From the NCBI RefSeq assembly GCF_963675165.1, contig NC_087390.1, forward strand, positions 2,866,001 through 2,930,000: 64,000 bases of DNA, in the 5' to 3' direction. This DNA comes from Halichondria panicea. Lineage: Eukaryota > Porifera > Demospongiae > Suberitida > Halichondriidae. Below the pieces are notes generated by a model that made no database searches, had not been told where the DNA came from, and saw only the letters and a program-made list of their open reading frames with translations. Both the position numbers and the translations under genes were made by a program. This document shows, piece by piece, positions 1-64,000 of the stretch (position 1 is its first letter; each line of letters begins with the position of its first letter).

Positions 1-117
1 AGCTACATACCTATTATTTTAGTGACTGTATGATACCTAGAACGATTTGCTACAATTACAGTACGTATCTGAATAAATATTGTGTAGATTCAGTACGTTG
101 TCTATTCTCCATTGCAG

Positions 118-589
118 GGTCTGAAGCCCCGTCTCGAGTGCTAGGACTCTGCAGTGCCGTTGTATGGACCACCCCCCATCGGAGTTATAGGAGAATCACT
201 GGCTATGATGTGAGCTTTGTAAACCCTGGCTCGGATAATGTAATTGTTGCTAAGGGCAACAGAGAGTTGTTCCACGTCATCGGAGATGAGGTATCTGTCA
301 GCAATCAAGAGAGAGTGATGGTCCAGGTGGGTTACATATAACTATTAAATTGTTACATATGCCAGCAACTCGTAACGTAAGTGAAAGTGACTAATAATAG
401 CTTGCTAATAGCATGGATGTACAAACAAGCTAGCTGCATGGCTATAAACATTAAACTAGTGTGTGAGGACAATTATTATTGTAGATAGATTGGCTTCAGC
501 TTTCTAACGTCTCTCTCTATAATTACGACTGTAGGTCAGAGCTAAGACAGCTGCTGCCGATGGACGATGGAGCACACTGGTTACACTTG
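118..589 (+). CDS. Fibronectin type III domain exons, partial gene
   Basis: Two coding exons are visible, 118-326 (after an AG acceptor, ending before GTGGGT) and 535-589 (ending before GTACG). Joined, they encode most of one fibronectin type III domain. The strand pattern fits: a proline-rich start (APSRVLG), then VVWTTP, YRRITGYDVSF, a FHVIGDEV turn and the closing strand VMVQVRAKTAAADGRWS. Such domains occur in cell-surface receptors and adhesion proteins. The gene begins left of the window, so its full architecture and any signal peptide or membrane segment are unknown. I cannot show whether it continues into the small exons at 1446-1858. The family call rests on the overall pattern only; FN3 domains carry no catalytic residues. 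Confidence 0.6.
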
Positions 590-1445
590 GTACGTTTTTT
601 AGTGTATTATTCAAACTTTATGTATAATGATTTGCAGGGTGCAACTGACACTGAGCCTTGGAACTAATTCAGTGAATAATAAACTACAATTTACAGCTGT
701 AACGATGTGATGATTTTACTAGTGTAATAGACACTGCTTAACTCTACGTATACAAATAGACTTACGTATGTCATTATGTTTTCTAGTTGATTGGTTATTA
801 GTGATCGATGTTGAGAAAGATCAATACACTTTGTATAATAAAAAGTCATAAAAACGATGCATGCAATTAGTATATAGCCTACAGCTACGCATCTAACCAG
901 TCAACAATATAGTACAGTGAGTTCATTATCAAATAATCAGAGTGACTTTTGAATCTCCCTTTCTGATAATAAACCCCTGGATCGTAAGACTCTGGTATTG
1001 TGCTTACTGATGGAGTAGAATCATCTACTTCAACTGCATAATCTAAATCATGATCATCATTGGAGGGCCAATGTGCTATAGCATGAAAACAGAAACATGA
1101 GTTTTCTAGCTCTAGCCAAAATCACTAAAGCACCTTTCAGAAGTCAGAAATTGATGATTACCGAGGTTTCATAGCTACTGTTCCTGGGAGACAATGTGAA
1201 TAGTTTTAATTGGGAGGGAGAGTGCAGACAGACGGCATCCGTGAGTTACGCAAATGGAGCTTTTAAGTTTCCCTCAACCAGTGCAGTGCATCTATTGATT
1301 ATGTTCCTGTTACAGATTGTATGAATGCTGGAATAACCGTTCGAAGGTTCCGCAATCGTGTAAGCCAACTGTGTCGATATCGATCTTGTGATGTGGGTGT
1401 CATGCCTAAACACAACCTTCTGAAGCAGAGCAAGCACTGATCAGA

Positions 1446-1858
1446 ATGAGATCATGCATCTTCCACGCTAATAATATCTGGTTCGTGATCGCTAGAGGAT
1501 TGGACCTGGCTGAAAGGTCGCACGGATTGCTTGGTGAGTGGGAATTATATAACAGTATAATTGTAACAGTATAATTGAATGCTTAATGTGGTAATAACTA
1601 TTATTGCTCAACTGTCCTCAGGTCAATTCTGGAACGTCCCTATCCAAGTACAGCCCCACACTGGACCTGTGCAGGATGGAGTCAACAGCGACGGCTACTA
1701 CGTCATAACAACCAACCATCCCAACGAGCCACAGCGATCTTTCATCGGCTGGCTCTGGCCCCTAACCTGGGAGTACAAGATAGTACTGTCTCTAGTGTAC
1801 GAGATCCTCGACGATACTGTCAATAGTCCGGTGATATTCGGGGAGTACACTGCATGAC
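1446..1858 (+). CDS. Unrecognised short protein, two exons
   Basis: A candidate ATG at 1446 opens a 30-codon exon that ends at a GTGAGT donor near 1534. It joins in phase to an exon at 1622-1858 that begins GQFWNVPIQVQ and ends FGEYTA followed by TGA. The joined product is about 108 residues. It has no obvious signal peptide, and its single tryptophan-rich stretch (FIGWLWPLTWEY) resembles no family I know. It could be the last two exons of the upstream fibronectin III gene or of another gene whose earlier exons I cannot place, since open stretches also lie at about 1230-1440. The second exon is the better supported half, having a clean acceptor and a natural stop. Confidence 0.35.
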
Positions 1859-3389
1859 TACAGAGTGGACACACCGTACGCAACTGACTTCAGTTACACC
1901 CATTTCGAAGAGTCAAGATGCGCCTAACCCGACATTATAGTTAGACAATTAAGAACTACAGAACAGTGATTTTATTTACTCGATATAGCTAGATATAAGT
2001 TTTTATGTGAGTGAATGAGTAATGCTATAGATCTAGTACGTTATTCTGATGAACGTTTGATTGTGTGTTTGTTTGTTAGTCCATGTCGTGACATTGTATT
2101 AAACCATGCTTTCCAATCCAAATCAACTTATAAATGAAGAGACAAGTCAACTTTATGGAAGTGTGTGTGCTTGGCTCCACCATGCAGCTAGTGCATGGTG
2201 TGTTGATACAGTAGCTAGCAATGTTAAAACAACCTATTAGCCTGCACAAATTTATTTTGTATATATAGAAAGCATAACGTTTACTTGTTATTTTAAAGAA
2301 AGTGACCATTAACTATAAACACAATAGATCTCTATAATTATTTGTTTTGGTTGATAGGTGGTGAAAGTAACATCTTCTTAAACATAACAAAAAGTGTGTA
2401 GAGTCTAGTGTTGATACATTACATTATATAGCATCACAATTAGGAATTAAAGAGGAGATTGATGTATAGATTGCAATTGCATGCGTGTGTTCCAGATCCA
2501 TCTACCCAGCTTCCATCCACCACATCATTCCACGCATGTCACTACGCATGGATAGACTGTGTACACCTGTGCTCAACACTGCATGTATTCTTAGAATTCA
2601 TCAGAAATCATCATGATTATAATTATGTTCACACATTCCAATGGATGATTATGGATCAGTCATCCCCCACACCTGTAAAAATTGCTGGGATTGGCCGGGA
2701 AACATGGAAAACTATACCAGCGAAAAAAGTACATATGAAGGACGTTGTAACGGATTAGAGTTATGCTCTCGTTTGATTTCTTGTTTCCCCGCTTTTTGGT
2801 GGTTCCCCCCAATCCTAGCAATTTTTCATTTTCACACTGCAAATGTTTTTCTAGTCAGATAACTTAAAGGACTATATACTGCAAACATTTATGAACAGTA
2901 CAGCTTTAATATCCATAGCATGAAACCATTCTATATACATAATAATCAAGTCAAACAATGTCCTTTGCCAGCAGGGAAAGAGAGAAGTTGACATGGAGTA
3001 ATTCAAGCTATAAACTCAATAAAAATTAAAAATAGAGTAAAAAAAAGACAACGGACTTATATAGCCTACATAAGTCCGTTGTCTTTTTTAAAAATAATAT
3101 ATATATAGGCTAATTGTCAGTGGTGTAAACTTACTTCTCTATAGACAAGAGTACCTCCCAGCCCCTGAGTGAGATCGCTAGTGGATACATGTAGGAGAGC
3201 TAGAAACAGTTGAAATACAACCAGCGTACGGTAAAAACTACGCGAGTGCGAAATCATAACGCAGAGTGTTTCACCGGTTCACACAGGGCGGCCAGGTCGT
3301 TTCCAATCCCTCCTAGCCTACTGATCTATCTATGCCAGAAAATGACATTGTACTAAATACCTCTGGCTTTGTAATTAATTAGCTACATG
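1859..3389. other. Intergenic, no gene seen
   Basis: About 1.5 kb of AT-rich sequence. I see no exon with splice signals and a recognisable product on either strand. Open frames near 2459-2862 have no protein family character. The only structured feature is the hairpin at 3041-3089, listed separately. Confidence 0.5.
3041..3089. repeat. Perfect 20-bp inverted repeat (hairpin)
   Basis: Positions 3041-3060 and 3070-3089 are exact reverse complements, separated by a 9-base loop. The core of the arm is GACAACGGACTTAT, with A-rich and T-rich outer ends. No target-site duplication is evident. It may be a minimal foldback element or the terminal hairpin of a transcript. Confidence 0.85.
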
Positions 3390-3631
3390 TACCTCTTTCC
3401 ATAGCATGTTCCATTTTTTCTTTTTCGATCAGTTTTCGATAATTAACTGAGTGTAGTGTTTACATGGCTGCCAAATGTGATTGCACACCACAATTCAATT
3501 CCCAAACTATGCGTGACTTAATTAACATCAATATCTCACTCAGTACCATATAATCACTCTGAATAAATAATTATGTACATGTGTGGTATATGATTGTCAC
3601 TACAGATATAGCGTGAGACCGATTGATCAAT
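3390..3631. repeat. Flank duplicated in the integrin/death-domain segment
   Basis: This stretch (for example CATGTGTGGTATATGATTG and TGAGACCGATTGATCAAT) is homologous to about 20130-20490, downstream of the intact death-domain GTPase gene. It marks the left edge of the left copy of the tandem duplication. The equivalent of the GTPase 3' end should have lain immediately left of here, but no trace of it is recognisable. Confidence 0.6.
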
Positions 3632-5600
3632 ATTTTTTATTTTTTTTATTTTTTTATAATAATTCTGCAAAATGCATGGATACACTAGTAGCATATTATG
3701 CTAACCTAATGTGTGCCCTGTATATATTACTTACAATAGCGAGTACAAATTAAAAATAAAGACTAATATTATACTAATGCAAGTGACAGAGTACATTTCT
3801 CTTAAATGACAAAATCGATGTACTTTCCTGCAGCTCCAGTGGTAATTCATTCCACACAGATATTGCTTTTGGGAAAAAAGAGTTCGCATATGCATTTGTT
3901 CTGCAAATTGGTCTTTCAAACTGTATATTTTTTGTGCTTCTTAGATTGAGAGGGCATACTCTTCTTTCCAGTGGTGGATCAGGGAATTTAAAGTTACCAT
4001 TTATTACCTGGTAAAGGTATGATAGCTTCAGGTACAATCTTCTTGTGGAAAGGGACGGTAGGTCCACAGTATCTAATAGGGAGTCGTAGTCCATATTCCA
4101 AAGTTTTGTGCAGATTTTAAGGGCAAACTTTTGTACTTTTTCTATTTTGTGAGAATTTGTTTTTTGGTGTGGATCCCAAACAGGGGCAGCATATTCCAGT
4201 TTTGATCTCACAAGAGAGATGTAGAGTTGTCTTAAACATTCTAGTGACGAGTGGCCATAGAACTGTCAGTAAATTATACCAACCTGCTTGCAGGCATTTC
4301 TGCACATTCCTTCTATATGTGTTTTGACCATAAGAGGTCGTGAGAGATCCACACGCCAAGGTACTTGTAGTGGTCAACTTTAAGTAGGGGACGTCCACTG
4401 ATATTGAGACACATGTTGGGAAGTGGTGGGCTGAATTTTCTTGATATAGTCATGTATTTACACTTGCTTTGGTTAAACAAGAGTACATTTCTTTCAGACC
4501 ATGCTTGGAGTTGATCAATATCTCCTTGCAATTTTATATAATCTTCAGGAGATTGAATAGGATGGTAAAGAAGAAGATCATCAGCATAGAGCAAGAGACT
4601 TCCTTCATTTTGATGTAGATCGATGTCATTTATATAGATTAGGAAAAGAAGAGGTCCTAGCACCGAACCCTGGGGAACTCCTGACACAACCTCCGAGATA
4701 TTTGATGACTTTCCATTTATTATGACATATTGTGATCTATTCCTGAGGTAGCTTGCTACCCAAGATACCAGATGGGGATCTAGGTTCAGATTGGTTAGCT
4801 TACTCATCAATATCGAGTGAGGAACCTTGTCAAATGCTTTTTTGAAATCAAAAAAGACTGCACATACACTCTGACCATCTTCAAGCAGTTTGTGCCAATT
4901 GTGCACTGCCGTAAGCAGCGCACCTGTGGTGGATTTTCCTTTAGTGAAACCCCATTGTTTATTCGAGAGGAAAGATATATCTTTTAGCTGTTCTAAGATT
5001 TTACTATACATATGTTTTTCCAGGAGCTTTACAAGGATGGAGAGTAGCGATATAGGGCGATAGTTTAAGGGATCAGACTTGTCGTTTGATTTGGGTATTG
5101 GAGTGACATGAGCCAATTTCCAGTCGTATGGCAGTTCACAGTTTTTTATCGATATATTGAAAAGCATTGTTATACTTGGGGTGATCGTTTCAGCAGTAGC
5201 CTTCAGCATTTTGGCGGAGATTCCATCAGGGCCATTTGCTTTTGTGGTGTCTAGATTTGATAACAGGTTGAATACTTCATCTTCTGTGCAGCGTAAGTTC
5301 TCAGGTAAGTCTCTTGTTGGTTGTTTAAAGGAATTTGGGTCAAGAGCGAGGAGGAAGTGAATGGTTGAAATTTGCATAAAACTGTTTGTTAAGGACCTGG
5401 GCCTTTTCTTCATCCTGTTCGATTTTGCAGCCATTTACTACAAGACATGGGATAGAGCTATCTGATTTTCTCAGGTATTTCAGAGCTGTACAAAATTTTT
5501 TGACTGAGGCTTGAGGGTGCTAAAGAAATCTTGTTTACTCCGTCTGAGAGTGGTCACAACCTTATTTCTGATCTGTTTGTAGGTTGCAATATACGGGCAC
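3632..5600 (-). mobile_element. LINE (non-LTR retrotransposon), 5'-truncated and frameshifted
   Basis: The minus strand encodes a LINE reverse transcriptase. About 4313-5434 holds the palm blocks: LNYRPISLLSILVKLLEK, VCAVFFDFKKAFDKVPH, VSGVPQGSVLGPLLFLIYIN and the catalytic YADD in LLLYADDLLLYH. The C-terminal part, with the KLEYAAPVWDPH motif typical of the CR1/Jockey/I group, lies in another frame at about 3774-4211, so at least one frameshift separates them. No endonuclease domain is visible, so the copy is 5'-truncated. On the minus strand it ends in an A-rich tail, seen on + as T runs at 3632-3656. It sits inside a flank that is unbroken at the equivalent place near 20490-20510, so it inserted after the duplication. 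It cannot encode an intact polymerase as it stands. Confidence 0.85.
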
Positions 5601-5959
5601 AATCATGAGGGTGAGTTGCCTGCAAGAATTCTCGCTGCTATAAGGTTTATATCACGACAACCCCTTACCATTGAAACCATGCCCCCCCCCCGCCTCCGAG
5701 CACAAACGTGTAATAATAACACAGAGGGACTGTATTACAACCTTATACCCTTGACAACGTGATATAATGTGTATAGAATTACCGTCATCAAATTTTTGAG
5801 TACCATCACATTAAGATGCATAATTATAATAATTATGATTATTGTTACACTTGATAATTATTGTTTGATTCAAACTGTGTAAGAATCCATTTCTAAATGA
5901 GTTGCAAATGTAGAATAAAAACAGCTATGTGTGTATAATGTACCTATTGTTATTACAGT
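5601..5959. other. Integrin pseudogene 3' flank
   Basis: This stretch is homologous to about 20510-20829 beside the intact copy, as seen in GTGTAATA, the run of bases before GATATA, and TAAGAATCCATTTCTAAATGAG. I see no coding sequence. The segment from 5870 closely matches its partner and probably includes the transcript's 3' untranslated region. Confidence 0.6.
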
Positions 5960-6369
5960 TCAAAGTTCAGTCTCCTCCCCATCATCGTCATGTACCCCTT
6001 GTGCAGGGTCAAAGTCCATAAACACATCCTCTTCAGCAGCAGCTGCCTCCTGTGCGTGAGTATAGCATTAGAATGAATCATGAAATAAACAATATTGAAC
6101 TCACGTTAAGCTCTCTCTCTCTCGAGCTCTGCTTCTTCTTCAGCTTCGGCTTCCTTCTCTTTCTCCTCGTCTACTGCCTCCCCTGTCGCTACGTAACTCG
6201 TCAGCTCTGGTTGCCCCGCCCCACTCTGCGTGATACCGGGAATAGGGGGGATGGTACGTCGTTGGAAGAACTCAGAATCAGTTTGTTCCACTCCATTGGA
6301 CATATCGCCACTTTTCTTATTCTTGTACCAGCGTCGGAATAGGCCACACTGTGACAATGTGTGTGTGTG

Positions 6370-6512
6370 ATGGGTGTGTGTGTGTGATGGGTGTGCGTGT
6401 GGAGGGCGCGTAATGTGTGCTGTAAGACTACACATATACAGTGTGTGTGTGTGATGGGTGTGCGTGTGGAGGGCGCGTAATGTGTGCTGTAAGACTACAC
6501 ATATACAGTGTG
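6370..6512. repeat. TG-rich tandem duplication in an intron
   Basis: A unit of roughly 65-75 bp (GATGGGTGTGCGTGTGGAGG, then CGCGTAATGTGTGCTGTAAG and an ACATATACAG end) occurs twice in a row. The same intron of the intact integrin copy has it once (about 21240-21305), so the local doubling followed the segmental duplication. Confidence 0.75.
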
Positions 6513-9500
6513 TGTGTGGTGTGGGGAGTAAGGTGTGATATAAAACGACATAGTGTACTGTCAATTAAGACCGCTTTCTTGGACTCACCAATGCCAGTAT
6601 TGAAATTATGGCCACCAGTACGATTATCCCCACTACCACGGCAACGACTACCACCCAGTACGGCACACACTCCTGCGCCACCTCTGTCACTGCAGGTGAC
6701 ACGAGGAACGAAACCTACAAGAGAGAGAGAGAGAGAGAGGGGGGAGGGGGAGTAATAAACAAGACTCTGGTGTACAACATTGACAGGTGATCTCTGGTAC
6801 TGTATGTACTGTACTACAGGTAGCTACAAGTGTAACTCTCAACCCACTGCACCCACCCACCGTGCTCTGAGTGACGCTGTCCTCTCCCTGCCGTGGCAAC
6901 AGTGTCTCCTTGATCAGCTGAGAGTAGATGGTCAGATCACCAACAAACTGAACACCAGGACTCTGTGTGTGTGTGTGTGGAGGGGGAAATAATTTCCATA
7001 TACAATTGTACTCAATCACTATCTAGCGCATGACAGAGTTGCAAACTTACAAAGAGTCTAGCGAAGAGAGTGAGCTCAGCGGGGGGTCCAGGGGTGGGGC
7101 CAAGGTCCGCTATGGTACAGAGGATCACACCAAACGTAAACTGTCCCATACTATTACAAGCGGGGTCAATAGGTGGGGGTGGTCCCGTCCAGGGCGGGAT
7201 GAACCCAGCTGGTTCTTGAATCACAGACTGTACATGTGTGCGTGTAGTTGTGCAAATGAAATGGAGAGTTCTTATTGTGTTAGGCACAACAAACTCACCA
7301 ATCTCCTGGGTATGGCTTGATAGTGACTGCAGTTGATGGTCCCCGAGGTAGCGACAATCTCCGTGGGAATGAGGAGGGGGAAGTCCCTGTGTTCAACTGG
7401 CAGGTGTATAAGGAGGGTGGTCCGAGGGAAAGCTGTTCCATTGGTCGCCTCTCGTGAGTTGCGGACACTCACTCTGAAGTTGAGTAGTGGGCCAGTCTCG
7501 TTGAGAGGTATGGTGGAGGCATTACGATAGATAGTGTTCCGGAAGGCTATGTACCTCTCCTCCGACACACTACGAGGGGGGAGGGAGAGGGGGAGGAGTG
7601 ATATACATACTAGACTGAGTCATTATAATTCTCTACATAGACAGTGATCATACCATAATTATCCTAAAATTCAATCAGTTTCATGCAGTTTTGCTATAAT
7701 GCCTCAGAAGTACCACACACACACACACATACACTCACACTGAGCTGATCCCACACCCACACACACACTCACACTGAGCTGATCCCATAGTCTCCGACAG
7801 CTTCAAGACGCACCTCCTTGCTAGCAGTGGTACTGATGTTGCCAGAAATACCGTCAATCACCAGAAACGTAAACTCAAGAGATTCAGTATCAAGAGGAAT
7901 GCCCGACAAGTTGAAACCAAAGAAGAGCTCTAATTGCAGGGTCTTCCCCGCCAGGGTGGGGTTACGAAGGGCACATTCGACAGCTGTCGTGAAATTGCTG
8001 AGCTGATCGTTTATCAACCGACTGTTGCACTCGGTAACAGCACTTGGACTCAACGACACCTGGAGAGGGAGGGGGAGGAGTAATCAAAGGCTTATTGAAC
8101 TCATATTATATCCAACGTGAGTGTATTTAGCATGGAATTAGCTTGACGATACAATGATGTAATGTTGCTAGCTTTAGTTAGCCAGTGGGATAATAATAAT
8201 TTAAATCATGGGGGTTATAGTCCCTCGAAAGTAGTGTTGTACATGCACTTACTGAGTTTTCCAATACCATCCCCCGAGGCAGTTGTACGACCAGTGTGGG
8301 GCTGAGTCCATCATCACCAGCTGTGTTGCTCACGTTGACACGGTAACCAAACACGTTTGCAGACGCAAGCACCAGAGTGTTGTCATCTGACATACTACAG
8401 AAGAAAAATTATATAATCATATCTTCATCTTGCATTTTGTTAAACTCTCTATAGAATTATTCTTCCATGGTAACATTATACGAAGCGTCCAATCAGATTC
8501 TATATAGCACTATACTTACAAGTCCTCCTGTATGGATAGTTGGTAGACGGGCTCACATTCCAAGCTAGCACCACTGCTGCAGTTGACGTTGAAGTTAATA
8601 TCGTACTCCAATGACAGGGGCATGGGGACATCTCCCCTCAGGTAGCGGCGCAGTATCGGGTGAAGAGCTCCACCCAATTCGTCGGAGGAGGGGGTGGAGT
8701 CAAGTGCGAGGGGTTGAGGGGAATCGTCAATGGAAAACTGCACTGATATCGGAGACGTATCAGTGAAATCGGCCTGTGTGTTGGGATGATCATTAGAGTT
8801 ATTATAATTAAGCTGTTTTTGTTCAACTTACACTGAGTGCAAAGGTTAGAGGAGGTGCACAGACCCTGCCCGCTTCCCCTGGAGCTTCCACGGTAACGAT
8901 ATCGGTGTACGAGCTGCCTCCAAGTGTGGCATCACCACTAACGGAGTCCACCTGATAATGAGCCGCTCGTGACTTAGTCCCATCCACTGTCACCGTGTAA
9001 CTCAGCGCTGGATCACGTGACAGTCACATGATATTATACAAAGAGACAGAGGATTCTTAAACTCACCAAATCTTGTGACGTTTCCAAACTTTGAGTCAAA
9101 TTGAAAGCAAGGAGTAATATCGAAACTGCACAAGGACAAAAATACTGCACATAAAATGACATGTTATAAATACAAAATTTTTTTGTGATCAAACGTTACA
9201 GTTGCAAACGTAGGCCAATAGGCAAGTACGTGCAAGCCTATAACGTTATAAGCTAGTTGGTATCTCAAACCACCCCCTCACCATGCAAGGTTGACATTCT
9301 CTGATAGCTGGCACACCCGATCACTGTCACCCAGTATGTCCAACGCTTCCCTCCGATTCTTGAGATCAAAGGTCACATTAACAAGGGGGCTGCTCCAATA
9401 AGAGGTCACGAGGTCACCCGAGAGGTCGCTAACTGTGATGTCAGGGTACCCGTTGCTATCAATGTCCGTACCCCCTGTCACCTGGTAACCAAATACTGTT

Positions 9501-11063
9501 GCTCCCGGCTCAGCACGAATAATCTGTGGAGAAATGAAAGTCAATTAATGCAAATACAGTAACACTTATTTTATAGCCGTCACCCTTGCATAGGCAGAAT
9601 AACAGTGGCTGTAATAAAGAGGTGGCCTGCTAAAAACACAGGTTTAAATACACGCTATGGAGATCAGCATGCCATGGTTATATTATTATAATAGGGTGGC
9701 TGTGTAAGCTGCTTACAAGGTGAATATTGACAATAGACAGGTCTTGACTGTAAACAATGTGCGTGTATTCAAGTGTACGTATTACTAACCTGGGGATTTT
9801 TAGTGATGAGGCCAGAGGGAGTTCCCCTCTAAACGTAGACCACTCCCTCTCCCTCAAAAGGTGCTGAAAAAGCAATATCATCAATGCCATCCAGGTCAAT
9901 GTCTCTGATATTCTCGACAACCAATCCAAAGCGTCCACGAGATGAAGAGAGTGCTTCGATGACCGACTCTTCTGTGAACTGTGTGAGGAGTGTGTGAGGA
10001 GTGTGCGGGTGAGTTGGAGATAATTATGAGAATAAAATCTAGCTTTGAATTAGCATGCCAGAAATAAAAACTACAGTTGCTGTATTGCTATGGTTAAGCT
10101 CTCACTGGATTGGCTGTGTTGCCAGTGTGAGTGTACACGTAGACACGCCCCCTCTCTCTGTTACAGAACGGACAGCCAATCACAAGACTGTCCAACTCTC
10201 CACTCTCAGGGTCAAAGTTTACCACGGCAAAGTCGTAGCCAAAGTAACCATCAGCCTAAGGATAAGAAAATAGCAACAATCAACAAACTTGTATAATTGA
10301 AAAATACCTCTTTTCCGATAATTGAGGTCACTGTTACCAAAGTAACGCCAATTGTTAGAATCTCCACCTGAAAAATATAACAGTATATATATAGAGACGA
10401 CATTTAATTGGAATATTCATTAGATACACAACTATACAACTGCTAAATGAGATCATAAAAATTAACTTACACTTCCAAAATGGTTTTCATTTCTTGGAGC
10501 ACTGGTAACAATCTCTGCAGTGTGTGTGTGTGTGTGGGGGGGGGGGAGTAACTATGAAAACATACATTGATTTTTTATGTACACTTATATACATGTTAAG
10601 TTTTTGTCAACTTACGTCTGGTGCCTGGTGTAGTGAAGAAGCCGCTTTCGATATGGTAACCGGTGAGAGGTAGGAATGAGGACACACCTCCTTCACTGGA
10701 GAGCTCGTCCGTCCCCAAGAGGGTGGAGTTTAGACTGGTGAGGAACACCTGACCCGTGGGTACCGCTAGAGGGGAGGAGGGGAATATACTCACACACTAT
10801 AAGTATTCATTATGCATGCACCCATCAAACGAGAGAATTGTAGGCCATAAAGAAATGGCTCATAATTATTGTAGCGCTATCAAAAAGCTAAAAATTAATG
10901 TGGGCACTGAACTCAATACTGGCCAAAACACTAACTTGAAGGCCTGGGCCATACTTTGCTGGGGCTAAAGGTTATCGTTGATCTATGCTATGTATGTATA
11001 TGCTGCTACATTTACATGTACGTGGTAGACAACATTCACTCACGCTGACTTCCACTCAGTACG

Positions 11064-11132
11064 TAGTCTCGCACAGCCAGCCCCGGATGTTTTCAATTTG
11101 AACGCTATTTTAATCGGGGCTGGTGCGAGACG
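11064..11132. mobile_element. 69-bp foldback insertion inside an integrin exon
   Basis: The left copy reads ACTCAGTACG, then the insertion, then GCTCCCAAA; the right copy reads ACTCAGTACGCTCCC without interruption. The inserted DNA has inverted ends, GTCTCGCAC..CAGCCCCG and CGGGGCTGGTGCGAGAC. It adds a net 69 bp, a multiple of three, but introduces an in-frame TAG on the minus strand at 11104-11106. Confidence 0.85.
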
Positions 11133-11293
11133 CTCCCAAATACCAATCTCTCACTGCCAGCCTGCATGAGAAAGGTGTACAGTGAAACAAACCACCTCAA
11201 GGATAAATAGACCATGTAGCTATAGATATAGCTACCACTTATGCCGCTTCAAACGAGTCATTGACATCAAGTTTGTTGATGCTTAAAACATGT

Positions 11294-11462
11294 TAGTCTC
11301 ATGAATCAGCCGGCCTTGGAGAGTCCGTCTGAGCACTTTAGTCTGAACATTTTTGGCCAGGTCGGAATTCCGACCTGACCAATCAGATCAAGGATTGTAG
11401 AATGACCTTTAGACTAAAGTGCTCAGACTGACTCTCCCAAGGCAGGCTGATTCATGAGACTA
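11294..11462. mobile_element. 169-bp MITE with 18-bp terminal inverted repeats
   Basis: The element begins TAGTCTCATGAATCAGCC and ends with the exact reverse complement. It is flanked by the 9-bp direct repeat AAAACATGT (11285-11293 and 11463-11471). The intact integrin copy has the empty site (GCTTAAAACATGTTTGAGG near 26320). A 9-bp duplication suits Mutator-type transposases, which is inference. A partial end of the same family lies at 11960-11976. Confidence 0.85.
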
Positions 11463-11509
11463 AAAACATGTCAGTAACTTGTAAGTGTCAGTTACCTAGT
11501 TGTCCTACA

Positions 11510-11613
11510 ATGCCAGTGGGTTGCAACCGGATCCCTCACTGCCTCGACTGGAACAGCAACGGACTGGTAGCATACGGGGCTGACAAATCCATAGCTTTGG
11601 CCAGAGAAACAGG
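11510..11613 (+). pseudogene. Orphan first exon resembling Elongator subunit ELP2
   Basis: At the point where similarity to the integrin stops, an open exon begins with ATG at 11510 and ends at a GTAAGC donor. It encodes MPVGCNRIPHCLDW and SNGLVAYGADKSIAL. This resembles the start of the WD40 protein ELP2, with its CNR..W...GL.A.G pattern. No later WD40 exon follows, and the next landmark is the death-domain gene promoter, so it is a fragment. The ATG lies in the 15 bases shared with the integrin exon, so the initiation codon may come from antisense integrin sequence. Other WD40 proteins are possible. Confidence 0.4.
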
Positions 11614-12132
11614 AGTAAGCTTTTAATATCATCACCTAATGAACTCTTGATAATAATCATAACAGTACAGTACAGCTGAGCTAGCTAGCTAGCTCGACAG
11701 TATAGTACAGTGTGAGGTGGGAAATTCCCTCGCCCAACGGTAAATGGAGGGCGTGTCGAAACTGTCTCTGAATCTTGGAAATCCAATCAGGATGTCAGTG
11801 TAGCCTCGATCCCAGGCCGAGTTTTCGCTTTTATAACGGTTAGGCAAACAACTTTGCCTAACCGTTATAAAAGCGAAAACTCGGCCTGGGATCGAGGCTA
11901 GATGTCAGTGCAGTATATAGCCTCGACTCCAGCCCCTTGAATGTTCCAAAAGAACGGCGGCTGATTCATGAGACTACGAGTAACAGTGCTGTCAGTGATT
12001 TCTTTTGAGAGCTTTGATCATCTGTATATAGGTATGTGGCAGGTGAATTAAAGCACGGGCCAACTCTACGGTAGCATGATAATGTATGATGTATCATAAA
12101 ATTAATTATCTCTCTGTAGCCCCTACCAAACA
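11614..12132 (+). promoter_or_regulatory. Upstream region of the left death-domain gene
   Basis: Apart from the foldback insertion at 11801-11900 this region matches 14755-15007 upstream of the right copy. Shared blocks include GGGAAATTCCCTCGCC, AAATGGAGGGCGTGTCG, AATCCAATCAGGA and TTAAAGCACGGGCCAACT. Both copies have a pyrimidine-rich AG acceptor 13 bases before the ATG. The start codon exon is therefore probably preceded by a 5' untranslated exon within this region. No TATA box is obvious. Confidence 0.5.
11801..11900. mobile_element. 100-bp near-perfect palindrome with 10-bp target duplication
   Basis: The arms TAGCCTCGATCCCAGGCCGA..GGTTAGGCAAA and their reverse complement are about 48 bp each, with a loop of a few bases. 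The element is bounded by GATGTCAGTG on both sides (11791-11800 and 11901-11910). The matching upstream region of the right death-domain gene (near 14840) lacks it, so it is an insertion. Its TAGCCTCGA end recurs at 11918 and 20391-20445. Confidence 0.9.
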
Positions 12133-13431
12133 ATGGCAGCTCAATCCTTGGTCCCCTACATCCACCCAAGCCCAGCTTACCACAGGGATTTTTTCCTGTT
12201 GCAAATTCCCATCAAGATCAACAACCAACCAAGTGTCATCGAAATAGTTGATGGCACTCCTGTGCTACACTGTCCTGAGGTGGAGCTCTCAGTGCAACTG
12301 GTCGTACTAGCTCAGCATGTCTCCACTGTGCTAGCGGAATACCGTATCACGCTAAAAGGAGCCTATTACGATGACAACTATCCACTCTATGCCATTGATC
12401 TACCTCCTACAATATCCAAAGAGGGACTGCACTCTCTTTTGCCTGCTTTCTCAAATGTTTGCTATAGCATTACTGAGAGATATTTTTCACAAGTTCCTTG
12501 CAAGACCGTAGTGGTAGTTGACTTTCAGCTTTTTCTCTGCTCTCCTGCAAAGGACAGCTTTACAAATTCCAAACTCACCTCAATTCAGCTTGGACAAGAA
12601 TCAGACGAGATTCTTTTGACCTTTATAGACAGCAAGATGTTTAAATTCTCTGAGCTCTTCACCTCTAGATCCAGCTCGTCCCCTACAATCATTGAATCAT
12701 CCTCTAAAGCTACTGCTGTATCATTTGTGTCACTCCTCCGAGCACTGAGTGGAAAGGCCAGTCACAAGTGGTTCAATCTCGGAGCTCTGCTAGGAGTATC
12801 CGCTGAGAAATTGCAGAGAATTGAGAAGCAACACCAGAATCCAGACTCTTGCTTGACACACACACTCAAGAATGTGGTGGACAGTAACACCGAGCTGATG
12901 TGGGGAGAGGTGGTCTCAACGCTTTCCACTGTCGGGCTGAGCAATCTGGCAGAGGAAGTCAGTAAGGAACATGGTGAGTTACTCAAATGGAAATTCAAAT
13001 CTATTGTTGTGAATTAATTAGATGTATGCTTCCTGAGGGCTGAAAACGAACCTTTGACTAAACGTGAGTAGCAATGCAACCATGACATGTTTTAGACTAA
13101 TTTCATGTATTCACATGTACAGCCACTCTCCAATCTCTGAGCCAATCTTTAACTGATGTCAGTGCCAAGTGGTTCAACTTTGGTGCTCTTCTAGGAGTCC
13201 CCCCCAGTACACTACAAGCAATTGACAACCACTACCACTCTGACTGTGATGACTGCATGCCTCACTAGAATGCTTATGTGGCTGATAGAAAACTCACCCA
13301 TCACATGGTCCTCAGTAGCACAAGCTCTGGGCCAGATTGGATATGGAGACCTAGCGGAACAAATCAGACAATCACATGGTGAGCATAATTATGCCTCAAG
13401 GCGTAGCCGCACGAGGGATACGGTAAAGCTG

Positions 13432-13464
<33 letters not shown>

Positions 13465-14577
13465 TCCAGCTGTAACTGCTCAACGGTTGCAATGCGACAA
13501 AAACTAACAGCTTCTATAGGCTTCTAGCCACGTTCTTGAAACAATTGCAAATTATTTACCTCTTCTATAACACCCTAATACTTTTGAGCGAAAGCAAAAA
13601 ATGGCGAGAGGCATTAGCAAGCGCACGCTTGCAACACTCGTTATGGTGGTTTCTATTATTATGTATACTGCATGTATTAGCAGGTAATTTTCTTTTTCGT
13701 ATACGAACTAAATATTTCGTATTTTAAGTCTTCGTACAGCTCAGGATATATAGATGTTGAACCTATTGTGGTAGAATATTTTCATGATGCTCTACAATAC
13801 AAGTGTACGAACATTTCAACCATAATTAGCATTACCAGTTATAATTATACGCATGGTGCTAGGGATTCTTTGTGCAATGCACCCATATCAGATGATAATT
13901 GATGACCTTTTCTGATTTGTGCAGATATCTCACCAATACCATCTGAGAGTGTAACACAAGTAAGAAAACAAAATTTGATATTCGTCTAGTTGACAAGTGT
14001 TGTGTTGTCCTTGCATGTAGCAAGCTGAAGTAAGAGCCGATGATACAGAACAGTGGAAAATTGAAATAGAATCATCTGTCACTGAAGTACGACAAGAGGT
14101 CGACACTCTTAAGCAAGATTATGCTAGTATGAAAGATGTGCTAAATGGGCTACAAGAAGAAAAAGATAAAATCAAAAAATGCTTTGAGCAGGAACAAGCA
14201 CATTGCAACAGCCTTTATGAATCAAGAGCATAATCAACAGTGTGGGCATATATAGTGTTATTGAGGAAGAAATTATTGAGAACGAATCGACAGTAGCTGA
14301 TATAAAGAGTGAACTTGATTGCACCGATACAAAATACAATGACAAATCTCAGGAAATGGCCCGTCTTGCTACAACCCTATCGGTGAGAACAAGCAAACTT
14401 GTAGAAAAATCCTTTGTTTTGTCAAAAATTGAAGAGTCATTTTTTGAGTGCGATGATGAATCTGATGAATCTGAGTGCGATGATGCTAAACTGTCTTATC
14501 AACAACGGCTGGTGAAGGCTAAGACACTTTCTGAGGTTGATTATATTATAAGCTCCGCAAGAAGTCCGAGTAGTTGA
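12133..14577 (+). pseudogene. Left copy of the death-domain GTPase gene, frameshifted and truncated
   Basis: Exons correspond to the right copy: 12133-12973, 13022-13063, 13123-13378, 13925-13959 and 14021 onward. The first exon is intact and encodes the N-terminal region plus the first death domain. Exon 13123-13378 has a 4-bp insertion (13257-13260, a repeated ATGC) that shifts the second death domain into a TAG three codons later. The coiled-coil exon has lost about 60 bp around 14225, with a TAA at 14231-14233. Similarity ends at about 14540, so the filamin repeats and GTPase are absent. If transcribed, the product would be about 340 residues with a single complete death domain. It is either a pseudogene or a death-domain-only relic. 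The frame is also open through the first donor to a stop at 13015-13017 (294 aa). Confidence 0.85.
13381..13525. repeat. Dispersed intronic element, three copies in window
   Basis: The block runs from TAATTATGCCTCAAGGCGTA, through CGCACGAGGGATACGGTAAAG and a TG-rich centre, to AACTAACAGCTTCTATAGG. It recurs at 16261-16425 through the gene duplication. It also recurs independently in reverse orientation at about 34478-34622 in a DHX8 intron, which shows it is mobile. Ends are not sharply defined by eye. Confidence 0.7.
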
Positions 14578-15007
14578 ACACTGAATAAGTGAGGAGGAGT
14601 ATTGTAAAAGCTTAACATTATTTTTATTACTATGGTGTTTGTTAGGAATGTATGATTAGCCCTTAACTGTTTCCTGTATGTCTTCTTCCGGGAAACGGTA
14701 GAGGGCGGCGGCGCCCGACTAGTAACAGTGGGCATCTATGAAACACCTATGAATACGTATGGGAAATTCCCTCGCCTCACCGATAAATGGAGGGCGTGTC
14801 GGAACTGTCTCATTCTTGAATCTCTTGGTAATCCAATCAGGAGGTCAGTACAGTGCTGTCAGTATTTCGCTTTGATCATCTGTATAGGTCTAGGTGGCAG
14901 GTGAGTTAAAGCACGGGCCAACTAGATATATCTAGCATGATAATGTAATAATTATGATCGATGTAGATGCATAAAATTAATTATCTCACTGTAGCCCCTA
15001 CCAAACA
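14578..15007 (+). promoter_or_regulatory. Region between the two death-domain copies
   Basis: From 14578 to about 14754 nothing is recognisable, and this may be the junction of the tandem duplication. From about 14755 to 15007 the sequence matches the upstream region of the left copy. It ends in a pyrimidine-rich acceptor (CTCACTGTAG) 13 bases before the ATG of the right copy. Confidence 0.45.
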
Positions 15008-18000
15008 ATGGCAGCTCAATCCTTGGTCCCCTACATCCACCCAAGCCCAGCTTACCACAGGGATTTTTTCCTGTTGCAAATTCCCTTCAAGATCGACAAC
15101 CAACCAAGTGTCATCAAAATAGTGGATACCACTCCTGTGCTACACTGTCCTGAGGTGGAAATCTCAGTGCAACTGGTTGTACTAGCTCAGCATGTCTCCA
15201 CTGTGCTAGCTGAATACAGTATCAGGCTAAAAGGAGCGTATTACGATGACAACTATCCACTCTATGCCATTGATCTACCTCCTCCAATATCCAAAGAGGG
15301 ACTGCACTCTCTTTTGCCTGCTTTCTCAAATGTTTGCTACAGAATTACTGAGAGATATTTTTCACGAGTTCCTTGCAAGACCGTAGTGGAAGTTCACTTT
15401 CAGTTTTTTCTCTGCTCCCCTGCAAAGGACAGCTTTACAACTTCCAAACTCACCTCAATTCAGCTTGGACAAGAATCAGACGAGATTCTTTTGACCTTTT
15501 TAGACAGCAAGATGTTTAAATTCTCTGAGCTCTTCACCTCTAGATCCAGCTCGTCCCCTACAATCATTGGATCATCCTCTAAAGGTGCTGCTGTATCATT
15601 TGTGTCACTCCTCCGAGCACTGAGTGGGAAGGCCAGTCACAAGTGGTTCAATTTCGGAGCCCTGCTAGGAGTATCCGCTGAGAAATTGCAGAGAATTGAG
15701 AAGCAACACCAGAATGCAGACTCTTGCTTGACACACACACTCAAGAATGTGGTGGACAGCAACACCGAGCTGACGTGGGGAGAGGTAGTCTCAACGCTTT
15801 CCACTGTTGGGCTGAGCATTCTGGCAGAGGAAGTCAGTAAGGAACATGGTGAGTTACTCAATGTATTTAAATGGAAATTCAATGTATTGTTGTGAATTAA
15901 TTATATAGGTGTATGCTTCCTGAGGGCTGCTGAAAATGAACCTTCGACTAAACGTGAGTAGCATGACATGTTTAGACTAATTTCATTCATGTATTCACAT
16001 GTACAGCCACTCTCCAATCTCTGAGCCAATCTTTAGCTGATGTCAGTGCCAAGTGGTTCAATTTTGGTGCTCTTCTAGGAGTCCCCCCCAGTACACTACA
16101 AGCAATTGACAACCACTACAACTCGGACTGTGATGACTGCCTCACTAGAATGCTTATGTGGCTGATAGAAAACTCACCCATCACATGGTCCTCAGTAGCA
16201 CAAGCTCTGGGCCAGATTGGATATGGAGACCTAGCGGAACAAATCAGACAATCACATGGTGAGCATAATTATGCCTCGAGGCGTAGCCGCACGAGGGATA
16301 CGGTAAAGTTGACTGTGTGTTTGTGTGTGTCTGTCTGTCTGTCTGTCTGTGTGTGTGTGTATTCCAGCTGTAACTGCTCAACAGTTGCAATGCGACAAAA
16401 ACTAACAGCTTCTATAGGCTTCTAGCCACGTTCTTGAAACAATTGCAAATTATTTACCTCTTCTATAACACCCTAATACTTTTGAGCGAAAGCAAAAAAT
16501 GGCGAGAGGCATTAGCAAGCGCACGCTTGCAACACTCGTTATGGTGGTTTCTATTATTATCTATACTGCATGTATAGCAGGTAATTTTCTTTTTCGTATA
16601 CAAACTAAATATTTCATATTTTAAGTATTCGCACAGCTCAGGAGATGTTGAACCTATTGTGGTACAATATTTTCATGATGCTCTACAATACAAGTATACG
16701 AACATTTCAACCATAATTAGCATTACCCGTTATAATTATACGCATGGTGCTAGGGATTCTTTGTGCAATGCACCCATATCTGATGATAATTGATGACCTT
16801 TTCTGATTTATGCAGATATCTTACCAGTACCATCTGAGAGTGGTGTAACACAGGTAAGGAAAACAAAATTTAATATTTATGTGCATGTGTATAGTTGACA
16901 AGTGTTATGTTGTCCTTGCATGTAGCAAGCTGAAGTAAGAGCCGATGATACAGAACAGTGGAAAATTGAAATAGAATTATCTGTTACTGAAGTACGACAA
17001 GAGGTCGACACTCTTAAGCAAGGTTATGCTATTATGAAAGATGTGCTAAATGGGCTACAAGAAGAAAAAGATAAAATCGAAAAACGCTTTGAGCAGGAAC
17101 AAGCACATTGCAACAGCCTTTATGAATCGAAAAGACTCCTGACCATTCACTTGCAAAAAGATGAACAACACTGCAAGAAAATCAAGGCCATTGAGGAAGA
17201 AATTATTGAGAAAGAATCGACAGTAGCTGATTTAAAGAGTGAACTTGATTGCACCGATACAAAATACAATGACAAATCTCAGGAAATGTCCCGTCTTGCT
17301 ACAGCCCTATCGGTGAGAACAAGTGAACTTATAGAAAAATCCTTTGTTTTGTCAAAAATTGAAGAGTCATTTTTTGAGTGCGATGATGCTGCTCTTAGAA
17401 TTGCTGACAAGCGAATACTAGACTATCAACAACGGCTGGTGGAGGCTAAGAAGGTTTCTCAGGCTGCTTATCTGGCTGAAATAAAGGTATATGGAAGATC
17501 GTTTAATGTGTGTGCTCTTGTTTCATTTTTACTTTTTCCCCTTTTTAGTCACAACTTGAAACTGAAACCGAATGCGTGAAGAACCTTGAAGAAAAGTGCC
17601 ACCTTATTGACAAACAGTGCTCTGACCTTGCCACCATTGTTGCTAGTATTGAAGGAGACATTGCTACCAAAGAACAAGCTTGTGAGACTCTGGAAAGCAA
17701 TACCGAGGGGTTTTTTCAGCAGCAGAAGCAGATTGAGCTCACTCAGCTAAAAATGGAAATAATAAATCGCAAACTGGAGCTTGCTAAAGCAAAGATCAAA
17801 CATCGAGATTCCACACAAGAATTAGCTTACCATCGAAAAGATTTTCAAAGAGCAAAAAACCTTTTGGTGAGTTCATAATAATTGTTGGCGCAAAAATATT
17901 TTTAACATTGCTACTTGCATTGCTTAACAAAGCAACTGTTTTCTTTCCAGCCTGAACTAAGCAAATGCAGTGTGGATGGTATCGATGTACCCGTACACAA

Positions 18001-19912
18001 AGCAAGAGCATACGTTGCCATGGAGATCAAGGTCCATCTTTACAACAGAGACGGCGAGCCATGCAGCGGACAGCATTTAGTTTCTCTATGCTGTGAAACA
18101 GATGAGCAGATGTTTACTGAGGCCAATAGCAGTGCCCCTGATGGCACTTACTCTCTCTCCTACACCCCCTCATGTCTGGGGGAGCGCTCGTTAGTGGTAG
18201 CCGTGAACAGTACACCCATCAACAAAACGCCCTTCAACGTGTTCTTCCTGAACAGCCCTCATCCCCCAAATTGCACTGTTATTTTAGACAAGAAAATTGT
18301 CCAACACAAAAAATTTGACGCCCTCGTGCAACTCAAAGACCAGAATGGTGACCAAATCAATTCACGACAGAACGTGTCAGCGTATTTTAAATTTCCTGAT
18401 ACATTCAAGAAGACTGAAGCAATTATTTCCTCTTCTAGTGATTCTCCTGACAAGTACACGCTTGTATTAACTACGCCTTCTAGTGGTGAGGGAGTGCTCT
18501 CCGTTTTTGTTGACGATCAGCTCATTGCTAGTCCCAGTGTAATCATTACTAGTCCCAGTGTAATCATTGCTAGTCCCAGTGTAATCATTACTAGTCCCAG
18601 TGCTAGTCCCAGTGTAATCATTACTTCAAAAAGCAGTACCCGCTCAACTAATTTGTTGCTGGGAATGGGTGGCCTTGGAGAAAAGATGGTTTCCAACATT
18701 CCACATTCAAAAGGTCCTCACCATCCCTTCAAAATGCTTCTCATTGGTGAAACTGGATCTGGCAAGACTTCTTTTCTCAACCTTCTGTACAACTGCGGTA
18801 CTGTGCAGGCTCTTGGATGTGGGTTCGGAGCTGAAGGTCTTGAACAATTTAAACAGTTCAATGACATCCAGCTAGAAAATGCAATGGAGCATGCAATGCA
18901 AAGCAAAACGAATGATGCCAAGCGATACAATGTTGAAGTTGGAGATCTTAAGGTTGGAGTAATCGATACTCCTGGCTTTGGTGATTCTCGTGGTCTGGAC
19001 CAAGACAAGGAAAATGCTGAAAAGATTGTGAATGCACTAAAAGCTGAAGACTACATTAACTGTGTCTGCCTGATCATCAATGGCTATCAAGCTCGAATAA
19101 GTGTTTCGCTGAAGTATGTTCTGTCCGAGATCACTGCCATTTTGCCAAGAGATATCCTTAACAAATTGATTGTTGTTTTCAGCAGCACCAGTGAAGCACT
19201 GGACCTCAACTTCGATCCGAAATTACTGACTGAATATTTTGGTAAGGAAGTCGACAACGTCTTTTACATCGAAAATCCTTACTGCCGGTTTGAGAAAGCA
19301 CGGAGTAAAGTGAAACAGCTCGGTATTGACTTAATTGCAAGCTCTTTACAGAAATCTTTTGAAGCCACTACTAAAGTCCTGGGTGATATGTGCACCACGA
19401 TCAAAGATTTCTCTCGGGTTCACACACGTCGATTTGTTGAGCTCTATGAGAAGAGGCAAGCCATTGAAAGCACTGTTTTCGTTGCACTCAATGAGTATGA
19501 AAACCAGATTTTCTTGGAAAAGGAAATAAGAAACAAGAGGAAAGAAGTGTCGGCTGCTATGGGTCGAAAGGAATTATTCAAGAAACGAGTATCAAAAGCA
19601 ATGGAAGCTGAATTCAACAAAGCCAAAAGTGATGAAGAACGAGCTCAACTATTGTACCACCAGTTTGAGGAGAAAAAACTAGCATCTGAAACTAAACGAC
19701 AGCAGCTGTATGACGAGCTTATTAAAGCAATCTCAGAGTTTGAGACCTTGGGAATTGCAAGGAATTACACAAAATTGATCGAAAACCAGTTGGCTCTAAT
19801 AGACACACATCTTGAAGGTTCAACTGGCCCCGAGTTCGAATACCTTTGTAAGACCAGGAATGATGTCAAGAAAATGCTGGAGGTGGTGCAAAAAGCCAAG
19901 AAAACGAAGTAA
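15008..19912 (+). CDS. Death domain x2 / coiled coil / filamin repeat / P-loop GTPase protein
   Basis: Seven exons in phase give 1338 aa: 15008-15848, 15909-15953, 16007-16258, 16816-16853, 16926-17486, 17549-17866, 17951-19912. Order: an unrecognised region 1-195; death domain 1 about 196-281 (KWFNFGALLGVSAEKLQRIE, TWGEVV, LAEEV); death domain 2 about 297-380 (KWFNFGALLGVPPSTLQAID, TWSSVAQAL, LAEQIRQ); charged coiled coil about 395-685; two filamin-type repeats about 693-788 and 789-888, the first with DGTYSLSYTP; SPSVIIT repeats about 881-913; a GTPase with Walker [10 protein letters not shown] at 951-959 and G3 DTPGFGD from 1024; a helical tail from about 1130. The GTPase is nearest the AIG1/septin-like TRAFAC group; no NKxD is seen, and VVFSSTSEA sits where G4 is expected. 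No signal peptide or membrane segment is visible, so it is probably cytosolic. Death domains recruit partners by homotypic binding. Signalling, possibly immune, is inferred from architecture only. Confidence 0.85.
18528..18628 (+). repeat. In-frame 21-bp coding repeat
   Basis: The unit AGTCCCAGTGTAATCATT plus a changing codon occurs about five times, one of them shortened to AGTCCCAGTGCT. It encodes SPSVIIT/SPSVIIA between the second filamin-type repeat and the GTPase. It is probably a flexible or beta-prone linker whose length can change by slippage. The left gene copy lacks this region. Confidence 0.85.
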
Positions 19913-20222
19913 TACACATTATAAATACCCCAGGCTTTGACATGTAATTATAATTATATAGCTACCTCTTTCGATAGTTTATTAGAACGGTTTTAGATTT
20001 CTGAGTGTAGTGTTGTTTGCTAATTAAAGTTATAGTGTTTGTTTGAACGGTTTTAGATTTAATTTTAACTGAGTGTAGTACGTGTTGTTTGCTAATTAAA
20101 GTTAGTGTTTGTTTGACTGCATTATTGTATTGACTTATAATTATGTCCAAATGTGATTGCAATTTAATTCTCAAAACCATGATGGAGGTGGTGCAAAAAG
20201 CCAAAGAAAATGATATTAAAAT

Positions 20223-20568
20223 GATATAACCCAGCATGATAATCCTCGTGTTTTATTGAAATATCAGATAGAAAATTTTCTCACTCAGTGCCATAATTAT
20301 AATTTGCATAATAATTATTTATGGTCAGGTCTGTATAATTACATGCACTTATGGGTGAATGTGCATGTGTGGTATATGCATGATTGTCAATAACCTCGAT
20401 TCCAGGCCGCTCCCAATTGAGAAAGAGGGGCTGGGATCGAGGCTAGTCACCGACATATAATAAGTAATAGCATGAGACTGATCAATGAAAATATACATAT
20501 ACCGGTACATGAAGGCAAGGGAGAGTTGCCTTCAATAAAACACGAGGATTATCATGCTGGGTTATATC
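20223..20568. repeat. Perfect 38-bp inverted repeat pair
   Basis: The arm at 20223-20260 begins GATATAACCCAGCATGATAA, and 20531-20568 is its exact reverse complement. They lie 270 bp apart and enclose a foldback insertion. The left copy shows only weak similarity to one arm (near 5645), so the pair may be an element end or a duplicated inversion specific to this copy. Confidence 0.85.
20391..20445. mobile_element. 55-bp foldback element
   Basis: It begins TAACCTCGATTCCAGGCC and ends GGCTGGGATCGAGGCTA, imperfect inverted ends related to the palindrome at 11801-11900. The matching flank in the left copy (GATTGTCACTACAGA near 3593-3607) is uninterrupted, so this is an insertion. Confidence 0.7.
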
Positions 20569-20829
20569 GCGTTGACCCCTTCCCAAATCATGCCCTGAAC
20601 ACGACCGTGTAATACGAAGGGAACTGTATGGCTTAACCTTACACTGAGCGTGATATAGAATATACCGTCGCCTGCAATAATATGATTACAGCCATACACT
20701 TGATATTGTTTGATTCAAACGTAAAAGATATCAATTCAAAGACTGTAAGAATCCATTTCTAAATGAGTTGCAAATGAAAGATTTGTAGAATAAAAACAGC
20801 TATATGTGTGTACATGTACCTAATACTGT

Positions 20830-23800
20830 TCAAAGTTCAGTCTCCTCCCCATCATCGTCATGTACCCCTTGTGCAGGGTCAAAGTCCATAAACACATCCT
20901 CTTCAGCAGCAGCTGCCTCCTGTGTGATGTAGCATTAGAATGAATCATGAAATAAACAATATTGAACTCACGTTAAGCTCTCTCTCGAGCTCTGCTTCTT
21001 CTTCGGCTTCTGCCTCTTTCTCTTTCTCCTCGTCTACTGCCTCCCCTGTCACTACGTAACTCGTCAGCTCTGGTTGCCCCGCCCCACTCTGCGTGATACC
21101 GGGAATAGGGGGGATAGTCCGTCGTTGGAAGAACTCAGAATCAGTTTGTTCCACTCCATTGGACATATCGCCACTCTTCTTGTTCTTGTACCAGCGTCGG
21201 AATAGGCCACACTGTGACAATGTGTGTGTATGGGTGTGTGTGTGTATGATGGGTGTGTGTGTGGAGGGGGCGTAAGGTGTGCTGTAAGACTACACATATA
21301 CAGTGTGTGTGTGGTGTGGGGAGTAAGGTGCGATATAAAACGACATAGTGTACTGTCAATTAAGACCGCTTTCTTGGACTCACCAATGCCAGTATTGAAA
21401 TTATGGCCACCAGTACGATTATCCCCACTACCACGGCAATGACTACCACCCAGTACGGCACACACTCCTGCACCACCTCTGTCACTGCAGGTGACACGAG
21501 GAACGAAACCTACAAGAGAGAGAGAGAGAGAGAGGGGGGAGGGGGAGTAATAAACAAGACTCTGGTGTACAACATTGACAGGTGATCTCTGGTACTGTAT
21601 GCACTGTACTACAGGTAGCTATACAAGTGTAACTCTCAACCCACTGCACCCACCCACCGTGCTCTGAGTGACGCTGTCCTCTCCCTGCCGTGGCAACAGT
21701 GTCTCCTTGATCAGCTGAGAGTAGATGGTCAGATCACCAACAAACTGAACACCAGGACTCTGTGTGTGTGTGTGTGTGGAGGGGGAAATAATTTCCGTAT
21801 ACAATTGTACTCAATCACTATCTAGCGCATGATGACAGAGTTGCAAACTTACAAAGAGTCTAGCGAAGAGAGTGAGCTCAGCGGGGGGTCCAGGGGTGGG
21901 GCCAAGGTCCGCTATGGTACAGAGGATCACACCACACGTAAACTGTCCCATACTATTACAAGCGGGGTCAATAGGTGGGGGTGGTCCCGTCCAGGGCGGG
22001 ATGAACCCAGCTGGTTCTTGAATCACAGACTGTACATGTGTGCGTGTAGTTGTGCAAATGAAATGGAGAGTTCTTATTGTGTTAGGCACAACAAACTCAC
22101 CAATCTCCTGGGTATGGCTTGATAGTGACTGCAGTTGATGGTCCCCGAGGTAGCGACAATCTCCGTGGGAATGAGGAGGGGGAAGTCCCTGTGTTCAACT
22201 GGCAGGTGTATAAGGAGGGTGGTCCGAGGGAAAGCTGTTCCATTGGTCGCCTCTCGTGAGTTGCGGACACTCACTCTGAAGGTGAGTAGTGGGCCAGTCT
22301 CGTTGAGAGGTATGGTGGAGGCATTACGATAGATAGTGTTCCGGAAGGCTATGTACCTCTCCTCCGACACACTACAAGGGGGAGGGGGAGGGGGAGGACT
22401 GATACATGTATACATACTAGACTAAGTCATTATAATTCTCTACATAGACAGTGATCATACCATAATTATCCTAAAATTCAATCAGTTTCATGCAGTTTTG
22501 CTATAATGCCTCAGAAATACCACACACACACACACATACACTCACACTGAGCTGATCCCACACCCACACACACACTCACACTGAGCTGATCCCATAGTCT
22601 CCGACAGCTTCAAGACGCACCTCCTTGCTAGCAGTGGAACTGATGTTGCCAGAAATACCGTCAATCACCAGAAACGTAAACTCAAGAGATTCAGTATCAA
22701 GAGGAATGCCCGACAAGTTGAAACCAAAGAAGAGCTCTAATTGCAGGGTCTTCCCTGCCAGGGTGGGGTTACGGAGGGCACATTCGACAGCTGTTGTGAA
22801 ATTGCTGAGCTGATCGTTTATCAAGCGACTGTTGCACTCGGTAACAGCACTTGGACTCAGCGACACCTGGAGAGGGAGGGGAGGAATTAATCAAAGGCTT
22901 ATTGAACTCATATTATATTCCACGTGAGTGCATGTGTTTAGTAGGGAATTATAATTATGCTTGACGATATAATGTTGCTAGCTTTAGTTAGCCATAAAAG
23001 TGGGCAAGTTATAATTTATATCATGGGTGTTATGTATGGTGCCCTCGAAAGTAGTACTGTACATGCACTTACGGAGTTTTCCAATACCATCCCCCGAGGC
23101 AGTTGTACGACCAGTGTGGGGCTGAGTCCATCATCACCAGCTGTGTTGCTCACGTTGACACGGTAACCAAACACGTTTGCAGACGCAAGCACCAGAGTGT
23201 TGTCATCTGACATACTACAGAAGAAAAATTATATAATTCTTGCATTTTGTTAAGCTCTCTATAGAATTATTCTTCCATGGTAACATTATACGAGGCGTCC
23301 AATCAGATTCTATATAGCACTATACTTACAAGTCCTCCTGTATGGATAGTTGGTAGACGGGCTCACATTCCAAGCTAGCACCACTGCTGCAGTTGACGTT
23401 GAAGTTAATATCGTACTCCAATGACAGGGGCATGGGGACATCTCCCCTCAGGTAGCGGCGCAGTATCGGGTGAAGAGCTCCGCCCAGTTTGTCGGAGGAG
23501 GGGGTGGAGTCAAGTGCGAGGGGTTGTGGGGAATCGTCAATGGAAAACTGCACTGATATCGGAGACGTGTCAGTGAAATCGGCCTGTGTGTTGGGATGAT
23601 GATTATAATTATATAATCCAGCTGTTTTTGTTCAACTTACACTGAGTGCAAAGGTGAGAGGAGGTGCACAGACCCTGCCCACCTCCCCTGGAGTTTCCAC
23701 GGTAACGGTATCGGTGTACGAGCTGCCTCCAAGTGTGGCATCACCACTAACGGAGTCCACCTGATAATGAGCAGCTCGTGACTTAGTCCCATCCACTGTC

Positions 23801-26800
23801 ACCGTGTAACTCAGCGCTGGATCACATGACAGTCACATGATATTATACAAAGACAGAGGATTCTTAAACTCACCAAATCTTGTGACATTTCCAAACTTTG
23901 AATCAAATTGAAAGCAAGGAGTAATATCAAAACTGCAGAGACGAAAATACTGCATAATAAAACATAATTATGCTACGAGAAACATTTGCAATGGAACGAT
24001 AGACTATACGTACATAATAGGTAAGTACATGTGAGACTGTAACAGCTATAGACAGGACAAGTTATGGTATCTCAAACCACCCTCCTCACCACGCAAGGTT
24101 GACGTTCTCTGATAGCTGGCACACCCGATCACTGTCGCCCAGTATGTCCAACGCTTCCCTCCGATTCTCGAGGTCAAAGGTCACGTTAACAAGGGGGCTG
24201 CTCCGATAAGAGGTCACGAGGTCACCCGAGAGGTCGCTAACTGTGATGTCAGGGTACCCGTTGCTATCAATATCCGTACCCCCTGTCACCTGGTAACCAA
24301 ATACTGTTGCTCCTGGCTCAGCACGAATAATCTGTGGAGAAATGAAAGTCAATTAATGCAAATACAGTACACGTATTTTATAGCCGTCACCCTTGCATAG
24401 GCAAAACAGTGGCTGCAATAAAAAGGTGGCCTGCTAAAACACATGCAGGTTTAAATACAGTAGAACCTCGATTATCCGGCCCTCCATTATCCGGAACCTC
24501 GATTATCCAGCTTGGCAATGTTCTTTTTAGAAAATAGGCGTGTCCCTGAAATGCGCATGCGCGTTGCAGTGTTACTATGGAGACAGGCCTGCTTATCTTC
24601 TGCGCATGCGCAGATAACCATGTGGCACTGCTGTTTATCAATAAAGTGGGTGGATCAAGGTGTGGTTTATCTATTCCATTATCCGTTATCCGGCCTGCCT
24701 CTGGAACCAAGGTTTCTGGATAATCGAGGTTCTACTGTACACGCTATGGAGATTAGATCCCATTAACATGCCATGGTTATATTATAATAGAGGGTGGCTG
24801 TGTACGCTGCTTACAAGGCACATGTAACTACTGACAATAGACAGGTCTTGACTGTGTACAAGTGGAATACGTATTACTGACCTGAGGGTTGTTAGCGGTG
24901 AGGCCAGAGGGAGTTCCCCTGTAAACGTAGACCACTCCCTCTCCCTCAAAAGGTGCTGACACAGCAATATCGTCAATGCCATCCAGGTTAATGTCTCCGA
25001 TATTCTCGACAACCAATCCAAAGCGTCCACGAGATGAGGAGGGTGCTTCGATGACCGACTCTTCTGTGAACTGTGTGAGGAGTGTGTGAGGAGTGTGCGG
25101 GTGAGTTGGAGATAATTATGAGAGAGATTGGAATAAAATGTAGCTTTGAATTAGCATGCCAGAAATGAAAACTACAGTTGCTGTATTGCTATGGTTAAGC
25201 TCTCACTGGATTGGCTGTGTTGCCAGTGTGAGTGTACACGTAGATACGCCCCCTCTCCCTATTACACAACGGACAGCCAATCACGAGACTGTCCAACTCT
25301 CCACTCTCAGGGTCAAAGTTTACCACGGCAAAGTCATAGCCAAAGTAACCATCAGCCTAAGGATAGGAAAATAGCAACAATCAACAAACTTCTAAAATTG
25401 AAATATATATTAAAAATACCTCTTTTCCGATAATTGAGGTCACTGTTACCAAGGTAACGCCAATTGTTAGAATCTCCACCTGAAAAATATAACAGTATAT
25501 AGACACGACATTTAATTGGAACTATTCATTAGATACACAATTATGCAACTGCTAAATGAGATCATAAAAATTAACTTACACTTCCAAAATGGTCTTCGTT
25601 TCTTGGAGCACTGGTAACAATCTCTGCAGTGTGTGTGTGTGTGGGGGGGGGGGGGAGTAACTATGAGATTAGACAAAAAATACATTGATTTTTTATGTAC
25701 GTGTTAAGTTTTTGTAAACTTACGTCTGATGCCTGGGGTAGTGAAGAAGCCACTTTCGATATGGTAACCGGTGAGAGGTAGGAATGAGGACACACCTCCT
25801 TCACTGGAGAGCTCGTCCGTCCCCAGGAGGGTGGAGTTTAGACTGGTGAGGAACACCTGACCCGTGGGTACCGCTAGAGGAGAGGAGGGGGATATACTCA
25901 CACACTATAAGCATTCATTACACATGCAAAACGAGAGAATTGTAGGCCATAAAGAAATGGCTCATAATTATTGTAGCGCTATCAAAAAGCTAAAAATTAA
26001 TGTGGGCACTGAACTCAATACTGGCCAGAACACTAACTTGAAGGCCTGGGCCATACTTTGCTGGGGCTAAACGCTATCGTTGATCCATGCTATGTATGTA
26101 TGTATGTGCTGCTACATTTACATGTACGCGGTAGACAACATTCACTCACGCTGACTTCCACTCAGTACGCTCCCAAAGACCAATCTCTCACTGCCAGCCT
26201 GCATGAGAAAGGTGTACAGTGAAACAAACCACCTCAAGGACAAATAGACCATGTAGCTATAGATATAGCTACAACTCGTGCCGCTTTAAACGAGCCATTT
26301 ACGTCACGTTTGTTGATGCTTAAAACATGTTTGAGGGTGTCGGTTACCTGTCCTACAATGCCAGTGTCCACTCCGGCTACACGAAGAGAAGGAACATCAC
26401 CAGAGAACAGTTGAAGCGGTGTGGCCGAGTTGAGGTCAGAGTCTAGTATGATACAGCGACCGTTAGGATCTGCAACCTGGTACTGGACACCACTGACTTG
26501 AATGATGGTGGGTCGGTTTATGTAGAGGGGGGCACACGCCTGAGGGAGTGTGTGAATAGTGAGGGTGTGAGAATGTTGAACAGTGAGGGTATGGGGTGTG
26601 TGAATAGTGAGAGTGGGGTGTGTGAATAGTGAGAGTGTGAGGATGTGTGAATAGTGAGGGTGTGGGGTGTGTGAATAGTGAGGTGTGGGGTGTATGAATA
26701 GTGAGGGCGTGTGAGGGTGTGTGTGGCAGAGTGTGAGGTACATGTAGATGGTACACGTATATATTGCTACATTATCTGTGGGTCTTGCTTTGGTCTTTAG

Positions 26801-28815
26801 TGTATAAATGGGCTGACTCACTCACCACCACATAATTGTCAAAGCTCCTCAGAGAGTAGCCGAGCAGCTGGTCTGTGTACGCCAGTGACAGGGTGGAAGG
26901 TTGAGCAATGAAAGGATCATCTCCCCTCACATCTGTAGGGTGGAGGGCATGTACGGCAAAAAGATGAGGTAACCGATTATTATTATAAATGTGCATGCAG
27001 AGAAAATTTGTGTAGCTCACTCAATTTTGACTGGAACACATCCTCGAACTGACAGGATCCACCGTGGATATAAGGACAGCTGTAGACTCCGCCCTCTCTG
27101 ACAAACTGGCCGTCTACCTTGGGGGCACTCACAAGCACCCTGTGTGTGTGTGTGTGGGAGGGGTGGGAGGAGAGTGTGTGTGTGGGTGGTGGTGGATGCT
27201 ACTCATATCTGCTACCCATATCTACAGTACTGGTGTAGAAATAATCTGTAGACATTAAATATAGTTACAGATTGAGAGCTGTCTTCAAAGGGCACTTGGC
27301 ATGATTATTAAATTACAAGATAGTTGGAACAAGACAATACACAGCCACAGTATAATATTATAGTACCATTTCAAGAAGGAGGGCATGAAGAATCTAACAA
27401 CATTGCAATTAAGGAAGCTCAAAGTGATTGGTGTGTAATTGGTGTTGCATTGCAGCATAGCAATGCAGTGTTGCTAGGCAAGGGAAGCCTGCTGTGCATT
27501 CCTGCACCAAGTGTAGTCGTCAGCTAAGAACAGTTATTAGTGCCAATGAGTGTCTTCTTGTGATTAACTTCAGTGCATCTACCTCAAATTTAAAAGCTTC
27601 AACTATAATAGCGTGAATTTGTAGTTAAACAAGAGCTACAGTATAAAATAATAGATCTCCTATTCAGAATTTTAACCTCAATATGTTGTGAATTTGTGGA
27701 ATAGTATTTAATATCTATATGCGCTGCTTGCATCCATGGTGATTGGATTATGCATTAGTGAAACATGAGCAGGCATTAGCTTACAAGAGCTCTCCCCACA
27801 AACCCTTGCAGTGGTGGATTGAAGCCCTTCAGAAACCTAACAACAGTGACAGACTAGCTCACTAATCTAACCATAGATTGAAGAGTTAGAGGGATAGGAA
27901 ACGGAGTGGTGCACGTGATGATTTTACATTGAATCTGCAGTGGAGCCTCGAAAATTATCCGCGCTACGCCCTATGAACGAGGCTATTAACCACATTTTTG
28001 CCGGGTAACTCCCAAAGCTGTGTTTCCTCGAGACATCATCTCTTTCAGCAACTTATAACACGCCTAGTCCATGAGCCACGTGTAGTACTTGCTAATGACT
28101 GACCACACCCAGTAAAAAGAGACTTTCCAATAAAGTTATATGTTCCCAATGCTGTTTTAGAGCTATTGGAACATGTAACGTGTAAGCGTGCTGGTTATGA
28201 CTACTACAATAGGTATAGACCTTGAAATATAAGTGAGTTGCACGGACTAAGCACAGTTACTTGTAGTTTATTATGCACTGAGTGTAGAAATAGATATTGT
28301 TGTGATGGCCTCGATTAAACCGCAGCGTAGCGCGGATGTTACTCGAGATACCAACCGTTTCCTATCCCTCTAACTCTTCAATCTATGATCTAACGAAGAA
28401 AAATTTTGCATTTTCAAGTGCTACCCTGTCTCTTTTCTCTCTCTTACAAGTATTCCTACTCATCGAGCTATACAAAATGTGAAAATAGCGTATTACTACA
28501 GTTTTGCGAGTGCTTATGACGTCGCGAAAATAAACTACTTAATCCTTGTTCGTAAAGTTGTATCAAATTTTCTGCTGATTTAATCAAACAAGTTTTTCAC
28601 TCGCAAAACCTTATAGTAATAATTATAGTAACAGTATTAACGAGAACTTACGTCTTACGACCGTCTGAGAACTGGTGCTGAGTCAGCGTAAAGCCGAAGC
28701 CCACCTCACTCCCGTTAAGCACCCCACTGTTCACGACTGTGGGGGTCAGGGGATCAATATTGAGTCCCAACACGCCCTGAAGCATCGCTAGCAGTAACAG
28801 ACTATAGGACCACAT
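20830..28815 (-). CDS. Integrin alpha chain, intact copy
   Basis: Twenty-two coding exons stay in phase for 1129 aa: 28652-28815, 27021-27139, 26826-26932, 26348-26539, 26150-26198, 25724-25873, 25580-25623, 25420-25479, 25207-25356, 24882-25070, 24090-24331, 23874-23932, 23641-23816, 23330-23583, 23073-23214, 22580-22866, 22101-22371, 21853-22029, 21658-21759, 21384-21509, 20972-21211, 20830-20919. It starts with signal peptide MWSYSLLLLAMLQGVLG, then LNIDP, the usual mature start. The first half is an FG-GAP propeller (VLVSAPKVDGQ, YFGYDFAVV, DINLDGIDDIAVSAP, DIDSNGYPDITV) with calcium-loop DxNxDG motifs and no inserted I domain. Leg domains follow, then a membrane helix about 985-1020. CGLFRRW (1021-1027) stands where most alpha chains have GFFKR, before a long acidic tail ending DDDGEETEL. 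It should pair with a beta chain for matrix adhesion. The ATG directly follows an acceptor, implying an upstream untranslated exon. Confidence 0.93.
24458..24737. mobile_element. 280-bp pogo/Tigger-like MITE
   Basis: The ends CAGTAGAACCTCGATTATCC and its reverse complement (..GGATAATCGAGGTTCTACTG) are flanked by a TA on each side, as for Tc1/mariner-pogo elements. Internal copies of CCTCGATTATCC and TTATCCGG are present. It lies in an integrin intron. The left copy has the empty site (TTTAAATACACGCTATGG near 9643-9660), so it arrived after the duplication. It carries no transposase. Confidence 0.9.
26545..26735. repeat. Intronic minisatellite
   Basis: Irregular repeats of about 18-26 bp around GTGTGTGAATAGTGAGGGTG run through the intron between 26539 and 26826. 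The left integrin copy does not extend this far. Confidence 0.75.
27872..28388. mobile_element. About 517-bp element with roughly 31-bp terminal inverted repeats
   Basis: The left end contains ATAGATTGAAGAGTTAGAGG and continues GATAGGAAACGG. The right end is the reverse complement, CCGTTTCCTATCCC then TCTAACTCTTCAATCTAT. It lies in the first long intron of the integrin. I see no transposase frame, so it is probably a non-autonomous DNA transposon. Its exact ends and target duplication are uncertain. Confidence 0.75.
28491..28621. mobile_element. MITE, family copy 1
   Basis: Its ends are ATTACTACAGTTTTGCGAGTG and CACTCGCAAAACCTTATAGTAAT. The internal block TCAAATTTTCTGCTGATTT is shared with the element at 61907-62101 in the transporter gene. 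It is in the same integrin intron as the 517-bp element. Confidence 0.75.
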
Positions 28816-29436
28816 CTGGGCACCTGAACACTGGGAAGAGGAGAAAAAATTTTATTATGACAAGAGACAATAATAGTCTCACGTACTTGCTATAAAATAA
28901 AATAAATGCTGTGTGTTCATGCATGCTGTTGTAACAGCAGATATGGCTATAGTACAAGTTAGACACACATGCAGTGACCACATGCATGGCTATTTAGGCA
29001 ACAGCATGCTCTAGCTAGCTATAGCAATACTAAACTGAACTCAGTGAGCTCTATATAGCTAGACAACTACAGCTAGGCTGATACATGCTTACTCACCATG
29101 TAATTGTAGGTAGGCACTTTCTCAACACGCTCAGCTCGAAAACCTGTAGCTAGCTAGGGCTATTGTATGATTGTGAATCAATAATTAACTATTAAATGCA
29201 TGGTGTGGTTAATATTAGAAATACCACAGGAAGACCTGCAATTCATAAACAACTTGACAACCTCTTAGCAGCCAAGAATGAGTCATGAATGCCAAAACAG
29301 CACACAATGCATGCACAATAATAGTCATTCTATATAACAATGTACAGCAGCAAAAAGTATATACTCGAAAGTGAAGGGTAAATTAGTACGCACAAATTGA
29401 ATGGCTATTGTTCTGTTGTACGTAATTACTTGTCCA
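28816..29436 (-). other. Integrin upstream / DHX8 downstream region
   Basis: About 620 bp lie between the integrin start codon and the DHX8 stop codon, both genes on the minus strand. It should contain the integrin's 5' untranslated exon and promoter, because the start codon follows an acceptor. I cannot place the exon. No coding sequence is seen. Confidence 0.45.
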
Positions 29437-39666
<10,230 letters not shown>

Positions 39667-40077
39667 CTTTAAAACTTTGTCCACATGGTATGTTCAATTG
39701 AGGGCGGCTAAAAAGCAATTAGATCACCCTCGGAATCAGGACGGGGATTAATAGGCCATTTTAATATTTTTATATGACTTTCGGCTTATTGGAGATTCAT
39801 ATCCGAGATTTGTATTGAAAGCAATTTACGGTTTTACTGCAAGAACACATGATGGCAATACAAATACAAAACTGACAAATAACATAGCAAGGGGATGATT
39901 ACGACACAGGTGCATAATGAAAGGGTGTGCAATAATGCACTAATATACAAATGTGCAATTTCAACAATCAACCGAAAAGTGAAGGTGCAGTTTTCACATC
40001 GAAATTGTTTGGCGAACATCACAACAATGAGGACATACACAGGATGGACTTTACATAGAGTTGATTACACACTCTTC
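39667..40077 (-). other. DHX8 upstream region
   Basis: About 410 bp between the DHX8 start and the stop codon of the next minus-strand gene. It should hold the DHX8 promoter and the neighbour's 3' untranslated end. No TATA box or coding sequence is evident. Confidence 0.45.
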
Positions 40078-43000
40078 TCAGAATTTTGAAAAAATGAGCA
40101 GTCCGTCTTTGTATGGAGAGGGCACGTCAAAGCAAGGGCACAGCTGAAGCTTCATGGCTCCACCAGCAATGGCAATGTCTTCCTTGCCAACAGTGCGCCT
40201 TGTATGAAGGTTGGCTATCTCCCAGGCTGTAGAGATGTGTGGAGGAATCTGGGAGAGGAGAGAGAGAGAGTACATGATATCATTACTTATACAATGTATG
40301 CATGCAGCAACCAACACTGATATGCATGAATGCCAGAAATGTGCTGACACACTCAAACCAAAGCTCAATAATTATTATCCATTACATGTAGTCATTAGCT
40401 GCATGTCTATAGTGTCCTACAAACTTTGTGTGAATGCTATTTGTGTGAATGCTATAAAATAGGCAAACATTAAAATGTGCTGTCTATATAATTATAAGTC
40501 ACAATAGTTTACATTCATTCATTGTCATAGTTACAGTGTACTCACCACATTCTCCAGAGGGCTGAGTGCTCGCTGCAGAGTCTCATGCTCAAGGCAGTAG
40601 ATAACCGTGTCCAAACTCAAGACGTCCACTTCAATTTTACACATCCTCCTCTCCCCAAAGTTACGGGCAATCTCGGCCATTCGCGACCCAGAGGAGGGTC
40701 GACTCAAAATGTCTTCAAATCTCTTGCCAAGCAGTTTGACAAGACCAGGGGATGGCTGTGTAAGGAATGATGCAATGATGAGGTAATGCATATAGAGGCT
40801 TCAAATCGCTATGTTATGTCTGGAATGCACATACTTTATTTTATGGGCGTGAGGTATGAATAACATTAAGTACATAGAAACGAACGCTGCGTTGCTACAT
40901 AACATGCGGAATAAACGTGGGATGATGTAGAAAGTCTATTCATTAGGTGCCCCCAGCACACGCGTCTCCAGGTATTGCAACACCAATTATATTCAGGGTG
41001 GTCTTGAAACCACAAGGGTCAACACCAGTAGGCACTGAAAACCACACCATTACCACCTAGCTACATAGAAGCACTAAAACTACACCATTTTTCACCCAGC
41101 CAACACAAAAGTTCATAATGAACTCTTGAAACTACATGTAGAAGCATTAAAACAACACACCACTCACCCAGCTTGAAGCACTGCTGATGTAAGGCTTGAA
41201 TACATCATCGTACATCTGCTTGACTGCTTTCATATCCTCAATACGAGGATCGAATCCAGCCATGAGTTGAGATTGCTGGGGGAAACAGAAAATAGGGATA
41301 ATGACATTTCCTTACAGTTGGTATTCACTGACAACAAAGAATTGCTTTTCCTTGTGTAGGGCAGATTTCATGAAATCAGCTCTAAAGGCACCACAATGAA
41401 AACATTTTTAGGAAGTACATGCCGACGTCACACACACAACATCCTGTACGTGCAATAAACTGAGTTGCCTTACCTCCATTTTGGCAAGCATGACAGGGAA
41501 GTCCAATAGCAGGTACACCCTCATTTTGCGGTCCACCCAAACTGTAATGCAAACAAGCACATGTCATTGACATACTTGAAAGCAAACACACAAAACCTCA
41601 ATAGTGGTACACAGACCTAATTTGATTACTCTTACTGTACACCTACACACAACACAATAGACAATGCCATTAGGCAGCTGCTAAGCGATCTATGAAAACC
41701 ACTTTGACGTGGGTTGTAATAATAGGATTTTAACTATCTTGGGAAATATTTATATATAGCTCAGGGGTCTCACTAAACTGTTTTGTAACACGGCCAATTT
41801 TGACAACACACAACACTCACCCAGGAAGCTTCCCCAGAAGCTCATTCTGTCCTCACTCCCACCAGTGTGAATGTTGGCCAGGGCATTGAGCACTTGCTGC
41901 ACAATCAACTGTCTCCCACGAAGGTCTATCTTCTCTGAGTTGTCCGATAGAAACTTTTCCAGAGGCACACCTGCACATACGTAGGAGAGAAACATGAATA
42001 ACGTACATGTACAACACATAAAAATAAACATCACTCACATGACACTATGTACATGTATGTGGTACTTTCACTAACACACACATTACAGGAAGTTTGGCTA
42101 ACCACACAAACGCAAGAACACACATGGGAATATACACACACACAACACAATACTAAACACTTACAATCACGGGGTACTTTTGAGATGAGCTTGTGTCCCT
42201 CAGAATCGAGAACAAATTCACAAAGGTTGGCAGTGACATTGTTGGCCACTTTGAGGTCACACGGGTTATCCATACTCTCCTTAAATTTCTTGGTCATTTC
42301 ACAGCAGTAGAACAGCGCCTTTAGACCCATCATTTGATCACTGGCAGACAAATCCTCACGAATTCCAAGCTCAAAACACCGCATACCGTTGTCACCAAAG
42401 CTGCGGATTGAGAAAGGGCCTTTCGTGGAGTTGGATGGTGTTATCGGGGTGTCAGTAGCTTTGGGGGATGGGGTGTGGTCACTTGCAGCTGGAGAGGACA
42501 CTTGCACAGGATACGGTGTCTTTGGGGACGCTGTAATCGGTATGGGGGATAGTTGAGAGGTTGGAACAGAGTAGTTGGGAGCAACAAGTCCATGCACGCG
42601 TCGTGGTTTCACTTTTTGGTTCATCATCTTGATAAGGCTCAAATTCTCATCGATAGACCCGGGCTTTTGCTTGGACTCTTCTGTTGGCTGAACATTCACT
42701 TGGTTGGGGAAGGCTGCTTCGGGGGTAACGAGAGGGGACTGTACCAAATCTCCGAGGCCTGAAAACTGTGGATATTCCATTGGAACAGAATCTGGTGTTT
42801 GAGGGACAAAATCAGTTTTTCGCACTGCTACAGCATGTTGTTCATTGAACACCATCCCTCCAGGTAGAGAGAGACTGCATGGGCGTGTCTTGTCAAAGTC
42901 GTTGCCAAGTCCAATTACCATTGATGAATCTGGGGCACCAGCGTTGCTAAGTGGGGTGTATCCTGAGTGGGCACTGGAGTTGTCGTACGAGTACGAGTTG

Positions 43001-43838
43001 TACTCGTTGTTTAGGAAATCTGTAATCATTGGCTCGATCTGATCGATTCCGGCAAGTTCTTGGAAGAGCTCCTCCGATAGAAAATCACCAGATGCCGTGG
43101 GTGTGTACGGCAGTATAGTGGAACCACTTTGGTTGTTTTGTGGGTCATCGGACAGAGCAAAACTCAAAGCTTGTGTGCTCGATTGCAAAGCTTCGTAGAA
43201 GTGGCTGTTGATCATGGCATCCGATAGCACCAGAGTGTCATTCTGAGAAGTCCGGCTTGGATACTGGGTCAAATTGTTCTGCGAACTTGGGTCAGGCTGG
43301 TTGTATGTGGTCTGGTTGTTGGACTGCCTTGGGCTGCCCGGGTTGATAAGACGTTGTACGTTGTGCGCTCGACCATTCGGATCCAGGACAGCACTGGTAC
43401 CCCCGTCAGAGGTTTCACTGACTTCAGAGCGGACATTGGAACTGTTTGTGTGTGTGTGTGTGTGTGCGTGCGATTGAGTATGTACGTATTAACAACTATA
43501 TACAGCATACACAATGACAAAGAAAGATACAATAGGGTGTGTGTAGGCTAGGCTAAGAAATAGACTGCTTTAAAAGCAAAATGGGTGCATGTTGCAATTT
43601 TATGCGCACCTGCTGAAAATCTGCTGCATGTCCATTACAGCATCAGACTGTCCGTCACTCGACTGAACAGCTACCGAGTATTCTGTATGTGCATAGTGAA
43701 GCAGCTACAGTCATACACAGGCTTTGAACACAACAACTTTATAATCAATTTTTACAAGCTAGACACGGCTGGGTTTTTTAGCGAAAGTTTGGTCAATTTT
43801 CAACGGCACAACTCACCCATAAGTGTGTCTTGATCCAT
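40078..43838 (-). CDS. Unrecognised 692-aa protein with low-complexity N-terminus
   Basis: Eight exons in phase: 43817-43838, 43610-43682, 42165-43441, 41821-41970, 41474-41541, 41168-41275, 40546-40755, 40078-40248. The start is MDQDTLMG. The first roughly 330 residues are rich in S, T, N, Q and P (QSNNQTTYNQPDPSSQNN), typical of a disordered regulatory or transactivation region. The C-terminal half is ordered and mostly helical: FSIRSFGDNGMRCFELGI, LKALFYCCEMTKKFKESM, LIVQQVLNALANIH, MRVYLLLDFPVMLAKME, LVKLLGKRFEDILSRP, ending GLLIFSKF. I recognise no family, catalytic motif, signal peptide or membrane segment. A transcriptional co-regulator is one possibility from the layout alone. Splice junctions agree in phase throughout, so the gene model is firmer than any functional guess. 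Confidence 0.8.
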
Positions 43839-44241
43839 AACACTCTGGGAAACTATTTGAGAGGTAAAAAAGTCCAAATGCGCCTGGTGCTCGACTGACT
43901 GTCTTTAACGGTAGCTACTTGGAATTGGATTCGCGATCACTAATCATTGTATCCACCCAAATTTAGGAATAACGTCATCTGAAATTGTCTAAACATAGAA
44001 TTCTTTCAACTCGTTCAATAAGATAAAAACGGTTATTATTTCCTGCTGCCATCTACACATTAGATTGTTGAAGTGTAGCATGGTAGATCTAGAATCTATG
44101 GATTATATATTATATTGAGAGTTAGACAAGAACATCAAAATGTAATACAAAGCCTGGGGACGAGGTTAATACAAATTGCATTGAAGCAGCCTGCCAATGC
44201 CAACAAATAAGTCAACAAATAATTATGCTACTAATTATAGT
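43839..44241 (-). other. Intergenic between two minus-strand genes
   Basis: About 400 bp of AT-rich sequence. It probably carries the promoter of the 692-aa gene and the 3' end of the BEN-like gene. No coding sequence seen. Confidence 0.4.
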
Positions 44242-46028
44242 TCAGTTTAATAGTTTTTCTTTCTTAAGCTTATGCTTGAGCTGTCTGTTGGCCGTATCGA
44301 TCGCTCTAATACATTCTCTCCACGCATTGATCTTGGGTTTCCCCGGTTCGAAAGGCCAATACCGAAAAACGTTTTCTTTAATAACATCAATCCAATCAGG
44401 ATCCAATTTCTTCTTTCTTTTAGTACCTGATACATTAGACACCCTTCTTTCCTCCTCACTGAAAATACGTCGATTCAAATTGGCAGCAAAATTTGGGCGA
44501 GATTTTGCATTACTTGCGATTTCAATCAATACTGAGGAAAGTTCACCATCCTGCAACTTCTTACGGAACTGTTCCCAATCCATCAAGAGTATTGGAGTGG
44601 ATACTTGAGGTATGATTTTGTCAGGTGGAGGGTTGTCGTAACGGCCACAATGTGTACAAGGTTGAGAGGGGAAACTGTCCTGTTCAGTATGAGGGGGTTG
44701 TTTCATCGGCTGCATTAAATTGGTAGAACCACCATTCAGAAGGAGGATAGCTTGAGCTTGATTTAGTGGAACTAGCTGTCCAGCTTGATTGAGTTGTGTC
44801 AAATCAACAGTCAACGGATCTATGTCTTTGATTCCTTTTAACATCTGTGCAAGCTCTTCACTGACCTCTGTTTTGTCTCCAATAGATACGCTCAAGTTGT
44901 TGTGTGGTTCACTATCTAGTTTAAGACTCAGGTGCTGATTTCCTGCTTTGAATGCCTGGGTAAATACACCGCTATCAAGGTTTCCAAGAGTAGATTTTGC
45001 TTTGTTGTCTTGAGCTTGAAGCGAGTCATGGCTCAGTAGTTCAAGTTGACTGAGTACCTGCAGGTTCGGAAAGTAATAAGTAAGTATACAGTCAAGCTAT
45101 TAACACTACCTTGTGAGTGGAAGGTGTGGAGTAAGAAGCCTCGACAGGAGTAGTCCAATTTCCAGTCTCTAAGTTATGGCTACTTGCTGTGCTAGGCCTT
45201 TCAGTTGTCTCTTGATACGAGGTAGCAGCAATAGCAGGCATTTCTTCTTGGGCGGTTTTCCTCATACACCATTCGTAAGTTGCAGGGCCGAAATCGTCGA
45301 GGAATGGCTTGGGGTCTGGGGCTTGTTGCAGTTGTAGTGGCCAATCAAATCTTCGAGCTGGAGAGCCATATGATTCGCTAGTGCTCATCCAACTTGAAGA
45401 TGAAGAGGTACGGGCAATCACCATCTGTGAGTCTGCGTACTCGTTGGGAGTGTTTGGGCTAGCAATACTCGCAGGTGGGTACGAATACTGGGATAATGGA
45501 GGCCTGCATGTGTGAGAGTGAACAATTTAGGAGCTATTATACCTACATGTACATGTACCTACATGTACATGTACCTTGTATAACCATTATGGAAAAGCAG
45601 ACTGCTCTCATTTCTTGACGTTTCTGGGTAGACATTACGTGAAGTTTCTGTGCTGCTAATTCCAGGTCTGTGCATGTGGGTATGGTAATAATTATGTTAT
45701 TTCATGTTGATTAGTTTCCACATCCACGAAAAGGCTTTATATTTTCCAAAAAGTAAAGCACGAGAGGTCCAACACTGCCCATTGTATCAGAATATTTCCT
45801 GATTATCGACATAATTATACATAAGCCCATCCATAGACTGACTAATAAGCATGCAACGAAATTATAGTTCATTAAAGACTACAATTGTACATGTGCTAAG
45901 TATCTCCATATCGAGTACTTAATTGGATTTGTTTCCACGGGATAAAACGATCATACTGTTTTACCTGTAGTAATCTTGTTGCTGCTGTAGGCTCCATCCT
46001 CCAGCCTGACTTTCGCTGGGCTGACAAA
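44242..46028 (-). CDS. Probable BEN-domain protein, 5' end not resolved
   Basis: Four exons are supported: 45965-46028, 45575-45667, 45110-45503 and 44242-45057. They give about 455 residues to the stop at 44242-44244; the first exon lies further right and I cannot place it. The N-terminal and middle parts are S/T/Q-rich with SYGSPARRFDWPLQ. A short Cys/His-containing stretch (CTHCGRYDNPPPDK) precedes the C-terminal block. That block reads FAANLNRRIFSEEERRVSNV, then a basic KRKKKLDPDWIDVIKENVF, then WRECIRAIDTANRQLKHKL. The order of an acid/aromatic FSEEE, an SNVSG turn, LDPxxxxxIKExVF and a last helix is what I expect of a BEN domain, a DNA/protein-binding module of chromatin factors. A nuclear regulatory role is inferred. 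Its upstream region is shared divergently with the kinase gene. Confidence 0.55.
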
Positions 46029-47540
46029 CTGGAGAGCCGGGGTAGAAAATAATAGTCAGTGAATAATAGTCAGAGCACACTTGTAAACGATCCCCCCAGA
46101 TGTTACAGCAATTAGCCTAATCACTACACAGGCTCTAGGAACAACCTTTCAATGGTGGTGTACTAACACGATAATAATTATAGCAATATTCTAAAGAGTC
46201 AACAGGGCTGTATCAGGATTTTAGATCAGGGGGGGCGAATTGAGCAAATGAAAAAAGGGGGGGGGCGAAGTCATCAGAATTATAGCAGTACAAATGCCTA
46301 TTAATGAATCTGCCAGATCCTAGGGGGGTCGAAACTGTGCCCAGGGGGGGGGGCAAAATACCCCCCGCCCCCCCCCTCAGTGCAGCCCTGGTCAATAGTC
46401 CCTCTGGACTCACTTAGGTTTATAGTTATAGTTAGTTAGGTTTATAGGGCTAGAGTTTACAGTTTATTACGAAAGGGACTGTTTTAATAATAGCTGTTGT
46501 GGATGCTCTGGTGGGGGGGGGGGGCAATGGCGGATCCAGGGGAGTTTCAGTGATTTCAAATGAAACTCCCTTTGGCTAAGAGATCTGATCAACCAACTAA
46601 CCGTAATTGATCCACTTCTGAGTGGCGCATCTCAGATCTTTTAGAACCCCAAGAGTTACGTTTAGCCCAGCTGGCGCTTATGTTCTACACAGCTAGTATA
46701 GTATAGACATTTTACAGAATATGGGCGTGGTCTAGCTCAGTTCCACTTGCTAGTGTACCGTTGTTCAGTAGTACAGTATGATGAAGTCAAGATGCAGGGG
46801 GTGATGTCTCAAACAAGCCTTTTTATAAGCGCCAGAAAAAAATAATGGATTCAAGGCAAGTCAAAGTTTGCAATGACACACCTGTGCGTGCACACGCGAT
46901 TTTTTTTTCAATGAGCGAGCGCGCTTTGCGCTCACACTATTATTTGAAACCCCTTTTCCTTGATCCGCCTCACTGCATGGGGGGGGGGGTTAATTTACAG
47001 CGCAGGTTCATCTACGACGTGCTGATAGATCAACAGTATGGTACAGATACAACACTGTATAGGCCTACCTTCATCTGGCAGATCAAGATTGCTTCCTTTA
47101 TAACTGTCCATGCTTTCTCATTCACACGTTACCGTAGCTTACAACAGATCTGTTTCTTCTGTCTGCGCGCCTCTTCACAGTGTTGTGTGCTGAGCTAGTT
47201 GTCAGTTTAAGCTAGTTAGGGCATTATCTTAGCTTAGCTTTGTTTATATAGCTCAGTGTTGCGTTTAACCGAACGCACACGTACACACGCACGCAGCAAA
47301 CTCAGTTTGTAATGAACGTCAGTACTGTATAATTATTGTTCCAGAAAACTAGTCAGGAGGAGGGGTGTGTCCTACTGTAATCATTAGCCTAAGCTTCCGC
47401 TTTTGAAGGAAATTGTCTTCATGATGTGCGTTTCTTTACACGTACACAGGCACCATAAATTACAGCCAACAAATAGATCCTACATCTCTTGTAGTACGGT
47501 ACTTGAGCTCAGAAAGTTTATAGAGTTCTCAAGTTTAGAC
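46029..47540. other. Divergent promoter region with an inserted repeat
   Basis: This 1.5-kb stretch lies between the BEN-like gene (-) and the kinase gene (+), so it should hold both promoters and the BEN gene's first exon. It contains G-rich runs (46230-46380 and 46510-46525) and the repeat at 46525-46980. I see no protein-coding exon that I can defend. Confidence 0.45.
46525..46980. repeat. Dispersed-repeat-like block with inverted GGCGGATC ends
   Basis: The left end reads CAATGGCGGATCCAGGGG and the right end CCCCTTTTCCTTGATCCGCC, an imperfect inverted pair. Both sides abut long G runs. It looks like a non-autonomous DNA element, but neither a target duplication nor a second copy in the window was found. 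Confidence 0.45.
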
Positions 47541-50500
47541 ATGCCTATCGAAGACGTTGAAAAGATAGTTCGCAAGGAGCCCATCGAGAACTACTACGAT
47601 GTTGGAAATGAGCTTGGAAGGTGAGAGCAGTGCAAGTGCATTTTGTCGTGTCTAGTTGTGCTGCAGGTCTAGCTCTGCACAACTATAGCTTGTACTTATG
47701 CAAACATTACAAGCTTTAGTATTCACATGTGTGGTGTGAATTTGCTAATTATATATTATCGTAAATTTGTAAACATTGTGCAGAGGAAAGTTTGCCATCG
47801 TGAAGAGATGCACCGAGAAATCAAGTGGTACCCAATTTGCTGCTAAAGTACTAAAGAAACGTCGGCGTGGTAGATCCGTCCGAGAAGATATTCTTGTTGA
47901 GATTGACATAATGAGACAGGCCAATGGTAATGGCAAGCGTCCCAGAATTATCAAGCTGTATGAGGTTTTCGAGAGCTCCCATGAATTTCACATCATTCTT
48001 GAACTGTAAGTATTCTTTGTGGGTATCCAGAATGTAGCTGTGGTAGCTGTGGGCTCCTTTGGGCAAACCACATTTCCTCAACTTAGTTGCTTGTCTGCAT
48101 ACACATCTTCATTGTGTTCAAACATAGTCAATTCCCCTTTACAGAGAAAGCTTAGGTTGCATTGTATTATCGTGTTAGTACCACCATATAAAGTTATTTC
48201 AAAGAGATTGCGGTTGTTCTTAGAGCCTGTGGAGTGATTAGGCCAACACACAGAGTGTTCCAAGTTAGCTTGCTAGGCTGTAACTTGTTTGCCCTGAGGG
48301 ATTAGTTTGCAAGAGTGTGTGTGGTTTTCCAGCCAAATAGCTGAGTGAATTTGGCTCTGTCTAGTTTATGTAGGAATTGTTTTACAAAGCCATCCCACAG
48401 TTTTCAGCATCACACAATGAACCTGCAACAGTCTTGTAATAGCAAGATGTGTGTTACAGTATAGTTATAACACTGTTCTGAGCACATGCAGCTTATGATG
48501 TGCCCCACTAGCTGTTGAAGCCAGCAATACTTGTAAGGTTGTAGTCTTAACACATCAAAGGGATCACCACCCACTTCAAAGGGAAAGGCTCAGCTGCTCC
48601 CTCTCACAGGCTAGCTAACATGTCACTTATTTTTAGTGGACTAAAAACTGCTCAAGTTAAACGCATGATATTCTTACTATAAGCATGTCTGTGTCGTGTA
48701 TATTTGGCTCTGTTCTTTCTACTCGAATTCTTGGGATACCTAGTCGAATTACTCGATGATTCCTTTAAAGACATTGTTTGCTACATTCAATCACTCCACC
48801 CACATCGAATATCTCGCAGCTAGCATGCCTTCAGTTGTCATAGCTACCTCCTCTGGGCCTTTAAGACACGCTAAAGTTATGTATACGCTCTCAAAAGAGA
48901 GATGGCATTTCAGTGATTTATTGTCAAGGGCTGTGCCTTGTTTTGTGTGGTTGCTTAGATATATTGCATTCTTTTCAAAGTGTGGCCAGATAGATGAATG
49001 TCTCCACTGCTAACTTTTTCTATGTCAACAAACAAGTATTATAGAGGAGAAAACTTCAATTAGATGATATAATAATTATATATACGTAATAATTATACTC
49101 CTATAGCTAAGATCTCTTGTACTTAGATCTGAAGTGTGTACAGCATGCATCAAACTTTCCAGATATGTTATATTACTTAATTGTCACATGCATTGTCTTG
49201 TTCAATGAACTATTGTAGTTGCTTGATATTGTCTATATAGCTAGACTGGTTGCTAACCAGCGGGCCTTATTCGATCACCCTAATCCCGTTAGCATGGCCG
49301 CTAGTCACATGTTTTTGTAGTGGATGATGGCTTTGACTCAACATGCACCCATAAGTGGCTACTGTTACCAAAGCTTTTAGCCATTGTTCACATGTATAGT
49401 AGAAGTTGTTTCATATTGCATATACTGATCAGGGGAAAAATACACCAGCACTATCTTTTTCTCTCTGCACATACCTTAAGTTTTTGCTTTTACTTGTAAG
49501 TTACCTGTAACTAGCCAATGTTCATCCAATAGTCCACCTGTGAGTGTTCTAATTAACCACTACCTTCACAAGTTGCTTTGGGTTACCATACAGCCACTAG
49601 ACACTACATAGTGTGTCTCCAGGGTGTGTGATTTGATTGTATATACTCCTACCTTCATTAGTGGCCTATTTGTTCTCAGATTAGTAGATATTGGAAGTAT
49701 AAAATTATTAGGAGCTATAGCATGATAATAAATACTTGTAGTAGGGGCCTTTTTTATAGCCATGATGATATTACGTAGCTTGAGTATTTGATTAACGGAT
49801 GTCTGCTGAAAAAGAAATTATGCATATCTATGCTGTATGTACCCTATTCAGTAGTATTTGTAACAGACAAAATGCAACCATTTATGATCAGTAGAGCAGT
49901 AAGAAAGGGAAATGAGTAATAAGATTACCTCTACCCTCCCACCCTCACAACCTCCCCCCCACACACGCACACATTCACAGGGCTACTGGTGGAGAGTTGT
50001 TTCGAGTGATAGCCATCGAGCCATTGGTGGAAGAGAAAGCGAGAGAGGTGGTGTTTCAAATCCTGGAGGGAGTGGAACATCTCCACACACTCAACATTGT
50101 GCATCTGGACTTGAAGGTATGTAGTTTCTCACACCTGGTCACTTTGATGTTGTATTGTCAGCAGACATTGTCCCATTGTAAGCGTATTCATTGGTGTTAA
50201 TGTGTCATAGTGACAAGTCTGGCACTGTGCATGGAATGTGTGGAGTGTTTATGGAATGTATATAATGATCATTGTTGACTTCACTGGTCTGTCCCATAAA
50301 ATAATAAGAAGTATAAGAGATCGTTTCCTTTCATTTCTTTCCTTCCTTAAATGCACCTGTGAAGTCACATCTTAGATCATATATAGCCCACGCATTGCTC
50401 ATGCAGGCAGTGAGTTGCTTTGATCCCCCCCCCCCATGTGTGTGTTGTTTGTGTGTCAGTGTGTGCATAGGGGAGGGGAGTTAGTGTTGTGTAAGAGGAT

Positions 50501-53500
50501 ATACATTTTTGTTTGCTAATTAAGTGGCCTAATTAACCTGCTGATTTGGGTGATTTAATTAGCTCATGATTTGATTACAGACCAATTTTAGTCACTGTTG
50601 TGACCTTAATTTATCCAAATGTGATTTGATTCTCAAGAAGCTCAGCAAACCTCTCAAATGATTGTCAGATTGATCATTCCCCCAATGAACATGTTATAAA
50701 TATATATACCCAAGCAATATAATTATTATACCCACTGCAGATGAACTTCAACATTATTATAATAATTATAGTCCCTGAAATTCAATACAACGTATTTGAG
50801 GGTCCAGTGTTGACGTATAATTATACTGATTCATTTCTGTGGCTGTATGAATAATTATGAGCTCTCAAAACCATCTGAGAAATGTTTGCTATTCTCTCTG
50901 AATGGACAACACAATTACTCAGTAATGTATCCCCAACGACCCCAAGGATCAAATTCACTAATTCCGTGCCTGAAGTAATTTGTCACACACGTCACGCACG
51001 CACAGTGATACCTTAACTTCTCTGCAAGAGAGAATCTAGGTCTTCTTTAATTTTACTGTCAGCTGTATGATTTGAGGATCTATATAACTTGTGCCTAGAG
51101 CATCCGATTCCTATAAGAAAGCTTTCATTCTGTAGCTCTTAAGGAACTAGTTCGTTACAGGCAGAGAATCCTAGATTGTTTTGTAGAGAGCTATAGACGT
51201 ATTGTTTTTTTTTTATTGCATATAGCTACAAGCCCTATATAATCAAGTATACATATAGCCATAGAGATTTGATCTCACCATATACAGTAGTTCCCCAGCA
51301 TTCCCCAGTATTTCCAGGCTGTATCAATGCTCTGATGGTTTTGCTCTGGTATGGCAGTTTTTGGCAGTGGCAGCAGCTGCTATTATTCGAGTAATTGCTG
51401 AGCATTGGCAACTAGCAACCTACAAGGTTCCGGCCAAGATGCTTAGCTTGTGAGCTGTGCTGCTCAAAGGGTTCTTTAATTACAAAGTTATGATGTAAGA
51501 GCGGCGAATTCCAATACTTGGAACTTGGACCAACATTATTCTAGGATGCGTACATTTTTCACACTATCATAAAAAATATTTTGGCGCATGCACACAAACT
51601 TTTCTGCACCTATTTTAGTTTCCTTGTTTGTATACGCACACATATTGTATAAAACTGTCTTCTTCTCACACACACACAGCCCGAGAATATCCTGCTGTAC
51701 CGTAAAGGATCTCTGGACATTAAGATTGCCGACTTTGGCCTTTCTGTGCAAGTGAAGGAGGGACAAGAAATGAAGAACCTCGTGGGAACAGCCGAATATG
51801 TCTGTAAGTCTAACTAAATCTCAAAAGGGGAGGTGGGGCGTTAGAAGATCAAAGCATTTCATACATGTCCTGACTACATCAAAGATGTATAGAGCATAAA
51901 TTCTACTTTTTAAAATTAAAAAAGATTTCCACTAGTGTGTTTATGCACTAATGTGGTATCATGGATCGGTCTAATGGTCCACAAAAATGCCTTGATCTTT
52001 TCACCAAATCAGAGAAGCATACAGCCCAGACATTAGTTTCTCATGCAATACAACGGTAGTTAAGTGTGTGTGCTTGGAGTCTAGCTAGGAATGTGCAGCA
52101 CATGTGCTTTAATCCGTGTGAAATGAAAGGATGTACGTAGTGAGGTTTGATCTAACTTCCATTTTGCAAGTGTTGGCTTCTCCTAGCTTCTGTCTTGCTT
52201 GTGTTGTCTGAGTTTGTGGGTTTCAATCCTCGTGTCTTAGTTGGTTTCTACCGGCGATGGTAGTGACTGCTCGGGTATCAACAGTTTACATTTCTGGACT
52301 GCTTGAGATGCCTTTACTAACGGGATCCTTTCATGTGTTGTTTTAAGTACTAGCCGCAGCTCTGTGCAAAAAATACCAAATTATGTCGTGAATAGTATTG
52401 TAGGACTAGAGTTTATGTTTCTAATGCTGTAATTGTAATAGAGTTGATATTTTATGCATAACTGTACGTAACACTAAACACATTGATTATGTAGGAATGT
52501 GACTTAAGTTAATTAATATGCTGACTAAAAATTGCCGTGATTCTATTATTTATTCGCACATTTCGTTCACCCCCACAGAAGCCTTTCTCCATAGGCTTGT
52601 ATATCGAGTAATCTAACAGCTTCTGATCACTCAAAGTGCTCAAATGTTCCTTTTTAGGGCGTGATTGGTCTCGATCAGAACGGTAGTTTATTAGACCTTT
52701 ATTGGGCCAAGTGTGCATGGAATGTAATATCACCGACGTAGCTCTTAGCATGTACAACGTTATTCTTTAATAGTAGACTTACTCTCTTTGCCACTAACTA
52801 TATGGACCTATACATTCTTCCGGAATCTAATTCTTGGCCTTCTCACGCGATATCCAACAGTTGTGTAGTACGTGAGCACAATATTGTCTCCAGTTCTCAT
52901 GGCTAGCTGATTGTTTGTTGATGAAGGAGCTCTTGTACTTTGGAATGTCTGTAGTCTTGGTGATCAGACCTGTTAGCTGTGTTGATCTGGACGGCAAGTA
53001 CCTGTTGTTCTCATGTTCTAGACATGTCCACCTACAAGTGTGTGTGTCCACATGTTGACTAATTTTGTTTAATGTTGCATGTTATCATACAATTGCACTA
53101 CTGAACCCAAAATGTTTGTTGAGTGAAGATGTGAGTTATGTCTGGTTTCAATATCAGAGGGCTCCTGTTCTGATTACAGTGTCTTTGAGCTATACAATAT
53201 CGTGTACTGCAAAGTATGCAAGACTGCATGCATGGCTTAGCATTACACGTACCTTTTATCAGGTTACCATTCTCACATGTTATATGCACACCTCTGGGTC
53301 ATTAAGTAATACTACCACATATCATTGACATTAATGTGTTTGTACGTGCAGCTCCGGAGATCTTGAACTTTGAGCCCCTGAGCACGTTCAGTGACATATG
53401 GTAAGTACGCATGCATGCATGTATGCACACTCACTGTACTTTTAGTAATACTCCAGCAAAAACTATACAGCCTAATTTGCTGCAACTTCATTCCCTATAG

Positions 53501-56500
53501 ACTTCACTCTAAGTAGTGGAGTCTGTTGAAGCAAGCCACGTATATATATAGAAGTTAATTGTGTGTTTCCCTGTTAGTCTTATTAGTAGTGCATGACATA
53601 ACGTTATGTTTCTGTATTACCTTAAGAGTTCGGTGGCCATCTGTTGACTGTGTGTGTTGTATGATCAACACCCAGTGCCTCAGGGCCAAACACTGCACTT
53701 GGGGGGATCGTGAGTGGGGTCCATTTTAGGAGATTGATGAAAACAAAACACAGGCTTTATTTATTTATTGTGTATCCTAATGGAAGGCACATGACTCTGC
53801 ATATTGAGATGGGTGTGTGTGTGTATGCTGGGTGTAGTGTTTTCATTTATTGTTTTTATTCTTGCAGGAGTATTGGAGCTCTGACCTATGCACTGTGAGT
53901 GGCTGTTGTGTTGTGCTTTATGTTATAATACTGCATCCTGTACGGTTTGTGCTCGTGCAGTTTGCATATAGAGAGAGCATGCGTTTCTGTAACAACTATT
54001 GGATGCCCTAAACTAGCCCATAAATTATTGCAAAATGCTTATAATTTAGTGATTAAATAGCACACGTACCTCACCCTATGTAAACTGTTTAAAAATGTCA
54101 TGCTCCATATGTAAGTATAGCTAAAGAGTTCTCCCATGATACCACAAGTAACCCCATTCCCTCTTACAGGATGACTGGCTACTCCCCGTTCCAAGGCGAG
54201 ACTCACCAGGAGACGTTCCTCAACGTGTCCATGGCTGACTATGACTTTGATGATGAGTTGTTTGAGCAAGTCTCTAATGAAGCGAAGGATTTTATTGAGA
54301 AACTGCTGATACTGCGTCCAAAGTAAGTCGATTACCATGCACACATATATATATATGCATGCTATCAGTAAGGCAACTCGACAATAAATAAGTCATGCAA
54401 CTCTAGCTAGTGTGTGGGTGAGCACAAAAAGGAATCAGTGTCAGTAATATTATTTATTTGCAGTTTTAAATTAGACAGGTGGCCTTGGCAAAATATTAGT
54501 GATCTCTGATACCACACAAGGACTTATTCCGCCCACTATTATTGTGTGCAACCACCCACTCACTCAAGCACCGTTCTCTCTTACTGGGTTACGACGACCA
54601 TATATAGTCATTACCCACCTCTGCATATCTTTATCTATAAATACCTTGATATTTGATTACTTAAAAGGCTCATAGTATTGTCCATTATGGCCAATATATC
54701 GGATTACAGCTAAGCATGTGGCCGTAATTGTATGTTGCATTAAACCTAAATGCTATATACATCACTATACCAACAAGTTTGTATTTAGTCAGACAGTGCA
54801 TGGGCTTTGTGTGTGGTATGTGTTGTGTATATATGGTGGCATAAACAATGCTGGCTCCAATCGGCTGAGGCATCTCATTTGGCCCATTGAATTACACTCC
54901 AGTCTAGGGATTACTTGAATGCATTGTGGTCATAAATGGTCATGCTCTGATGATTTGTGGGTGTTGTGAGAAATCCCATAGGCTTCAGGAGACTGCCAGT
55001 TTATTATGTCTGGCTGATTGTATACCTGCTAATTACTGCTTCAATTGCTTCCCTTTTCATTCTGTAACATAAAGACTGTTGATTCACACTCCCTCTCCCC
55101 CCCCCCCCCCCCACACACACACGCAGAAAGAGACTCACAGCTGCTAAGTGTCTACAGCACCCCTGGATGAAGGCTCGTAGTGCCAACCTGAACAGTTCAA
55201 CCTCGTCCCTCGATTCAGCCGTGTGTATCGACTCCACCTCATCCATGGAACCATCTCCTTCCAGCTCCACCTCCTCCTCATTTGAACCCGCTCCCTCTAC
55301 TCCCACGACAACCTCGGCACCGATCATGTCCAAACCAGAGGATGTCAAAAAGCTCAGCCAAAGCCTCACAACATCTTTAGTCACCGAGAGACACGTAGCT
55401 GACTCAAAGCCAAAGAACAAAGACACTCAAAGTGCTCCAAAAGAGATAGAAAGCTCGTCAAAGAAAGATGTACAATCACCTGAAACTTCCATTCCTGAAC
55501 TACAATCTACCAAAGGAGATGGTGTGCAAGCTCCGCCCATTTCTCCCCCGTTGAGTACAGGGTCTAGCACTAGCACCCTCCGAGGTGGTGATTCTTTCGA
55601 GAGTATTCCAACACTCAAAGAAGACACGGGAAAATCGAAAACAAAAGTGGATCTGACGGACAGTGGCGCAGAAAAAGAGGTGTCACCGAAATCTAAAAAC
55701 GCTGATAGTACTGATAGCACATCTACAAGTTACAAGTACAGTTCGAGATTCACTAGGGATTCAAACGCTTCAGAGTCCAAAGTATTAAGGAAATCGACAT
55801 CTCCGAGCTCGTCTTTTGATAAGAAGTACAGGTCCTCCAGGAGCACCTCTGAGGAAAAAGAGACTACTCTGTCTGATGCCAGCAAGCCTAAGCTCGAATC
55901 CAAAGACACTGAAAAATCAACTAGTGAGAGTAAGTACACACCGCCTGCAGAGAAAGAGTCAACAGCAAAGGCATATCGATACACGCCTAAATATACCCCT
56001 AGAGAGAGTGGGTCCAGGTCTCCTAGAGAGGACTGCATCTCACCAACTAAAGCGGAGCAGAGGCCTAGCTCAAGAAACTCACCACTCGAGATACGCAGTG
56101 AAGAGCCTTACAAGAGGAGGATTGGATCCAGAACCAGCTCACTCGAGAACACTCAAGAAGATTCCACCGGCTATAGGTCGCGAAGATTTGCAGCTAACAG
56201 TGCAAATAGTTCTACGGAGGACACTAAGTCGAGTTCAGTAGTGGAGAAACAATTGCCAACGTCTAAAGTGACCATTACCGATGTCACTAGCAAGACTGCT
56301 TCAACGGAATGCACTACCAGTGAGTTAGGTGCATGGGGTGTGTGTAGTTGAATTGTACAACATTATGTACATACATGCGTACCTTTATTGTATTCCAATA
56401 CATTTTTTAGCAATACTCTTGCACATATTCTGCATATGTATTTTATTATTGACATGTTTTCTTTCCTTCAGGTCCTCCACTGTCCACTATGTTGAGCAAG

Positions 56501-58828
56501 CCCACGACAGAACCAGCCAAGATCTCACCCACAAAGACGAAACGTACCACTTCCATGGAGTCAGATACAGACTACGGCTCTGGTAGCTCACGTTCCAGTT
56601 CCCTCGAGACCACCCCCTCCACGAAACAGGATAACAAGTACGCCCTCGACAGGGTTCCTATTGGTCGATCTCGAGAGAGAACCAGTGAGAGTTATGTCAC
56701 CAAGTCATCCACCTTGGAGCGACCGTACAAGACCAGTTTGACATCCTCCTACGATTCTCAGAGAGATAAACATTTAGAATCAGTCACCACTGCTGCTCTA
56801 AGGAGCCAAACCCTGGGCCGTAAATCGGCCCTTAATTCAACTTCAAACTCGTCGACACGCTTGGCTAGCACTCTGGACCGTAAGCGTCCTCCTTCAAGTC
56901 GAATAGCCTCCTCTGATGTGACTAGCCTCAACCCCGCTACCATAGAGAGCCTGGAGAAACTGGAGAGGATTAAAAGACGAGATCATCATCGACCCCTAAC
57001 CCCCGAGCCTGAAAGTCCAGGGGTCACTCAGATCAAGATGCTGCAATCACCAGAACGACAATCACGAAGGAAGAGTGAAGGGAACCATCCGATAGGTCAT
57101 TTGATTGGTCACCTGACCTGTACTCCCAGTACACTACCTGAAGAACCCGAGATTGGTGCGGAAAAGGATACTAACACGGTTGAAAGCACACAGGAAACGA
57201 ATATTCCTCAAACTACAGAGAAACCAGATGCCATTAAAAATACACCAGACATTGTGGTGGAAAGTGCAGTTAAAGATACTGGAGACTTGAAAACAGGCAG
57301 CAAAGATGTCGTAAAGGTTTCTGTCACAACTGATGATTCGATTAAGACTGTTCAAAGTAGTATAGAAGTATCGAGCAAAACTACAGAGAAAGATGACAGT
57401 AAAGATGACTCGCCAAACAAAACTGAAAATGCTATTGTACAGAGGAAAGAAAGAGTAGCTGAGGTAGGGAAGAAAGAAGGACTCTCTCGAACAATGAGTC
57501 AACCTCCCAAATCTACCTCGCCCTCGGACGATCGCAAGTCAAAGTATAAGTCCTCCACAGACAATGTGTACACCCTCGTTTCCCGCTCACCGATTGAGTC
57601 AGTGTGGGGGAGTTTTCGTTCCGAGAAAACAACGTCAATCCGTACCAAGACGAGGGACGATCACAGTTGGCGAGTCAAAACCCCAACATCCGATTCCCCC
57701 CGAAGTACTCAAATAAAGTGTGATTCTCCGAATACATCCCGCTCCAACACACCTACTTCCCCTCCTTTGCGTAAACCTGACGAGGTTAAACGTGAGAATT
57801 CGTTTGGATCACGCTCATCCACACCAACTTCTCCCCTTGTCAAGGATACAGACAAACCCTTAAGAGAAGGTCGATCAAGCCCCAAAATTACCTACACTTC
57901 TGTGAAGATCGAGGAAAGAATAACCAGCCCTACTCCTAAAGCACCAGTAGTCAAGGAAACTTCTGAAGAGAGTCCGAAAGCAATAGTTCATCATTCTAAG
58001 AGTCCAACCCCACTTCGCAGTACAGAGGTGAAACTAAGAACACGTTTGACCACTTCCCCCGGACGAGACCATCGCCGACCAAAGTCACGTGATTGTGAGG
58101 CCATGAGAGCAAAGAAAATCGAGCAGAGGAAGACACCAGTTCTGACTCCCGAGGCATTGGAAGCTTTGGACTCAATGCTCAAATGTGGCGTCACTGATGA
58201 CAGTGACGTACTGGAAACGTGTGTGGAGGAGGAAGAACCAAAAGAGACATCCTATTTGAAGTTTGAACCTCGCGTTGCATCTCCTGAAAAGAGAGTCACT
58301 CTCGATTCCAAACCATCTGTTCTCAATGAGCCCGCAATGCCCAGTGCAGTGAGAAAGGTGCTGCTTGAAGATAAAAGACAGACAAAAAGTGCGAGCACAC
58401 TCAGTAACGAACGTGACTCCCTCCCCGTGTGCCCGGAGGTGGGGGAACCCCCTTCTGATGCATTCTCGCAGAGTATGGACGCGAGATTGTCTCTCTCCAG
58501 CAAAGGTCGTTTCCGACATTCGTTTTCCGGTGGCATTTCCACCTCTCTATCGATGACAGACTTGTCTCAGATTGGTAAGAAAGAAAGCAAAGCTCGACGT
58601 GTGGGGAGATCTAATAGCAAGCGATTGATTGGACGCTCGGCAATCGATTCATACGTATCAGACAATCGTACCAGCCCTTCGCGTCGAGGATCTGGTTCTG
58701 GTACTCTCTCTGTTACAAGTTTGCAAAGCTCATCATCAAGTACTCTCCCGGCTACTAAAATACTCAGTGGGAGAGGTATTGACTATAAAGAGAAAAAACC
58801 TGAAAGAAGGTTTAGATTATTCAAGTAA
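47541..58828 (+). CDS. DRAK/STK17-like Ser/Thr kinase with very long Ser/Thr-rich tail
   Basis: Nine exons in phase give 1446 aa: 47541-47620, 47784-48005, 49981-50116, 51680-51803, 53352-53400, 53868-53894, 54170-54322, 55127-56319, 56472-58828. The kinase domain is about residues 18-277: GRGKFAIVKR glycine loop, FAAK with the ATP lysine at 48, VHLDLKPEN (catalytic D at 144; HLD instead of HRD is typical of DRAK), ADFG at 163-166, SPE at 188-190 and WSIGALTYALMTG. This matches DAP-kinase family members of the DRAK (STK17) branch, which phosphorylate myosin light chain and influence apoptosis. Usual DRAKs are about 370-420 aa. Here roughly 1170 further residues, rich in S, T, P, K and R with no globular domain visible, continue to RRFRLFK and stop. 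No ankyrin repeats or death domain as in DAPK1 are present. The ATG at 47541 is preferred; the frame is open upstream to 47403. Confidence 0.88.
48006..49980. other. Kinase intron 2, nothing else seen
   Basis: This intron of about 2 kb, and those at 50117-51679 and 51804-53351, are AT-rich. I found no recognisable exon, RNA gene or element in them on either strand. Confidence 0.45.
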
Positions 58829-59119
58829 TTTTGCATTGACTGTTTACATGTCAGCCTTATTTATCCTGTTTGTATATTTGCATATGTGTGTTGTTTTACA
58901 TAAAGATTCAGCTCTTTTGTGCATACTCATGGTCATGTCATCTGTGTAAATGTGTGTTTATTTTTTTATCAATAGTGCTGCAGTTAAAACACATTTCAAA
59001 TTTGTAGTTAATGATCTTTACCTGATACAAATTATTACAATGTGAGTGATCGACCTCTACCAAATCATGTGACCAAACTACAGCTAAGCTAAAATTTTAA
59101 TTTAGATTCTGATCTTAGA
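58829..59119 (+). other. Intergenic between kinase and transporter
   Basis: Only about 290 bp separates the kinase stop from the transporter ATG, both on the plus strand. It must hold the kinase 3' end and the transporter's proximal promoter unless the latter's first untranslated exon lies further upstream. No coding content. Confidence 0.5.
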
Positions 59120-62100
59120 ATGTCAGAGGTTAAGGTTGCAGCTATGTCGGAGAAGGAGCCACTACTGGGTGATGCAGAGCTAGAGAAGTTGGAGGGGGCG
59201 ATTGTGGGTGGTGCCGAGCAAAGCTACAGCAGCTTCCCTGATCCTAGAGTGGTCCCTAACCCAACACAGGCGGTAGGTGGCCATCATAATTATTATTGCT
59301 AGCTTAGTAGGTTAGTAGGTTGTATTATGCAGAATTAATAGCTAGGTGTGGCTGCAAGAAAATGAGATGTAGAACCAAGCGTCGTCTTTTTCTGCAGGGG
59401 GTCATACAGTCGAACCAGCCGAAGAGCAAGTGGGAGGGGCTGACCTTTGCCCTCATCCTCTCGGTGGCGGCTGCAGTGGTAGGCTCCAGTACTCAGTTTG
59501 GGTTTAACACAGGTGTCATCAACAGCCCCAAGAAAGTGAGTGGGAGCAGTCCTAAAACTAACGCATTTGGTGACATTTACTGTTAAAAAAACTTGCTTGA
59601 AAAACACATGTGTCATAATATTATTTTCAGCTACCAAACATACAGATGTGTTGTACGTATAATTATGGTTATGTATTTGGGTCATGTGGCTTTCCAGGCG
59701 ATCCAGTCTTCATTTCCGTCCAATGGAACGGTACTGGGTGTGGCCTCTGTTCCATTCAGTGATGACCTGATGACTGTTGCCGTGGCAATTTTTGCTGTAG
59801 GGGGTATGATGGGAGCTCTACCAGCTGGGGTCATTGCAGACTACATTGGAAGGTATTGTTCACCATCTGTTTCATAAGCACTCGGTAATTTCCTATTTTA
59901 ATTCTGTCACATGTGACTTGTGATTGTAGACAATAAAAAGAACAACAGTAGAAACCTTTTGTCTAATGATATAATTGATAACATTTAGTTTTAGCATGAC
60001 CTTATTTTAGTAACATCTGCATGACCTTTGCATTTGTATTGCACTACCTTGATTGCTAGGTGACAATCCTCCCCTCCCTGCATAGGAAGTATACTCTCCT
60101 CCTTAACAACATACTGCTGGTGGTGGCAGTGCTCCTGCAGTCATTTGCAATACACCCGTTCATGTTTATTGCCGGCAGAATCGTCGTGGGAATCAACTCA
60201 GGTAAGAAAACAATCGTTCACTAAGAGTTACCAGCTGAGCTTCGTAATTTTATTCATTGCAGGAATCAACAGTGTTGTGGTGCCATTGTACATATCGGAG
60301 ATCTCTCCTGTCAGCATGCGAGGGTCGTTAGGGGTGTGTCATCAGATGGCTATCACCACTACTATACTGCTCTCGGAGATACTGGGTCTCAACATTGTAA
60401 GTGTCTGTGTGTGGTGGAAGGGGGGAGGTTTCGGCTGCTCGATAATAATATTGTCTGTCAGGGTGTCATACAGGGGGAGGGAAGGGGATATCCCCCCCCT
60501 AAAATTTGCTACTAGTTGTATGACTGAGTGTCCATAGCTGGACATTTTACATACTAACAGGGTATTGAAACAGTTGACCTTTTTTTTTAGTGGTTACTTT
60601 TCTTATTTCCTCCCTCTACTTCAAAATCCTGTATGACACCCTGCCTGTACACTTGCAAATTAATTGTACAAAGCAAACACACACCGTAGACCCTTTCTAG
60701 TGATGTGATGCTCTAGCTGTTATGATACTAACCCCAATTCCTCGTTTTAACCGTCATATCATTATACCTATTACAAAAGATTTGATTGGTGCACTCATCA
60801 TCCCCTAGGCCCTTGGTCGCCCTGACAGCGAGTTCTACGGCTGGCGTGTTCTGTTTGCGTTCCCCCTCCTGTTCTCTGTGTTCCAACTGGTGACCCTGCC
60901 ATTCTGTCCTGAGAGCCCCAAATACCTCTTCCTCAAGAAGAGAAAAGAGAGGGGAGCTATAGAAGGTGAGAAGTCTTTAGTAGATCCTGTATGCAATATA
61001 TTGAGTGCAAGTGTGTGTTTATGCTATTACTGTGGAAAGTTCAATTCTTAGGTAGTTACATGTACGTGTAAGAGATAGTAAAGCTTCAAGAAAAATATCT
61101 GCTAGAGAGGCTAGGGCTTGTTTTCAGTTAATTAGAGTAGTAGCAACATATGATTGTGTACATAACTGATACATGATTTTCCTGTTGCCATGACAGCCCT
61201 CAAACGGCTCCGAGGGTCGGCCAGTATCGACGATGAGCTACAGAACATGACAGAAGAGTTAGAGGAGCTACAAAAACCAAAAGAGAGACTCAAATTCTCC
61301 AACTTTCTCTTCCGACCCTCTCTCCGACTAGCCGTGATCGTCAGTATTGTACTGCACCTGTCACAACAGCTCAGCGGAATTGTGGGGGTAAGTATAATGA
61401 TTTGTTGTCACTAGCTGTTATTATACCAAATATTTTCGTTCTGCAGATTTTCTACTACAGCACTGACTTGTTCAAGGCTGCTGGACTTTCCAATGGTGAC
61501 ATTGCCACGGTAGCAGTGGGAGTGGTTTTAGTGATATTCACTCTAATAACGGTTAGTACGCGTACCCTTCACCCTCACACCGATCACACCCTCACACCCT
61601 CACAGGTGTTCCTCATAGAAGTGGTGGGCCGGCGGACGCTCATGTTATACGGCCTGGGGGGAATGGCCATTTGTTTTGCCTTCCTCACAAGTATGTTCTG
61701 CTTCAAGGTATATGTACCTCAGTTAATAGCCACCCTCTAATCAATACCTCCTACCCTACAGGATGGTTTCTATAGCAACGCTGGTGACACGGACATAACT
61801 GCCCCAGGTGTTCTACTCATCGTGGCTAGTCTGGGAATCACTGCTCTGTTTGCCCTCGGACCAGGTGGGTGGAGGGGAAGGGAGGGGTTTTAAAGTGTGC
61901 TACTGTATTACTATAATGTTTTGCGAGCATCAAACATTTGTGAACTTTGCGATGGTTGATCAATTCGCAACATTAAAATTCGCAAAACCTAAAGTGTTAA
62001 ATACACACGATCCTTACCAGAACGCAGATCGCAAAGGGTCAAATTTTCTGCTGATTTGGCTCATTCGCAAAGGTTTTTCACCCGCAAAATATTCTAGTAA

Positions 62101-63532
62101 TAATTATGGTAGCTAGCTCACATACAAGGAAGGCTAGGGGCTACATTTGGCGAAATGAATTTAGCTACGTCCTTGGCACAAACTACCCACACCAAATCAC
62201 GATGATTGAATAATGGGCCTTAATTGTATTGTACAAACTTTTGCGGAAAGACCGTAAATTTAATTTTCACGGAATAGCTAGCCTTTTGCAGTATGCATGC
62301 ATGCATGCATTTAAATTCGTGGATATATTTAATCTAACTGCGAACATTAAATTTATACCCTCGAAATATACCCACTATACGGTAGTGTCAGAGCAATTGC
62401 CCACTGTGCATGCTGTAATGGTTGACTATGATATATGATTACCATATAGCGGGTAATTTTCGTGGGGTAAATTATTCGTTATTTTCGTGGGCAAGCTGAC
62501 CTCCACGAAATGTTAACGTAGGCGTGGCTTACCAGAACGTATGAATGCAGTGCAGGCAACGAGACTAAACGAAATTTTTACTCACGAAAACCACCGTTTC
62601 TCGAGTTGAACAAATTTTTTACCCCACGAAAATTACCCGCTATACGGTATAAGGTTTGCATTATTGGGTGTACATTACATGTAGGTCAACTGTACCCTGA
62701 TTCACTATAGTACATGCCACGCCCCCTCTCAGGTGCTATTCCCTGGCTGATGGTCTCGGAGATGTTCCTACAAGAGAGCCGTGCTGTGGCTGTCACCATA
62801 GCAACCATTGTGAACTGGTTGGCAAACTTTGTAGTTGGTCTCGCCTTTCCCTACATCCTGGTATGTGAGCTACACTATCTTGTAGACATTTGTAAAGATA
62901 GCGCTAAATTTTAAGCAAGAAACACAAGGCTTTAATTGGTTTTGGCCCTCTAAGATATTTGATCTAAGCATACTACCATGTTAAGCCTCTTTAGGAGCGA
63001 AACAACTGGAGGTCAATTTTGTGATCCCTCCATTCTCTGTCAACAAACTTGAAATGTAATGTCCTGTTGACACATTCTTCTCTCTCTGTTTCCATAGAAA
63101 TACCTTTACCCGTATGGCACTGGCCTGTTCATTGTCAGCTGTGCACTGATCTGGTTGTTCCTCTACTTCTTCCTCCCTGAGACCAAGGGCCGCTACGTGG
63201 AGGACATTACACAGGTGGGTGTGGTTGTGTGTAACTAGGTTACGTGTAGAGATTACGGGACAGTGTGTGCTTACATAACTTGAATGTCAATGTACTTTGA
63301 TACGTACATGTTAGAACAGTTTGTGTTCGCTGGAATATTACAAGTACAATCACGCATGTGTGTGTGACGTGTTTTGAAGTGCACGTTTACACTTTCTGTC
63401 CTACAGGAGTTCAAGATAAAGACTGGAGAGGTTGCCGATAGCAACAGGAGCCGAGCAAGGTCAGAGTCAGGTGGTCTGTTAGTGACTGACGCTCAACTAG
63501 TAAACTCTGCGACTCCTGTACACAAAACTTGA
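59120..63532 (+). CDS. GLUT-type facilitative sugar transporter (SLC2 family)
   Basis: Thirteen exons in phase give 574 aa: 59120-59272, 59398-59535, 59698-59852, 60086-60201, 60263-60396, 60809-60965, 61197-61387, 61447-61551, 61606-61707, 61762-61864, 62733-62860, 63098-63214, 63407-63532. A cytoplasmic N-terminus (KEPLLGDAE) precedes about twelve membrane helices. Family marks include FGFNTGVINSP in helix 1, GALPAGVIADYIGRK after helix 2, GINSVVVPLYISEISPVSMRG, PESPKYL before the central loop, HLSQQLSGI in helix 7, EVVGRR, GAIPWLMVSEMF in helix 10 and LPETKGR after helix 12. The QLS tripeptide in helix 7 is a class I (GLUT1-4) trait linked to glucose preference. It moves hexose down its gradient at the plasma membrane; exact substrate is inference. 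The C-terminus ends ATPVHKT. Confidence 0.93.
61907..62101. mobile_element. MITE, family copy 2
   Basis: Its ends (ATTACTATAATGTTTTGCGAG and CCCGCAAAATATTCTAGTAAT) and the internal CAAATTTTCTGCTGATTTGG resemble the element at 28491-28621. It lies in the 870-bp transporter intron 61865-62732, which also holds the next element. Confidence 0.7.
62441..62648. mobile_element. 208-bp MITE with about 30-bp inverted ends
   Basis: The left end ACCATATAGCGGGTAATTTT continues CGTGGGGTAAA; the right end is its near-perfect reverse complement, ..ACCCGCTATACGGT. A diverged relative with the same ACTATACGGTA end lies at about 62250-62384. It has no coding capacity. Confidence 0.8.
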
Positions 63533-64000
63533 CGAGTGTTGATTTAAAATCCCATTGATCATTATTTTGGTGGCCTAGCTATCTTAGCAGTTTGTGTCCA
63601 TTGACTCCGCCATATATATTTTAATTGCTGTTTTGACTCAATCATAATTATATACTTGTTTGTGTTTGTTGAGCATGACATTGATATTGTGTTGTCACTT
63701 AAGCGTCATAGCTACGTCTATTATACTGATTAGCATGCTTTTAAGTGTAGATGTCTGTGAAAGAACAATTGATTTACAACATTTTCACAATGTGTGTTGT
63801 CTTCTGTTTAGCAGCAGCTGCTGATGTCATCAAAACAGTAGAAAATAGCTTTTCAGTGTTATCTCAGCAATGGAATAAGCATAGAGGATGTTCTTGGTAT
63901 CAAAATGTAGCCCATTTATCTGTAAACTTACTAGATCTACAGTCATACATTTGAAAGCTAATCTATTAATTCTTTAGCAGTTATTACTCTAACCAAAAGT
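63533..64000. other. Downstream of the transporter, nothing seen
   Basis: This AT-rich sequence runs to the window edge. An open frame at 63751-63954 has no recognisable protein character, and I do not call it. Confidence 0.45.

Follow-up and report, generated by a model that had tools for sequence, protein, structure and literature searches.

The gene on the + strand at positions 15008–19912 of the window, i.e., the 64,000-nucleotide stretch of Halichondria panicea contig NC_087390.1 analyzed here, is, as read from its sequence, one gene with a predicted protein of 1338 residues in the order N1–death domain–death domain–coiled coil–filamin–GTPase. Comparison among related copies further indicates that its GTPase end has a history of its own, shaped by recombination, and was exchanged between gene copies.

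Gene structure and domain organization

After splicing, the frame stays open over 1338 codons between the ATG at 15008 and the stop at 19912, and comprises seven exons joined across six canonical GT-AG introns with matching phases. With the open frame and the phase-matched introns, the single gene proposed by the first-pass annotation is correct in its coordinates, order of domains and number of introns, although a region of about 200 residues (N1) ahead of the death domains had been missed. The protein is probably intracellular, as no signal peptide is apparent by eye. The Pfam scan of the gene covered exons 1, 3, 5, 6, and 7. The features are as follows.

12133..14577, +: upstream tandem partial copy with N1, both death domains and a disrupted coil
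15008..15607, +: N1, unrecognised N-terminal region of about 200 residues, start of exon 1 (15008–15848); no Pfam family
15608..15847, +: death domain 1 (DD1), end of exon 1; assigned from a sub-threshold Pfam match and homology to DD2
15909..15953, +: exon 2, 15-codon linker; canonical phase-1 splice junctions, with a counterpart in paralog A
16007..16258, +: exon 3, death domain 2 (DD2); Pfam Death above cut-off, 93% identity to paralog A
16259..16815, +: intron 3, expanded by a dispersed repeat (16263–16434 and about 16442–16543); 81 nt in paralog A
16499..16580, +: open ATG segment inside intron 3; hydrophobic membrane-helix-like stretch (by eye), phase-1 donor, ATG within the dispersed repeat
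16816..16853, +: exon 4, short linker (DILPVPSESGVTQ) of about 13 codons; phase 1 to 0, with a short exon at the corresponding site of paralog A and of the C5 model built by hand
16926..17486, +: exon 5, coiled coil part 1; dN/dS of 0.31 relative to paralog A, heptad-like periodicity of exons 5 and 6
17549..17866, +: exon 6, coiled coil part 2; from exon model, dN/dS and periodicity
17951..18250, +: filamin repeat 1, start of exon 7 (17951–19912); Pfam Filamin
18251..18550, +: probable second, diverged filamin-type repeat; no Pfam recognition, conserved with paralogs A, B, and C5
18528..18709, +: linker in which SPSVIIT-like units form a short tandem repeat, with a GLGEK stretch resembling the N-terminus of stand-alone GTPases; contains the breakpoint
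18710..19912, +: P-loop GTPase and C-terminal helical region, stop included; Pfam AIG1/Septin/MMR_HSR1, G1 GETGSGKT, G3 DTPGFGD, G4 STSE

The order of domains is beyond chance, since it recurs in two paralogs and its scaffold half in a third, diverged one. Paralogs A (C14:2098469-2093829) and B (C14:2105489-2100931), located 0.78 Mb from the window gene, each contain all seven query segments in unchanged order over about 4.6 kb. The diverged paralog lies on another contig (C5), and its N1 is about 30–34% identical. Its hand-built model reads N1–DD–linker exon–coil–coil–filamin followed by ankyrin repeats, with one death domain and matching intron phases; two of the four modelled repeats were scanned and matched Ank with E values of 1.3e-7 and 2.8e-7. 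Because paralogs A and B keep the order, while the C5 paralog keeps the scaffold and intron phases and ends in ankyrin repeats, the window gene is one gene with a constant scaffold and an exchangeable end.

Copies of the scaffold gene do decay, as DD2 of paralog B is frameshifted and contains a stop, and the tandem copy upstream, in which no filamin or GTPase match was found, is broken and a probable pseudogene. Another broken or partial sister copy is present at C14:2856362. Between the window gene and paralog A, dN/dS is 0.23–0.54 in seven of eight segments, those with dS above zero; for N1 against the upstream tandem copy it is 0.83. The comparison with paralog A shows constraint on the protein of the window gene; the N1 value points the other way.

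N-terminal region, coil and filamin repeats

N1 is present at six loci in the genome. The diverged copy gave no Pfam match, and across five copies, mostly including DD1, only Death recurs in Pfam, accompanied by two single weak matches. A profile of N1 and DD1 found no match in the PDB at E up to 1. TRADD-N likewise gave no Pfam match to N1, although the diverged TRADD-N clade (PMC8195603) may fall below such models. The AlphaFold model of N1 and DD1 (two window rows) has a mean pLDDT of 35.4; in this low-confidence model, DD1 forms six helices with pLDDT of about 40–61.

The tandem death domains proposed in the first pass are upheld, by different routes. DD2 matches Pfam Death with an E value of 1.2e-5 (25.8 bits against a cut-off of 22.6), and DD2 of paralog A reaches 29.2 bits. 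DD1 is sub-threshold (E 0.0095) and is assigned as a putative death domain only through its homology to DD2 (about 42% identity, E about 6e-15). A search of PDB sequences with DD2 alone is uninformative, with endolysins at the top (E 0.0011) and death domains at E 0.39–0.93 only. The coil, about 290 residues from exons 5 and 6, has a hydrophobic periodicity of 3.5 residues that was matched by 1 of 2000 shuffles. As for the filamin repeats, the first is recognized by Pfam (Filamin, E 2.7e-9 to 3.4e-9); the second has no Pfam match and is retained as a probable diverged repeat, conserved in paralogs A, B, and C5.

GTPase module

The GTPase exon exceeds three Pfam cut-offs: AIG1 with 30.6 bits (27), Septin with 29.1 bits (26.2), and MMR_HSR1 with 26.5 bits (21.9). 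The Septin match spans positions 4–76 of a 280-position profile, and the GTPase of paralog A scores 23.8 bits for AIG1, below the cut-off. Against the PDB, septins are the best matches to the GTPase profile (E 3.6e-6) and GIMAP is absent, both among the best 60 of 207 matches; the septin matches extend to column 130 of 493 at most among the matches listed. A single-sequence AlphaFold model has a mean pLDDT of 48.5.

The GETGSGKTS and DTPGFGD motifs reported earlier are both present, with G1 and G3 intact. G4 is STSE in the window copy; of the seven other family members compared, six have NTxD and paralog B has NAAD. The two altered residues argue against normal guanine specificity of the window copy. 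In addition, a Cys/His-rich segment kept in A, B, S1–S5, and C1 is lost from the window copy; a related form occurs in distant C6 and C15 proteins. With this segment and the usual G4 residues lost, nucleotide gating is least certain in the window copy, and its earlier description as a nucleotide-gated scaffold is doubtful.

Exchange of the GTPase end

The GTPase family forms an array with eight other loci, two of which (C1 and C3) follow an exon whose CARD match falls just short of the cut-off. The GTPase end of the window copy is 83.5–89.8% identical in DNA to the stand-alone GTPase gene S4. GTPase dS is 0.278 between the window copy and S4 and 0.36 between paralog B and S3, while the values of 1.258 and 1.839 between the window copy and paralogs A and B, respectively, are close to saturation, as is any dS near or above 1, and are read only as "much older". 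Across the scaffold, dS between the window gene and paralog A is 0.14–0.45 in six scorable segments and 0 in one 11-codon exon. Relative identity switches between 18543 and 18711, placing the breakpoint in the linker. In AU tests, a single clade of the window, A and B GTPases was rejected (p 3.5e-52), a clade of A+B+S2+S3 was also rejected (p 0.005), and a clade of A+B was rejected less strongly (p 0.024). A clade of the window copy with S1, S4, and S5 was not rejected (p 0.447), and the tree places the window copy only loosely beside these three. Collectively, these comparisons indicate that the GTPase end has its own recombinant history, and the sequences fit either polarity: a GTPase moved onto the scaffold or a scaffold onto GTPases. 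The module still looks constrained, given a dN/dS of 0.38 between the window copy and S4.

Proposed function and alternative explanations

The best explanation as a whole, on which belief and doubt are evenly balanced, is an N1–DD–DD–coil–filamin–GTPase scaffold with a role in signalling. The coiled coil would keep the protein in dimers or larger oligomers, the death domains would recruit death-domain partners from an apoptotic or immune pathway, and the filamin repeats could serve as a stem or partner-binding site. The exchangeable C-terminus, a GTPase here and ankyrin repeats in the distant paralog, might act as a sensing or specificity module. Nucleotide-driven changes of oligomeric state are known from septins, Toc34, and GIMAPs, and in the paralogs with intact G motifs such a shift may determine the signalling state. 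The changed G4 and the missing Cys/His-rich segment may mean that nucleotide control is different in the window copy.

The swapped GTPase end hints at an immune-style receptor family of interchangeable parts, and the likeness to a NOD-like receptor (NLR) drawn in the first-pass annotation is supported as regards an NLR-like set of parts, comprising a death fold, a scaffold and a P-loop NTPase. This idea is strengthened by the paralogs with the same order and by other genes with CARD-like or ankyrin partners. In its extended form, which we put forward tentatively and somewhat short of even confidence, an early-branching animal would possess a receptor-like family whose constant N1–DD–coil–filamin scaffold receives new GTPase modules by recombination with the stand-alone array on the same contig; a distant member carries ankyrin repeats, and other array GTPases would have acquired a CARD. 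Such a family would be a GTPase-based counterpart of the NLRs, diversifying as modules are exchanged. If this is right, an animal has assembled NLR-like molecules around another class of NTPase, the NTPase being the part that is swapped, and the locus is a local, recent example of domain order changing through recombination between related genes. It would also offer a concrete system, with a constant scaffold, three GTPase lineages and one ankyrin version, for the role of GIMAP/septin-like GTPases tied to death domains; the role of invertebrate AIGs is called uncertain in the accessible text of PMC7053062.

Four other explanations were weighed. A decoy or constitutive scaffold, i.e., a permanently active adaptor or a dominant-negative regulator of the paralogs with a non-cycling GTPase-derived end, is unlikely but deserves consideration, as two G4 positions differ from S4 (NTSD to STSE) and the Cys/His-rich segment of the family is lost; intact G1 and G3 motifs and the apparent constraint on the module speak against it. 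A cytoskeletal or mechanical scaffold, in which filamin, coil and septin-like GTPase arrange filaments or membranes while the death domains serve only for assembly, would suit the septins as best structural matches of the GTPase and the TRIM71 and filamin structures as nearest to the filamin repeat. Yet CARD-like exons precede two of the neighbouring GTPases, a death domain is combined with ankyrin repeats in the distant paralog, and local expansion with module exchange is common among conflict genes, which makes a non-immune scaffold rather unlikely. Such expansion and exchange is also a theme in the accessible text of PMC8195603.

The remaining two explanations question the gene itself. A decaying chimeric copy without function would accord with the sister copies upstream and at C14:2856362, which are broken or partial, the lost segment and the changed G4, but the 1338 open codons, the complete set of splice signals and a dN/dS below 1 in every scorable segment make it improbable. 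Least credible, and highly improbable, is a division into a short death-domain gene that stops within intron 3 and a membrane-anchored coil–filamin–GTPase gene starting at ATG 16499. Read-through from exon 3 does meet a stop at 16425, and intron 3 holds an ATG segment that encodes a hydrophobic stretch and has a donor in matching phase. However, this ATG belongs to a repeat that occurs dozens of times (at least 78 matches, with 40 of 2987 candidates scored), the corresponding intron of paralog A, between DD2 and the coil, is only 81 nt and contains neither the dispersed repeat nor the ATG segment, and death-domain exon, linker exon and phases are all preserved in the C5 model. As the main model, the membrane-anchored second gene is rejected on these three points; the ATG could possibly act as a lineage-specific alternative start.

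Comparison with known systems

The window gene shares with TRIM45/TRIM71 (TRIM-NHL) a coiled coil followed by filamin, and its filamin repeat is nearest to a TRIM71 structure (E 7.9e-4). It differs in having no NHL, RING or B-box match; for the latter two, exons 1, 3, 5, 6, and 7 gave none and exons 2 and 4 are too short for one. The earlier wording of death domains "in place of" RING and B-boxes compares layouts and is compatible with descent from a TRIM or with none. The same genome contains separate RING–B-box–filamin–NHL frames, one found by Pfam and one by eye. The septin likeness comprises the P-loop, DTPGFGD, the Pfam Septin score and the best PDB profile matches, but G4 is unlike AKAD, the septin motif. 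NOD-like receptors have in common a death fold, a middle part and a P-loop NTPase; here, the NTPase matches AIG1/septin-type GTPases and is placed last. Neither NACHT/NB-ARC nor LRR was matched in the exons scanned, and NACHT in the paralogs was far under the cut-off (C1, E 0.041; S2, E 0.11).

Among the titles and abstract openings of the matches listed, the full architecture was not found in the open literature, nor was AIG1 found together with filamin and a death domain. The earlier statement that no family of this kind has been described is nevertheless too strong, because proteins joining a death fold to an AIG1 GTPase are reported, in the accessible texts, from Biomphalaria, with DD-Fas or DD-CARD, coiled coils and tandem arrays (PMC7053062), and from lancelets, as CARD-AIG1-HINT proteins (PMC12373286). 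As far as those texts describe them, these fusions share with the window gene a death-fold domain N-terminal to an AIG1-like GTPase. The window gene differs in its N1, two death domains, coil of about 290 residues and filamin repeats before the GTPase, in a GTPase that also scores as a septin, in having no HINT match, and in the exchange of modules between scaffold and stand-alone genes. According to the accessible part of PMC8195603, Crassostrea TRADD-N proteins carry death-like domains and AIG-GTPases, and Amphimedon death-like/TRADD-N proteins have variable C-termini; they resemble the present family in a constant death-fold part and a variable C-terminus with ankyrin repeats among the options, whereas the window gene has no recognised TRADD-N, an N1 ahead of its death domains and a filamin stem. 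Taken together, the architecture of the window gene appears to be a variant of the published death-fold/AIG1 fusions, with a function that we infer from its parts.

Gene model and domain organization

The window gene W encodes a product of 1338 aa with the order N1 (the N-terminal ~200 residues), two death domains (DD1 and DD2), coiled coil, filamin and GTPase. The first-pass annotation had placed its boundaries and six introns correctly: the spliced frame is open, and the introns are all GT-AG (6/6) with matching phases.

15008-15848, 15909-15953, 16007-16258, 16816-16853, 16926-17486, 17549-17866, 17951-19912 (+): seven exons of W, spliced open frame

DD2 matched Pfam Death (E 1.2e-5); DD1 was sub-threshold (E 0.0095) and aligned with DD2 at about 42% identity. 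The filamin exon matched Pfam Filamin (E 3.4e-9). In the GTPase exon, three Pfam families exceeded their cut-offs: AIG1, Septin and MMR_HSR1. The coil exons contain 4 Gly/Pro among 293 residues and show a hydrophobic period of 3.5, which was reached by 1/2000 shuffles. N1, absent from the earlier description, matched no Pfam family, and an N1+DD1 profile gave no match among PDB sequences.

Elsewhere in the window, a 373-aa open frame at 4313-5434 (-) resembles, by eye, a LINE-type reverse transcriptase, and 55083-58828 (+) holds two long Ser/Thr-rich open frames, the first opening with an apparent protein kinase end (by eye).

Continuity across intron 3

Intron 3 of W is long because a dispersed repeat lies inside it (16263-16434 and about 16442-16543). 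This repeat (16263-16543) has at least 78 genome matches, with 40 of 2987 first-look candidates scored; it is common to intron 3 of both W and the partial tandem copy upstream (12133-14577). Also within the intron, a segment starting at an ATG has a hydrophobic stretch and a donor that would fit, and a second gene could in principle begin there. Against this, the corresponding intron of paralog A is 81 nt long and lacks the ATG segment, and in A and B, fused paralogs 0.78 Mb from W on the same contig (C14), seven of seven query segments occur in order across about 4.6 kb. The C5 paralog, a diverged scaffold copy on another contig modelled from exons picked by hand from genomic sequence, also argues for one gene. 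Its N1 is only about 30-34% identical to that of W, and after it come a death-domain exon, a short linker exon, a coil split over two exons and the filamin exon, all in matching phases. It differs from W in its single death domain, which has an exon separate from that of N1. The window copy may have a lineage-specific alternative start.

Constraint and C-terminal variety

Eight segments of W and A were compared. The dN/dS values were 0.47 for N1, 0.24 for DD1 and DD2, 0.31 and 0.54 for the coil, 0.26 for filamin and 0.23 for the GTPase; the 11-codon linker exon had zero synonymous changes and hence no ratio. Counting against constraint are the dN/dS of 0.83 between N1 of W and that of the tandem copy, a frameshift with a stop within DD2 of B, and the lack of filamin or GTPase matches in the tandem copy and a further partial copy at C14:2856362. 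Overall, the sequence comparisons show constraint on the W protein.

N1 occurs at six genome loci (W, the tandem copy, C14:2856362, A, B and C5). Ten filamin matches were found, four being W, A, B and C5; two of the remaining six were inspected, one being RING-B-box-filamin-NHL by Pfam and the other the same by eye. In the C5 paralog, ankyrin repeats come after the filamin exon (four in the model; Ank matches in 2/2 scanned, E 1.3e-7 and 2.8e-7), and the GTPase genome search listed no match on C5.

GTPase loci and exchange

The genome search with the GTPase gave 21 matches, representing 11 gene loci on C14 and two distant loci. W, A and B account for three of the 11. In five more (S1-S5), the open frame starts shortly before the GTPase, and no scaffold segment was found adjoining any of them; the Pfam scan covered S1 and S2. 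In the other three (C1-C3), the GTPase lies behind another exon, which in C1 and C3 scored just below the CARD cut-off (23.7 and 23.1 vs 23.9 bits). The C2 upstream frame had no CARD match in Pfam. Both C2 and C3 have short GTPase frames.

C14:2146209-2143920 (L014:2920-5209) (-): C1, CARD-like exon (23.7 bits) and GTPase exon, in-frame splice by eye
L023:1337-3577 (-) and L024:2046-4562 (+): two distant GTPases, long N-terminal extensions, related Cys/His-rich segment

S4 (C14:2157107-2160000) and S5 (C14:2183208-2186000) are about 26 kb apart, each within near-identical sequence (99.7% over the 3.8 kb compared).

The GTPase of W has a history separate from its scaffold. Upstream of 18543, W and A share 81-88% DNA identity, vs 72% over 18728-19467; in sliding windows, identity remains at 82% in the first GTPase window and is 55-73% in later ones. 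W and S4 share 89.8% over 18711-19572 and 83.5% over 19598-19912. GTPase dS is 0.278 for W-S4 and 0.324 for W-S1, vs 1.258 for W-A and 1.839 for W-B; the values for B-S2, B-S3 and A-S2 are 0.406, 0.36 and 0.948. A W+A+B clade was rejected in the GTPase tree (p-AU 3.5e-52), and an A+B clade less strongly (p-AU 0.024). By eye, the W linker stretch GLGEK...KGPHHPF resembles the S4 N-terminus GVGEK...KGQDPHHPF, and a short tandem repeat sits between 18543 and 18711. The simplest reading of these sequences is that scaffold genes recombined with stand-alone GTPase genes, with the breakpoint at 18543-18711; either half may have moved.

G1 (GETGSGKT) and G3 (DTPGFGD) are intact in W. G4 is NTSD in S1 and S4, NTAD in S2, S3 and C1, NTGD in A and NAAD in B, and STSE in W. 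W lacks a Cys/His-rich segment, roughly 80 residues long, that A, B, S1-S5 and C1 all have and of which the distant C6 and C15 proteins carry a related form. Given STSE and this loss, nucleotide control would be more credible in the paralogs than in W.

Proposed mechanism and known relatives

Nucleotide-dependent dimerisation is a feature of septin-, Toc34- and GIMAP-like GTPases. On the best reading, W would be a soluble scaffold oligomerised through its coil, with death domains that may recruit death-fold partners and an exchangeable C-terminus that could sense or set the scaffold state. The scaffold family may have an immune role.

AIG1 GTPases fused to a death domain or a CARD have been described from Biomphalaria (PMC7053062) and lancelets (PMC12373286), and proteins combining death-like domains with AIG-GTPases from Crassostrea (PMC8195603). 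PMC8195603 also describes Amphimedon death-like/TRADD-N proteins with variable C-termini; according to PMC7053062, no GIMAPs are known from Amphimedon. The tree in PMC12373286 includes Halichondria panicea homologs, and that paper regards its CARD and HINT architectures as restricted, among animals, to amphioxus, a claim that the CARD-like exons of C1 and C3, if confirmed, would qualify. Term counts over the main text of the paper on Dysidea NLRs gave zero for GTPase, filamin and AIG1, and no report of AIG1, filamin and death domain together was found in the open literature searched. Since death-fold/AIG1 fusions have been published, W is best called a variant arrangement of an already described kind.
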